DNA of 64,000 bases from Blakeslea trispora (taxonomy: Eukaryota; Mucoromycota; Mucoromycetes; Mucorales; Choanephoraceae), in assembly GCA_025331445.1 (NCBI GenBank), contig JAIWNE010000001.1, positions 496,001 to 560,000 on the forward strand, written 5' to 3'. Under the pieces are notes generated by a model, which was not told where the DNA came from, searched no databases, and worked only from the letters and a program-made list of their open reading frames with translations. Shown here one piece after another: positions 1 to 64,000 of the stretch. Position 1 is the stretch's first letter. Every line of letters begins with the position of its first letter. The position numbers and the translations under genes are program-made.

Positions 1-1989
1 CTTGGATGTCCTTTGCTTAAACTCATCTGAATTGAAAAAGAACGTGTTGGCAGCTCAATTCGAAACAACCACTGAATTCACCTCTCTCTTACGTGCCAAT
101 ACACCTGTCTCTCGTATGATGACCACCTACACTCGCCGTGGTCCTGGTCAATCTTACCTTAAATCAGTCTTGTCAGAAAAGATCAATCAGCTACTCGAAC
201 ACCAAGACATGAACCTTCAGATTAATCCACTCAAGGTCTATGATGAATTCGTTCAATTGACAGAACAACAACATGGTGGTCAATTGCCCGAGCATATTCC
301 TCGAAGTGTAACTGCAGAAGTGGCCGCAGCCAACCCCACTGTCCAACAGATCATTCGTCCTCGTCTAGATCAATTGATGGCCATTGCTGATTCTTTCTTG
401 ACGACTATTATCGAATCATTAAATCAGGTGCCTTATGGTCTTCGTTGGATCTGTAAGCAAATTCGATCCCTGACTAAGCGTAAATATCCAGATGCCTCTG
501 ATCATGCTATTTCTTCATTGATTGGCGGTTTTTTCTTTTTACGGTTTGTCAATCCTGCTATTGTCACACCTCAGGCTTATATGTTGGTCGATGGTATTCC
601 TGGTAACAATGCTCGTACCACCTTGACTTTAGTAAAGTGACTATTTCGTTTATTCTACTTTTATGCTAACCCCCCTCTTCTATTTTCTTTAGCTTGCCAA
701 GATGCTTCAAAACCTGGCCAATAAGCCATCGTACGCCAAAGAGAGCTATATGATCCCCACCAATCCCTTTGTCGAACGCAACAAACAACGCACCAATCAA
801 TTTCTGACGGATCTCTGTGAGGTTGTTGATTTCTATGAACAGTTGGAAATGGATCAATATATGGCCTTGAGTAAAAAAGATATCATGATCAGCATCACAC
901 CCAACGAAATCTACAGTACGCTATCCCTCTTGCAACAGCATCTGACTGTGTTGGCACCGAAAGAAAAGGATCATCTTCGGGTGCTCTTGAGTGAGGTCGG
1001 CAGTATTCCTCCTCAAGTACCACGCAAAGAAAACAAGCCAATCGAGCTCCCCTTGTTTAGTCGATGGGAGATGCCGATTCAAGACTTGACGATGTCCTTG
1101 ATGAGCGAGAACAACATCACACAGAACGATATTCTCTATATGGAAGCCAAATCCATCTTTGTTCAGATCATCCGTTCTCTCCCTTACCTCTCCCGACCTC
1201 CTCTCAAGCTGCATGCGATTGCAGAGACAGCCGGTACAGCCAAAGATGCTCAGCTGGTCCACAAGGGCATCAAGGTCAAGGAAATGTTGCGTGAACTAGA
1301 AGAGGCAGGCGTGATTGATCGACGGGATGGTCATCATCTGTTGGTAGAGGAGATCACACATGAATTGGCTCATTTGGGTGATTTGAAGGTCAAGGTGACT
1401 CAGGAACTACATTCACTTGAGAATGTCTACAAGACGATCATTGATCACAACAACTATTTAAAGAGTCAACTGGAGAGTTATAAGGCTTACCTTCAGAATG
1501 TGCGTATGCAGAGTACAGTCACCTCAGTCAACAAGACAGTGGGTTTAGGTGTTGAGGTGGTTGATTCCAAAAAGAAGAATCAGACAAAGCAGACCGTTCA
1601 AGGTCCCTTTAAATATAGCCATCAACAGTTGGAAAAGGAAGGAATCATCAGTGAGACTGAGATACCGGAGCATCGACGAGGACAGACCTTTTTGACCATT
1701 TCTTCCCCTGTACCTGGTACCTTTATTATTGGATTAAACTATAAAGGAAGGGATAAGCCTATTTTGGAAATTGATTTGAAATTAGATGATTTACTTGAAA
1801 AGGTAAACAAAAAAGAAAACCGGAAGGATGTGTGTCTAGGGATTAAACTTTCTTTTTTTTTTGTTTCCATAGCAACAACATAATGTGCAAATATTGGATT
1901 TAGAATATCTTAAGCTCAATGTCAACAAGACTTTACAGCTATTAACAAAGACATTCATGTCAAGAAATAGAACTGGTTTCTTTTCTTAA
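1..1989 (+). CDS. IQGAP-type Ras GTPase-activating-like protein, C-terminal part (5' partial)
   Basis: Exons 2-631, 693-1802 and 1873-1989; the gene runs off the left edge. The reading starts inside a RasGAP domain: the FLRFVNPAIVTP motif of the GAP fold is encoded near 538-580. Exon 2 carries the long RasGAP C-terminal (IQGAP) region, and the last small exon supplies its final helix (NVNKTLQLLTKTF) before TAA at 1987. Introns are 61 and 70 bp with normal GT-AG ends, and phase is kept across both. IQGAP proteins scaffold actin, Cdc42/Rac and the cytokinetic ring; S. pombe Gap1/Sar1 also has this RasGAP plus C-terminal layout, so either an IQGAP scaffold or a Gap1-like Ras regulator fits. The arginine-finger region and any calponin-homology or IQ motifs lie outside the window, so GAP activity cannot be judged. 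Confidence 0.9.
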
Positions 1990-2033
1990 ATCCTGCCTTT
2001 TCTTAACAAAAAAAAAAGAAAATTGTATGTAAC

Positions 2034-2094
2034 TCTATTATTATTATTATTACTATTATTATTATTTACTATTACTATTATCATTATTATTGTT
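2034..2094. repeat. ATT/ACT-rich microsatellite
   Basis: Imperfect run of ATT units with scattered ACT and GTT units in the 3' flank of the IQGAP-type gene, between it and the small convergent gene at 2190. A simple-sequence repeat with no coding content. Confidence 0.85.
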
Positions 2095-2189
2095 ATTTTC
2101 TCGTTATAATGCTTTTTATATAAAAGATATATATGTTTATATTGAAATGTGTATACAATAAAAAAAAAAAGGATGGATGATACAATAAC

Positions 2190-2432
2190 TTAGATTTTAA
2201 ATTCACAAATAGGACACCAGCTCATCACGTGATATGTGTTATGAGCAAAGCAATAGTTCTTGGATACAATCTGAACAGCATGATAGGTCTGTTCAGCATG
2301 TAAGTCTTCATTGCATGATGTTAGCAGATAAGGTGAAAGTTCTGATGAACTGCCTATAGAAGCACGGGTATCTATCATGACTGTATCGACTGATAAAGGT
2401 GGTGGATCATCTTTGATTGTATTGGATGACAT
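2190..2432 (-). CDS. small hypothetical Cys/His-containing protein (80 aa)
   Basis: A single open frame of 80 codons read from ATG at 2432. An earlier in-frame ATG at 2486 would add a hydrophobic 18-residue leader encoded by a pyrimidine-rich stretch that looks like an intron end (ctttcttag just upstream of 2432), so the shorter start is preferred. The C-terminal half has two cysteines, several histidines and a terminal CPIC motif, a possible small metal site; I do not recognise the family. It lies tail to tail with the IQGAP gene, with about 200 bp between them. It could be the last exon of a longer gene or a chance ORF. Transcript data are needed to settle it. Confidence 0.4.
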   Translation of the reverse strand: MSSNTIKDDPPPLSVDTVMIDTRASIGSSSELSPYLLTSCNEDLHAEQTYHAVQIVSKNYCFAHNTYHVMSWCPICEFKI

Positions 2433-2564
2433 GTTGTAATTTACTAAGAAAGAAAAAAGAAAAGAAAGGAAAAAGGATATTCTCATCTAAATAACCATCC
2501 CAAGAAAACGAGAAATTTCCGTTCAACATCAAACTATTGTGTGTATTTAATGATATATACATCT

Positions 2565-4436
2565 TTATAATGATATTTTTCCTAGTTGACTGGTAAGCAA
2601 AAGATTTCGACCATACAGTACAAGGGATTCTTGTTGAAGTGTTTGATTCTGATGAAACAAGACCTCCAATTGATCTCTCAGCGCTTGCTCTTTCATCTTT
2701 TGTTCAAGAGAAGCCTGTTGAAGTTGCTTCTCAAGATGAGCATTGGCCTGATGACGATAGCGTGTCAGTTCCTCTTGGTGTGTCTCCCTTAGTCTCTCAG
2801 TCTCATATTCGAGCTCACTCATCTGGCTTGCCAGTTCTCGTAATTCTCGATGCATCCGTAAGGCATCAATATCATGCTGTCGCTTAAGTAACTTGCGATT
2901 CTCTTGTTTCCATTGCCTCTGTTCAATTTCAATTCGATCGGCTAGTTCTAAATAGTTGACTGTCTGTTTGCTAGGTTGTGAACTTGACAAGAAAACAAAT
3001 TCGATCCTGTTGATATCCTGAAAGAGATTTTTGGTGACTGCATCCTGTTGTTCCAGTTGATAGATCCGAGTCCTTAGGAGGGAAGCCTCGGTGGCGGCTG
3101 TCTCCAGTGCCAACTGATAGGCATGGTCCTTGGCTGCCTGCATCTCCGGATCACTCTGTCTCTCCAACTGTTGGATCTGTCGGGTCAAGGTCTGGTTGAG
3201 GAGTTCGAGTTGGATGAGTCGTTTGTTTTTCTCTAGCTTGATCGATTGGTATCGCTGTTCAGTCGATTTCAGTTCGTTTCTTAAGCTGACCAAGGCAAGT
3301 GATTGTCGCTTGCATTCACGGTCAAGATCGTTTGTCTGTCGTTCGGCTTCACGATACAGCAGTTGGATGGCTTCTTTTTCTCTGTCTTGATCGGATAGTG
3401 CTTCATCGGGTTGGAGAGGTAAGATCTTTTGAACGGATTCACGTAATCGAGCCGTCTGTTGCTTGTATCGTGTTCTCTGCTGTCTTACGTCTTCCAGCTC
3501 TTCCAACATACCTTCCATCTCTCTTCGCATCATCTCCAGTGTTGTCTCGTATTCTTCTTTTTCCTCTTGAGAATGCGTCAACATGGTAGTCAGTTGAGTG
3601 ACGTGTAGCTCTAGAGCCTCGATCTCTTGTTGTGGTGTAGACTTGTTCTTCTTTTTGTTTGAAAGGGCAGGGTAGTGATGGATGGATTGACGTGTGGTTT
3701 GCCTGATTCTTTTCATCAGCCATTTGGTGTCCTTTTCGAGCATCCTGTTCTTCAACAGGCTTCGATGAAGGGCTCGTAGTAGTTGAGTGATCGTTTCTTG
3801 ATCTTTTAGTCTCTTTTGTTTGTATTTTGCCATGGCCTGGTCATATTGTGTCTGCCAGGCATCCATCAGGCATTGGAGATCGATACCAAGGTCCACAAGG
3901 GCAGGATGGGATACACTTGTCTTGTTGAATTCTTGTATCATGGATTTCAGTCGATGAAGAAAGACAGTGGTAGGTAGATTGGATGGCTCTGGACTGGATC
4001 CGGTAGATGGCAAGGGTTGAGCTGAAAATAAGCTGTGAAGGATATGGTCATCCTTGTTGGCTTCATCAAACAAGACGTTTTGATAGCCTTCTCGTTTGAG
4101 TGGTAAGACAGCCTCATTGACTTTCTCTTGTTTATGTGATAGAAAGCTATTGATGCGTTTACTGATACGACAGAGGGGTTGGTTTCTCTTTTGTTTTTCA
4201 CTCAGTTGTTGTTGAAGGATCATCAGTTGGCTCTCTAGGCTGATTTCCTTTTTGATGTGCTGTTCTAGTTGTTGCTCCAATGCCTGTACTTTCTTCTCTA
4301 GTGAGCTGGGATGAGAATGTGATGTGATGACTGAAGAAGAAGAAGAGGAAGTGGAGCATCTTTTGGGACTAAATCCATCTTCATTTGAGTCGCTATCTTC
4401 AAGAAAGTTGGATGTATTTAGTGGAGTCAGTGCCAT
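2565..4436 (-). CDS. long coiled-coil protein (623 aa), function unknown
   Basis: Intronless frame of 623 codons from ATG 4436. The in-frame ATG at 4496 would add 20 Ser/Phe-rich residues of low-complexity DNA and is less likely. The first ~60 residues are polar with a serine run (disordered). From about residue 45 to the end the protein is almost continuously charged heptad-like sequence rich in Gln, Glu, Leu and Arg (for example LEQQLEQHIKKE and LERECKRQ-type segments), with a break around residues 150-190 that is Pro/Ser-rich. No catalytic motif is visible. A cytoskeletal or organelle-tethering scaffold is plausible from the architecture alone, but coiled coils match many families by composition, so no name is given. 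Reality as a gene is well supported by length in AT-rich DNA. Confidence 0.75.
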   Translation of the reverse strand: MALTPLNTSNFLEDSDSNEDGFSPKRCSTSSSSSSVITSHSHPSSLEKKVQALEQQLEQHIKKEISLESQLMILQQQLSEKQKRNQPLCRISKRINSFLSHKQEKVNEAVLPLKREGYQNVLFDEANKDDHILHSLFSAQPLPSTGSSPEPSNLPTTVFLHRLKSMIQEFNKTSVSHPALVDLGIDLQCLMDAWQTQYDQAMAKYKQKRLKDQETITQLLRALHRSLLKNRMLEKDTKWLMKRIRQTTRQSIHHYPALSNKKKNKSTPQQEIEALELHVTQLTTMLTHSQEEKEEYETTLEMMRREMEGMLEELEDVRQQRTRYKQQTARLRESVQKILPLQPDEALSDQDREKEAIQLLYREAERQTNDLDRECKRQSLALVSLRNELKSTEQRYQSIKLEKNKRLIQLELLNQTLTRQIQQLERQSDPEMQAAKDHAYQLALETAATEASLLRTRIYQLEQQDAVTKNLFQDINRIEFVFLSSSQPSKQTVNYLELADRIEIEQRQWKQENRKLLKRQHDIDALRMHRELRELASQMSELEYETERLRETHQEELTRYRHQANAHLEKQLQQASLEQKMKEQALRDQLEVLFHQNQTLQQESLVLYGRNLLLTSQLGKISL

Positions 4437-4612
4437 GATGGTTAAAGAAAAGTGAAAAGAATGAGAAAGAGAGAGAGAAAGAAAGGGGGAAAACAAGGTT
4501 GCATATTTGCCAATACTATAAAAAACAGAAAGGGCCCTAGATACATGATGTCTCCTTTAAATCATCATTGTTGATCCCATACAAAAAAAAAACAATATTT
4601 TATTATTATAAT

Positions 4613-5519
4613 TTAAAGCTTAGGAGCCAAACGATGAAAGGGAACATTCAAGAGACTGATGATTTCTCGGTACATCTATTATAAGGTATTTAGTAAGCGT
4701 GTATATACTAGGCTTGTTATTCTCTATTTACCTCATCTTTTAATTGTTTATAGACAATACCAGATTTAGCTTTAGGAGCCCACGTTAAGGCAAGTTCTTT
4801 AGCCTTGGGTAACACTTGGTCTTGAGGGCAGATAATATCGACCAAATCTTGTTCAAGGGCTTCCTTGGCAGTGAAACGATGACCTTGAAGGACCATATCA
4901 CGGTAGGTCTTTGGGCTCATCTTGTAACGTAAGAGACCTGCCATACCGGGTGAAAGAGGTGAAGGAAGATCCACTTCGTTCATGCACATAAATCCACGAT
5001 CCGAGCGCATCACACGATAATCTAGCCAATCATAAGCATTTTCATTCTATAAGAAATTGTATATAAATTTACCATGAGCTAAAGCAAGCATACAACCACC
5101 TGCAAATGCGTGCCTGAAAACAACCATCATCATCAGTGATCTTATATTGTCTCTCTTTTTTTTTCTCTTTCTTTTTACCCATTAATGGCAGCTACAGTAG
5201 GTATACAGAAGGTAAGGAAACGTTTCAAGACAGAAAGATAAATGTCCATAAAAGGCTGATAACGAATGGCGTGCATTAAATCTAAACCATTACTGAAAAT
5301 CTTATCGTTGCCAACAGTAACAAGAGCCATGTCAACAGGCTTTTCAGAGGCAATGAAGATATCTTCTACAGTCTGAAGTGCCTTTAATAAGGCTTGACAG
5401 AATTCGGTGGTGAATCGGTTATCTTTGTGATGCAAATGAAGAATGAAAAGAGGTCCTTCTTGAGACAAGGTCATCCAGTGACGCTCATTGTCAGGAATAG
5501 CTAATGGGAAAGAAGACAT
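4613..5519 (-). CDS. peroxisomal enoyl-CoA isomerase/hydratase family protein (244 aa)
   Basis: Exons 5179-5519, 5073-5113, 4732-5021 and 4613-4675 (735 nt). Crotonase fold: the second exon restores the oxyanion-loop motif NGHAFAGGCMLALAHDYRVM, followed by MNEVDL, where the Glu matches the catalytic residue of plant and fungal delta3,delta2-enoyl-CoA isomerases. The last exon ends in PKL, a plausible C-terminal peroxisomal targeting signal. Such isomerases shift double bonds so that unsaturated acyl-CoAs can enter beta-oxidation. For the second intron an earlier AG would cause a stop; the AG at 5022-5023 keeps the conserved DYR, which fixes the model. Best guess is an ECI-like isomerase; a hydratase acting on short or branched substrates is the alternative. 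Confidence 0.85.
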
Positions 5520-5726
5520 ACTTTTTTTTTAAGAAAAAAGGACAACAAAAGAGGGAAAAAAAAGAGCGTCTCTTCTTGGTGCCTAAATTATAGCCAAAAA
5601 AAAAAAAAATTCACATGAATGCGCTGACAAACCCTACTTTGATGGATATCTCAATAAACTTTTTATGCGAATAAAATCTGACTAATTGAATTCCAGGAAT
5701 TTAAACAATAATTAAAGATCACATGA

Positions 5727-7134
5727 TCAAGTCAAAAAGACCTTGACATTAGGCTGGTATAGAGTCATATGCTTCTTTTGTCTGTTATCCTCAAATTCAC
5801 CATACCGTTCCAAAAAGTCCGTATACCGAATCGATCGCACACTCTTTTCGTTTCCGGGTTTCGATCCATAACAGGTCAGCATATACATGTCTCGAAGTAA
5901 CTCAAAATCAGTAGGAAACATCACATCGTACCAACCGGGTTTCATCAGATAGGTAGGAGAAGGTATCATGATGCCATTCAGTTCTGTCTGAACAAGAGGC
6001 GCATTCACTCCCTTCATGGTATGGGACAGAGCATCATAGTCTGTCAAGATTAAGCGATGTCGAGGAAAGTACTGGCTCAAGATTTCCATAAATTCAAACA
6101 GACGTGTTGGTATAAATTCAGGATGTGTCAGGTCTTTGTGATGAGAAGGTGTAAGCCAGTGTTGAAAGCGATGATACCAGTTGGATCGACCTAATGGTTG
6201 AGGATGTTGACGATGGTTGAGTTTCTTGCGTAAGGCCAGATAGCGCAAGATGACAGGGTCTTTGGTGGGCTCAAATATTTCTCGGTATTGATGATCCGGA
6301 CCTACACAGACAAGTCCCTGGTATGGTTTCGAGGTTTCTAGATGATAGCGTATCACATCATGTGCAAAATGATTCTAAAGCAAACAATAATCAGTCATCT
6401 CTATAAGGCTATGTTGATTCAAGCCCTACAATCACTTTCATGCCTAAAAAGAAACACTGCTCAGTCACAAGCGTGTTCCAATCAAAGATATCGATATTCA
6501 ACACATTGACTGTATTCCGATGATCGTTTTGTTGCTGTAGAAACGTAGGCGATACCTTTCGGTTGGGTAGCTCAATCATGTTGTATTGAGTTCGTTTATA
6601 GACAGACGGTTCATACCGTTGAATGTAGTCCAAGATATGTGTCATCAATCGACCATGTTTGCCTCCTATTTCATATATAATCAAATCTTTATGTGGATAC
6701 AACTTGAGCTTATATTCAGAGACCATATAGCGTGCAATGGCATGCGCATACCAAGGCTTATATATATATATATAAAAAGAAATGAATGAGCCTATACAAC
6801 TAAGGTTACAACCCTCTTTCCTTACTTTAAATAATTCTGTGTTGGAGAACCGAAGTCGAGATGTAGGATAGACTTCACGATCCTCATGACCTTGCTTCAT
6901 TGTATATTGTTTGTTGGTTGCATAGAAACCATAATGAGGATTGTACAGTGAGTCATCGAGAAAGTCACGCACAAGCATCTTGGAACCCACAGGTGGTAGA
7001 TTGGTATTTTGAGTGTGTTGCTTGAGTTCGTTTCGGTTGGCTTGACTCGAGGTCGTCAGTCCTTTGGCAATCTGAAGCCAACGTATTGAATTCACTCGAG
7101 ATTGTCGAGAAAGTAGTGATCGTGTTGTCAGCAT
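5727..7134 (-). CDS. MidA/NDUFAF7-type mitochondrial methyltransferase (427 aa)
   Basis: Exons 6826-7134, 6430-6756 and 5727-6374 (1284 nt). The first ~26 residues are Arg/Ser/Leu-rich without acids, typical of a mitochondrial presequence. Family features are VRDFLDDSLYNPHYGFY near the N terminus, the SAM-binding stretch IIYEIGGKHGRLMTHILDY, CFFLGMKVINHFAHDVIRY across the second splice junction, and LILTDYDALSHTMKGVNAP. In animals NDUFAF7 dimethylates an arginine of the complex I subunit NDUFS2, and filamentous fungi retain complex I, so the role is plausible here. The second donor (GTAGGG, with a CTGAT branch site) was chosen because it rebuilds the HFAHDVIRY block. The sequence is diverged from the canonical GxGxG motif, so substrate is an inference. 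Confidence 0.8.
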
Positions 7135-7323
7135 AATTGTAGAAATGAACAAGAGAGTGAGGAGTGAGAAATAGGTCAGGTCTGCCCTCAGTCTTCATAA
7201 GCGGAGATTCAATGTGTGTCATTCTTTGCATGATGCTTTTTTTTTTTTAAAAAAAGATATGTTTCTTTATTGCTCAAGTCAAGGCATAATACTTCCAAGT
7301 ATATCCATGCTATGTTTTTTTTA

Positions 7324-10300
7324 CTATGAAGAATCACTGGATAGGGATGCAGTATCATGCTCTTTGTTACTACTAAACATCGATGTGTTCATTAAAGAAC
7401 CCTCAATCCAAGATGCAATGTGTGTATCGTTGTTGTATCCTTCAGAGGTATCTTCACTCAAATGTCGCTTAGAGGAATAGAGTTCTTCATCTTCATCCTC
7501 TTCTTCGTCTTCAGCAGCAGCAAGATGATGCATACCATCCATCGCAACTGAACCCGGTTTGGAATGACTCTCATTTTCCAGTGAAAGTGGCTCTATGGTG
7601 ATATTCAAATCTGATAACCGACGCACATCTCCTCCAAGCGGTAATCGATTCGAAAGGCAACTCTTTTCAAACTAAAAGTAGGAAGCTAGTCAGTCTCGCG
7701 AATTCAAATCATTTCTTTCATTACCTTTTCCATTTCATTTTCCATTCGCTCTTTCATATCATGGAATCCATACAGACATTCATGAATAAAGTCTGCAAGA
7801 TCTACCAAGAGAATGAGAATGAACAAATAAGAGAAAGAAAAACTAGTGAGCCCTACTTACTAAGAGGATTTGCGTCGTCTGATTGGTCTAATTCTAACTG
7901 AGAGTCTTCTTCCTCTTCCTCCTCTTCTTCTTCCTCTTCTTTTAATTTCTTTTCATCTTCAGCAATACCTTCCCAACCATCACCCAAATCAATCTTTTCA
8001 TTTGAGTGAGGATGAAGAGCATTATGAGCCTGATCATTCTGTTCCAAGAGAGACTCAATTCCACTTTCAATACCCATAATACGATCCAATGCTTCTTCTA
8101 CATCATCATCAATGGTATCAATAAAGCCTGTGACAGGTCCTGGAGCAATATGAACATCATAATACACATAGATCTGATCCTCAAAATCGATATAGAACAG
8201 ACAGGGCACATTCACATGGTTCTCTACTGCATAGAGACCAGCTGTAAATGCACACACACGTCCCTCAAAGGCAAATTTGACAAGTTGGTATTTGATGTTG
8301 TTTTGATCCACAGCTCTTTCTTCATCTGTATCACTGTCTTCTTCATCCTCTCCTATCCGCTTGCTCCAGTCAATCAGATAAGTCACGCCATTCCATGCAC
8401 AGGCCACAAAAAGATCGCAGCCTGGTTCGTCTTCTGTATCACTTTCACCTTCACTCCAACCATATTCACTATCACTTTCTTTATCTAGCTCTTCTGTTCC
8501 TTCACTTGACTCTTCTATCTCAGAAGTATCGCTGGTATCTGAATCGGATCCTGTGTGCTCTAGAGCATCCTTGTCTTGTTCATCATCACTGTTCTTATTG
8601 GAGTCATAATGAGCCTTGACTTGATTGCGTATGTATCCTACAAAAGAAGCCTTTGAAGAAGAACGAGAATTGAGCGATCCTTTTCTCGGTGTTGAAGAGA
8701 ATCGCAAATGAGATGTGTTGCTCATGGGTGTATGCGTGCCTGTACCTCCACTGCCATTGGTATTCTGTGTGTATCGAAATTGCTTCTGTTGATTGATTTG
8801 TAAAGTGGGTGCAGAGGGTTTAGTTGGCTGATTAGCGGAGGCATGGGATACATTGAGTGTAGCCAAACTAAACAGTTTATGGGTCACATAAAGATCCCGT
8901 TGAGAGATTGTCATTGTCTTTAGATCATAAATAGAAAATTTACCTATTCAAGAAGATTAACAAATAAAAAAAAAAGAGCTTTTTGCAACATGAGCACATT
9001 TGCAAAGATCTTACCATCCATACTTAACATGCCTACTTCACTTGTAGCACAAGATTCGCCTGATACATGTCGTTTACCCATCACAATCTCAGTAGCTACA
9101 GCACCACTCTCTATATCGTCACCATCCATTAGATCATCATTGCAATTCGTATCATGAGCCAACCAATTACGAACAATATAGTTGGATCGATTGAGTGGAC
9201 TATCTTCTGCTGAGGGATCCTTGACGATTTGGATCGCATGGTGTTCTTGTTCTGGTAATTGTTTACTTAGCAAATCTTTCACTTGAAGCTCTGTCTTGTC
9301 AGTAGGATGGAATGGTGTGGGTGTAGTGTGTGTAGTGTGTCGACTCTTTTGAGGGGTCATGTCCTTATTGTATCGTTGACCATCTTTGTCGATGATGGTA
9401 AAGGTATTGCCTGGCTGTGCTACTAACAAGAGAGGTTCATTGGGTCTATTTGGGTGTGTTGTTGTACAGAGAGAGCTAATCTGGCCATCAAAGACCCACA
9501 TCCTCTTGTCTAATAGCTGTATCTTTCGACTGTTGTCTTCCTTTACCATCTTTTTCTGTTGGTGCTGCACCATGCTAGCTAAACTAAGAAAGGAAGTAGA
9601 AGGAGATAAAGAGGCAAAGGAAGGTGCCTGAATGCCCTTGTAGAGTTCGTGTCCGGGTAAAGGATGGGATGATTGCTGTTGTTGTTGTGGTGGTGGTTGC
9701 TGAGGATCAGAAGAAACAAGTTGAAATGCGTGTAGAATACGATCTGTTCTTGCCAATATCAATTCATTGAGATGATCATTATCGATATCAGCAATCAATA
9801 TTTTATTGACATTCACAGGTACTTTTAGAGTGATATTCGGTCTCTCAAGATCAAAAATTTGAGGTGAATTAAACACGTTGTCATGCTGTTGACTCTGTTG
9901 CTGTGGTTGAGGTCTGTGTTCTTCTGCATTCATCGGAATGGGTCCAGTAGACATCATACGTTTAAATGCCTGTACACTGGCTGTGTCCGAAGAACGTCGA
10001 CCCCCCTTAAGATAATCTTCTACCGAGATATGTTGATCTGTATTGACTCGTCTATTGGAAGCGATATCAAAAACGTGAGCATGTCCTTCTGCATTAATGA
10101 CAACCAATGAATTCTAAAGAAAGATTCGTTCAACCACAAGCCTTTCTTTTTTTTTATGTGTGCGTCTCTTTTTTTCCTAACCTTGCCAGTATTTTGAACA
10201 TCACCTATAGCAATACAAGTGATCTAATACAATGTTACACAACTCACTTTCTTTGGAGGGACTATCATAGGAGTATCTTACAGTGCCTAAACCTCGACAG

Positions 10301-10540
10301 ACATAAGAAGGAAAGCCGTCTCCACAATGACCTTTGAAAATAGCAAGATCACCGTTCAAGTTGCCGACTGCAAACTCGTTTTCCTGATAAATTTAAAGAA
10401 CATCAATAATTTGCTTCCGAAAAGAGAGAGGTCATTGTCTTTACGCCATCGTTATCAACATCGCCAATCACAAGAGCATGAGGATTCATGTTTCCCGAAA
10501 AAGACCATTTCAGTCTTTTTACAAGTGAAATGGTTCGCAT
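7324..10540 (-). CDS. ITFG2-like FG-GAP/beta-propeller protein (948 aa)
   Basis: Exons 10445-10540, 10282-10383, 10182-10223, 9015-10113, 7861-8943, 7725-7801 and 7324-7671 (2847 nt). The N terminus reads MRTISLVKRLKWSFSG..., followed by ALVIGDVDNDGENEFAVGNL, then ITCIAIGDVQNTGKNSLVVI and LIADIDNDHLNELILARTDR. This order of FG-GAP-like repeats matches animal ITFG2, whose first residues are MRSVS. ITFG2 is part of KICSTOR, which anchors GATOR1 at lysosomes for amino-acid control of mTORC1. The fungal protein is about twice as long as the animal one because of disordered Ser/Gln/Asp/Glu-rich insertions (for instance the acidic region encoded at about 7900-8560). The acceptor for the 77-nt exon could alternatively lie 9 nt downstream. 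Family call is confident; KICSTOR membership is inferred. Confidence 0.85.
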
Positions 10541-10826
10541 AATCAACAAACGTGTTTACAAAACAAGAAGAAAAAAAAATAGGTAAAAAAAAATTGGCTC
10601 AGTCAAATCGAATGAGCTTTAGTCTCTTACAAACAACAAGCTATTTTTTGTTAACTATCCCTCTCTTCTCTTTTCTTTCTCACTATAGACTTTATGAAAG
10701 CAAATGTCTAATAAAGACGTACATGGTGTATTCTTGATGAAGTACTGTACAAATTCATCTTTTTATTATTGTTATTATTTGTTCATATATGACACTGAAA
10801 ATATGCAATCAACTCAATTTTTTTTT

Positions 10827-11518
10827 TTACCAATGCAAGAAATGCGTAGGACATTCATAACCAGTTGGGTTCTTTTCCAAGTATTTCTAGTGCATAAAAA
10901 AAGAAAAGTCAACATGGTTGTATTCTATGGATAGTACTTTACTGTTATTTCTCTCTTTTTTCTCTTTACCTGATGATAAGTTTCAGCGTCATAAAAGATA
11001 CCAGCAGGAATAAGTTCAGTAACAATCTGCTTGCCCTTAAAGTGCTTTTCTTGTACTTCAGCTGTCACTTTCTCGGCCACTTCCTTTTGTTCATCTGAAT
11101 GATAGAAAATAGCACTTCGATATTGAGTACCTCTATCAGGACCTTGAGCATTCAGTTGTGTAGGATCTATCAAGCATCATCAATAGACTGTTTCTCATTA
11201 CAAAAACCGTGTCATATACCATGCATTCTATAAAAGAATTCGACCAAAGAAGCATAAGACACCTTGGCAGGATCAAAGTCTATCTCGACAGCTTCAGCAT
11301 GGTTGGTTGTGCCCGAACAGACTTGTCGGTAATTGGGATTCTCAGTGTTGCCACCGATATAGCCAACTTTACACTTGATATCAAATTGCTTAAAATGCTT
11401 GTTGTAAATGTGTTCAACGCCCCTATAACATGCAAGTCAGTTCATGCATGAATAATGAAATTCGAGAGATAATCAACCAGAAGCATCCAGCAGCAAAAGT
11501 AGCTTTTTCAGTAGTCAT
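10827..11518 (-). CDS. msrA: peptide methionine sulfoxide reductase A (166 aa)
   Basis: Exons 11478-11518, 11220-11422, 10970-11166 and 10827-10886 (501 nt). MsrA reduces the S-epimer of methionine sulfoxide in proteins using thioredoxin. The catalytic GCFWG motif is split by the first intron, with Cys at residue 11 or 12. Further blocks are [35 protein letters not shown] and [11 protein letters not shown], and the last exon gives [18 protein letters not shown], close to the usual C terminus. Length is normal for the family. No mitochondrial leader is visible, so a cytosolic protein is expected. The 5' end lies about 1.36 kb from the divergent farnesyl diphosphate synthase gene. Confidence 0.93.
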
Positions 11519-12581
11519 GGTGGAAAAAGAACGAAGAGTAAAATGTTGTTGTAAAAGAGATAAACGAGCAGGAAAAAAAGTCATCTTTAAAATTTACTTT
11601 GCAAAAGATCGATATAAAAATATATGCCATCATTCCATCACTTTGCTGAAAAATTGGTCAACTGTTTACACTTGATTGGCTGAATCCTAAAGAATAGCTT
11701 AGTCAGCTTTCTGAGCCATATGGTCACAATCGACACGATCATATTTTCATCGGGCGTCTTTCTTTCTTTTTGAGTACGGACTGGATGACCGAGAGAAATA
11801 CAATGCTTTCTTTTTGAGGAATGAAAAGCTGAGAAACAGTTTAAAAAGTGTTGTATGGCTTGCATACTAAGCTCTATTTCCTTCAACAGACTAAAGAATA
11901 CATAACTGCTAAATTTAACTTAAGTTATTATGAATTTAAAGGCTTAAAAAATGAAAAAGGAGGAATACACACTACTTGCGTTAACACTACCAATGACTTG
12001 CGCAAAAAGAGCTTAGTCCAATATTCAGCTTTAAACAAAAAAAGAAATTTAATGACAGCAATGAGAGCTGGTGTAACAACTTGTAAGCCAATTAAAAATA
12101 GTAGATAAAAAGTTTTTCCTCTTTTTTTTTTTTTTACAACAACCTGGTTTTTTTTTCCAACACTGCATAAACTACATTGAGACATGTAGAAAGTGCGATC
12201 ATGGCCATTTAATTACAGAAATTTGTTGCATAAAAGAAAAAATTGAGATTACCACAAGATTTGCAAGAAATCTCTAAAAAGAATAAGAACAACATGGCTC
12301 ACTATGTGTTGCTCCTAAATGACTGCTTACTTGACCTGCTTAAACAGAACCTTATAAAAGTTGATAGACCATATAACTGTTTCCCATACAATGAATCTTA
12401 CGCTTTTTATTGGTATTGTATCGGTGTGTAGGTCCGGATGCATGTTTGGTTCAATAGCCCATGCTAAAATTTTCAGAAAGTTTAGATTTTGGCGCGATTA
12501 CGCGAGTATCAGATGACAGCGAAACAATGAAAGTTTTGTGTAATAAAACAAGTTACTTTTTTTTTTGTCTGCGTCTAATCC
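11519..12581. other. intergenic, AT-rich, no supported gene
   Basis: Only short overlapping ORFs in several frames (60-90 codons, rich in Lys, Phe and Leu) are present. A minus-strand stretch around 11930-12210 encodes hydrophobic residues, but frames break at A/T homopolymers and no family is recognised. It probably holds the promoter of msrA on one side and old degraded sequence on the other. Confidence 0.5.
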
Positions 12582-12701
12582 CTAATTGTTGCTTTCAAAG
12601 CTATAGCTCATCTCTTGTTTTTTAGAGGAACTCTTTTGCACCATAAGAACACCAGCCAATAGCACACATGTAAATATACCCAAAAAAAGCAGCCTGTTCA
12701 T
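12582..12701 (-). CDS. possible 39-residue single-pass membrane micropeptide
   Basis: ATG at 12701, stop at 12582. The frame gives a short basic start (MNR), a hydrophobic stretch of about 18 residues (residues 4-21, LLFLGIFTCVLLAGVLMV), then a polar Lys/Ser/Glu-rich tail. The pattern looks like a signal anchor. The ORF is short enough to arise by chance and could also be an exon of an unrecognised gene. It is included only as a candidate; the region lies just upstream of the divergent farnesyl diphosphate synthase promoter. Confidence 0.2.
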   Translation of the reverse strand: MNRLLFLGIFTCVLLAGVLMVQKSSSKKQEMSYSFESNN

Positions 12702-12877
12702 CAATGTTAGAATCAATATCAGATCTTTTGTCCCTTTTTCAAAATCTGATTTATTTACTTCTATTTGATTGGCTAGTCAGCTACACAAAAAATCCCCCTC
12801 CTCTTGCTCCTAAGTTTAAAAAATAGTCTATTTCTGTCCTCTTTTTGTTTTTTGTTTATTCGCGTTTATAATACAAC

Positions 12878-14242
12878 ATGGTTGCTGTCAAGTTACAAAA
12901 GGAAGAAAACAGACAAGCTTTTCTCAAGGTTTTCCCTACTCTTGCTGATGAGGTACTTGCTGAACTTCGCAAGTATAACATGCCCGAAGACGCTTATGAA
13001 TGGACCAAGAAGGTAAATAACAATAATAATATAAAAGAGAGAGAGAGATGAGGCTAAATGAACTGGATGACAGATGCTCTACTACAATGTTCCCGGTGGT
13101 ATGCATACATAGAGTTGACAGAGTAAATCCAAGTTAGATCGTAACATAAAAACAATAGGTAAATTGAACCGTGGTATCTCTGTTGTTGATACTGTCCGTA
13201 TTCTCAAGGGTGATTCCGCTACTGAAGATGATATCTTCAAGGCCACTGTTTTGGGTTGGTTGATTGAATTCGTAAGTTTGGATGATTGTTTCTTTCCGAG
13301 AAAGAGAGACAGAGAATTAACGATACAATAGCTTCAAGCCTTCTTCTTGGTTTCTGATGATATTATGGATGCTTCCATTACTCGTCGTGGTCAACCCTGT
13401 TGGTACAAATCTGAAGGTGTTGGCATGGTTGCTATTAACGATGCTTTCATCCTCGAATCTTGTATCTATATCTTTTTGAAGAAATACTTCAAGAAGACTG
13501 ACTATTACATTGAATTGGTTGAATTGTTCCATGAAGTTACCTTCCAAACTGAACTTGGCCAACTTTGTGACCTTATTACTGCCCCTGAAGATGATGTTGA
13601 TTTGAGCAAGTTCTCTGTCAAGAAGTAGGTTGCGTAGATAAAAAAACAAACTGGATAGGCACTCATCTTTTGTGTGTGTGTTTATAGGCATCAATTCATT
13701 GTTATCTACAAGACTGCTTATTACTCCTTCTACCTCCCTGTTGCCTTGGCTTTGCATATGGTAAAGATTTATATATATACATGAGAAATATGAGTACAGG
13801 ATATCTAAATGTGTATCATTAGGTTGGTGTCAAGGATGAACAAGCTTTCAAGCAAGCTCATGATATCTTGATTCCCTTGGGTGAATACTTCCAAGTTCAA
13901 GATGACTATCTCGACTGTTATGGTTCCCCTGAAGTGATTGGCAAGATTGGTACCGATATTATGGACAACAAGTGTTCTTGGTTAATCAACCAAGCCTTGG
14001 CCAAGGCTAACCCTGAACAACGTAAGGTTCTTGATGAAAACTACGGTAAGAAGAATGCTGAATCTGAAGCCAAGGTGAAGCAAATCTATGTCGATCTTGA
14101 TATCGAAGGCACCTATAAGGCCTATGAAGAAAAGTCATTTAATGACTTGAATGCTCTTATTGACCAATTGGACGAATCTGTTGGTATCAAGAAGATGATC
14201 TTTACTGAATTCATGGACAAGATCTACAAGCGTACTAAATAA
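12878..14242 (+). CDS. ERG20: farnesyl diphosphate synthase (352 aa)
   Basis: Exons 12878-13012, 13074-13098, 13159-13271, 13332-13624, 13688-13760 and 13823-14242 (1059 nt). It condenses IPP with DMAPP and then GPP to make farnesyl diphosphate for sterols, quinones, dolichols, prenylated proteins and, in Mucorales, carotenoids and trisporic acids. The first aspartate-rich motif DDIMD falls at residues 100-104 and the second, DDYLD, at 240-244, the same positions as in yeast Erg20, and the length is identical. Phe95-Phe96 before the first motif are the chain-length residues of farnesyl synthases, which argues against a geranylgeranyl synthase. Exon 2 is only 25 nt. The C terminus KIYKRTK is the usual basic end. 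Confidence 0.96.
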
Positions 14243-14405
14243 GCCCCTAATTCCTTACTTTACCCCCTCCTTCTTTTCTTTAATCGTTTATAATAACAAT
14301 AAAATCATTTTCTGAGTGTAATAGAAAGAAATCAAGGCTCTTTTATTATTTTATTAACATAAAGCGAAAACGTAAAAAAAGAAACAGGTGTGCTTATAAG
14401 ATTCT

Positions 14406-15552
14406 TTAGACTGCATCTTCCCAGTCTCGATGAGCTCTCTTTCTTCCATTGTTTGTACCATAAAGCAATTCATTCTCGTCCGTTGTAGGATTAGGGATTG
14501 GACCTGGTGCACCTGCAGTGGGTGGATATGCATTAAAGTTGGACATACTATTGTTGTACAAGAAGGCACTCATGGCAGCAGGGTCCATGTTCATAGCACC
14601 AAACAAGCTGGCAGAATCAAAAGAGGGTCCTGTGTTACCCAGGTAAGACGGTTGTGCAGGCGCTGATGCCTGTGTATGAGGTAACTGAGATGGGTGAGGT
14701 GGATGATGAGGATGATGTGGTTGCTGAGAGTGGTGATGGTGCTGCGATTGTTGCTGTTGTGGTGATGAAGTTAAACCAAAGAGATCGTTTGAATTCAAGA
14801 AGTTGGGGTATGAAGCAGTGTTAGGATTGTTGGCGGAGGATGGCGCTGAGGTAGGTAGTGCTCCAGTTGCATTGGGGGCTGTGTTGGCAAAATTGCTTGG
14901 ATGACCAAAGCTATTGTTGAAAGAGTCGGGATAGGAAGATGAGTTGGTGGGGAAGGAGGATGGATTGTTGGTATTGGGAGGTGGTGTATTTGTGTTAGAA
15001 CTGGATCGGCCGGAAGGATCAAACATGGTGTACATACGGCTGTCATGATTGTTGAGATCGAATCCCATGTCTCTAAGAAGCATTTGATTCATGTCACCCG
15101 TTGCACCACCAGCACCAACAACAGATGGTTCAGCTCCAGCTTGGGGTCCACTCATATTAAAGTTCATCAGACCAGTGGGATCGTTCATGAACAGGTCAGA
15201 AGAGCCCATCATCAAGTTGGGATCATTGTACAGAGATGTTGGATTAGCAGCAGCGGTAGGTGGCTTGTGCATTTGCTGGCCAGCAGCAGCAGTATTATTA
15301 TTGTTGTTATTGTTGTTGTTTTGTGGTGCATTGGGTGATGAAATGACAGGTGAAGTATGTTGTAAGGAAGAGGGCTGGAACATGGGTGTCAATTGTGAAG
15401 GCATACGCATATTGACTGAAGAGCTTTGCGACTGAGGTGAGTTCATCAGTGTATGTTGAGATTGAATAGAAGGTGATAGTGAGCCTGGATAAGATAAGTT
15501 GGATGGAGGCTGTTGTGTTGGTTGTGGTTGTAATTGCTGTTGCTGCTGCTGC

Positions 15553-15586
<34 letters not shown>

Positions 15587-17948
15587 GATTTATTGACTGT
15601 GTAGATTGTGTCGAGTTGATACTCTGAGAATCAAAGACGGCAGGATGGAAGACAGATGAGATAGACTGTTGATTGATAGAGTCTTCATTGACAGGAGGCA
15701 GATCGTTCAAGTCAGAAGACAGATTGTTCTTCTTCAAAAAGCCTTCTATGCTCTCGATAATCTCACACACCTTCACCATGTAGATAAGAGGCGATTTCTT
15801 GAGTACATTGGCAGTAATAATCAAGTTACGTTGAGCCAAGCAAGAGACTTCTTTTTCGTTTGAAAACGCGTTCACTTGATGAATAGTCACACTCGCAATA
15901 ATGCCATCCATAGCATAAAAGAATTGACACCAATTCAAATGAGCAGCATAGATGCTCAACATGCGTGTGATCAGATTGGCTGCTTTCGTACAGATATTCA
16001 GAGACAAGAGAGCCACAGGTGTGGCTGTTTGATCTTGTTTAGGCAAGAAAAATTTGTGTAACATAATCCAAGTGGTTTGATATTGAATGTTAAGAATCAG
16101 ACAAGCTTCGTCTCGGAAAGAGCCTGTCTTTTGAAAAAGACCCGACTGATCGTCAAAATGAAGATCATTGGGTAATTCACTCATCCAGTTAGTCAATGCA
16201 TTCTCTAGTCTTGAGATAGCAGACAAAAGTGACTGTCCAGATTGCTCTGAGGGTAAATGCTTAGTAATGTCTTTGCGAATACGCATCAGCTTGATGGAGT
16301 AGACAGTAAAGTGAATACGATAGCCTGTTTCATCATCTTCATGCTCTAGACGAACAGGATAATCAAGGTCACAATCCTTGTCATCGACCATAGTCGGACG
16401 ATTCGATTCCAGGGCAGCACAGAGATCAAGCCAGTAAGCAGACCACCAAAGGCGTTTGTTGGTCTCACGTTGTTTCAAATCAGCAGACATATGCTCCTTC
16501 TTGTGGAACTTGAGATCTTGTGCCATACGGATAGCCAAACCAATATAAAGATACGCTAGACTAGATCTTTCTGAGCTTAATTGATACATGTACAAGTTAA
16601 GTAAAGCATGGATTGTGTTTGGACTGCTGATATCGAAACATTTTTTAAGTAGCTGACGCGCGTTTTTAAAATAAACTTCTCCCATAGTGGCTGTGTTGCT
16701 AGGTGATAATTCAGCTACATTATGATTGGCATGATGATAGATGCAACCATGTTTAGATATCCAAGCATTGATAGAGTTGGACAATAAAGGATCTAATCCT
16801 TCATCCGACATGTATTTCTGCATAAACATGTCTTTGTCTACAATTTGATAAGCCAAAAAGCAGGTATGATAGCAAGTGTGCATCAAACTATCGAGCGCTT
16901 CCTTTGGCAATGTATCATCTGTTGACTTCTTTTCTTGTAAAATCTTTCTAGCTTCATTTTCGTCTACTTCCCACAAACGGCCTCCTTTGTCACTACTGTA
17001 ATCCATCATGGTTGTGTTGTCCAGATAGTTTCCGTTACCAAATGCTCTTCGGTTGGGCTTTGATTGGCGTCTGTTACCTGCATTTTGGTTTGATTGTGCT
17101 CCTAGGCCAACACCGCCTAGGTTGCTGTTTCCTGTGACTCCAATATTGCTGTTATTGTTGTTGTTGGCATGATGATGACTGCCTGATATACCAGAGGAAG
17201 GGGAAGTATCAGGGTTGAACAAACTCGTGGTAGACTCGTTGTTGATGTTCAGTTGACTGATACCATTCAGCAAAATACGATAAAGATCTGCTACACTAGC
17301 AATATTGGTGTCAATGCGAAGACCTGAAGGAGAGAGCGATAGTTTCCAAGTCACTGATTGTTCCGAGCCTGAGGTGGCAAGCGCCATATTATGTGCTGGG
17401 TTAGCATCCATCATCAGGTTACTCGGCATGGTGTGACCAGAGCCGTCCATGATAACAGTGTCGTCGTTTGCTGCGGAAACAGAAGAGGTAGTAGACGAAG
17501 AAGCAAAAGGGTGCAAGTTGTTTTTCATCATGGCAAGTTCTGATTGCATCTTTTGCATCCGTTCCTTCAATTCTTCAACGTGATTTCCAAGTTGGTCAAA
17601 CGCATGTCCATCGACTCGGCGAGGTGGGGTGGCATAACTACAAGGTAAACCTGCAATAGCACAACGTCCACACGTTGGCTGAACAAAATCACATTTGACT
17701 TTCTTTTTACGACAACGAATACACTATAAAAAAAAAGTATTTTTTCGCCCCAAAATAAAAAAAAAAACGAAAATTGATGCGTAAAAAGAAAGGGTAAACA
17801 TGAGTTGATTGTAAAAGATGAAACAAGTGTATGTGTTATTTACAGCTAGACTGGATCGAGGTCTTTTTGGCCTTGCTTGTTCAGGTTGCTTTTGTTGCTG
17901 TGATGAACCATTATTACTGCTGTTCTCTGCAGAAAACACAGAAGACAT
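14406..17948 (-). CDS. Zn2Cys6 fungal transcription factor with Gln/Asn-rich tail (1140 aa)
   Basis: Exons 17844-17948 and 14406-17723; intron 120 bp. Start ATG at 17948 follows an AT/TC-rich leader. The splice joins a basic PKRPRSSLA stretch to a perfect binuclear cluster, C-x2-C-x6-C-x6-C-x2-C-x6-C at residues 36, 39, 46, 53, 56 and 63, followed by a linker and short coiled coil (VEELKERMQKMQSEL). The middle (about residues 290-690) is the fungal-specific transcription factor domain, with LYMYQLSSERSSLAYLYIGL, RLWWSAYWLD and DLDYP-type motifs. The C-terminal third is low complexity, with long Gln, Asn and His runs. A DNA-binding regulator is certain; the target pathway is not visible. The neighbour PFKFB gene is on the same strand but has its own promoter. 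Confidence 0.92.
15534..15588. repeat. CAG/CAA trinucleotide tract (polyglutamine coding)
   Basis: Run of mixed CAG and CAA codons on the minus strand encoding about 18 consecutive glutamines in the Zn2Cys6 factor, continuing into QPQP-type repeats. The interrupted codon mixture would limit slippage, but length variation between isolates is likely. Confidence 0.9.
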
Positions 17949-18358
17949 TATTGTTGATTTTTTTGATTTTCTCGAGATAAATAGACAAAGAGAAGGGGGG
18001 AGGGGAGATGTATCTGTATCTCGAAAAAGAAAATGAAGAGAGAAAAAAAATAAAGAAAGAGCGAGAAGGAAAAAAAAAGAAGAAAAAGGGAAACATATAC
18101 AATTCAAAACCCCGCAATATGAGGGCGATCTGGACTCAAATTAGCTTTTTTTTTCTTATAGACCAAATGAAGCTTGAGATTTACTGAAAAAAAAAAAAGG
18201 TTGATCTGTAGGTATTGGTACCTGACATACTTACATAGGTTTAAATGTATATGAAATCGCATCTGCTAAGTCGATATAGATACACATAAACATGAACATG
18301 TTTCATGTTGAACCTGTGTCTGTCTGGACAATTCTCTCAAACAATGTGGACAAATAAG

Positions 18359-18800
18359 CTATAATTCGGCATTTCCTTTCAAGTAGTTGCTTTCTTTTTT
18401 AAGCGCTTTTTGATGCTTGCTTTGAGCAAATTCACCACCTGCTTGCTTACTCTTTTTTTTTTTTGACTTCAAAAGCCTTTTCCTCGAAACGTTTGATTTC
18501 TTCTTCTCGGTTTGTTACTTTTCCTTTTCATATTCTCTCTTCCAAATGCAAAGTAGAAATAGGCTTGGTCAATGCTGTGTCCTTGCCCTCAAAAAATAAA
18601 TTGTATATTCAGAGTTGGCTATACTATTTGGCAATTGAGTATCTGGAAACAAACAAACCTTCTAAGCTGTTGTTCCGATGATCCCATAACCCTTTCTTTT
18701 TTTTCAAAAGGTTTCTCTTTATTATTACTGTCTCTATTAGAATAAGTGGGTCCATATTTTTTAAGTGAAGCAATGTATGGCGCAGACAAGAATGTAGCAC
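18359..18800 (-). pseudogene. decayed gene fragment with lysine/glutamate-rich C terminus
   Basis: On the minus strand one frame from about 18587 reads KDTALTKPISTLHLEER, hits TGA at 18528-18530, then continues in the same frame to a natural-looking end (EEEIKRFEEKAFEVKKKK, EFAQSKHQKALKKE, stop at 18359). Around the TGA the neighbouring frame would give EYEKEK, so two small deletions that together restore frame would explain the break. Upstream, 18620-18800 has an open stretch with CPNC and KKYGPTYSN in another phase. I do not recognise the family. It may be a pseudogene, or a gene with introns I failed to place. It lies between the Zn2Cys6 factor and PFKFB and overlaps neither coding region. 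Confidence 0.3.
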
Positions 18801-18802
18801 AA

Positions 18803-20633
<1,831 letters not shown>

Positions 20634-22798
20634 TGTCAAATACACGTAGAAGAAAAATAGATAAGTAAATCGATAGAAAGAAAAAAAAATGGCTTTCACA
20701 CTAAAAAAAGAAAAATTTAATTTCTTTAGTGATGAAATTAATTTTAGTGTGCTTTTTTCCATGCACTAAACACGATTGAGGTGAGATTTGGCTGCTTTTG
20801 CATCAGTGTAATTAAATTAATTCTTCTTGACTAACTGATAAGCTTATGTAAAGCGTAATTGGGCTTTTCTTTCACAAGTGGATCTAAAAGGGCTGTCTGA
20901 CAATGACACTAACATTGTATCTATTTCGAGAGTCATCAGGCATTCATGTTCTTGAAAGCAGCTATAAAGAGATTGACTCAATGTATCCTATCATGTAATG
21001 AGTGTAGAATTTCGCTGTCTATATTTTGCAAAATTGCATGCTTTATTTCAAGCCCCAAACTCATATATGTTTATGTCTTTGAAACATTGGAAGGGACAGC
21101 AGACCTAATGAAACGATTTGAAACTCTTTAAAGGTATGACGGTCTTTCTTGAGAAGGCGTATAGTTTCTGATAGTGTTGATCGCAAGAGGCTCAAACTAG
21201 ACTCATTTCTTAATAACAGTAATTGAAATACAGGATGAGCTTTACTGCTGCTATAAATCTTCTTCTTATATTAAAAGGAGTGACAGGCATAAAAATAGAA
21301 TTGATGTTTCCATTCTCTTACAGTTGCATCCATCAGATGAAGTAGAGGTTATTCTGCCCGTGCAGCGTCTACCTTACAACATGATTATCGGATGAACCCC
21401 TGCTCAAAAGGAGTCACAGTTACTTCATCATCATCTTTGTGATTAAATCTACATACCATAGCACTTTATTGGAGGAGAACTAGGCAATTTACCAAAGGCA
21501 ATCCACAACCACTATGTTAGTCGTATGCAGCAGTCCAATGAAAAAAGCCGCCTGACCAAAAAATAACCTCTTTAAGTATGCCCTCTAAAAAGAACTTAGC
21601 CTAGTCATACCCGTTAGTCCGCGTCTATCATCACAGCAACCACTAAGAATCGAGCCTTATTAAGGAACTCGGCCAAGCCTTAAGCTGCCTGAAGACAGAC
21701 GTACTATATTGGGGTTACGATAAAGAATCTAAAAAAAATGAGAAGGACAAAAGGACCCTTTTTTATACTTTTTCAGGGATTGAAATTTCTCTCAGAAAAA
21801 TTGGATTTTGTTTTTCGTTGGCAGTCTCGATGATGTAATACATACATTCACGACAAATCTAAATTATCTCTCTATTTCTCTTTCCTTTTTCTTTCTTTAC
21901 CAAAGGAAAAAAAAAAAGGCATCAAGTAAAGTGTTGCAAAGACTCTTTGCCCTAGTTTATGCCGCTGGTAAGCTTTTGTTATCAACTCCTCTATAATTAA
22001 TGTGATACATAACCATCATCCGAAATATGCGGAGCAATGCTGGGTTTCGCTGCATTACAGAAAAGTGCACCTCAATAGGTGATATGCTTTTATTCCTACT
22101 ATTTGTTGTAATGCTACTCATGACATTGAACGCTTTATGACAATTTTTTTTATAAGAGCGCTTCTGCTTCTTCTCCAAGCCTCTTATGAAGCTCAATAGA
22201 AATGGTTTGTGATGGCCTGACCTAAACAAGAATTTTGGCCGAACTGCAATAGAAGTAATCATTAGCAACGAAGCCTCAATTACACTGTTTTGGCTGCAAA
22301 TACCATGATAAACTATATAACATTACTGGATCTTGAAATTATGGGAAAAGTTTAATTATCTTGCTGCAGATCAACAAACAAAGGAAAAGGAGTCCCGGAA
22401 AAATAAAGGGGTAAAATTGAGTTAAGCACTTTGATTTACCTTGCCTGGAAAATTCTCTAAACTTAATCATTGTGTATATTTTCTTTGGCTGTTGTAACAG
22501 ATTTGTACAAACAGAGGAATGCCCTATTGTTGATCTCAATAAAACAATAAGCAGCTCAGATATTGTGTTAGAGAGAAGACACAGAATATCAATATATGTT
22601 GATTGCAAGACAGTGATTGATAGCCTTACTCGTTGAAAAGCAAGATAATAGTCTTTAGAGTGTATTTATTGTATCGTAAAAAGAAATGCATTAGACCAAA
22701 AAGGACTATCTAGAAGAGAAATTTACTTGGATCATCAACCAGCATGATAAGCCAGTTATGCAATAAATTAAAAGAAAAGAGTATAGATACAAACAGCA
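20634..22798. other. 2.2-kb intergenic region with hairpin and degraded sequence
   Basis: No gene is supported. Near the left end is an inverted repeat (20697-20751). Around 21480-21680 the minus strand gives readable but stop-interrupted peptide (for example FLNKARFLVVAVMIDAD followed by stops), which looks like an old decayed coding or transposon remnant of unknown family. The rest is AT-rich with small chance ORFs. Confidence 0.5.
20697..20751. repeat. short inverted repeat (hairpin)
   Basis: Outer arms CACACTAAAA (20697-20706) and TTTTAGTGTG (20742-20751) are perfect; an inner pair TTAATTTC/GAAATTAA extends the stem. It lies 64 bp beyond the PFKFB start codon, so it may sit in its promoter or 5' UTR, or be a tiny foldback remnant. 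Confidence 0.7.
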
Positions 22799-24081
22799 TT
22801 ATTTCTTGGCAGTCGAGACAATAGCAGTGACTTCATTTTCTTTCACTTTCTCTTGGAAGAGATCGAGCCATGACTTCACCTTTTCGTAGACCATGAATGT
22901 TACAGCTTGACCTGGAGCTACTCTCAACAATCTAGGTGTCAAACCCTTATAGAAAGCCCTTGGGCCTTCCTTACTCATGATCTCAGTTGTCACAACCTTG
23001 AATCGTTCCCATCCAGAGCCAGTAGCAGAAGACTTCTGGATACGAGTCTTGATGGTATCGATGGGGGCGTTTGAAAGAGGGCCTACAGACAAAACAAAAG
23101 AGAGCAGAAGATCAATAAATAAATATGCATGAATAATGGTTGAATTAAATTCTTACCCATTGCACCAGAGACACCACCAAGAATCAAATGTTGATAGGAA
23201 GGAAGCTCTTCTAGGTTTTGGTATCGTTTGGCGTATCGCTTGAATTCTTGGTAAGCAGTAAAGTTGGCAGCTTGATTAGTAGCTATAGAATGATAAAGAT
23301 CAGTACAGGTGACTTCAATTCACAAAAGAGACCAACCTTGTCGTAGAGCGGTTAGTGTGACACCCTTGTACAGAGCACGAACTCCTTCTTCGCGAACGAT
23401 AGTATAAGCAGCATGAGGGGCATTACGATACTTTGGAATATCCATAGGATCGGCCATAGAATGACGCTGGGCCTAAAAGCAGATGCATATATTAAAACAT
23501 AACCTCCTATTTAAACATGTTTGTCTCAATTTACCTGAAGACGAATCTTAATGAGATCCATAGGAGACACGACCATCACTGCTTCAGTTGTACCAGCAGC
23601 AAGACCAGCTATATTTCATGATTGAGAAAAAAAAGGGGAAAAAATAACCTCTTTTTGTCTTACTTACCCAAGAATACAGCAGTTGTGCTCACGTTTCCAC
23701 TTTCATCAGCCATCCATGACTTGTAGAGTTCAAAAGAACTGAAACGAATAGCCATTTTAGGGACGATACCAGAGACAACAGCACCTAAACCTTTATATAA
23801 AGCCCAGAATGATTCGTTTCGAATGATTTTGGCACCAACGCCGATGAAACCAAGAGGCTTGCCCTATAGATGATGATGTGTCATTGCGTGTTGCTTATTT
23901 GTGATTGAAAAAGATCCAAACTTACACTTGCTCCTCTAGCACCGTTCTTTGATAACTGCATTCTGACTTTGATTGTATCAAGAGGGTGACAAGTACATGC
24001 TTCCATAAAACCAGCTGCACCACCAGCAACAAGATGTGTAAGAAGAGGTGTTTTCTGTTTGCCGTCACCGTTTTTGCTCAT
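22799..24081 (-). CDS. SFC1: mitochondrial succinate/fumarate-type carrier (323 aa)
   Basis: Exons 23926-24081, 23668-23863, 23535-23608, 23337-23472, 23157-23282 and 22799-23082 (972 nt). Mitochondrial carrier family, inner membrane, three repeats each with a PxDxxK/R signature: HPLDTIKVRMQL, SPMDLIKIRLQ and APIDTIKTRIQ. The order and flanking text (HLVAGGAAGFMEACTCHPLD, AGTTEAVMVVSPMD, TNQAANFTAY) match yeast Sfc1/Acr1, which exchanges cytosolic succinate for matrix fumarate and is needed for growth on C2 compounds; length equals the yeast protein. All five introns are 54-74 bp. The gene is divergent from the Sel1-repeat gene with 478 bp between starts. Substrate is inferred from similarity only. 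Confidence 0.92.
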
Positions 24082-24559
24082 GTTGATCGATGATAAGTTC
24101 TAGTGTAATAAAAGAAGGAAAAAGAACAAGAACAAGCGTTAATTGAAAACATGCAGAAAACTGTATTTATAGCATAATAAGAATTAATTTTCATGTGCTT
24201 CATTCACACACCTTGGAGGCCAATCAAAGGGTATTTACATAAAAGCAAATGCGGGGTAGTAGGGACTCACCGGAAAGTATCACATGCAGTTGCTCTCTTA
24301 GCTGTGTAACTTGTTGAAGACATAGGATAAATGTGCTGACCGAGTGATATTCGCACAGCCGTCTAAATAATTACTCGACATTGATCTCCGGTCATTTCCG
24401 CCTCATTTAATGAAGCCCTTCCCACGATGGATATCCTCTATCATTTTAAAATAGACCAATCAAAGAATGGTAAAAAGTAGTACAACAAGTCAATTGTCGG
24501 TGCACGCTCTTTTTATTCTATGAATATTTTCCTTTTGTCCTTCTTGTGATCACATAAAA
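24082..24559. promoter_or_regulatory. shared divergent promoter region
   Basis: The 478-bp gap between the starts of the SFC1-like carrier (-) and the Sel1-repeat protein (+). It is AT-rich near both starts, with a more GC-rich central part (about 24190-24430) containing CCGGTCATTTCCGCC-like sequence. No regulator site can be named with confidence. Confidence 0.4.
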
Positions 24560-26014
24560 ATGTCATCAGAAAACCCCGTCTTACTTGATCAAGATATTGT
24601 GAATATCGAATACAGAGAGCGCAATAAAAGTCCAAGCCAGCAATGGTATTTTGATGAATTTTCAGGCATCTATCGTCAGAACGTAGGTCATCTGAATCAA
24701 AGCCTATCTCAATGCATGTCTCCCAATCAACCTAAGCGTGAACCAATAGCAGAAAGCAGAAATAGTTTTGCCAGCCAAAGACAGGCACTTTTTGCCCTCG
24801 ATTTCCCCATGAGAGATACAGTATCAGCTCGGTCCATTAGAAGCGATGATGACAATAACAACGAGCCGTGGCCAGAGCCAACCTCGATCGAAGAGGTGTA
24901 TGAATTAATAAGAAAAGCCCGAGCTAGTCAAAATCGCCACAAGCAGCTAGATCTCTGCCGCATGCTGATGGAAATAGCCTGCAGAAGCGAAGCAGCCTCT
25001 TTTGTAACAGCCTCACCTATTCCAGGGACGCCAAGAGTCAACACACGTTATAGAGAACAAGAATTGCGCAGGAAGAAAAAGGATGAACTGGTATTAGATG
25101 AAGTTCTTGTGCTAGAAGCACAAAAGATTCTAAAGCGTTTGGCCTTAGGAGGAGGCATTGGACAAGGTACGGATGGTGATGCTCAGTTCTTACTGGCAAA
25201 TTGCTATGGTGTGGGTGGCCTTGGTTTGGCATTGGATCGAGAAAAGGCATTTTCTCTATATACGCAAGCTGCAAAGCAGAATCATGTCGAGTCAATTTAT
25301 AGGGCGGGTGTATGTTATGAAATTGGCATTGGTACAAGGAAAGATTTCCAGCGCGCTGTTACTTATTATCGAAAGGCAGCTAGTCTGTCCCATGTTGTGA
25401 GTATGTACAAACTGGGGATTATCTGCTTACGTGGTTTCTGCAACCAGCCTATACAGATTAGAGAAGGCTTAAATTGGCTACAGCGAGCTACTTCAGCAAA
25501 GTGCCCTGATGCACTCTATGCATTAGCCATTATTCATTTTTCCAAAGAATTTTCTAATACGCATCTGGTGCCGGATGTCTCATATGCTATGGAGATGCTA
25601 CATGAGTCTGCAAAGTTAAACCATATGCCAAGTCAAGTCAAATTAGGAGAGATGTACGAAACAGGCAATGAGTTAGTAGAAGTAGATGATGCTTTATCTA
25701 TCTATTGGTACACTTGTGCAGCAGAACAAGGAAGTGCAGATGCAGCCTTAGCCCTGTCAAGCTGGTTTCTTACAGGTTCTACTGATATACTTGATCAATC
25801 TGACCAAGAAGCTTATTTATGGGCTAGAAAAGCAGCTTCCTATCAAAACGCTGACCGATGGACCCTTGCCAAAGCATTTTTCCTAGTTGGTCTGTATACT
25901 GAAAAGGGGATAGGTGTAAACGATATGTTTTTGGAGGATGTTAGTTTTTGGTATAGACGTGCTGCTGCTTTGGGCCATTTAGGCGCTATTAAAATGTTGG
26001 AAAATCTATTGTAA
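24560..26014 (+). CDS. Sel1-repeat protein of the Chs4/Skt5 type (484 aa)
   Basis: Intronless frame from ATG 24560. Residues 1-120 are polar and disordered. From about 110 (EEVYELIRKARAS) to the end are helical pairs of Sel1-like repeats: AQFLLANCYGVGGLGLALDREKAF, YRAGVCYEIGIG, MYKLGIICLRG, LYALAIIHFS, VKLGEMYETG and FFLVGLYTEKGIG, about seven units. This is the architecture of yeast Chs4/Skt5 and its paralogues, which activate and localise chitin synthase at the neck or septum. No C-terminal CaaX farnesylation box is present (the protein ends ...KMLENLL), unlike Chs4, so membrane attachment must differ if the role is shared. Other Sel1 adaptors are possible. Confidence 0.85.
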   Translation: MSSENPVLLDQDIVNIEYRERNKSPSQQWYFDEFSGIYRQNVGHLNQSLSQCMSPNQPKREPIAESRNSFASQRQALFALDFPMRDTVSARSIRSDDDNNNEPWPEPTSIEEVYELIRKARASQNRHKQLDLCRMLMEIACRSEAASFVTASPIPGTPRVNTRYREQELRRKKKDELVLDEVLVLEAQKILKRLALGGGIGQGTDGDAQFLLANCYGVGGLGLALDREKAFSLYTQAAKQNHVESIYRAGVCYEIGIGTRKDFQRAVTYYRKAASLSHVVSMYKLGIICLRGFCNQPIQIREGLNWLQRATSAKCPDALYALAIIHFSKEFSNTHLVPDVSYAMEMLHESAKLNHMPSQVKLGEMYETGNELVEVDDALSIYWYTCAAEQGSADAALALSSWFLTGSTDILDQSDQEAYLWARKAASYQNADRWTLAKAFFLVGLYTEKGIGVNDMFLEDVSFWYRRAAALGHLGAIKMLENLL

Positions 26015-26559
26015 TGCTTCTAGAAAAGAAAAAACACACATGCTTTCTAATAAAATTCTTTTCTTCACATGGTTGAGTAAAAGATTGTTTTAACAACTCA
26101 TTGAAACGGCTTGTTTCAAACGAAAACTTCCCTATTACTGTGCAGGGCCTAGTGTGCTAATTTTTTTCTTTTCTTTAGAAATCCCAAAAAAAAAGAGGTA
26201 ATTCTTGATTTCCTGACCACTGTAGATTTTGAGTATTTCAAGGTAATTTACCTCAAAATCATACTTGTAGTTCAAACTGATCTATGTGTCAAAAGTGTAT
26301 ACAGTAAGCAGATTTGCACAGCAAGTAAATTCAATGGATTTATGAAGCTAAGAGCACACATAATCTCTTAATAATAGAGGCACAGATTGAAACCATAAAA
26401 GGAAATTATTTTCAAAAATTATGGGATGCCCTACTCACCATTGTGACTCTTTTAATAGGTGGTTTTGGATTAAAATTTTGATTCTCACACTACAGCAATG
26501 CTTTTATTCTAAAAAGAAAGAAAAATTCGACTTGACCCTTAGCAAGAGACGGAGAGACC
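26015..26559. other. intergenic with small hairpins, upstream of transposase-like gene
   Basis: No gene is seen. Two small inverted repeats occur: TTGAAAC...GTTTCAA at 26101-26119 and GATTTTGAG...CTCAAAATC at 26225-26260 with an inner AGGTAA/TTACCT pair. I could not match either to a partner beyond the transposase gene, so they are not shown to be its terminal repeats. Confidence 0.5.
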
Positions 26560-27879
26560 ATGTCAGAACAAGAGGAAAGCTCCCATTTAGTGTCCAGCTT
26601 TCTCGAGACTACCAAGATCTCCCTTCCTTTTATACCCAGCGAGGTGATGGCACTAAAGGAGACTGTCTTGCAGAGCATGAACGATGCTTACCATCAGACC
26701 AACCCCATAGTTTCAAACGGAGATGATATTTCCTTGACGATCATTGATCCTGTCACCTCAACTCGTAAGACGCCCACCAGACGAAACTGCGAATATAAAA
26801 AATATGATGACCAGCAAATCAATGACTATATCAACCTAATCATTGAAGGCATGTCCGTAAAAGAAGCAGCCAAAAAACTAAACATTACAATCAACACTGC
26901 TTACCGCTATCGAAAGATGTGGAATAAGGGCGGCGTAACACCTGTAAGAAACAAGAGAGGTCCACCAGAAGGTGCCATGTCCAAACTAAAAGAAGAGCAT
27001 ACCAAATTTATCATTCAGTATATTGACAGTGAAGAAAAAGATGGCGCTTTAGTGCATATTCGTGAAGCTCTTCAAACAGAGTTTCCTGGTTTAGAAGTCT
27101 CTTGTTCTGCACTGCATCGACATATGAAGTCTAAATGCGCCATCAGTCTGAAGCGAGTTCACTCAGCACCTGAGCCCCGAAATGATGCCGAACTTATTGC
27201 TGCTATTGAAACATGGTTAGCGAGTAAAGATATGGATCTAGAAAGAAACTGTGTGTTTGTGGGTAAAGCTGTCTATAGTCTGCATACATCTCGTCATCAT
27301 GGATGGAAGAATCGAAGCAAGACGAGTGATGCTGCTTCCTTACTTGATCAAAAGCAACAACAACTCAAGGATTCCGCAGGCGGTACAAATATCCACATCC
27401 TGGGAGCCATTTCAGCTAAAGGTGTCATTAATGTATCAACTCGGAAAGGAGAACTTTGGGATCCGCTTGAAAGGGAAATCATGGATACATCAACATCAAA
27501 TACTCTTGAATCCGATCAATATGTTACTTATTTGATGGATGTACTAAATATATTAGATTGTCATCATCTAAATGGATTTTATCTTTTGATGGACGATGCT
27601 CATATCAAGAACCCTATGGCAGTCAAGTCAAGAATTGAAGAACGAGGTTACAAATGTGCTTTTCTACCTACAGTCTTACCCTTTCCTAATCCTGTTGAAA
27701 AGTTCTGGATAAAGACATTAACTGGTGTCAATCGCTCTCCCCTCGTCCAAGCCGAAATCAGTAATCGAATTGCACAAGCATGTTTAAGTGTGACTCCCAA
27801 CGATTGTTGTGAATGGATCCGACAATCTGCTCCCTATTCCCCACTTCGCCTATCTTCTGTAGGAAGAAGTGCAACCTAA
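26560..27879 (+). CDS. DD34E (Tc1/mariner-IS630-like) transposase with altered catalytic triad (439 aa)
   Basis: Intronless ORF from ATG 26560. Residues ~80-125 form a helix-turn-helix (MSVKEAAKKLNITINTAYRY); 145-195 resemble the second DNA-binding half. The DDE domain follows. The second acid is in LLMDDAHIKNP (Asp345) and the third in PNPVEKFW (Glu380), spaced 34 residues apart as in DD34E elements. At the first position, where related enzymes have a DEA-type triplet before a hydrophobic/His-Ser-Arg segment, this protein reads VFVGKAVYSLHTSRHHGW: Gly235-Lys236 replace Asp-Glu. Cleavage activity is therefore unlikely, yet the frame is fully open. It could be a domesticated gene or a recently dead copy. 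I saw no terminal inverted repeats. Confidence 0.85.
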   Translation: MSEQEESSHLVSSFLETTKISLPFIPSEVMALKETVLQSMNDAYHQTNPIVSNGDDISLTIIDPVTSTRKTPTRRNCEYKKYDDQQINDYINLIIEGMSVKEAAKKLNITINTAYRYRKMWNKGGVTPVRNKRGPPEGAMSKLKEEHTKFIIQYIDSEEKDGALVHIREALQTEFPGLEVSCSALHRHMKSKCAISLKRVHSAPEPRNDAELIAAIETWLASKDMDLERNCVFVGKAVYSLHTSRHHGWKNRSKTSDAASLLDQKQQQLKDSAGGTNIHILGAISAKGVINVSTRKGELWDPLEREIMDTSTSNTLESDQYVTYLMDVLNILDCHHLNGFYLLMDDAHIKNPMAVKSRIEERGYKCAFLPTVLPFPNPVEKFWIKTLTGVNRSPLVQAEISNRIAQACLSVTPNDCCEWIRQSAPYSPLRLSSVGRSAT

Positions 27880-28340
27880 GCAACCCTGAGGATTGTTGCT
27901 ATTGTCTGACTTTGACGTACAACCGTTTGCGCTTTGTATATTCCCTTCTTTCCATCTGTTCATTTTCATTTCAACCATGCATACTGCACATGTCATTCCT
28001 TTCTTTCATTTCTCATTTACTAATGTTTGTTTTATCTAATAAACTAAATTGATCAGCACTATGTCTTTGTTTATCACAAGGACACACAGTTCCTGATGGA
28101 CTGCTAACTTTGATACAATAGTGTAAGAAATGCACAACTCCTTTAGAATCGGCCATTTTTTTCTTTCAAAGCACACACACACACACACACAAACAGTAAA
28201 AGCAAATGGATGAAATATGTAAATGTATAAGAAAATAAAGAAAATAAAAAAAAAAAAGAGTGTGAGAAAAAGATATAGTGTGTTTTGAAAGGGGAGGAAG
28301 AAGGATGTAAAGTGTAGTAAAGTGAGTTACAAAGGAAAAT
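27880..28340. other. 3' intergenic between convergent genes, with CA microsatellite
   Basis: Tail-to-tail spacer between the transposase-like gene and PAT1. It contains a perfect (CA) run at 28172-28191 and A-rich stretches; AATAAA-like signals occur on both sides (for example ctaataaacta near 28037). No coding content is supported. Confidence 0.6.
28172..28191. repeat. (CA)n microsatellite
   Basis: Ten perfect CA units in the 3' flank of PAT1. Confidence 0.95.
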
Positions 28341-31300
28341 TTACATAGGAACTGATACTTGTGAAGCATCAAGTCCTAAAGCATGCAAGAATAAATTGAC
28401 ATTGGAAATACGGTGACTCGCTTGATCAAGAGGAAGTCGATTTCTTTTTGCGAGTACAATATTATCCATTACACGATCCCTAATATTGATCATGTTAATC
28501 ATTTCTTTATAAAACATTTCAAATAGATGGTTGATTCTTACCTGACTTCTGTAACAAGAATATGTTGTTGATCCATAGAGGCACCAAGAGCCATTGTAGC
28601 CAAGAATTGCCACACATACATATCGTCTACCGCAAGTGATAATTGTATCATGGGTGTGTTGGGATTAATAGGAACCAAGTAGTAGAGTGAAGGGAATATA
28701 GAGAGATAACGACCCTTGAGCGAGGCAAACAAACTGTTGTAGAGCTCTTGCCAACGACCCACTTCTTCAGGTGTAGGTGGAGCCAATCCATGTAATGAGC
28801 CACCGCCTTGCTTCAAGATTTCAGCACGAGACAAGAGCATAGTCAAGATGGCCAATCCGGGCTTTGTTTGAGCAATCAAGCCAACATCGTTCTTTTCCAA
28901 CAGCAACTGAAGTAAGCCAATGACATTACGGAGAGGAGCTTCCGCGATAACATTTGCAAGCTGAGAGGCGGTTGTATTCATAAACAGTTCAACTTCGTCA
29001 AACAACACAAAAGCTTGTTTCCTGGCTTCGTCTACATTCACTACAGCAGTACCAGGATATATGACATGACGGCAGACTTGAAGCTTGCTGAAATTGCCGA
29101 TAAGTACAGTCAAGAGAACAAAGTTTTGCTCGTGATTCAATTGGCCCATGATTCGAGGAATAATCTTTTTGCCTTTAGCTATAGCAAGCAAAGCAATCAG
29201 AAAGGGTGGTTCAGAGTGTTCGTTCAAACGCAAAGACTTCCAAAGCTTCTCTACCTTGGCGGAAAGTTTTTCGTTAAAGTCTTTTAAAGGATCCTTCTTT
29301 TGAACTTGTTCCTGATGTAGTTCTTCTGAGTGATTGGCATCGTGCTGTTCTACGCGAGGAGGACCTTGGCGACGCATTTCCTCAATCTCAAGAACAGTAT
29401 TGAACATATCCTCAATCATCTTCAAGACCTGTCTCTTATCATAAGCAGTCAACTTTTGATCACTCATTCCACTTGATGAGGTGGCATGCATTGCATTGGC
29501 ATCATTAGTGGTTGGGTTGGTTGCACCTGGTGCACTTGCTACATGAGGGACAGAAGTAGCTGAAGCTGATGCGCTTGAGGTAGCTGTGCTGCTTGACTCT
29601 GCTTTGGCGGCGTTTGAATCACTAGCATGATGGGTGGTGTTGGCTGAAGGGACCTGCAATACTTGACGAGGATTGCGTACAGTCAATGAAGTGATCTTAC
29701 CAAGAGCACCCTCCAAAGACACTTGAGTCTGCTTAGGACGACGCTTAGCATCATTGACAATGCGCTGGAGCTGTTGTTGCATTCGCTGCATCATATTGTC
29801 ATCACGGCGCCCACGTCCATTACGGGTACCTTCATTCGTAGAACCATTGTTGTGTGCTGCCATCATGTTGGGTTGCAAGGGCATACCGGAACGTTGGCGA
29901 AGACTTGTGTACAATTGGTAATAAAAGTCATCAGCATAGGGATCACCACTGGCTAATTGAGAGAGTTGGATGCGATTTACAACATCCTTGTCATGCTGAG
30001 TCATCAGACCATCATATTGAGACTAAAGAGTGAAGAGTAAGAAATGTTTACATTGCCCATGTTTGCATAATGTTAAAGAGACAAAAGTTACCTTGCGCTG
30101 CAATTCCCTACGCTTCAACTCTCTTGCCATGGAAAGTTGTTGCTCCTTCAACTCTTGCTGCTGCTTCATAGCTAACAACTGCATTGGGTCAGGTTGAGCT
30201 GTTGGATAACCAAAGGATTGTTGGGCTTGAGGAGGCACTTGTTGCTGTGGTTGTTGAGAAGGTGGCATAGGACCGCCACCAGCAAGAACAGCTTCCAATT
30301 CTGCCAAGCTCAATGTCTTACCATTAGGCATTGGTGGTTGAGTAGCAGCAGACAAAGGGTCGTTGTTGCCACGATAACGCTGAGCAGCCTGTTGTCTTTG
30401 AATGTCTGCCTCAATATCTTCCAACGTAACAGGACGACGTTGTTGTTGTTGTTGCTGTTGCTGTTGTTGTTGTTGAAGAGGATATCCTGTAGATGTTGTA
30501 GGAGACATGAAGGGCGGAACAGACTGTGGCTGAGGTTGGTGAGGTTGCTGTTGTTGAGGATGGATAGCTTGTCTATTGGCAGTAGAGAAAGGAGACAAGC
30601 TATTTTGACTACCTATAGGATTGTTGTCCTGAATAAGCATTTTTTCTCTCTTTCTCTCTCTTGACACTCTCCTCCCCCCTCTCTCTCTTTGTATCTTTCT
30701 TTGATCACTTACTAGGTGAAATCCCACCACCAAAGTTACCCCAGATTGATTTGGAAGATGCCATAGGAGAGGCCTAATAGGTTGCATCAGTCAATCTTCC
30801 TTCATGACTATATACAACATCTTCAACTTACTTCTCCAAAGCTTCTGCCAATACCTGATGATGACTGGCGTACTGGAGGAACAGCCCAAGGATTACGAAA
30901 TCCACCTTGATGCGCTTAGAAAAAAAAACAAGAATTCTCGAAATTAAAAAAAAAAGTCTTGCACTTTTACACTTTCCATTTACCTTGGGGTTCATCATGA
31001 TGCTTTCGCTTAACAAAAAATGCTTCCTCCTCGGAAATGCCAGCTTGAAAACGTTGTGTATTGCCTGAAAAATCGAAATCTTGGTCTGTAGATTAAAAAA
31101 TAAAATAAAAAGTACGCGTCAACTCATCAAGGCCAAAAAAAACAGTGTATATCGTAAGGTCATGATGCTTCCTCCAGGTTTAAAGCATAGAAGAAAAACA
31201 AATGCTTACCGACAGGTGCGTCACCAAAGGTTAGCATATTGTTATCGTCGCCCTCTTCTATGAGTTGATCGCCAAGCCCGTCGTGAACCTCCTCCGGTTC

Positions 31301-31552
31301 TTGGTCATCCACTCCGAGCTCGTGGCGTAAGGCTGCAAAGTCATAAACAGCTTTTGTATGATTATACACCTGAGTATGTTCGAGGCCTTTGTTGTTGTTC
31401 TGTTTGCCTTGTTCGGTCAATGCATGCATTTCTTCCTCACTCAAAGGCGGCAAATTGGTATTGAAACTAAGTAAACAAGCTTAGTGAGATGGCCAATCAT
31501 CTTGCCTTGTGCTTTTATTTTATTTTTTTTACCCAAAAAACGAGTCGCCCAT
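28341..31552 (-). CDS. PAT1: Pat1 mRNA-decapping activator (887 aa)
   Basis: Exons 31533-31552 (20 nt), 31210-31466, 30984-31085, 30832-30914, 30713-30773, 30092-30612, 28542-30022 and 28341-28479 (2664 nt). Pat1 links deadenylation to decapping by binding Lsm1-7 and Dhh1/Dcp proteins in P-bodies. The N terminus MGDSFFGFNTNLPPLSEEEM matches the Pat1 start (SFFGF...LPPL). Next are a Pro/Gln-rich middle with a polyglutamine run and SQYDGLMTQHDKDVVNRIQLSQLAS, the conserved entry to the C-terminal helical repeat domain that ends at DASQVSVPM. The acceptor at 30613 was selected because the alternative at CAG upstream of GACAAC breaks phase. Positions of the low-complexity exons are less certain than both ends. 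Confidence 0.92.
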
Positions 31553-32105
31553 GGATTACTTGTTTCGTTACTTGTTGTATATTTGTATTGACTGTGGAAA
31601 TTAAAAGAAGTTTTTTTTTTTGAGAGCAAAAGAAAAAGAAGCCAGATATGAATCACACCAAAAGGAAAAAAAAAAATATTTTGTAAATACCGCTCATTTT
31701 TAAGAAAAATTGAATGCATGAGATACTTTACGTAAACATATGCTTAAGGAAGAAAACAAGAAAAAGATACATGTCAGACAGGCTTTAGGCTATTTTTTTT
31801 TTATGTTTTCATATATTTTGAAGGCCAAAACAACCAACAAAAAAAGGGGGGTAGAAATTGAATGTAGAAAATAAAAGGCAGTTATGCATGAAGTATTGGT
31901 TTACAACTCTGATAAATAAAGAGCAATTGTTCCCTACCAATAAATGTTTATTCTTGAAAACAATATTGTTTGTAGGTAAAAAAAAAAGCAATTCCTGTTC
32001 ATTAATAACAATATGTTTATTGGATAGGTATTTTCTTTATTTGAACTCAAGTAAATGCTGTAGACAGGCTAGAAAGAAAGAGCATCTTTTGAACCCCAGC
32101 TTTCG
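31553..32105. other. intergenic, AT-rich
   Basis: Spacer between the PAT1 start and the end of the GDSL esterase gene. It is poly(A/T)-rich with no ORF that resembles a protein. It should hold the PAT1 promoter and the esterase 3' end (AATAAA at about 32152 is inside the last exon flank). Confidence 0.5.
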
Positions 32106-33652
32106 TTATTTGCTCAAGGACTGTTTGAGATATTTAACCATATCTTGAGCCAATAAAGAATGAACATGATATGTCGGATGTAGACCATTTAACCAAAAAT
32201 AGCTATAAAATAAAATAAAAAGTAAGCCATATATCTATATATTATCGTGATTGAATACCACTTACTCATGAATAGGCTTGCACTTTCGCTCAATGGGGTG
32301 TGACCTAAAGAAAATGATTCACGTCATTGGAATTACCTGTACAACCAACGGCTACTGTTTGTCTCGCTTACCAGTCTGGGCAAAATGTGTCAATGTCAGT
32401 GAAGTTGTATCGACTAGCATGATCTAAAACAGTGCTAAAAAATCGATAAGCATCATATTCGAAAAACAATGCTTGGCGGTGTTCTTTTTTCAGATTGCTT
32501 ATCATTTGTGTAATTTTGTCATTGAAATCTTTAAGGTTTTAATGTCGATCAGTAACAAGAAGATCCTATTATTGTTTTTTTACGTAATACTTTACTTGAT
32601 ACGCGTTTGTGTATTTGTGCTTCATGTGTTGTGTTTTGCCATAAAGGCGCACGATGGATAGGTGGCACATTGATCAACATGAATTGATGTTCCCCTTTAT
32701 TGATCAGGTTTTCCTAGTGACCCCCAAAATACTGTTTAGGTGGGTGCATGCACAAGTATTTCTTTTTTCCTATTGTTTACCACTAATGACATGTATTGCT
32801 GCATTATATTCGAATCGAGCCTATCAACATGATCCCAATCATAAGTAAGATCGATGTCATTGATGCCCACCCAAAGTGTAACCAGTGTCGACTGAGCAGT
32901 CCTCTGTTTGTGCTCATATCTATCTCTAATAATGTCACTTGTCTTCTTGCTAGGTGATACAAACAATCTGGGATAAAGCTCTCGTACTTGCATATTCAAA
33001 TCAATGACCCTGACGACATGTACATTAGCTCATAAATGTATGTGCGTTTTTGGTTCAATTATGACATCTTACGTATGTGCCTAGACAGTTCAACCCGGTT
33101 AGTTGCTTCTTTCTTGTAACACTTCTTTGAGGGGAAGTCCTCCTTATCCAACTTCTCTCTCCCTCCCTCCCTTTCTTTTCTCTTTACCTGATGAACAAGA
33201 GTGTTATTGACAGGTGCAGAATTGTAGGCGAAGTCCCAGCTAATCCACTGGTTGATATCTGTAAGATAGACGACCCAATTGGGACCACCAGCAGAAGTGC
33301 AATTTCTACATGCGTATGTCAATGTATCCATGTCTAGGTAGCGAGTAGTATAAGAATCACCAAAGGAGATTATGGTATTGATTCGATCATAATCGAATTG
33401 TGGAGGTATGGTATAGCAACAAACAAGGTAGAAGAAACCGAACAAGATAAAAGTGAAAAAGAGATGCATCATGCTACTTTTTCGTGACATTTGCTCTTCT
33501 CCTTTTATTGCATCTTGTTGCTGTCGGTGTTCAATAGCAGATAACGAATCCCGACCGACAGCAGGATAATATTTGTAATACCTAAAAGGCAATAACGGTC
33601 TTGATTCATCATTACCTTTACTCTTGTTCAAAAAATGAGCAGACCACCACAT
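32106..33652 (-). CDS. GDSL/SGNH-type esterase with N-terminal membrane segment (370 aa)
   Basis: Exons 33188-33652, 33073-33080 (8 nt), 32781-33009, 32596-32713, 32372-32528, 32266-32304 and 32106-32202 (1113 nt). A hydrophobic segment at about residues 64-82 (LFFTFILFGFFYLVCC) would act as signal anchor; an internal Met at about residue 55 could make it a cleaved signal peptide. Block I is IISFGDSYTTRYL, with the nucleophile Ser; block III is TLWVGINDID; the C-terminal block reads WLNGLHPTYHVH, where the usual DxxH Asp is Asn. Cys-rich NCTSAGGPNW suggests an extracellular domain. The 8-nt exon was found because it alone repairs phase between QVHQ and VIDLNMQ. Fungal relatives act on acetylated polysaccharides or lipids; the substrate is unknown. 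Confidence 0.82.
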
Positions 33653-33884
33653 CCTGAGAAATTAATAAACAAAAAGAGAAATAGAACCACAGAAATTACT
33701 GTCTAAATTTAAGGGGGAAAAAACACGGTCCTTTCTCGAAAAAAAAAAGAAACTCATATGACATAGGATACACGATAAAAAAAAGAAAATGAAAGGAAAA
33801 ATAACAAAGGAACAAAAACGTGAGACAAACAAAAACCTTTCTCATTTTTATTTTCTTTTTTTAAGAGAAAAAAACTGAATAAGC

Positions 33885-34737
33885 TTAGAACTTCATGTCG
33901 TGAGGGAATTGACCCTTAGTCAAACCGAAGGTAGAAGACAAGTATTGACGGAGGAAAGGAGTCTGAGCGACAACTTCGAGGATAGCCTTGTCAATGAGCT
34001 TTTGGTCAGCAGCCTTGGATTCAGGGAAGGCAGCCTTCTTCTGTTAAAGAGAAAACAAAGCAACTTTAGTCTCTCGGTTGCTAATACACATGCAAAATAC
34101 TTACTTCTTCACCTTGGAGGAAAGCCTTGTCAGCCTTAGCAGACTTCTTGAAGTAAGCATCGTTGAACTTTTCATCAATCTAATTTAACAATAAAACAAT
34201 CAGCTAATCTGCAATCATAACACAAATAAAATAACAATCTCTCTCTCTATCAATATATCATACCTTGAAAGCACCAATATCGAGCTTGGTGGAAGTAGCA
34301 ATAACGTAGGCTTGGTTGACACGTCTCAAGGGGACACCGTTGACCTTGAAGGGACCAGTGACAAGCAAGAGACCAGAGTCGAGTTGCTTCAAGACAACAA
34401 CACGCTTACCACGGTAACGACCGGCCAAGAGGATGACAACGGTACCGGGAGTGATGCTCTTACGGAGGGTAGTCTTGGTGGCAGACTTACGAGAGACCTT
34501 GGGTTGAGCAACATCTTCGGCGGGGTAGAAACGAGAGGCCTTTTGGGTAGGGACAGTACGCTTACCACCGTTCTTGGCACCCTTGACTTCGACAGTCTTG
34601 TCGGTAGCAGCAGCCTTGGGAGCAGCAGCGACAGCAACTTGCTTGCGCTTGTATTGAGCCTTCTTGGAGTAGGCAACAGAGCGAGAGTAGCGAGAGACGC
34701 CAGGAGCAATGAAGCTATTTCTAGGAGCGTGGGGCAT
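33885..34737 (-). CDS. RPL6: 60S ribosomal protein eL6 (234 aa)
   Basis: Exons 34264-34737, 34105-34179 and 33885-34040 (705 nt). Lys/Arg-rich N-terminal tail, then the eL6 SH3-like core [20 protein letters not shown] and [20 protein letters not shown], then [20 protein letters not shown]; the last exon ends in FPHDMKF. Codon use is strongly biased to C-ending and CTC/AAG codons compared with neighbours, typical of a highly expressed ribosomal gene. The start ATG at 34737 lies six bases after a TATAG that looks like the end of a 5' UTR intron, common in fungal ribosomal genes. Confidence 0.95.
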
Positions 34738-37700
34738 TGTAGCTATAAAATACATTAGTTTCTTTTTCTATGATTTTTCTTTCATCTGTAGCTGAAAGGA
34801 ACAAGAGAGAAAAAAGAGAGAGATAAAAAGACAAAAGTTCGATCAAAGCAATCTCCACCCTTCTTTGTTTGATAACAAAGCAGAAAGAAAAACACTGAGC
34901 CTTGTTGTCTTTTACAAAAAGCTGACTTGGTACCATTCCGATAAAAAGGTGGGCCTCAAGACAAGCCCTTTTTTTTTATAGCGTTTTGTTGCGAGACTTT
35001 TCGTGCTGTTTCATTACTGAATAGACCATACTGCCTTAGGCTTGTTGGTAGTCTGACTGATTGTCGATATAGTTTCTTTTTCTACACAATCCTTTGCTTT
35101 GGACTAGTAGCATATGCTTTTGAAACTTGTTCTATCTTGTATTGAGCGTCTGAGACTCTTGTCGGAAATTGTGTTGAACTAGAAGCTGAACAATAAAATG
35201 AACCCGACACTGAAATTAAGCTTGATTGTAGATCCACATGCGAAGCAGGCGCAATTGACAGAAAGTGTTGTTGTTGTATACCAAAAGAAAAATAGATGGA
35301 AGATGCGAAAAATCAGCAGAATATGCATCCATCCATGACACGCAAATAATCATCCATTGTGTTTTTCTCTCTCTCTCTGTTCTTCTTGTCTCTTTGTAGT
35401 CTCTATAGTGATGATATTACCTTTGGCTATAACGAAAAAGAGGGTGTTCTATCCTTCAATTACTTTTGGCCTATATGAGCTGCTTCATTTCAAATATGTC
35501 CCGGGCAACCACACTTCGGAGTTGGAAATGCCAATTGTCGGGCAAGATATTGTGACCGGTACAAGACGAATGTACTTGGATTATTTTAGGATATGGGTAG
35601 AATTATAGTTCAGTGGGTACTCTTTCTTCATTATTTTATTGTTCCTAGCACTGTCATCGTTTAGTGAAGAAGGCTAACGTAACTGCCATTGACACAAGAC
35701 TCTTTTGCTCTTTATATTTATAACCAATGATCAGCAAATGATTTGCGTTGCTATCAACAAGCACTGTATTGTGCTTGCTGCTATACCTTCTATTTTCGAA
35801 TAGAAAGATTAGCATGATCTTTATGTTCATATATCTAACGTCTGCAAGTATAATGACGAAAATAAGCATGGAGAATATGAAGATGCTTATAATTCTTCAA
35901 AGCTTTGATTTGACAATAAGAATAAAATTCGCATCTATAAAACATATCGCAATAAAAAATAAGACTTGTGTCTAAACATACTATGAGTATTTGAAGAACG
36001 ATTCTAAGAAAAGAATATCAGCCTTAGAGTCTCCCAGGCTTGGACTCATTCTACTTGTTGATTTTGATACAACGTAGATTGAATTTTAGAACATAACAAG
36101 TCTATGGATCATTCTTAGCATAGAAAATCTCAAAAATGATGTTTTGAGGTTACGAACTTAAAGCTGTCGATCGCATGATTAACATGTCTTTTAAAGGGAC
36201 ACCCATAAAACTAGTGCCTCAAGACATACAAGAGTTTGTGCGACAAAAAGAAAGAAGCCTGGACTTTACTGATCGAAAAAAAAAGGTGTAGATTCTCTTT
36301 ACAAGAAACTAAAAGACAATTGAATGATAAGAAAGATCAAAATTATCTGTTGTCTTTTCCTCATTGGTTATATTACTAGCTTTGTACATAGGTGTACACG
36401 ATGCTGTCTGCAGATGACCAAAAACTTAGACCATCTATGGTCCTTTCCGGACTAAAAGCACTTTTACTAATTAAAGTGTCATAGAGTTAATGCACTCGAC
36501 TCATAACTCGCAATGTACAAGTTTCGAATTTTGCATATTGTCTATTACACATACAAGTACTGAACATGTTTGCTTGTCTTTCTATTGATAAAATGCATGA
36601 GCTGATAAAAAATTGTTGCCAGTGCAAAAATCTGAAATAAGGGTACTCAGATCAGTAGAAAAGTCAGATGGTGATAAATTAGACGTGATCTACATTCTCT
36701 AAAAAAGGAAACTACGGCAGAGAATATAGTCAAAGAAAACAGCAAAACAAGGCAGATTTCTGCTGTAGACGCTCCAGTAACTGCACAAAAAGAACAAAAA
36801 ATACCATCAAAGTAAGCTACGATGCTTGCTGCTGAAAGACTTGCAAAAAGCTGCAAGTGACTTACAAGAAGGAAGAGGGAGAAAACACACTTCACGACAG
36901 CTCTACCAATGTTGAATACCGATACAGGTATTCCATTGAAAGAACACAAAATAAAAATGGTAGCAAGTAGCTAATTCAACTTGAGGTGTCTCCTGGAAAT
37001 TCCTGTTACCATCTGGACCATCAAGCAACAAAGACTTGGGCACCAGCCAGAGGTGGAAAATGAATGAAAAAAAAAAAAGAGTCAATAATGATCATGTTTG
37101 CTACTTTAATTGTATTTGAGTCATGGCGACAACTGCATACCAATACGATTGAATATTGCATTCAATATGATCAGTATAAAATGACAAGATGACAAACACA
37201 GATTATTTCTTTTGAGATATTTGTCAGTCCTTGGTTCCTTATAGTAGTTGGATCATACCATAAGCGTATACAAGAACCTCTGCCCCAAAACTGGGACCAA
37301 AAGAAGGGTTGTTGAGCAATGAATCGTAGCAAGCGGTTACTTACTGGTGGAAAGCACAACCAACTCCAAAAAGAAAAAAAAAAGGGGAGTTTTTTTGAGA
37401 TGTAATAAGCAACTTGAGCATCAAATCTTCTTTTGTGATTTATGAAATTGCACAAAGGTATAACTATGACATGGGTCATCATGCTCTCCAGCTTACTATT
37501 CATCAATTTCGGAAATAAAACTTGAGACTTTCCTTGAGGACATCACTGAAAGGGAGTTCATTTCAGTATTTAAGAAAAGAAAAATTACAGAAACTGTGAT
37601 ACAACATTTAAAGGAGTGTTATGACAGCTGCGCAGTTTTATCAACTCAAAAAAATAATGACAAAAAAAAGAAGTACCTCTTCCTGAGTTCTTAAATGTTC

Positions 37701-38345
37701 AACTTTTCAAGCAAAGCAACGAGATTTGCTTGAAAAGTTTCCTCATGCTATAATAATCAGATAAAGACAAAAATCGCTTCAAAAGAAAAGACTCACAACT
37801 TTTTCTGATTTGATGATACTATTCCCATTATAATTCATCGAGTCTAGCCTGAGTAAACAAAACGGAACAGGGTGACACAGTCGAAATACATTTCTAATTC
37901 ATCTTGAGTCATTTCAAATAAACTCGCTTTTAAAATCATTTTGGTTGTTATGGGAAACAACTCCTGTTCTAACCATAAGCGATGCTTATCTTCGTCCCTG
38001 TGGATAGATTTTTAATTGGTTGGGAAGACTGTATTTGATTATCTTTATGGTATTACAAAAATTGAGAGTGTTATTGGGAGTATACCAACTAAGCGAACCC
38101 TTTGTCTATGTTTCTGATTATTATGCAAGCCTCCCTTTCGTTCAATTTTATTCGTGCAGATTTCAAGGGGTTTTATTGTTTGACAGCAGCATCCGAGAAA
38201 AAAAAATGTGAGAAAGAAAGGTAAGGGCGAGATAAGATTAAGAATATAAGGTTAGTTACACTACCTTTTTTTTTTAATGAGTCACCTGCCATATTCCCTC
38301 CCCACTTATTTTTTTTTCTCTCTTTCGAATTTTGTATAAATATCA
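34738..38345. other. 3.6-kb intergenic region with no supported gene
   Basis: Contains the eL6 promoter (pyrimidine-rich to ~35000) and many short ORFs. On the minus strand 36650-37500 the translation is hydrophobic in several frames (for example SLTIFSAVVSFF, and after a possible intron GVGCAFHQ), so an eroded membrane-protein gene is possible, but frames are broken and no family is recognised. A 15-bp perfect hairpin lies at 37701-37739. The right end carries the promoter of the threonine aldolase gene. Confidence 0.5.
37701..37739. repeat. perfect 15-bp inverted repeat with 9-nt loop
   Basis: Arms AACTTTTCAAGCAAA (37701-37715) and TTTGCTTGAAAAGTT (37725-37739) pair perfectly around a 9-nt loop. 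It is in a gene-free region; nothing nearby explains it. Confidence 0.9.
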
Positions 38346-39695
38346 ATGCTCTCTGTCATTCGTTTTGCTCCCAGACAATTGTTTGCTCGGCACCCTTCTT
38401 TTTATTCAACACGTTTATTATCAACAATCAACATGCCTCATCAACACAAACAAATGTTTGATTTGACAAGTGACACTGCTACTCAGCCTACAGATGATAT
38501 GTTTGATATCATGAAATTAGCCCATCGTGGCGATGATGTATTTGCAGTAAGTTTCTCTATGCCACTCTCCTTTCTTTAAATGATCTTGGCATGTTGCTTA
38601 TAAGGCGTTTTTATATAGCAAAGCAAAACCGTCAATGATCTAGAAGAGTATGTAGCCAAACTGTTGGGTAAAGAAGCAGCCCTTTTCTGTGCCACTGGTT
38701 GTATGACAAATCAACTTGCACTTCGTGTCTTGTTGACTCAACCTCCTCACTCTGTCCTTTGCGATGCTCGCTCGCATGTGTTTGTTTACGAATGTGGAGG
38801 TATCTCTTACCATTCGCAAGCAAGCGTTTCGCCTGTTGTTCCTCGGAACGGTCATCATCTAACATTGGAAGACGTCCAATCAAATGTGATCACAGACACC
38901 TTGGCAAGCGCACCTACACGAGTGATTTCTCTTGAAAACACCTTGAACGGTACTCTTTTGCCTCTTGAAGAAATCAAACGTATTTATGAATATACCCGAC
39001 AAAACGACCTTAAACTTCATTTGGATGGTGCTCGATTGTGGAATGCAAGTCAGGAAACAGGTATTGCATTACATGAGTATGGTCAATATTTCGACACTAT
39101 TTCTGTTTGCTTGTCGAAAGGTGTGGGTGCACCTATTGGATCCATCATGGCAGGTAGCAAAGAAAACATTATACGTGCACGACATGTTCGTAAATTGATG
39201 GGTGGTGGCTGGAGGTAAAGTAGATGAAATCCGCATACAAGATAAAAAAAAAAGAAGGGTTTGTTTACTAAAAGTTAATTCTATGTGTTTGATAGACAAG
39301 CTGGTTTATTGGCTGCTGCTGCTAGACATTGTATTGATACAGTTGTGCCTACGATGAAGGAAACCCACCAATTGACAAAGAGACTTGCAGTAGCACTTGA
39401 AGGTTTAGGCATGACACTTACTACACCATGTGAGACAAACATGATTTTCCTAGACACTGCCCAAGCAGGGATCAAAGTCAGCGATTTGGCAGATGAACTT
39501 TTGCAGCACAATATTGTGATTGGCTCTGGCCCAGGGACAACAACACGTATTGTTATGCATTACCAAGTGACGAAGGAGGCAATTGATACATTTATTGAAG
39601 TAGCTTCTAAAGTAGTGGCTGAAAAGCGTCAATCAGGTCCCAACGTATCTATCCAGACGAGTAGTGGCTCCATGTACCCTTCCATTAATGCATAG
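38346..39695 (+). CDS. GLY1: low-specificity threonine aldolase (398 aa)
   Basis: Exons 38346-38546, 38619-39214 and 39296-39695 (1197 nt). PLP enzyme that cleaves threonine (and allo-threonine) to glycine and acetaldehyde. Fold-type I beta-eliminating lyase family: FDLTSDTATQPTDDM at the start of the catalytic domain, HLDGARLWNA, and the PLP lysine in SVCLSKGVGAPIGS. GGGWRQAGLLAAAA spans the second intron. The first 30 residues (Arg/Ser/Phe, no acids) look like a mitochondrial presequence, and Met30 would start a cytosolic form, so dual targeting from two starts is plausible. Yeast Gly1 has no such extension. The C terminus is Ser/Pro-rich. Confidence 0.93.
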
Positions 39696-40527
39696 AAGAT
39701 TGTTTTACTTAATAAAATCACTTTTCGCTGAAATGTGGACAATGTATTTCATGTTCATAAACAGACACATCAACACCACATACAGGACAAAAACTATAAG
39801 AGTAACTAGCTTTTACAGTTTCCATGATTTAATGGATGGCAAATGAAAGAATTTAAAAGAAAAAAAAATAATTTTTAATAAAAAGAGTTGGTCCAAATTT
39901 AACAATAGCACAGCATTTATACACCCCTTCTCTTTCCTTCTGGAACACAAAAATAAAATGGAAGTTGTATGGTTTTATTGCTTATTTCTGTAGCCAAATA
40001 CTATGAACGGCGAAAATGATAGGAATAAAAGTTAAATTAAAATTTCGGGAATGAATCGTTTGACTTATGAGCATTCCCAAAGCCCGCATTCTAGATGATT
40101 CCAGAAGACTCGAGTTGAAGGTGAACAATATCAGGTCGAATTGATTGGAACACGTTGTTTGACTTTATAGTAAACACGATATGACCTTTGATGTTGAGTT
40201 TGCTAGTCATGTATACGTTTGTCCATTTGATTTGTTGGTTGCCAGATCAATAAATTTTGAAATCAATCCCACAGTCGCGAAGTTTTGGAGAGTGGTGAAT
40301 CTTGACACTCAGGAACCAGCTTGGCTCAAACATTCATCTTTATGTACCAAGGAGTACGCAAGAGCTGATTCATTTGGGCGTTCTGAGACCTCTCCTTTTA
40401 GATAACAAATCTTATCTTTTGGTGCTTTTTATGAAAGACAATATCCGAAATTTAATTTACCAGTCTCATTCCTGCAAGGAGGTGTCTCAATTCATTGTCA
40501 ATTTTTTTTTTGTCTTTTCTCTTTAGT
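39696..40527. other. intergenic, no supported gene
   Basis: Only short ORFs. The right end (40500-40527) is a strong 3' splice site (long T tract then CTTTAG) directly before the ATG of the next small ORF, so an upstream exon may be hidden in 40180-40490, but no phase-consistent donor giving a recognisable protein was found. Confidence 0.4.
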
Positions 40528-40755
40528 ATGGATAGCAACTATTCTTATGTGCATTGGACAAAGAATCGTCTTCTAGTCAATTCAGACGAGTGGTTTGATG
40601 TACTCAAGGCCGATGAAGCCATCAAGCTTCCGGACAACTTTGATTCCTCTCAATTAGCAGAACAACAGTTTCAGCTGAAAGATCTTTTAAAGCAAAACAA
40701 TAAAGGGCCTAAGAAGCCAAAGTACGAATGGAAAACCAATCCCATGACTACTTGA
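40528..40755 (+). CDS. hypothetical 75-residue protein or terminal exon
   Basis: ATG at 40528 directly follows a textbook polypyrimidine tract and CTTTAG, so the ORF is more likely a last exon, or preceded by a 5' UTR intron, than a free-standing gene. The residues are polar and well mixed (YVHWTKNRLLVNSDEWFDVL, then Asp/Glu/Gln, ending in a Lys/Pro-rich segment), unlike random AT-rich translation. No family is recognised. It lies tail to tail with the PP2C gene. Confidence 0.4.
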   Translation: MDSNYSYVHWTKNRLLVNSDEWFDVLKADEAIKLPDNFDSSQLAEQQFQLKDLLKQNNKGPKKPKYEWKTNPMTT

Positions 40756-41028
40756 ATCTTGACTGGACCACACTTTGTTACTTGTGAGCTATTCAACTAT
40801 TAGATATACCAAGCTTTTCAGCTAGTCTTTGGTCGCCTAAATAAACTTCTTTAAGCCATAGAATTGTAAAAAAATGCTTAAGCATATTCGCGTAAACTTT
40901 CACGCATCATTAAGAAAAAGAAATATATAGTTTATATAGCGTACATACAAGTAGATAAAAAAGACAAAAAAAGGGGGGGATGAAATGACAAGGAAATAAA
41001 CGTATTTTAAGCAGACTTTGTTTCTTTT

Positions 41029-42371
41029 TTAGGAGGACGTTGGCTGAATATCATTGCCTAGTGCGTCTTTCTTTGGAGCAGCACGACTGGCCATCCATTC
41101 ATACCACTCTTCTTCAGTTTTGCCATGTAGGAGAGCAACAATGATGACAGACATATTGTCACATCCCAGCCCAGCCCCATCACTCTCGGGTGCCAAACAA
41201 TGATCCATCATTTGCTCACATATCTCATCCAGCTTCACCTTATTTGCAAGGTGGTGTCGAACAAAACTGACTACCTCCTGGTTTGACATACAGTCCCAGA
41301 TACCATCACAAGCTAATACTAGGAACTCGTCCTGATCAGTAACGACATGTTCAGTTACATCTGGATAACAAGTTACTGCCTGCTCTTCAGCTGGCAGGTT
41401 GGCAGCCTGCTTAAATTCAAAATCACCAATAGCACGAGAAAGTGCAAGATTGCCTATAGATGGTAAAAAATAAAGAGCAGTTTTAGTTTGGATATCTGTT
41501 GCTAGGCAATCCTGAAATAGTCATACCATTGACTCGACCAAATTCAACAAAGCCGCCTGCTTTTGTAATACGCTGACTTTCTTTAGGATCGCCTGGCTTA
41601 TGATCAAAAGACAATGGCTTGCTTTGGCCTGCTGTACTGACAATACATCTCGAGTCTCCTGCATTAGCCTACAAATGTTGGATTTTTTGTTTAGTCTTGC
41701 TAAAATCGAAATAACACAGTTAAAAAGATACTTGCAACAAAAATAGCTTTTTGACTGGGCATGAAGAGGGCTGAGACTGCAGTACACCCAGAGGGATCAT
41801 AACTAAAGTTTTGGTCTATATTATAGAGATGATGAGATGATGTGTCTTCTTTCTTTTTTTTTTTTCTCTCCTGTATTCTTATACCTTCCAACAATTCCTT
41901 ATCCAGTTGAAGATAGGCTTCAGTCATTGCTTCTGCATATCTTTTCTCTCCAAAGTGAGAAGACTCAAGCACACGTTGATGGAGTGTTTGCCCAGTGTAT
42001 TGCGCAACAGTAGAGCCTTGAAATAGGGACAGCATCATAAAGAGAGAGAATGGATGGTTGCTCAACTTTGCTTGCAAATAACAAAATAATACATTGAAGT
42101 TTGTTTCGTTTTATTACCTCCATGACCATCATAAACACCAAAAAAACATGCTTCAGTATTGTTCAAGTCAAGTTCAGCGCAGTGTGCATCTTCCATAGCT
42201 TAAAAGAGAAAGATAACAAGATCAATGGGTTTGCTTGGATTGCGTGTTTTTTATTACACAAGACATACTGAGTCTCCATCCTTGCATACAAGAAAGACCA
42301 TAGAGCACATGTTGGTTCTTTCCTTCATGACTGGTTTTTTCAACAATAGGCTCTGAAAGTGTTTGTCCCAT
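41029..42371 (-). CDS. PP2C-type Ser/Thr protein phosphatase (320 aa)
   Basis: Exons 42269-42371, 42118-42198, 41885-42016, 41736-41815, 41527-41668 and 41029-41453 (963 nt). The start MGQTLSEP, then [17 protein letters not shown] and [10 protein letters not shown] carry the metal-binding Glu and Asp; [38 protein letters not shown] and CDNMSVIIV complete the PP2C motifs. It resembles yeast Ptc2/Ptc3 (Mn/Mg-dependent, acting on stress MAP kinases and checkpoint kinases). MGQ at the N terminus is a possible myristoylation site (Gly2). The fourth intron starts with GC (GCAAGT) rather than GT; only this donor rebuilds FVANAGDSR. Confidence 0.93.
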
Positions 42372-42739
42372 AATGCTGCAAGGTATGGTATTAGAGAAAA
42401 AAAAAAAAGAAAAATAGAGAGGAACTCCTGCAATAACAAAAAAAAAAGATGCTTGAATTTCAAGCACTGACAAAAGTTTATCCTGGTTGGAATTTGAACA
42501 AGGCTCTCAAGGTGTATTTTAGTTAGTTAAAGAAAGTCTAGCTTGGCATCTATGTCTCTTTTTTTTTTGTAGGTCAAAGCTTAGCGTCTATTCTCGAACA
42601 GGATCTATTTTTTATTCCAAGACGATATGATATTTACATGGACAGAACATTTTTGAAAAAAAAAGTTATAAACAAAACAGAATTGGCTTTGTATACAAAA
42701 AAATGTATCTGTTGTTTCTTGGTTTATAAACTAGTTGAT
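42372..42739. other. intergenic, short
   Basis: Between the PP2C start and the end of the mL49 gene. T-rich; no coding signal. It holds the PP2C promoter and the mL49 terminator. Confidence 0.5.
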
Positions 42740-43042
42740 TTAGAAGCCTTTCGAGATCAACCATTCTTTGATTTCGTTGACATGATGACCCTTAATGACA
42801 ACATGTTGAGTGGTGGGTTTAACTTGAACAACAGCTTCGGGAAAGTCATTTACAAGATCCTTGGCCAAAGCATTAGAATCACCTTGGATTCTGCGGATGA
42901 TGGTCAAGAGACGAGTGTTGCCATTTTTGTATTCAGAATAGACAGGAAGACCCTTGTTGGTGGTTCGTGCGATAGTGTAGGCTGGTGTGGAGTAAAAACG
43001 CTTGGTGCTTTGGAAAGTAGACTGAGCAATAGAACGAAGCAT
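42740..43042 (-). CDS. IMG2: mitochondrial ribosomal protein mL49 (100 aa)
   Basis: Single exon from ATG 43042. The N terminus MLRSIAQSTFQSTKRFYST is a mitochondrial presequence (basic, Ser/Thr, no acids). The body, PAYTIARTTNKGLPVYSEYKNG, TRLLTIIRRIQGD, then PTTQHVVIKGHHVNEIKEWL, matches the compact mL49/Img2 family (large mitoribosomal subunit), whose yeast member is needed for mitochondrial DNA maintenance. Length is typical. Confidence 0.9.
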   Translation of the reverse strand: MLRSIAQSTFQSTKRFYSTPAYTIARTTNKGLPVYSEYKNGNTRLLTIIRRIQGDSNALAKDLVNDFPEAVVQVKPTTQHVVIKGHHVNEIKEWLISKGF

Positions 43043-43519
43043 TTCTCTAGTTTGAAAAAAAAAAAAGGTAAAACAAAGGGGAGGGAAGTGAGTTTAGAGA
43101 GAAAGAAGCCAAATTTCTATCAAATAACTTACATTATAATAGTTTAAACAAAGTCAAGTAACAATGAAAGGACCTTGTCAGAAAGCATAAGAAAAAAAAA
43201 AAAATCGAGAAAATTAGCAGTCAGCAGGAGTTTGAATTGTTTAGTTCAACTTTGATCTGCCATCCCTGACAGTGCTGGTCAAAGGTCCTTTTTTTTTTAG
43301 CATTGTTTGGCTCAATAGCATGAAAACATTTCATGGTTGGATAACAAGGAAGAAAAAGAAAGACAATTCTAAATGAAGCACGCTCAATACGCTTTTTTAT
43401 TTTTTTTACACTGCAATAGAATATTTGATGATCGCACAATAGACACACTTTAAAGTATAACTGAAATATGTTTAATTTAAAATTGAAAAAGTACAGATAT
43501 CAACCAAAAAAAATAATAA
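43043..43519. other. intergenic, no supported gene
   Basis: Between the mL49 start and the acyl-CoA synthetase end. Poly(A/T) stretches with one short minus-strand ORF (43221-43448) of unconvincing composition. Nothing else is seen. Confidence 0.5.
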
Positions 43520-46324
43520 TTACAATTTGACTTTACCAACATCTATCTTTGCAAAGTCCTCAAGGGTAAATGGAACATACGTGTTTCCTTTAAGCCAATA
43601 AACAGGCTCTGATTCAGGAATCTTAGTAAGGTCAATGCCTTGATTACGGAACGCAACCTTCTGTTGCTTGAATGTTCCAGTTATTTCCATAGAAGGAACA
43701 AAGCGAAGGAAAAGAGGGACAGCATATTTAGGCAAATTCTTTTGAAGATAACCGCACAAGTGTTTAAAGTCAATTTGTGTGCCTTCCTTCAAGACAATAG
43801 CAGCCATACCGGCACGTCCATCATGTTTGGGAACGAGTGCACCATAGACGTTAGCTTCATACACTCCAGGATATTCACCGAGTACTTGAGCAATCTCTGT
43901 AGTGGCTACGTTTTCAGACTTCCAACGGAATGTATCGCCTACTCGGTCTCCAAAGTAATAATAACCATCCTTGTCTTTCTTAATCAAGTCACCACTACGG
44001 AAATAGCTATAAAGAAAACAAGAGAAAAAGGACATGATGAATACAGATTGTCGATAGAGAGAAAAAAAGTAAAGTGTTACCAATCTCCTTTTTGAAAGAC
44101 ATCTCTCAAGAGTTTCTTATTGGTTGCACTCTTGTTCTTGTAATAACCATCAAACTTGACTAAGCCATTTTCCTCTACTCTAACAATCAACTCTCCTTGC
44201 TCATCATATGGAGACTAGGGTTTTTAAGTGAAAAATGGATTCAGTATAAACATTAGACAATTATTGTCTGTATAGAAATACCTTGACACAAAATCCATTC
44301 TTGTCACGTAAAGGCTCTTCAGTGATAGGATCAATCTTGATCAGTTGAGAGTCTTTACGAAGTAAACTGAAAAGTCGTCCACGGAAGCCGATAGCACCAG
44401 TACCGATCTCTCCTGTATTCGCATTGAACAAACCAGCAGGACCTGCAAGGAATAGAAAACAAGACAGTTAGTTGTCAAAGAAGAGAGAGAAACAAAGCAA
44501 TAAACTCATACCTTCTGTAGCAGCATAAAATTCACAGATAGTAGGGATATTAAACCTCTCTCTAAATTTTGTCCAAACATCCGGTCTCATACCGTTACCG
44601 AAAACCATTCTTACTTTATGGTTACGTTCCTCGGGATGATGTGGTTGACTCAAGAGATAACGACAGAATTCTCCAATGTACTTGAATCAGATACAGTAAA
44701 AATTTAAAGAAACCCACCCATATTTGTTAGCCAAGACTGAACAATCGGCTTTTTTTTTTCTTCTTCTTCTCAATCTATTCTTACCGTAAAGCTATCAACC
44801 TTATAGTCAGCACAATCGTTCCAAAAGCGGCTAACAGAGAACTTTCTGCCTAATACGATGGTTCCACCTGATACCAGTGTAGATGTAACAGAAACAATCA
44901 CTAACAAACATGTTTGTTAGTATGACAAGCATAAAGATAAAAAGTAGAACATCCAACTTACGTCCAGAGCTATGGTATAAGGGTAAAACACAGTAGACTC
45001 GATCTCCTTTTTTAAGACCAGCACAATGGGAAAACATGACACCTCCGACTATATACAGAGAATGAGTGGATGGATACATACAGCACTTTTTTTTTTTTCA
45101 AAACACCTTACAGCAAGCTCGAAAGTGCTGACTGATAGCAGCCTAGAACAAGTATCCATGCGACGTAAGAAAACACCATCCCAATGACTGCCACTTTCAC
45201 TTTTTTTTTTTTTACTTACCTTTGGCATGCCTGTTGTTCCACTAAATAATTTGACACAAAGAGGTTATAAAAAGTCAAAACATGTTTCCATAAATACAAA
45301 ATAATCGTACCTTGTGTAAATCAAATATGCAGGATCCGAATTCCCAATACCACGAAGAAAATCTTCACTGGTATCTTTATCTGTATGACCGGATAAAGTA
45401 TATGGCGTCAATGTGGATGCATAAGGGATAGGGTTAGATGATTCATTTTCTGTTGCTTCACCATAAGCAATCAATTCAATACCCATCTCTTGACATTCCT
45501 TTGAAATTGTAGCTACTTGAGCTTCAAAAAGAGGGTCAAAAATGAGTAATTTTGATTCTGCTATCTTTATACAGTGAAGCAAGGCTTTCTCGGATAGATT
45601 GGTGTTGATGAGAGAAGGGATAGCACCGATCTTGCTGATACCCAATAAGGTGATGAAAAAAGTAGGATGGTTTTGGTGCATCATACAAACGATGTCTAAA
45701 ACAAAACAAGACCATAGATTCTTTAATTTCTATCAGATTTATAAGATGTTCTCTTTACCATTTTTCTTTATCTTGTTTGAAAGTAGCCAGTGTGCCTAAA
45801 ATCCCAAAAAAAAAAGGGGGTAAGGTTAAACAAAACCCATTTCTATTCCTATTATGTAAGCATTAATCTTACAAATCTGTTTGAATCTAAATAAGGCGAT
45901 TTAGTAAAGACAGACTAAATGCTTTCATTTCGTACCACCTACGCTTCTCAATATATTGGAATGTGTATTCTTGTCCCTCAAATAACAGAAATATCCCATT
46001 GGGATTTTCCTTTGCTCTTTCTTTGAATCTGAAATAAAAGTGCAATCGATCTTGGCGTGTCCATTGCGTTTGTCTATGAATTGTGTTAGTCTTTTTTTTT
46101 TTTTCATTAGAATCTCGGAAACTTGAAGACTAACTTGATAAGAGAAGCAATGCCTGAACGGATTTGATGTAAATCCTTGCTCAACAAGAGTTTGGCATCG
46201 AGATACATGCTACCAAGCAAGCCACTGACACCAGCTGCAGCTGCTAATGAGACCAAATCTACCAATCATTTAAGCATTACAAATAATCCATACAATCTAA
46301 TCGGTTATAATTACCTGTACGCAT
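43520..46324 (-). CDS. FAT1: FAT1/SLC27-type very-long-chain acyl-CoA synthetase (635 aa)
   Basis: Fourteen exons: 46315-46324, 46135-46258, 45943-46073, 45873-45886, 45759-45795, 45311-45695, 45220-45241, 45112-45142, 44962-45048, 44785-44900, 44512-44680, 44282-44442, 44081-44214 and 43520-44006 (1908 nt). Adenylate-forming enzyme with YTSGTTGMPK (AMP motif, across a 22-nt exon), LPLYHSSG, GRKFSVSRFWNDC, FYAATEGPAGLFN, and GDRVGDTFRWKSENVATTEIAQ, the FATP-specific signature. It activates and imports long and very long fatty acids at membranes, ER or peroxisomes. The N-terminal region has a hydrophobic segment. Exons of 10, 14 and 22 nt are needed to keep phase and restore the conserved HSNRFAHWLL and SGTTG blocks. 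It ends in KVKL. Confidence 0.9.
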
Positions 46325-47020
46325 AACTTGTTTCCAAGGAAAAAAAAAGATGCAAGAAAAAGAGAGAAAAAAGAGAGAGCAAAAAGAATCTTTTCTACAG
46401 TTTTTATAAAGTGTAGAAATGAAAAGACTGCAAACCAAAAGTTTAGATCCCGATTCTGTTTCTGCAAAATACTTTGTCTCATATCCTTATTACATGAGAA
46501 AGAGAGAGAGAGAAATAAGGATACAAATGTGATTTGCTCTTACTGCTCAAATGTTCATGACTTGTTGCTGGAAAAATGTTTTTTTTTTTGCCTGCATAAG
46601 CAGAAAAAGAAAATTTTTCTTTTTGTTGCCATACCAATATCAGAAACAGTACAGTTATAAATTAGTATACTGTCCACATTGAATAGCAATTGCTCAATTA
46701 GAAACAGTCAAAGTCTTGTTTTTGGAGAAACCTGCCAGGATCAAGTATGCGCGAATATTAAAATAACAATTGAGCTTTAAACCTACTTTAGCTCAACAAG
46801 CATTTAAAATACCTTTTCGGACTAAATGACTGCTTTAAATGCTGTATATCTGCGGATGCATTTATAAGAGTCCATAGAATCATTTAAGCCGTGTTAGCAT
46901 ATCTACTCAATTGTTTGCAACATTTTCTTTTTTCTTTTCGGGATAAAAAAAAGTGAACAGCCTATCTTAGTTGGTGCAGTGCATGCGTTTTATTAGAAAA
47001 AAAGTATTCATTTGCCTTTG
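46325..47020. other. intergenic, AT-rich
   Basis: Promoter side of the FAT1-type gene and 3' flank of PacC. Contains a short AG-rich stretch (46500-46520) and T runs. The ORFs here are Lys/Phe-rich chance frames. Confidence 0.5.
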
Positions 47021-48642
47021 TTAGCAATTGATGTTAGAGCAAATGGAGCGTTTTGAATGATAGTTTTCGTTCATCCATTCCGTCAATTTCTTTATCAGTA
47101 AAAGATGCTTTTGACTAGCACTCAATTCCTTTGGAGTAGCTACAGGATACAAAGAGGTGTTATGTGAAGCTTCATTGTCAGCTGCAAGTTGCTTTTCAGT
47201 ATCTTCGTGAATAGAAAGTTTTGAGAAATCACTGGTTATCAGGTCTCTTATAGAGTCATCTATGCAAACATTCTTTTTCTTTTGACTATTGCTGTCATCC
47301 ACTCTTGTAGCTAAAGACTTCTTTTGATCAACATGGGCACTTGAGAAGCTATTGATCAATGTAGCCATATTCTTCTTTTCACTGTAACTGGCAGATTTGG
47401 TTGGCTTGAAGGAATCAGTCTTTTCCCGCTTCTCGATTTCTGCATCATCTAATCCATTTGCCTTGGTGAAATTAATGGCAGTTCTAAGCTCAGGCTGGAA
47501 TTGATGATTAGAAACGTCTGGTATAGTAGTGTATTGTGTACGTTGGCCAACCAGGCCCATTTGGAATGGCACTTGTCCATCCAGATAAGGTTGACTGTTA
47601 GGTAAGAGGCCGAGATAGCTTGATTCAAATTCGCCTATATGCTGACTTGGTACAACGGTTGGTTGCATAGGATGTGATCGAACGTACATTTCGTTTTCTC
47701 TACCAGGTAGGTGGTATAGTTTGCTCTGTGAAGGCACAATTGGATACTGCGTATAGTTTTCCTCTGTAGGAGGATTGAAGTTGGACATGTGTGCATATGT
47801 TGCAGCTTGGTTAGCTTGTTGATCAGTAATACTGTTGGATAGACGTGCTAACCAATCATTCATATCCGCCAACTGCTGGTCGTTATTGACAGCCAAGTTG
47901 AAATTAGATTGAGTGAGCATGTCTGCATCCATAAGCTGCTGAATTTGATCGAGGTTGTTTGCCATATTTGTGTTGTATTCAGCAGGCTTTGTTTCTATTT
48001 CCATAGGGAAAAACAAGTCATTGATGATCTGATCTGCTCCCATATTGTTTTCCATCGATTGTGTCACAAAGGATGGTTGACTTGTAGGCTGTGAATTAGA
48101 CAGATAGGGAGAAAGACCATTGAATATCCAGTTATCATCAGAATATGTACTTGAGGGTGGTGAGACGGGGTGATGATCAGACAAGACTGGTGAGACGTCT
48201 CTGCTTGGATGGCTAGTGGATGTAGGAGGTGTCAAGGGTTGCCCACGTTGATGAGATCGAAGAGAAGAAATGTGCTGTTCACTATGAATCTTTTCATGCT
48301 TCTTTAGGTCCTGAGTTCGTTTGAATGATTTGCTACAGAACTGAGGGAAAAGAATAAGGCCTAATGATATTCAATTCAGCTATACCAATAGGCCCGTACC
48401 TGACAGCGATGTGGCTTTAAAGGCACATGTACTCGAAGATGGCTAGTGATATGGTCTCTTTTGACAACACTGATATCGCAGTTCTCCCAACAGCATGTAA
48501 GGCATAAATTGCCTGTGGATTTTCTGCCAACATGATCATTTGTCAAATGAATATAGAGGTGCTCTGGGTCATCAAATGAAGAAGAACAATTAAGCCAACG
48601 ACAAAAAAACATCTCATGGCTCAATTCAGGTGAAGCTTGCAT
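47021..48642 (-). CDS. pacC: PacC/Rim101-type pH-response zinc-finger factor (520 aa)
   Basis: Exons 48400-48642 and 47021-48340 (1563 nt). Three C2H2 fingers: FFCRWLNC...[11 protein letters not shown], then LTCCWENC...[12 protein letters not shown], then [23 protein letters not shown] across the intron. The text [14 protein letters not shown] and [18 protein letters not shown] is diagnostic of PacC/Rim101, the alkaline-pH transcription factor activated by proteolysis downstream of the Pal/Rim pathway. The rest is Ser/Pro/Gln-rich and ends near [10 protein letters not shown]. Start: the ATG at 48642 is used because the open frame upstream reaches only a TTG. It is shorter than ascomycete PacC (~650-680 aa), so the processing region may differ. 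Confidence 0.92.
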
Positions 48643-49269
48643 TTTGTTGATCAATTCAAGCAAGGAAAAAAGGGATATAACTAAAGCAAAGAAAAAAGGT
48701 TTTTATACTAAATTTATTCTTGGCAAAAAAAAAAAAGGTTTTTGTGCTTACACAGTGCAATGAAACACAGCCAGTTGTTTGGTTCTTGACATACTTGGTT
48801 GTTGCCAAGCGATTCGTTTCAAGTACCGACAAAAATCAGTTTTTTTTTGCTCTAGATAGAGCCATATTTTTCCTATCAATGCTTTCAAAGTATATATCGA
48901 TTTTCATTTTAAATTGTTATTTTAGCTTTTGATGTTGATTCGCGTTTTTTTTTATAAATTAAAGACTGTTTGATTTTTTTCTATGATTTTGCGACAAGAT
49001 AGGTATTGGCTCACTACAGACTCTTCATGCTAAATAAAACTAGCCATCATAATACTGAGACAGGGCAAAACTCGGTGTGAATTATCAGAACATCTTGTTT
49101 GAGAATTTAATCTATCCTATTAGAAATCACTTGACGGAATTGGTAATATAAACAATGCATTTCTTAAGCAGAAGAAAAAAGTGACTATTGGATGTGTTAT
49201 CAATTTGGTATGCCAAGCAAAGCGTATCATTGAAATTCAAATTTATTTTAATAGTTTTTACAGATTAAT
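48643..49269. other. intergenic, no supported gene
   Basis: Between the pacC start and the dihydroxy-acid dehydratase end. T-rich promoter-like region near pacC; no PacC-type GCCARG site was noticed. Nothing coding. Confidence 0.45.
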
Positions 49270-51415
49270 TTATGCTTCATCAGTGACGGCACCTTCACTT
49301 GCACTCTTCACAGTCAAAACATAACGAGCAAGTGTACCTCTGGTATATTTGGGAGGAGGAGGAACAAAGCTCTTTTTGCGCTCAGCGAGTTCTTCATCTG
49401 ATACGCTCATATTCATTTCGCGAGATTCAGCATCAATCGTGATTTCATCACCATCCTTTACCAAACCAATAGGGCCACCAACATAAGCTTCAGGGCAGAC
49501 ATGGCCAATGATGAAACCATGGGATCCACCAGAGAAACGACCATCTGTCAAAAGAGCAACATCTTTACCCAAGCCAGCACCCATAATAGCTGAAGAGGGC
49601 TTCAACATTTCACGCATACCGGGACCACCCTTGGGACCTTCGTTTCTGATGACAACCACAGTCTTTTCACCCTTCTTGAATTCGTTGTTCTCAAGAGCAG
49701 TAATGAATTTCTCTTCACCATCAAACACACGAGCTTTGCCGGTAAATTGAAGACCTTCTTTGCCTGTGATCTTGGCAACAGAACCTTCAGGGGCCAAGTT
49801 ACCACGAAGGATCTGCAGGTGGCCAGTAGATTTGATAGGGTTAGAGAGAGGACGAATGATGTCTTGACCATCAGGAAGACCAGGGAGAGAGTGTAGATTT
49901 TCTTCCAGAGATTTGCCGGTAACAGTCAAGACATTACCATCTACACGACCTTCTTCCATCAAGTATTTGAGGATAGCAGGAATACCACCAGCGCCATGAA
50001 GGTCTTCCATAACATATTTACCACTAGGCTTCAAATCAGCCAATAAGGGAGTCTTATCACTAGCAGCTTGGAAATCGTCCAAAGTCAAGTTGACACCAAC
50101 ACTTCTGGCAATGGCAATCAAGTGCAAGACAACGTTTGTACTACCACCAAGAACCATGGTGAGAACAATAGCATTTTCAAAGGCAGCACGAGTCATGATA
50201 TCACGAGGCTTGATGTCTTTCTCGAGAAGGTTACGAATAGCAAGACCAGCATTACGACATTCGGCAATCTTTTCAGGATAAGCAGCAGGAGTAGAAGAAG
50301 AGTAAGGTAAAGTCATACCCATTGCTTCAGCAGCAGAGGCCATTGTGTTGGCGGTGTACACTAACAAATAAAAGAGAGCATTCGCTCATCAGATCTCTGG
50401 AGATATCACACTTTTCTAAAGTCTGATACTTACTACCACCACATGCACCAGGACCAGGACAAGCATGGCGAATAATATCGTAACGCTTATCCTCATCAAT
50501 TGAACCAGAAACATATTCACCATAGGCTTGGAAAGCAGAGACAATGTCTAGCTTTTCACCACCACAGCTCTTACCGGGTTGAATAGTACCACCATAGACC
50601 ATCAAAGAAGGACGGTTGACACGACCCATGGCCATCAAGACACCAGGCATGTTCTTGTCACAACCGGGGATAGAGATGTTGGCATCATACCATTGACCAC
50701 CCATTACCTATCAAGAAAAAAAGAGGTAAACAACCCAATGTTCCAAAGCATTGAAGAAAAAAAAAAGGGAGACTTACAGTTTCAATACTATCAGCGATCA
50801 AATCTCTAGATTGAAGGGAATAACTCATACCACGAGTACCCATAGAGATACCATCACTGACACCAATTGTGTTGAAGCGATAGCCAATCAAGCCAGCGTC
50901 TTGAACACCTTTCTTGACCTCACCAGCAAGATCCATAAGATGCATATTACAAGGATTTCCTTCATACCAACTACGCATATATCCGTAAATATACTGACCA
51001 GCAAAAAAAAAAAAAGTACACTTTGCAATATTCTAATCAAATAAGACTTACACGCTGGAAATACCGACTTGTGCCTTGTTCATGTCTTCATCTGTCAAAC
51101 CAGTGGCGTACACTACAAACAAAGTTATCGTTAGATATTCAAAATTCCCATGCAACTCAAAAAAAATCCTTTTCTTAATAAAAACTTACACATAGCTTGA
51201 GAAGCACCTTGACTCTTTGGTTGAGTAATGGTGGCACTGTATTTGTTCAACTTTTTGGTATTGTCAGAGGCATAGTATCTGGCGCCAATAGGAAGAACTT
51301 TAGAAGCATCACGACTAACCAAGGATAAGTATTTGGTTTCTCTTATGATAGCTAGTATAACTTACAGACTGTGTGCAGTGAGAGGCTTTACTCTTGTAAG
51401 AAGCTTGGAAGCCAT
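49270..51415 (-). CDS. ILV3: dihydroxy-acid dehydratase, mitochondrial (597 aa)
   Basis: Exons 51366-51415, 51190-51314, 51052-51112, 50778-50970, 50434-50707 and 49270-50360 (1794 nt). It makes the 2-keto acids of valine/isoleucine from dihydroxy acids in the third common step. A Ser/Arg/Leu presequence ([17 protein letters not shown]) is followed by the mature enzyme from about ASDNTKK. Family marks: [20 protein letters not shown] and [16 protein letters not shown] (Fe-S cysteines), [27 protein letters not shown]. Length close to yeast Ilv3 (585). The GGMYTANTM junction fixes the donor at 50433, because the other GT nearby gives V for M. Codon bias is high, suggesting strong expression. Confidence 0.96.
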
Positions 51416-52426
51416 TTTTTTTTGTTATATACAAGTTATAAAAGGAAAAACAACAAGAGTGGGGGGAGTTGATTTTTTTTTATTTTAAGAAACCAAAAAA
51501 GAAAGAAAGGTATTTAACGTCAAATAGATTCATTTAAAGTTGTCGTAAATGATTTTACTTATTCTGACATATGAGATCCTGATAAGCTGATTGGATATTC
51601 ATGATAAGTCATTTTGGATTAAATCTCATTTCAATGATGCAAAGGATTGTATGGACGCTTACTTTGAATTTCAGAAATCAAAAAGCGGTGCATAAACGCC
51701 CAGTCAATCTGTTTATGCCTCTAAACGCGTTTCGGGATACGAAAAAGAATAGATAAGAATTATCAGCTATCAAAAAAAGCAGCCACAATAGCTGAAGAGA
51801 GATATGATTCACTTGTAGACATATCTACTGTTTTCGAGGACACTTTTTTTATGATGCTTAATCTTAAAAACAAGTCTTTTCACTGTTCGGTATCTATCCA
51901 AAATGCTTATTCAAACAAAGTGTTTTTAGTGCACACCTTTCAATGAACGAGGAGTGTCCCCAAAAAGAAGTGCTGTATTATTGGTTCTTTTCTCGAGCGA
52001 TCTCTATTGAATTCTAATTGTTGATTTGAATCTAGCAAACAAAAAAAAAGATAGGACATGAGCAGCACTGAGAGTTTTCTTGACAAACCTTTGAACCTTC
52101 TACCATTGCCGTAGCATATCTTTTTCTGTTTGAAATAACGAAAAAGTATGTTTATAGTCCAAATCAATACTGGCTGTCAACCAATATACCTTTGTTTGAG
52201 CGTTATACTTGATTTATGACGGTTACTTACTGAACATGAGTTGGGCAATGATGTAAATTTCAAGAGTAAGACGAGATATAAACTAACTGTATTTGTTAAT
52301 GACAGACATGCTGTATAAGGAATACTGGTCTCTCATAAATCAGACGCTGCAATTCAAAATTCTTGTTTCTCGCATTTAAACATATTGAGCTGATATAGCA
52401 AAATCGCCACAACAAAATGTTTTTTT
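51416..52426. other. 1-kb intergenic region, no supported gene
   Basis: ILV3 promoter at the left end (a run of T/A near 51480 and the gene-free 51500-52400). Short ORFs only. No Gcn4-type TGACTC site was identified with certainty near the ILV3 start. Confidence 0.45.
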
Positions 52427-53008
52427 TTATTGACTGTACACATAAATGCCATCTGATTCATCTGAACAAGCCAATTTCAGTTCCGGGATTTCGTTAAGGT
52501 TGAACACTAGACTGACAATACGAGCACCGTTACGATAGTGATGCAATAACATATCCGCAAACTTGTCTGTATGATCTGGCAAAAGAAACAAAACAATCAC
52601 TGTCCAGTTTGTGTCATGAACCATCTTTGGCAAGTCTAGTAGGTCACCCAGTATAAAAGACACTTTGTTGTCATCTGAAGATAACACTTGTTGTGCCAAA
52701 CGCTTTGATGTTTCTACCAGCTCATGATCAGACTCAATGCCAACGGCTTTTTGTGCATTGAATTCAGCTACAGCAGCTGTGACAAATCGCCCATCGCCAG
52801 ATCCAAGATCGACAAGGATGTCTTGAGGCCCCACATTAGCCATCTTTAACGCTTTGAGCACACGATTGGCAGAAGTGGGGCAAAATGGTGCAAGTGTTGT
52901 ATCGACATCATCGAGATAAGCTGGAAAAGGATCTCCAGCACTTTGGTCTTCTATTTGATGATCAGCGTCTTGGAATACTTTTAGAAATAAGCTGTCTTGT
53001 GTTGTCAT
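52427..53008 (-). CDS. class I SAM-dependent methyltransferase, ATPSCKMT/FAM173-like (193 aa)
   Basis: Intronless from ATG 53008. Motif I ILVDLGSGDGRFVTAA, an acidic end of strand 2 in GIESDHELV, and a motif IV-like region (VSFILGDLLDLPKM, then NWTVIVLFLLPDHTDKF). The size and the TSANRVLKALKMANV lead-in to motif I resemble the FAM173/ATPSCKMT lysine methyltransferases that act on mitochondrial ATP synthase subunit c or ANT. No transmembrane segment or presequence is visible, so location and substrate are unclear. Other protein methyltransferases of this size remain possible. Confidence 0.75.
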   Translation of the reverse strand: MTTQDSLFLKVFQDADHQIEDQSAGDPFPAYLDDVDTTLAPFCPTSANRVLKALKMANVGPQDILVDLGSGDGRFVTAAVAEFNAQKAVGIESDHELVETSKRLAQQVLSSDDNKVSFILGDLLDLPKMVHDTNWTVIVLFLLPDHTDKFADMLLHHYRNGARIVSLVFNLNEIPELKLACSDESDGIYVYSQ

Positions 53009-53339
53009 TTTCTCTTTTTTTTTTATTATTATTGTTTGAGAGCTGTCAACTTAAACTAGAAAATAGAGGATGATTTGATTGTGACTGTTCGGAATCAAGG
53101 GCTTGAATTGCTTATGAAATTTGTGGTAGTGAGAGAGGGTTCCCCCTTTCTATACTAGATCCTGCAACAGCTTTCAGAAATATGAACAAAGAAGAGTGTG
53201 TTTTCTATGTTTGTTTTTTTTTGTTTATTAGTTCAATTGACTATGGTTGATATGAGCATATGAATGATTGTTTTAAAGGAGAAAGGGAATTGAATGCAAA
53301 TGAAATGAATGATGATGATAGTAATAATAACAATACAAC
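53009..53339. other. intergenic between methyltransferase and Cu-ATPase
   Basis: A 331-bp tandem spacer: methyltransferase promoter and Cu-ATPase 3' region with AT/GATGATG repeats at about 53305-53335. No coding signal. Confidence 0.5.
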
Positions 53340-56300
53340 TTAATGACTCAAATTTTCCAAGTCATAATCCTGAGCACTAAGTGGTTGATACGCGCTTCGT
53401 CTCCATTGAGTAATGCCAAACGACAGCTTTTGCCAAAGACCTGAAGACGCATATTGCTTGTCCAAGTCAGGCTTCTTCCAAAACCATTTAAGCATCAGAC
53501 TGCTTACGACTACACTTGTCGAGCTAGCAGCCATAGCCATACCAGCCATCATAGGATGAAGGTGCAATCCAATAGGCATAAAGAGGCCCATAGCCAGAGG
53601 AATACCAATTATATTATATATACAGGCCCATAAGAGATTGAGTTTGATACGTCTAAAGATACTCTTGGACAAAGCCAGGGCAACCACCACATCCTTTAGA
53701 TTGTTACGAACCAAAACAACATCCGCAGCTTCCATCGCAATATCAGTACCACTGCAAAGAGCAATACCAATGTTGGAGGCAACCAAAGCTGGAGAATCAT
53801 TGATACCATCACCTACCATAGCCACAACCGTAGGAGAAAGACGTCGGCGCAAAAACAAACTAGTGGATGGCCGTAATTGAGACTGGACATCTTTGACTAT
53901 CTGTGTCTTGCCGCTTGGAGAAACACCTGCATATACCTCAGTGATGCCCAGACGAGATGCAATGCATTGAGCAGCCAAGTGATTGTCGCCTGTAACCATA
54001 GCTGTAGAAATGCCCATCTCATGCAATGCACTAATCACTGCTTTCGCTTCTGGCTTGATTGTATCAGATATCGAGATGAATCCCATCGGAAGACCGTTAG
54101 CAGCGACCAAGATACTAGTTCGGCCCTGAGAAGATTCTCTTTCAACAGCTTGAATTTGATCATCTGAAAGCCCAATACCATGATACTCTTCTAGCCAATT
54201 TTGGTTGCCAACAACAACATGATAATTGTTATCAGAGCTGTTAGACAATAGGACATTACACTCTATACCGAAACCTGTTTCACTCTTGAAGTTTGACACG
54301 GATCCCAAGTGATCCAAAGAAGACTCGGCAGAGGTGTTTGTCAATTCTTTTGCCTTTGAGACTATGGCGCGTCCCAAGAGATGTTCACTCTTGGCTTCGG
54401 CAAGTGCAGCCAAAATTAGCATGTTGGTTTTTGTCTTTTCGCCTTGATCCCAGGCTTCATACTGAACTACTTGTACTTGTCCTGTTGTAAGTGTTCCTGT
54501 CTTGTCAAATAAAACCTTGTTCACTTTCTGACCATTTTCAAGTACAGAGGCACCTTTAAAGATGACACCATGTTCAGCAGCTAAACCTGTACCAACCATG
54601 ACTGCAGTAGGGATAGCAAGTCCAAGAGCGCATGGGCAAGCAACGATGACTACACTGATACACATCTTGAGACAGACAAAAAACCAATCCCCATTTACGC
54701 CTTCTTTGTTGATTTCTTTTTGTAAAAGCGTAGGCATGCGGCTGACACCTAAACAGCCAACCAAGACTGACCAAATGACCAATGTCGCCAGACCTAAGAT
54801 GACCACAGAAGGAACAAACACACCTGCAACTCTATCTGCAAACCCTTGAATTGGAGCTTTGTTGACCTGTGCATCTTCTACAAGTCGCACAATCTGGCTC
54901 AGAGCTGTGTCTGATCCTACTCGAGTAGCCCTCATCACAAATGTACCAAGACCGTTGACTGTGCCACCAATAACCGTATCGCCTATGTGCTTTATCACTG
55001 GGTTTGCTTCACCGGTAAGCATACTCTCATCTACTGTAGATTCTCCAGAGACAATAGTCCCATCTGTTGGGACCTTGTCTCCAGGCACAATTTTAAGATA
55101 GTCATTGATTTGGATAAGTTCTGAAGGAATCTGCTTTTCAGTCATGATAGCGTTCTTATCGTCAGAAAGCTGAACCATAGTTGCAGTCGAGGGAGCAAGA
55201 GACATGAGCTTCGAGAGCGCAGTTGACGATTGCCCTTTGGCCAAATTCTCCAAATATCGTCCACCCATAATGAATGTGATCAAAGTTGCAGATGTTTCAA
55301 AGAATACTGTAGGACGAATGGTTGATCCGGTTAATACTGCTCTGATCATCGATATCACTGAAAAAATATAAGCTGAGAGAGTAGACAGAACGACCAATAA
55401 GTCCATGGTAGGTGCATGGTGCTTTAATGATTGGAATGCAGAAGTCAGGAATCGTCTTCCCACAATAAATTGTACAGGTGTTGCCAAAGCCAGTTGGATC
55501 ACATCAAACAAGTACAAACCAGGTATAACATAGGTAGGTGTGTTTAAAAGATATCTGCCCGATTCAAATTCAGGTAAGATCATGGCGATAATGAAAACAG
55601 GAAATGCAAAAATGAAACTGTGCAAAAGTCCTTGCTGCCATTGCTTGATTTCTCTAATCTTTGACAAGCTCTCGAGTTGAACGATTTTCGACTTGTCACT
55701 CACAAGTGCATTGAAACCAAGCGATTCTATCTTTTCTACAATTTCTCGAGGACCTATTTTGAATTGGCTGTATGAAACGGTGGCCATTTCTGTCATCAAG
55801 TTTACAGAGACTGAATTGATGCCTTCCAACTTGGATAGTTCGCGCTCAATGGCGTTGACGCAACTAGCGCAAGTCATACCAAAAATCTGGAGTTGAAGTT
55901 TGTTGGATTGGTTTTGTATGTTTTCGGCAATCACTGTTGCTTCAAATCCCATATCATTAATCAGCTCGGCAATTTGGTCAACCTGAATTAATATCGGATC
56001 GTAGGAGACAGTAGCTGATTCTGCTAATAGAGAAACCTGAACACCAAAAATACCTTGTGTAACAGACAGCCCTCTCTCAATGCTGTTTACACAGGAGGCA
56101 CATGTCATACCCAAAACTCTCAGTTGCGATGTAACATGGCTTTCGCTCAGCGTAGTTGGCTTTGCCTGTGGCTGTGGTGTAAGTTGTTTTGAAGCTTTCT
56201 TTTCGTTACTATGATCGGAATAAACAGAGGCTTCAAATCCACATTCCTCGATCGTCTCAATAATTTGCTGTTGTGTAGTTAACAAAGGGTCGAATTTGAC

Positions 56301-56633
56301 TATAGCCGTCTCATCTTCTAGGCTGATATTGATTGTCTTTAGGCCACTCAGCAATGTGCAGGCATTTGTGATAGAGTTGACACAGGACTGGCATGTCATG
56401 CCTTGAATATCTAATTTAGTTTCGAGCTCTCTTGGGACATCAAATCCGCAGTCCTCGATGGACTCTATCAATGACTGTAGAGAAACTGCCTCTGGGTTAT
56501 AAGTAATGGTTGCATTTGCCTGTTCTAAATTGACTTGTACAGATTTTGCAAGTGGTTCAAGTGCTCTAGTAATAGCATTTATACATGAATGGCAAGTCAT
56601 TCCCTCTATTGGAATAGTTGCTGATGTATCCAT
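53340..56633 (-). CDS. CCC2: P1B-type copper-transporting ATPase with four HMA domains (1097 aa)
   Basis: A single uninterrupted exon, unusual among the intron-rich neighbours. Four N-terminal heavy-metal domains with GMTCxSC at Cys14/17, Cys81/84, Cys178/181 and Cys255/258. The membrane CPC motif is in VVACPCALGLAIP, the phosphorylation loop is FDKTGTLTTG, and the hinge is MVGDGINDSPAL. It pumps Cu(I) into the trans-Golgi for multicopper oxidases, or out of the cell, as yeast Ccc2 and human ATP7A/B do; yeast Ccc2 has only two HMA domains. The nucleotide-domain SEHPL motif reads SEHLL here (His751 kept, Pro to Leu at 752). The C-terminal tail has no dileucine that I can assign. Confidence 0.95.
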   Translation of the reverse strand: MDTSATIPIEGMTCHSCINAITRALEPLAKSVQVNLEQANATITYNPEAVSLQSLIESIEDCGFDVPRELETKLDIQGMTCQSCVNSITNACTLLSGLKTINISLEDETAIVKFDPLLTTQQQIIETIEECGFEASVYSDHSNEKKASKQLTPQPQAKPTTLSESHVTSQLRVLGMTCASCVNSIERGLSVTQGIFGVQVSLLAESATVSYDPILIQVDQIAELINDMGFEATVIAENIQNQSNKLQLQIFGMTCASCVNAIERELSKLEGINSVSVNLMTEMATVSYSQFKIGPREIVEKIESLGFNALVSDKSKIVQLESLSKIREIKQWQQGLLHSFIFAFPVFIIAMILPEFESGRYLLNTPTYVIPGLYLFDVIQLALATPVQFIVGRRFLTSAFQSLKHHAPTMDLLVVLSTLSAYIFSVISMIRAVLTGSTIRPTVFFETSATLITFIMGGRYLENLAKGQSSTALSKLMSLAPSTATMVQLSDDKNAIMTEKQIPSELIQINDYLKIVPGDKVPTDGTIVSGESTVDESMLTGEANPVIKHIGDTVIGGTVNGLGTFVMRATRVGSDTALSQIVRLVEDAQVNKAPIQGFADRVAGVFVPSVVILGLATLVIWSVLVGCLGVSRMPTLLQKEINKEGVNGDWFFVCLKMCISVVIVACPCALGLAIPTAVMVGTGLAAEHGVIFKGASVLENGQKVNKVLFDKTGTLTTGQVQVVQYEAWDQGEKTKTNMLILAALAEAKSEHLLGRAIVSKAKELTNTSAESSLDHLGSVSNFKSETGFGIECNVLLSNSSDNNYHVVVGNQNWLEEYHGIGLSDDQIQAVERESSQGRTSILVAANGLPMGFISISDTIKPEAKAVISALHEMGISTAMVTGDNHLAAQCIASRLGITEVYAGVSPSGKTQIVKDVQSQLRPSTSLFLRRRLSPTVVAMVGDGINDSPALVASNIGIALCSGTDIAMEAADVVLVRNNLKDVVVALALSKSIFRRIKLNLLWACIYNIIGIPLAMGLFMPIGLHLHPMMAGMAMAASSTSVVVSSLMLKWFWKKPDLDKQYASSGLWQKLSFGITQWRRSAYQPLSAQDYDLENLSH

Positions 56634-57064
56634 TGTGCTCTGTTTTTTTTTGTTCTTGCTTGGTTGTCACTTGGCTGTCTAAATAACGTTAAACAATAGA
56701 AAAAAAAAGAAGGAAAAATGTATGGAAGGAAAAAGAAATTAAATACTTTTTTTTTTCAGAAAAAAAATAAAGCCGGCATTACTAATTTTACCGACCAAAA
56801 AGAAAATCGATGATATCAGACTAGTTAACAAATACGCAAACTTGAAACAGCATTGTATTTTATCTGACAAACAAAACAAAACAATTCTTGAGAAAACATG
56901 GAATGGAACGCTGAAATAAAACAGAGAATTTCATGTGTTTTGACTGATAGCCTCTATTCTTTACTCCCTCTCAGATTGTACAGCACAATGTGACACATAC
57001 ATTTACGCATGAACTAATAGAGTGATTTATCTTTTTGTGATGGCATTTTATTTATTGTTTGCAT
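56634..57064. other. intergenic, no supported gene
   Basis: Cu-ATPase promoter region (T/A-rich) and glyoxalase I 3' flank, containing AAAAAAAATAAAGCCGG-like sequence near 56762. No copper-response element of the yeast Mac1 type was recognised. Confidence 0.45.
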
Positions 57065-57735
57065 CTAGACAGGAGAGTTACCAGTAAGAGTAGGGTTTGC
57101 AATGACCTATGAGAAAATCATGTTTAGTACGCTTTAGCCCATATTCGCTTTTCAAAAGCACATTTACCTCAACCCAGTAGTTATCAGGATCAGCAATGAA
57201 AGCAATGTTCTTCATGGTACCATCAGTGAGCTTCTTGATGAACTTGACACCGAGGGATTCGAAGCGTTCACAAGCCTTCTCAATGTCATCAACAAGAATA
57301 GCAGTGTGACCAAAACCGCGACCGGGATCAGAGTTACCGTTAGCATAGGCAAAATCTGCTTGCTCCTCAGTACCCCAGTTGCTACAATTGTCTTAACATA
57401 CTATTTTCATGTTTAAAGCATGTAATTACTTACTGAGTTAATTCAAGGACACCGGGCATGCTGAAAGCCAGCTTCTTCTTTTCTTCTTCGCTCTCAGGAA
57501 CCTTGTCAACATAAGCCAAGAAATAGAGTGTGAACTTGGCGTTAGGGAAATCGCTCTTAGTGATAAGCCTATATAGATTGACATAGGTTAATACTTTTTT
57601 TTTTTTTTGCTTTTTGAATGTAAACTAAACTTACTTCATACCAAGGATTTCAGTATAGAAATGAATAGAGGCCTTAGGATCCTTGACACGGATCATAGTG
57701 TGGTTGAAAATGTACTTGGAAGGATCAGTGGACAT
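57065..57735 (-). CDS. GLO1: glyoxalase I (lactoylglutathione lyase) (163 aa)
   Basis: Exons 57635-57735, 57434-57568, 57168-57381 and 57065-57106 (492 nt). It isomerises the hemithioacetal of methylglyoxal and glutathione to S-lactoylglutathione. Start [20 protein letters not shown] carries the first metal-site residues. The next exons give [24 protein letters not shown] (Glu and His of the site, rebuilt by the splice at 57382-57433), [11 protein letters not shown] and YWVEVIANPT (last Glu). Single-domain length, as in human GLO1; yeast Glo1 is a two-domain fusion. Zn or Ni dependence cannot be told from sequence. Confidence 0.94.
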
Positions 57736-58918
57736 TGTGTTTGACTTGCTATAAACTGGATAGTAATAATAACAAAAAGAGGATCAAAACGCGAAAAAGT
57801 ACAGGGTTTTTAATATTAATTTCGAAAATTTGTCAATTGACGCAATCTTGTGGGCAAAACGTTTTGCCCAATCGGACATTCGGTAACACGGCCGTGATAT
57901 TCACAGAAAAGAGAAACCTCTTCCCATTTTGAAGTCCTAGAAATTAGGCTTATGATTACACTATCTCTTTGTGTACCAACACTTGAGCCAGTAATTTGAT
58001 TGCTTATTGTTTTGCTTCTATGAGTATGATCAGTATTACCAGTGTAGATGCTGCTCATTGGTTGCACAATTGGCATTGATGATCAAATAGTATTACAAAT
58101 CATACTGTAGAAACAGTAGTACATGTCTAAGCCAAAAGTCTATGATCTTGCATTGATACAAAATGAACACGCAGTTCATACTTGCGTTATGAGCTGTGCT
58201 AGAGAAGTATTCAAAAGAGAATGTAGTGACAAACACTTGTGGTCAATATGATGAAGTTATTATATCACCTTTGAATTTTTTGAACAATATGTTTTCACCT
58301 AGCCAATGCTTACTAATCAATGCACTGTTGATTAAAACAAACGTCTGTTAATGCATAGATTAAGATAAGATCATTTGGGACACAGACCCCTTTTTTTTCA
58401 ATCCATGGTTAAGGGTATCTTATTCTGCTAAATTGACGAGATCTGCTTATTTAAACACAGCTATGTGATACCCAGCCGCATGAATTCTACACTATTTCTA
58501 TTTGAGTTTTGGAAAATTCAAAATAAAGAAATAAACAAGAAAAAGAGAGGCAAACTCATGAACAAGGATTTTAGCAACAAAGTCCTACTGCTCAGAGTAC
58601 CTGAAGCATCAAGTCGATTTGGACAAGTTGAACAATATCATGATTTTTGAAGGACATCAAAACCATGATTCATCCACACCTCACTTGTTTGATGTTGTTC
58701 GCTAAATTGTCTAAGTTTAAAGTAAAAAGAACAAGCATCCTGATTAGTTTATAAGATGCTATTGGCCTACCTAACGTTTTTCTTTTTTATACTACTGAGT
58801 GTCAAAGTTAGCAAGTTTTTACACATGCATCTTCTTTCATGGCAACCCGACCATCGCTAAAAAAGAGTCATTCATGTTGGTATGTTAAAAGCACACATCT
58901 CTAAAAGAACAATCAACA

Positions 58919-58967
58919 ATTCAAGTGTCGAAATGAATTCTAACAGAATTGATTGAGACACTTGAAT
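58919..58967. repeat. 49-bp imperfect hairpin
   Basis: Outer arms ATTCAAGTGTC (58919-58929) and GACACTTGAAT (58957-58967) are perfect, and inner bases pair as AATTCT/AGAATT, so nearly the whole segment folds on itself. Confidence 0.85.
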
Positions 58968-59128
58968 ACAAAATAAGAAATATGATTGCTTTATCTTCTT
59001 TTTATTAAAATTCAACGAAAAAATAAAACGATTTCTAGTCTAATTATGTGTCAAATTGATCTGAAAGCGAGGTCAGAAAGGGAGAGGAGGGTGGCCCATC
59101 ATTTTTCTTATTTTGTATTCTTATGTCC

Positions 59129-59427
59129 AAGTTAGCAAAAAAAAAAGGAACATTGAATTTTGCGGATTTTAATTTTTTTTGCGTACTTGAAATTTTTTTA
59201 CGGGTCAAGATTTTTTTTTATAATACAAATATACGTGAATGCGCAAACCTCCTTATGCAAAAAAAAAATCTTGACCAGCAAAAAAATTCAAGTACACAAC
59301 AAAAAAAAAGCGCGTTTTTTATTTTTTTAAAAAATCAGCATGAAAAAAAAGTATAAGCGCGAATAAAATTATTGCAATATGAAAACTGTTGTATTTGTCT
59401 TTTGAATAGGGTTTTGTAAGTTAGCAA
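59129..59427. repeat. possible foldback element flanked by direct repeats
   Basis: Inside are facing arms GTACTTGAAATTTTTTTACG and a right arm whose complement reads GTACTTGAATTTTTTTGCTG (about 59183-59220 and 59259-59296), ending in GTCAAGA/TCTTGAC. AAGTTAGCAA occurs at 59129-59138 and again at 59418-59427, which could be a target duplication or coincidence in AT-rich DNA. No transposase. MITE-like but unproven. Confidence 0.45.
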
Positions 59428-60044
59428 GTTAAGTGAGACAAATTATAGGCCTTTATTAAGGTGAAGAGAAAAAGTGTTAAATACGATAAAAAACTCTTCT
59501 TAAATTATATAAATGAGCTGTGGTGAATGCCACACTAATAATCACCCTTTCACACACCATTTTCATTTTCTTTAGTTTATAAAGTGGATGTAATCCTTGC
59601 AAGAAGGAAAAAAGGGGTTATACTGGTAAACTAGTAAACTAGTAAACCAGCAAACCAGAAAAGCACCGCGAATACGATTATTCTAAGAAGCCCTCGGAAA
59701 CTGCCTTAGAGTAGAGAAATAGCCAAGATGGAGAATCATTAACAGAGAGAAAGAGAGAGGTGAGCCAAAAGTGTTAGGAACCCCTGTAAAGGAGAACCTG
59801 AGAAGCAAGAGTATAGCATTCCAAGCAATATAAAAAAAGGAAATGCTAACTCGGCAAGAATACCACATAAATTAAGACATCCTCATGAAGCGAAGAAAGA
59901 GTCTCACCTTAGCCTCTTTCAACACGACACTCGGGTAACATAATCAATACCTAATACCTATAATAAAAAAAAAAGTTAGAACTAAAGAGAGAAAAAAAAT
60001 TTCAAGGGAGAAGCTTATTTATAAAGGCAGTAATGACCAATGCC

Positions 60045-60132
60045 GACGCGCCGTTTTGTTTATATTACTTGACCAATTGGGACGCGCCGTTTTGTTTATA
60101 CTACTTGACCAATTGGGACGCGCCGTTTTGTT
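60045..60132. repeat. 36-bp tandem repeat, about 2.4 copies
   Basis: Units beginning GACGCGCCGTTTTGTTTATA start at 60045, 60081 and 60117 with exact 36-bp spacing; one base differs between units 1 and 2 (TATT versus TACT). Each unit ends in TTGACCAATTGG. It sits 26 bp before the large palindrome. Confidence 0.95.
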
Positions 60133-60157
60133 CTTTTTTTTTTTCAATATTATAAAA

Positions 60158-60390
60158 CTAGCCGTGAAGTCTCGCTACGCTCGACTACGGCGTCGCCCTC
60201 TGGGGGCCCTCACGGGTAATGGATTGAGTCAATTTATCTCATTGTTTGTATGAAATTCGATGTTAAGGTAAAGTCACGTGACTGTGCTCCAATTTCATAG
60301 AAACAATGAGATAAATTGACTCAATCCATTACCCGTGAGGGCCCCCAGAGGGCGACGCCGTAGTCGAGCGTAGCGAGACTTCACGGCTAG
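60158..60390. repeat. 233-bp near-perfect palindrome (two 100-bp arms)
   Basis: Left arm 60158-60257 and right arm 60291-60390 are reverse complements at 99 of 100 positions (mismatch at 60248). The 33-bp spacer holds the perfect palindrome AGTCACGTGACT at 60272-60283, close to the centre of the whole. The arms are GC-rich (CTAGCCGTGAAGTCTCGC at the outer end; CTGGGGGCCCTCACGGG inside) in very AT-rich surroundings. Each arm can form two neighbouring stems itself: GCCGT...ACGGC with inner AGTC/GACT (60161-60191), and GCCC...GGGC (60195-60207). The arm also contains the TGAGTCA-type palindrome ATTGAGTCAAT (60223-60233). No target duplication was found. The whole segment has no long ORF. Confidence 0.97.
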
Positions 60391-60971
60391 TGTTTTGATA
60401 TACCAAGATTTTGTATGATTAGGAATCTAAAGAGCAACAAACAAGCATAATGGAAAGTAATAAGCATAACTTTGGCTGAAAAGACATACCCATTATATTG
60501 CAAACTATTAGGGTGTCCCAAAACAAGAGCATATGCTTATTTCACTAGCAAGTAGAAGTCTTTACATCCTTTTCAACCAAAGCTTTGTTGCTCTGGAAAG
60601 TATGTCCCCCTTTTTTTTTCTGCTTTTTATGAACAAGAGAAGAAAAAGTAGCCACCAAGTCAGCATCAGGCTTATGTATTGGATCATTGAATGCTTTGCG
60701 TAAGTTAAGAAGACTGTAGCTTTAACTGTTTATTTCTAGTAAAGCTAAACACAACTGTTACTCTCAAAGAAGTATACTTTAAGCGTGAATAAAAGCAAAC
60801 AAGCACGCTTTATACTTGAGCAGACAATAGTAGTAGTAAGCGACGAGAAGATAGTTGGTATGTTTCTTAGAGTACATAGTGTTAAAGTGTTCTTTTCGAA
60901 AACACATTCTATAATTTACAGTGTCTGAGAAATATCATATTCCCAAAATGAAATTCAAGTCAGCAGGATAT

Positions 60972-60999
60972 GTTAAATGACCGCAAAACGGCATTTAAC
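60972..60999. repeat. small hairpin GTTAAATG...CATTTAAC
   Basis: Stem GTTAAATG(A)CCG with CGGCATTTAAC around a CAAAA loop; one bulged A. It lies about 90 bp upstream of the VPS15 start. Role unknown. Confidence 0.75.
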
Positions 61000-61085
61000 A
61001 AAAAAAAAAGACGCAAGACCCTTTTGTCTATATTTTACTTTCTTTTTTTTTTTTTGTACACTTACTTTTGATCAAATAGCTTGCC

Positions 61086-64000
61086 ATGGGCAATAACATC
61101 TCTAACTTCACCGACATGGCTACTATAAGTAGCTATGTTAACGTCCTGGGAGGTGTTTATTTTGAGAAAAGGTAAAGGAGACACATGCTTTGAATCTATC
61201 GACTGACTCGCCTGTTTATGCAACTCAAGTATTGGAACAGCTCGCTTCATGAAAACGTTACGTGGTAGAAACAAGGACGGATATGTTATCGTCAAACTGT
61301 TTATCAAGCCGGAGTCTGGCATGAATCTATCCAAACAAGTCAAGAAGATAAAAGGTAGCATAATAGCTTGGAGCAGAAACAATCATAATACTGACAAAAG
61401 AGAGAGAGAACAGAGGAATCTGAAGCATTATTGGATGTACCCAACGCATTCTACTTTCAGAGAGTTATGGAAGATGATCGGGCAACCTATCTTGTACGCC
61501 AATACCTATACAGCAGTCTTTATGATCGTATCAGTACCAGACCTTTTTTGACAGTGATTGAGAAGAAATGGGTTGCCTACCAACTCTTGAGAGCTGTAGC
61601 AGACTCTCATGCCCGCAACGTTTATCATGGAGACATAAAGACAGAAAATGTGCTAGTCACTTCTTGGAACTGGGTTTATCTTGTTGATTATGCTTTTTGC
61701 AAGCCTACTTATTTACCAGAGGTCAGTCTATTTACCATCTTAATGTTTCAACTTGCTAGATGATTTTGCTGACGATATTATGTGTGTGTGTGTGTGTGTG
61801 TGTGTGTATTTTAGAATAATCCAGCCAATTATTCATTCTATTTTGATACGTCCTTTAGAAGAACAGGTTATATAGCTCCAGAACGATTTTATGGTCCTGG
61901 ATCAGAGATTGAACAGCGTATCAAAAAAGTAGCTGAAAACGAACACAAGAGTGAGCTGACACCTGGAATGGATATATTTTCAGTTGGGTAATAAGAGAAA
62001 GAAAGAAAGAAAGAAAGGGAGTGTATAGACTGATAACCATCTAGTTGTGTTTTAGCAGAATTGTTCTTGGAAGGTACACCTCTATTCAATCTGTCTCAGC
62101 TCCTGAAATACCGAAGTGGCGATTATAACCCAGATGCAGTGTTGGATCAAATTGAGGATGAACATATACGTGACATGATTAAGCATATGATTCAGATAGA
62201 TCCTACCAAAAGACATTCAGCTGAAGGCTATCTAACTACGTGGCATGGCAAAGCATTCCCTCATTATTTCTTTTCGTTCCTCTATCAGTACATGAGCACT
62301 CTAAACGAGAAAATACCAACTTCACAGTCTCCTCCTCAGCAGCAAAACGAATCTACCATCATGTCAGCCCTGTCTTCGGCTTATCCTAGTGTCAATAGTC
62401 GAAAGGCAACAGATGCAGACGAGAAGATTGAACGCGTCTTTAATGATTTTGAGAAAATACTCTATTTTATCTCTGCACCCTGCGAACAGGAACGCAAGAC
62501 ACGATCTGATTTACCCAACACTACCACAGCATCTTCTATATTACTCGGCCCTGCATCCACCATACCGCCTCACCATACAGTAGACAACAGTTATAAGGAG
62601 GAGCGATCGGAGAAAGAGCAGGAAGAGGATGAGGGCTCACTTATCCTACTGTCGTTTATCTGTTCTCTTATACGGAATTCATTATATCCCAGCACCAAAC
62701 TTAAAGCGCTAGACATTTTGCTTGTACTAGGAGAACGATTGCCAGACGATGTCAAGTTAGATCGATTAGTGCCTTACTTGATTGTGTTATTGACAGACGA
62801 ATCTGCACTTGTCAGGGCTAATGCTATCAAGACACTTACTCAAGTGCTCTGCCTTGTAGAGTCTATTTCGCCTATTAATGCACGTATCTTTCCTGAATAC
62901 ATTATTCCAAGTATTCGTCCATTTTCAACAGACCCAAATGTACTTGTACGATCCACTTATGCCAGTTGCATTGCTCTGCTGGCGGAGACAGGTCTCAAGT
63001 TTCTGGAGATGGCTCAGTTGCTAAAGTCAGACCATGTTTATCCTCCTAATGTTGCTGCTTCTTCAGCATTACCTTCTCACGATTTAGAGTCAGAAGGACT
63101 TGACTATGAATCAGCCTATGATGCCTCTCTACAAGACTTGCAGGCTGTTATCCAAGAGCAAGCGACTATTCTGTTGATTGACAGTGAAAGTGCAGTCAAA
63201 AGAGCTCTCTTGACCAACATTACTTGTCTGTGTGTATTTTTTGGAAGACAGAAAGCAAATGATGTATTACTGAGTCATATGATTACCTATCTAAACGATA
63301 AAGATTGGATGTTGCGAAGTGCTTTCTTTGAGAGTATTAAGGGTGTAGGTACATTTGTGGGTGCCAAAAGTCTAGAAGAGTACATTTTGCCCCTCATGAT
63401 TCAAGCATTAACAGGTAAGAAGATAACACAATGAACTGGGATTGAACTGAAAGTCGATATGGCACGAGTAGATGCAGAAGAGTTCGTAGTTGAAAAAGTT
63501 CTCAATTCACTTACTAGCTTGGCCGATCTTGGTTTGTTTCAAAAGATGAAATTATGGGAGCTTGTAGGCATCATTTGGCCCTTGATTTGTCATCCCAATA
63601 TCTGGATTCGATACGGTGCTATTGGATTTATTTCATCTACTGCAAAGAGTTTGCCGAGAACTGATCTTTGGTGCATTATATACCCTATGTTACGACCCTT
63701 TTTACGTTCTGATATTGCAGAAGTGAATGAAGCTACATTACTTGAAAATGTTGAATCGCCCGTAAGGATCTGCATAGATATAAGGTGGCTTTCTATAGGA
63801 CTCATAAATCATGCATATCTATAGATTTCTCGACAAGTCTATGAACAGGCCATTGTTTGGGCAACGAAAGCTACAAAACAATCGAACTTTTGGAAACAAC
63901 AGATTAGTAAGCCAGTAAAAGATATCATGTCTTCCAAACTTCCACGACTTTCAATGACAACATCCAACTATAAGCAAGGTAAGCCATTTTGCTGAACTGT
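61086..64000 (+). CDS. VPS15: VPS15 Ser/Thr kinase, PI3-kinase regulatory subunit, 5' part (3' partial)
   Basis: Exons 61086-61171, 61230-61354, 61414-61721, 61815-61987, 62045-63414, 63469-63761 and 63825-63978, then an intron open to the right edge. MGNNISNF has Gly2 for myristoylation, as in yeast Vps15. The kinase domain has RFMKTLRGRNKDGYVIVKLF, then HGDIKTENVLV and DTSFRRTGYIAPERF, then GMDIFSVGCVLAELFLEG. After the kinase come an acidic Glu/Ser linker and HEAT repeats (LKALDILLVLGERLP, PSIRPFSTDPNVLVRSTYAS, IWIRYGAIGFIS). It partners Vps34 in endosome and autophagy PI3P synthesis; the WD40 end lies beyond the window. Activation-loop DFG reads DYA, as in other VPS15 proteins with weak kinase activity. 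Confidence 0.93.
61781..61807. repeat. (TG)n microsatellite in VPS15 intron 3
   Basis: About 13 TG units inside the 93-bp intron 61722-61814, just before the polypyrimidine tract and TTTTAG acceptor; this explains why this intron is longer than the gene's other introns. Confidence 0.95.

Follow-up and report, generated by a model that had tools for sequence, protein, structure and literature searches.

Two outward-facing Helitron 3′ ends form a near-perfect palindrome in Blakeslea trispora

Introduction

Canonical Helitrons, as represented by Helibat and Helraiser in the passages of PMC4778049 on element structure, have TC and CTAG termini, insert between A and T, and possess a foldable 3′ region. 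According to the passages of the same study on read-through (PMC4778049), the 3′ hairpin of Helraiser serves as a stop signal, deletion of the hairpin leads to more read-through, and the authors extend this idea to a hairpin that is present but goes unrecognized; transposition of Helraiser requires the 5′ end. Read-through accompanied by new 3′ ends is described there both for Helraiser assays and for Myotis copies, and insertion of Helitrons beside other Helitrons is reported for bat elements (PMC4778049). Among fungi, the insertion of one Helitron into another in the opposite orientation, with a later loss of inner termini, was proposed for Fusarium oxysporum in the relevant part of PMC5148889. 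A CTTG terminus is on record for the HELPO2 family of Pleurotus in the family descriptions of PMC4289320, and Helitrons are numerous in Mucor genomes, as stated in the portion of PMC7928374 concerned with these elements.

The palindrome described here lies in a 64-kb window, which is the whole stretch of Blakeslea trispora DNA that was analyzed. It shares with the described Helibat and Helraiser elements the terminal sequences, the A/T insertion site (in such notation a slash marks a junction), a putatively foldable 3′ region, and the presence of RepHel-type relatives in the genome, but differs from them in having two head-to-head 3′ ends and only 8 nt of a 5′ end. The Fusarium composites, as far as the cited part of PMC5148889 describes them, are of the Helitron2 type and carry multiple 5′ termini or reversed ORFs, whereas the window contains a canonical-type mini-element whose doubled 3′ end forms a palindrome. 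In common with the read-through products of Helraiser and Myotis described in PMC4778049, downstream DNA is found right behind CTAG and a putative new terminus lies farther on; in contrast to them, the window case comes from a single locus without an empty site, and its new end would be CTTG. Known neighboring Helitrons are products of successive insertions, as the parts of the palindrome probably are, but their sequences differ and stand side by side, whereas in the window near-identical ends are nested in one palindrome.

Results

Structure of the palindrome

The earlier note on this window described a near-perfect palindrome of two arms around a 33-bp spacer with a 12-bp palindrome inside, and both observations hold. 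The inverted arms of 100 nt each (Table 1) have a sole mismatch at arm position 91 (G in the left arm, C in the right one), and the spacer carries AGTCACGTGACT at 60272-60283. The arms had also been called GC-rich, which is true of the outer 67 nt of each arm (64% GC) and not of the inner 33 nt (24%); the flanks have 35%. Of the extent given for the palindrome, 60158 to 60390, the left border stands; the borders that matter are 60158 and 60398, with 58732 as a possible outer edge, rather than 60390.

With 12-base seeds, the palindrome is the only close inverted repeat of at least 35 nt within the 64-kb window; the four other inverted pairs found with these seeds are 71-83% complementary and 0.9-40 kb apart. 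With 9-base seeds applied to 59-62 kb, a weaker AT-rich pair is seen at 59173-59305 (47 nt, 74%, spacing 39 nt). Hairpin-like repeats as such are therefore not unique in this region, but none approaches the palindrome in quality. The predicted fold of the 241-nt element as single-stranded DNA has an energy of -132.1 kcal/mol (shuffle mean -27.1, z -33), compared with -13 to -15 kcal/mol for a single 3′ end of the family introduced below.

Table 1. Coordinates of the palindrome and its left flank in the window, and loci of copies of a second Helitron family with extra sequence just upstream of the 5′ end.
Feature	Position	Strand	Remarks
Resident Helitron 3′ end, ...GGCTAG	60158..60257	-	Terminal base 60158, then T (60157); 99-100% like the other arm
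Spacer, 33-nt 5′ subterminal Helitron sequence (GGAGCACAGTCACGTGACTTTACC...) including AGTCACGTGACT	60258..60290	-	Continuous with the 5′ region of L010, L009, and L051
Second 3′ end, reversed	60291..60390	+	99 of 100 positions as in the first arm; terminal base 60390, exact CTAG beside the minus-strand A
Residual 5′ terminus TCAAAACA, 8 nt	60391..60398	-	A (60399) precedes on the minus strand
Segment putatively carried by 3′ read-through	58732..60157	-	Duplicated at C1:96979-98433; edge uncertain within 58730-58732
Candidate new 3′ end, GCATC-15 nt-GATGC then TTG/T (CTTG terminus)	58732..58759	-	Only here and at C1:96979-97014
Copies with extra upstream sequence ending in GGGCCTAAAATTAA	L044, L045, L046, L047, L049, L050, L052, L054		

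The arm is the 3′ end of a Helitron family

The palindrome consists of two 3′ ends of one Helitron family that point away from each other. A search of the genome with the arm gave 15 matches, two of which are the arms of the window themselves. The 25-nt terminal pattern, at up to three mismatches, is found genome-wide at 16 sites, again including both arms, and its reversed control at none. The copy count with one arm that the earlier note had proposed thus returned, in this genome, further copies of the end at 14 other places. The guess that a mobile element is involved was right, since the arm belongs, as the 3′ end, to a Helitron family with many copies. T comes directly after each of the 16 ends, which read CTAG/T in 15 cases and TTAG/T in one (read on the opposite strand, A precedes the end in 16 of 16). 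At all 13 places covered with kilobase flanks (L009-L021), the end is single and a second 3′ end was not found; the 14th place, on contig C30, was covered over 601 bases only. No second palindromic copy was found in the genome.

On contigs C63 and C253, the family end runs into RepHel-type genes with the Helitron_like_N, PIF1, and Pif1_2B domains (matches to PF14214, PF05970, and PF21530). The reading frames of both elements are in pieces, and the C253 element contains an insert of ~4.3 kb relative to the C63 one. The genome as a whole has 134 Helitron_like_N matches. Complete mini-Helitrons of the form A/TCAAAACATATA...CTAG/T are represented by L010 on C13 (158 nt) and L009 on C57 (167 nt). 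At the latter locus (L009:2529-2750), the 5′ end of another Helitron begins 4 bp past the CTAG of the complete mini-Helitron, which suggests that Helitrons in this genome insert beside each other.

The 5′ end of the family is widespread, with 42 genome matches, some of them partial. In the comparison of 5′ ends, copies whose flanks were the same count once, and no locus was assigned to 12 of the 42 matches; of the 25 ends listed, the window and L051, in which the first 29 nt are different or missing, were set aside. All 23 remaining distinct complete 5′ ends stand directly after A, and nearly all read TCAAAACAT.

The 66-nt family end has a predicted fold of -13.1 kcal/mol (z -1.9, equaled by 10 of 200 shuffles; z -2.6 for 100 nt), and for L010 the z value is -1.3, with 22 of 200 shuffles as good. 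A single family end thus folds just slightly better than shuffled sequence. The predicted stem of the family end stops 3-4 nt from the terminus, in contrast to the usual 10-12 nt and to the 11 nt given for Helraiser in the structural description of PMC4778049.

Class assignment

Feature by feature, the window element corresponds to a canonical Helitron at both outer borders. The 3′ rule, CTRR followed by the target T, is seen as CTAG/T at 60158/60157, and the 5′ rule, TC after A, as A/TCAAAACA at 60399/60398, where no more than 8 nt of the 5′ end are left. RepHel-encoding partners are provided by the C253 and C63 elements, which share the 3′ end. Terminal inverted repeats, foreign to canonical Helitrons, are lacking in L009 and L010 but arise in the window copy from the doubled end, and so we file it as a rearranged Helitron derivative and not as a normal member.

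Three other classes do not fit the element. Helitron2 and Helentron elements, which the classification part of PMC5148889 characterizes by asymmetric short terminal inverted repeats and terminal sequences of their own, do not agree with a family ending in TC...CTAG between A and T. A MITE or fold-back DNA transposon is rejected since no direct repeat is present between the flanks TTATAAAA (left) and TGTTTTGATATAC (after 60390), and the occurrence of the arms as single ends elsewhere in the genome also argues against this class. The double-hairpin elements of fungal mitochondria likewise consist of GC-rich foldable sequence, and the earlier note had been reminded of them. This likeness finds no support: the palindrome, unlike those elements, has Helitron termini and RepHel-type relatives and is situated on an 875-kb contig, near nuclear genes for a VPS15-like protein and a heavy-metal P-type ATPase.

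Origin of the palindrome

On the minus strand, the order is A, TCAAAACA (60398-60391), 60390-60291, 33 nt, 60257-60158, and T. The element is thus bordered by A/TC and CTAG/T, its arms are both 3′ ends of one family, and the 5′ subterminal sequence that makes up the spacer also belongs to that family. ATCAAAACA occurs twice among the 128,000 positions of the window, and one of the occurrences is the 5′ border of the element. The first base of the inverted copy is exactly the terminal one, and it comes right after an A that precedes T in intact 5′ ends; A/T sites make up 4 of the 26 positions within the 27-nt 5′ stretch that holds this point. A short direct repeat marks the inner junction: the inverted 3′ end has TATGAAATT-CGATG, and the 5′ end has ACTGAAATTTGAGCACAG in the C253 form or GAAAAATTAGAGCACAG in the L010 form. 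The window reads TATGAAATTGGAGCACAG, one base off the prediction of a deletion from either form. A simple circle junction was rejected because CTAG/TCAAAACA is expected in that case, whereas the plus strand has CTAG/TGTTTTGA.

The probable explanation is a defective composite of non-autonomous Helitrons, formed by reverse self-insertion and central deletion, with a possible 3′ read-through. A mini-Helitron copy would have inserted in the reverse orientation into the A/T dinucleotide that follows position 8 in the 5′ end of the resident (TCAAAACA/TATATT); it was probably an offspring or sister of the resident. The insertion would produce a long palindrome, and its center may then have been deleted between short direct repeats, AAATT or TGAAATT (5-7 nt, by the choice of parent relative), leaving the 33-nt asymmetric spacer. 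An exact outer terminus next to the A of an A/T site points to this scenario because insertion yields both directly. Insertion of Helitrons close to one another, as at L009, also speaks for it. The relationship of the arms is consistent with it. A T at arm position 44 is common to both window arms and absent in 13 of 13 other copies, which makes the arms each other's nearest relatives; therefore, the copy that inserted descended from the resident or was its sister, or else the arms were converted. The evidence against self-insertion is that the palindromic copy is single in the genome, and that a fold-back during replication could give an identical inner junction.

In such a fold-back, the nascent strand would snap back during copying of a mini-Helitron, at TGAAATT/AATTTCA in the 5′ region, copy itself out to the 3′ terminus, and then rejoin the template near the 5′ end. 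The parent form does hold this pair, L010 is predicted to pair there, and the inner junction is explained as well as by deletion, together with the near-identity of the arms. However, a second switch would be needed exactly at the terminal CTAG base and beside the A of an A/T site, and we regard this route as unlikely. Least probable of all is an assembly or snap-back artefact. Chimeric reads or amplification can create long palindromes, but here the two arms differ by one base, the outer borders are both exact Helitron termini with different flanks, and the spacer is asymmetric and matches intact relatives; it is the exact termini and the one-base difference that make an artefact unlikely.

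The element today is most likely an immobile relic, because no more of its 5′ end remains than 8 nt; and since Helraiser needs its 5′ end, the palindromic form may never have moved.

Duplication of the left flank

The left flank, 58730-60157, has a duplicate at C1:96979-98433; the two differ at 22 of 1,387 aligned bases, and their alignment contains 109 gap columns (for the part up to 60096, BLAST against C1 gives 1,435 columns with 27 mismatches and 70 gaps). The edge of the duplication is exactly at 60157/60158, that is, at the Helitron terminus. The C1 counterpart continues as ...TTATAAAA/TAAAAAAAA, with an intact A/T site at 98433/98434. The right flank, 60391-61080, has no other match in the genome at an E value of 0.001. 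Three 36-bp tandem units at 60034-60141 abut the left side of the palindrome, and two units are present in the C1 duplicate; a related segment is found at C168:313353-313923.

At the far edge of the duplication, the minus strand reads GCATC-15 nt-GATGC-TTG/TT, a layout like that of the family's own end, ...ACGGC-TAG/T, with an ambiguity of 2 nt. On the minus strand of the window, a stem exactly 3 nt from the end is found at 535 of 19,822 T-followed sites and at 5 of 272 CTNG/T sites, counts to be read with the reservation that this layout was tested only after being seen; a 5-bp stem with a tail of 2-14 nt before T is common (4,345 of 19,822 sites).

There is about an even chance that the flank was acquired by 3′ read-through from a C1-type donor, in which case the whole insertion would be a composite of 1,667 bp (58732-60398). 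The element or its precursor would have been located at the A/T site of a locus of the C1:98.4-kb type, would have passed its own 3′ terminator, and would have carried 1.43 kb of downstream DNA to the present place, ending at a new hairpin and CTTG/T. If so, the outer flanks before insertion would join as ...AAAAAGAA/TATACC. We lean to read-through because the flank match ends at the terminus, the far edge resembles the family end, and the CTTG of HELPO2 provides a precedent. Against transduction, the C1 site has no Helitron at present, and the segment, itself a repeat patchwork, has numerous partial copies in the genome (52 matches). The 8-nt remnant of the 5′ end also counts against it, since Helraiser depends on that end (PMC4778049). 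A third related copy, on C168 (80-81%), stops before the junction and therefore does not tell the ancestral locus.

The competing explanation, only slightly short of an even chance, is that the flank was copied by a common segmental duplication, or by repair of a break at the palindrome base, the coincidence of its edge with the Helitron terminus being due to chance or breakage. Long palindromes are known to break, the segment is a repeat mosaic, and the related C168 copy also stops near the palindrome-side edge. On the other side, the edge matches the terminus to the base and the opposite edge resembles a Helitron 3′ end. This alternative rivals transduction only and leaves the Helitron identity of the palindrome unchanged.

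Near-identity of the arms had been taken as a sign of recent origin or conversion. This fits the 99% identity, but a comparison with the adjacent duplication gives no measurable sign that the arms are younger (1 difference in 100 versus 22 in 1387, Fisher p 1.0). Since the divergence of arms and flank is alike, it does not give the order of events; transduction might be earlier than the palindrome.

Just beyond the donor segment, C1:96957-96972 (GGCTAGTGTTATTTGA) resembles the right border of the palindrome (GGCTAGTGTTTTGA). Random comparisons reached a score as high as that of the 10-nt match GGCTAGTGTT (C1:96957) 114 and 174 times in 20,000, and at up to two mismatches the genome has 56 matches to the 16-nt pattern versus 27 to the reversed control. 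With these weak statistics, the likeness may be a remnant of some tandem or circular arrangement.

Neighborhood and other repeats

The gene to the right of the palindrome is VPS15-like (PF22956), with an apparent ATG at 61086 in our reading; the gene at 57.1-57.7 kb is presumably glyoxalase-like. The palindrome thus stands ~690 bp upstream of the apparent VPS15 start and, judging by the DNA fold prediction, would fold strongly if transcribed. It could accordingly be thought of as a selected functional hairpin, for example, a candidate hairpin RNA that regulates VPS15 or serves as a source for RNA silencing. We consider this very improbable, as the structure is explained by transposition without selection and no Rfam match exists within the window; neither Rfam at gathering thresholds nor ARAGORN gave matches there. 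The exact arm pattern had no match in viral contigs.

Other repeats and mobile-element traces were also observed. In the window, a 447-aa ORF at 26536-27879 has helix-turn-helix matches above the cut-off and a DDE_3 match below it, and is transposase-like. On C19 (66701-68905), the locus L038 has 877-nt inverted arms (402-1278 and 1730-2606) that are 100% identical around a spacer of 451 nt, and a broken Helitron RepHel region lies a few kilobases downstream; these arms stem either from an inverted duplication of recent date or from an artefact of assembly. A second Helitron family, with 5′ ends TCAAAACATG..., has extra sequence of graded length just upstream of the 5′ end, shared by 8 of 11 copies listed (Table 1). 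Inverted repeats of 30-73 nt are found in or just upstream of this sequence in L044, L045, L046, L049, and L052, and L050 resembles L044 with the center of the inverted repeat deleted.

Discussion

The palindrome is an accident of a known kind of mobile DNA and not a new kind of element. Self-insertion and transduction are already published for Helitrons, whereas the double-terminator fold-back is apparently a new variation; in the titles and abstract openings of the open-licence PMC papers listed in our searches we found no Helitron with a palindromic double 3′ end.

The two processes may be connected. In one scenario, which has a limited though real chance, the locus is a natural terminator knock-out: reverse self-insertion would mask the 3′ terminator, the transposase would read through, and 1.43 kb would be carried along up to a hairpin-CTTG end arisen by chance. 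In this scenario, the stop signal would be hidden because the predicted folds allow the 3′ end to pair with its inverted counterpart. If this is true, self-insertion would be a route to DNA capture by Helitrons; evidence that the palindrome came first and the read-through second would link the two.

In summary, an unexplained palindrome acquires a readable history, consisting of a mini-element, a reverse self-insertion, and a possible 3′ read-through. By way of caution, a long near-perfect palindrome in a genome of this sort may be a composite of Helitrons and does not have to be a regulatory or silencing locus.
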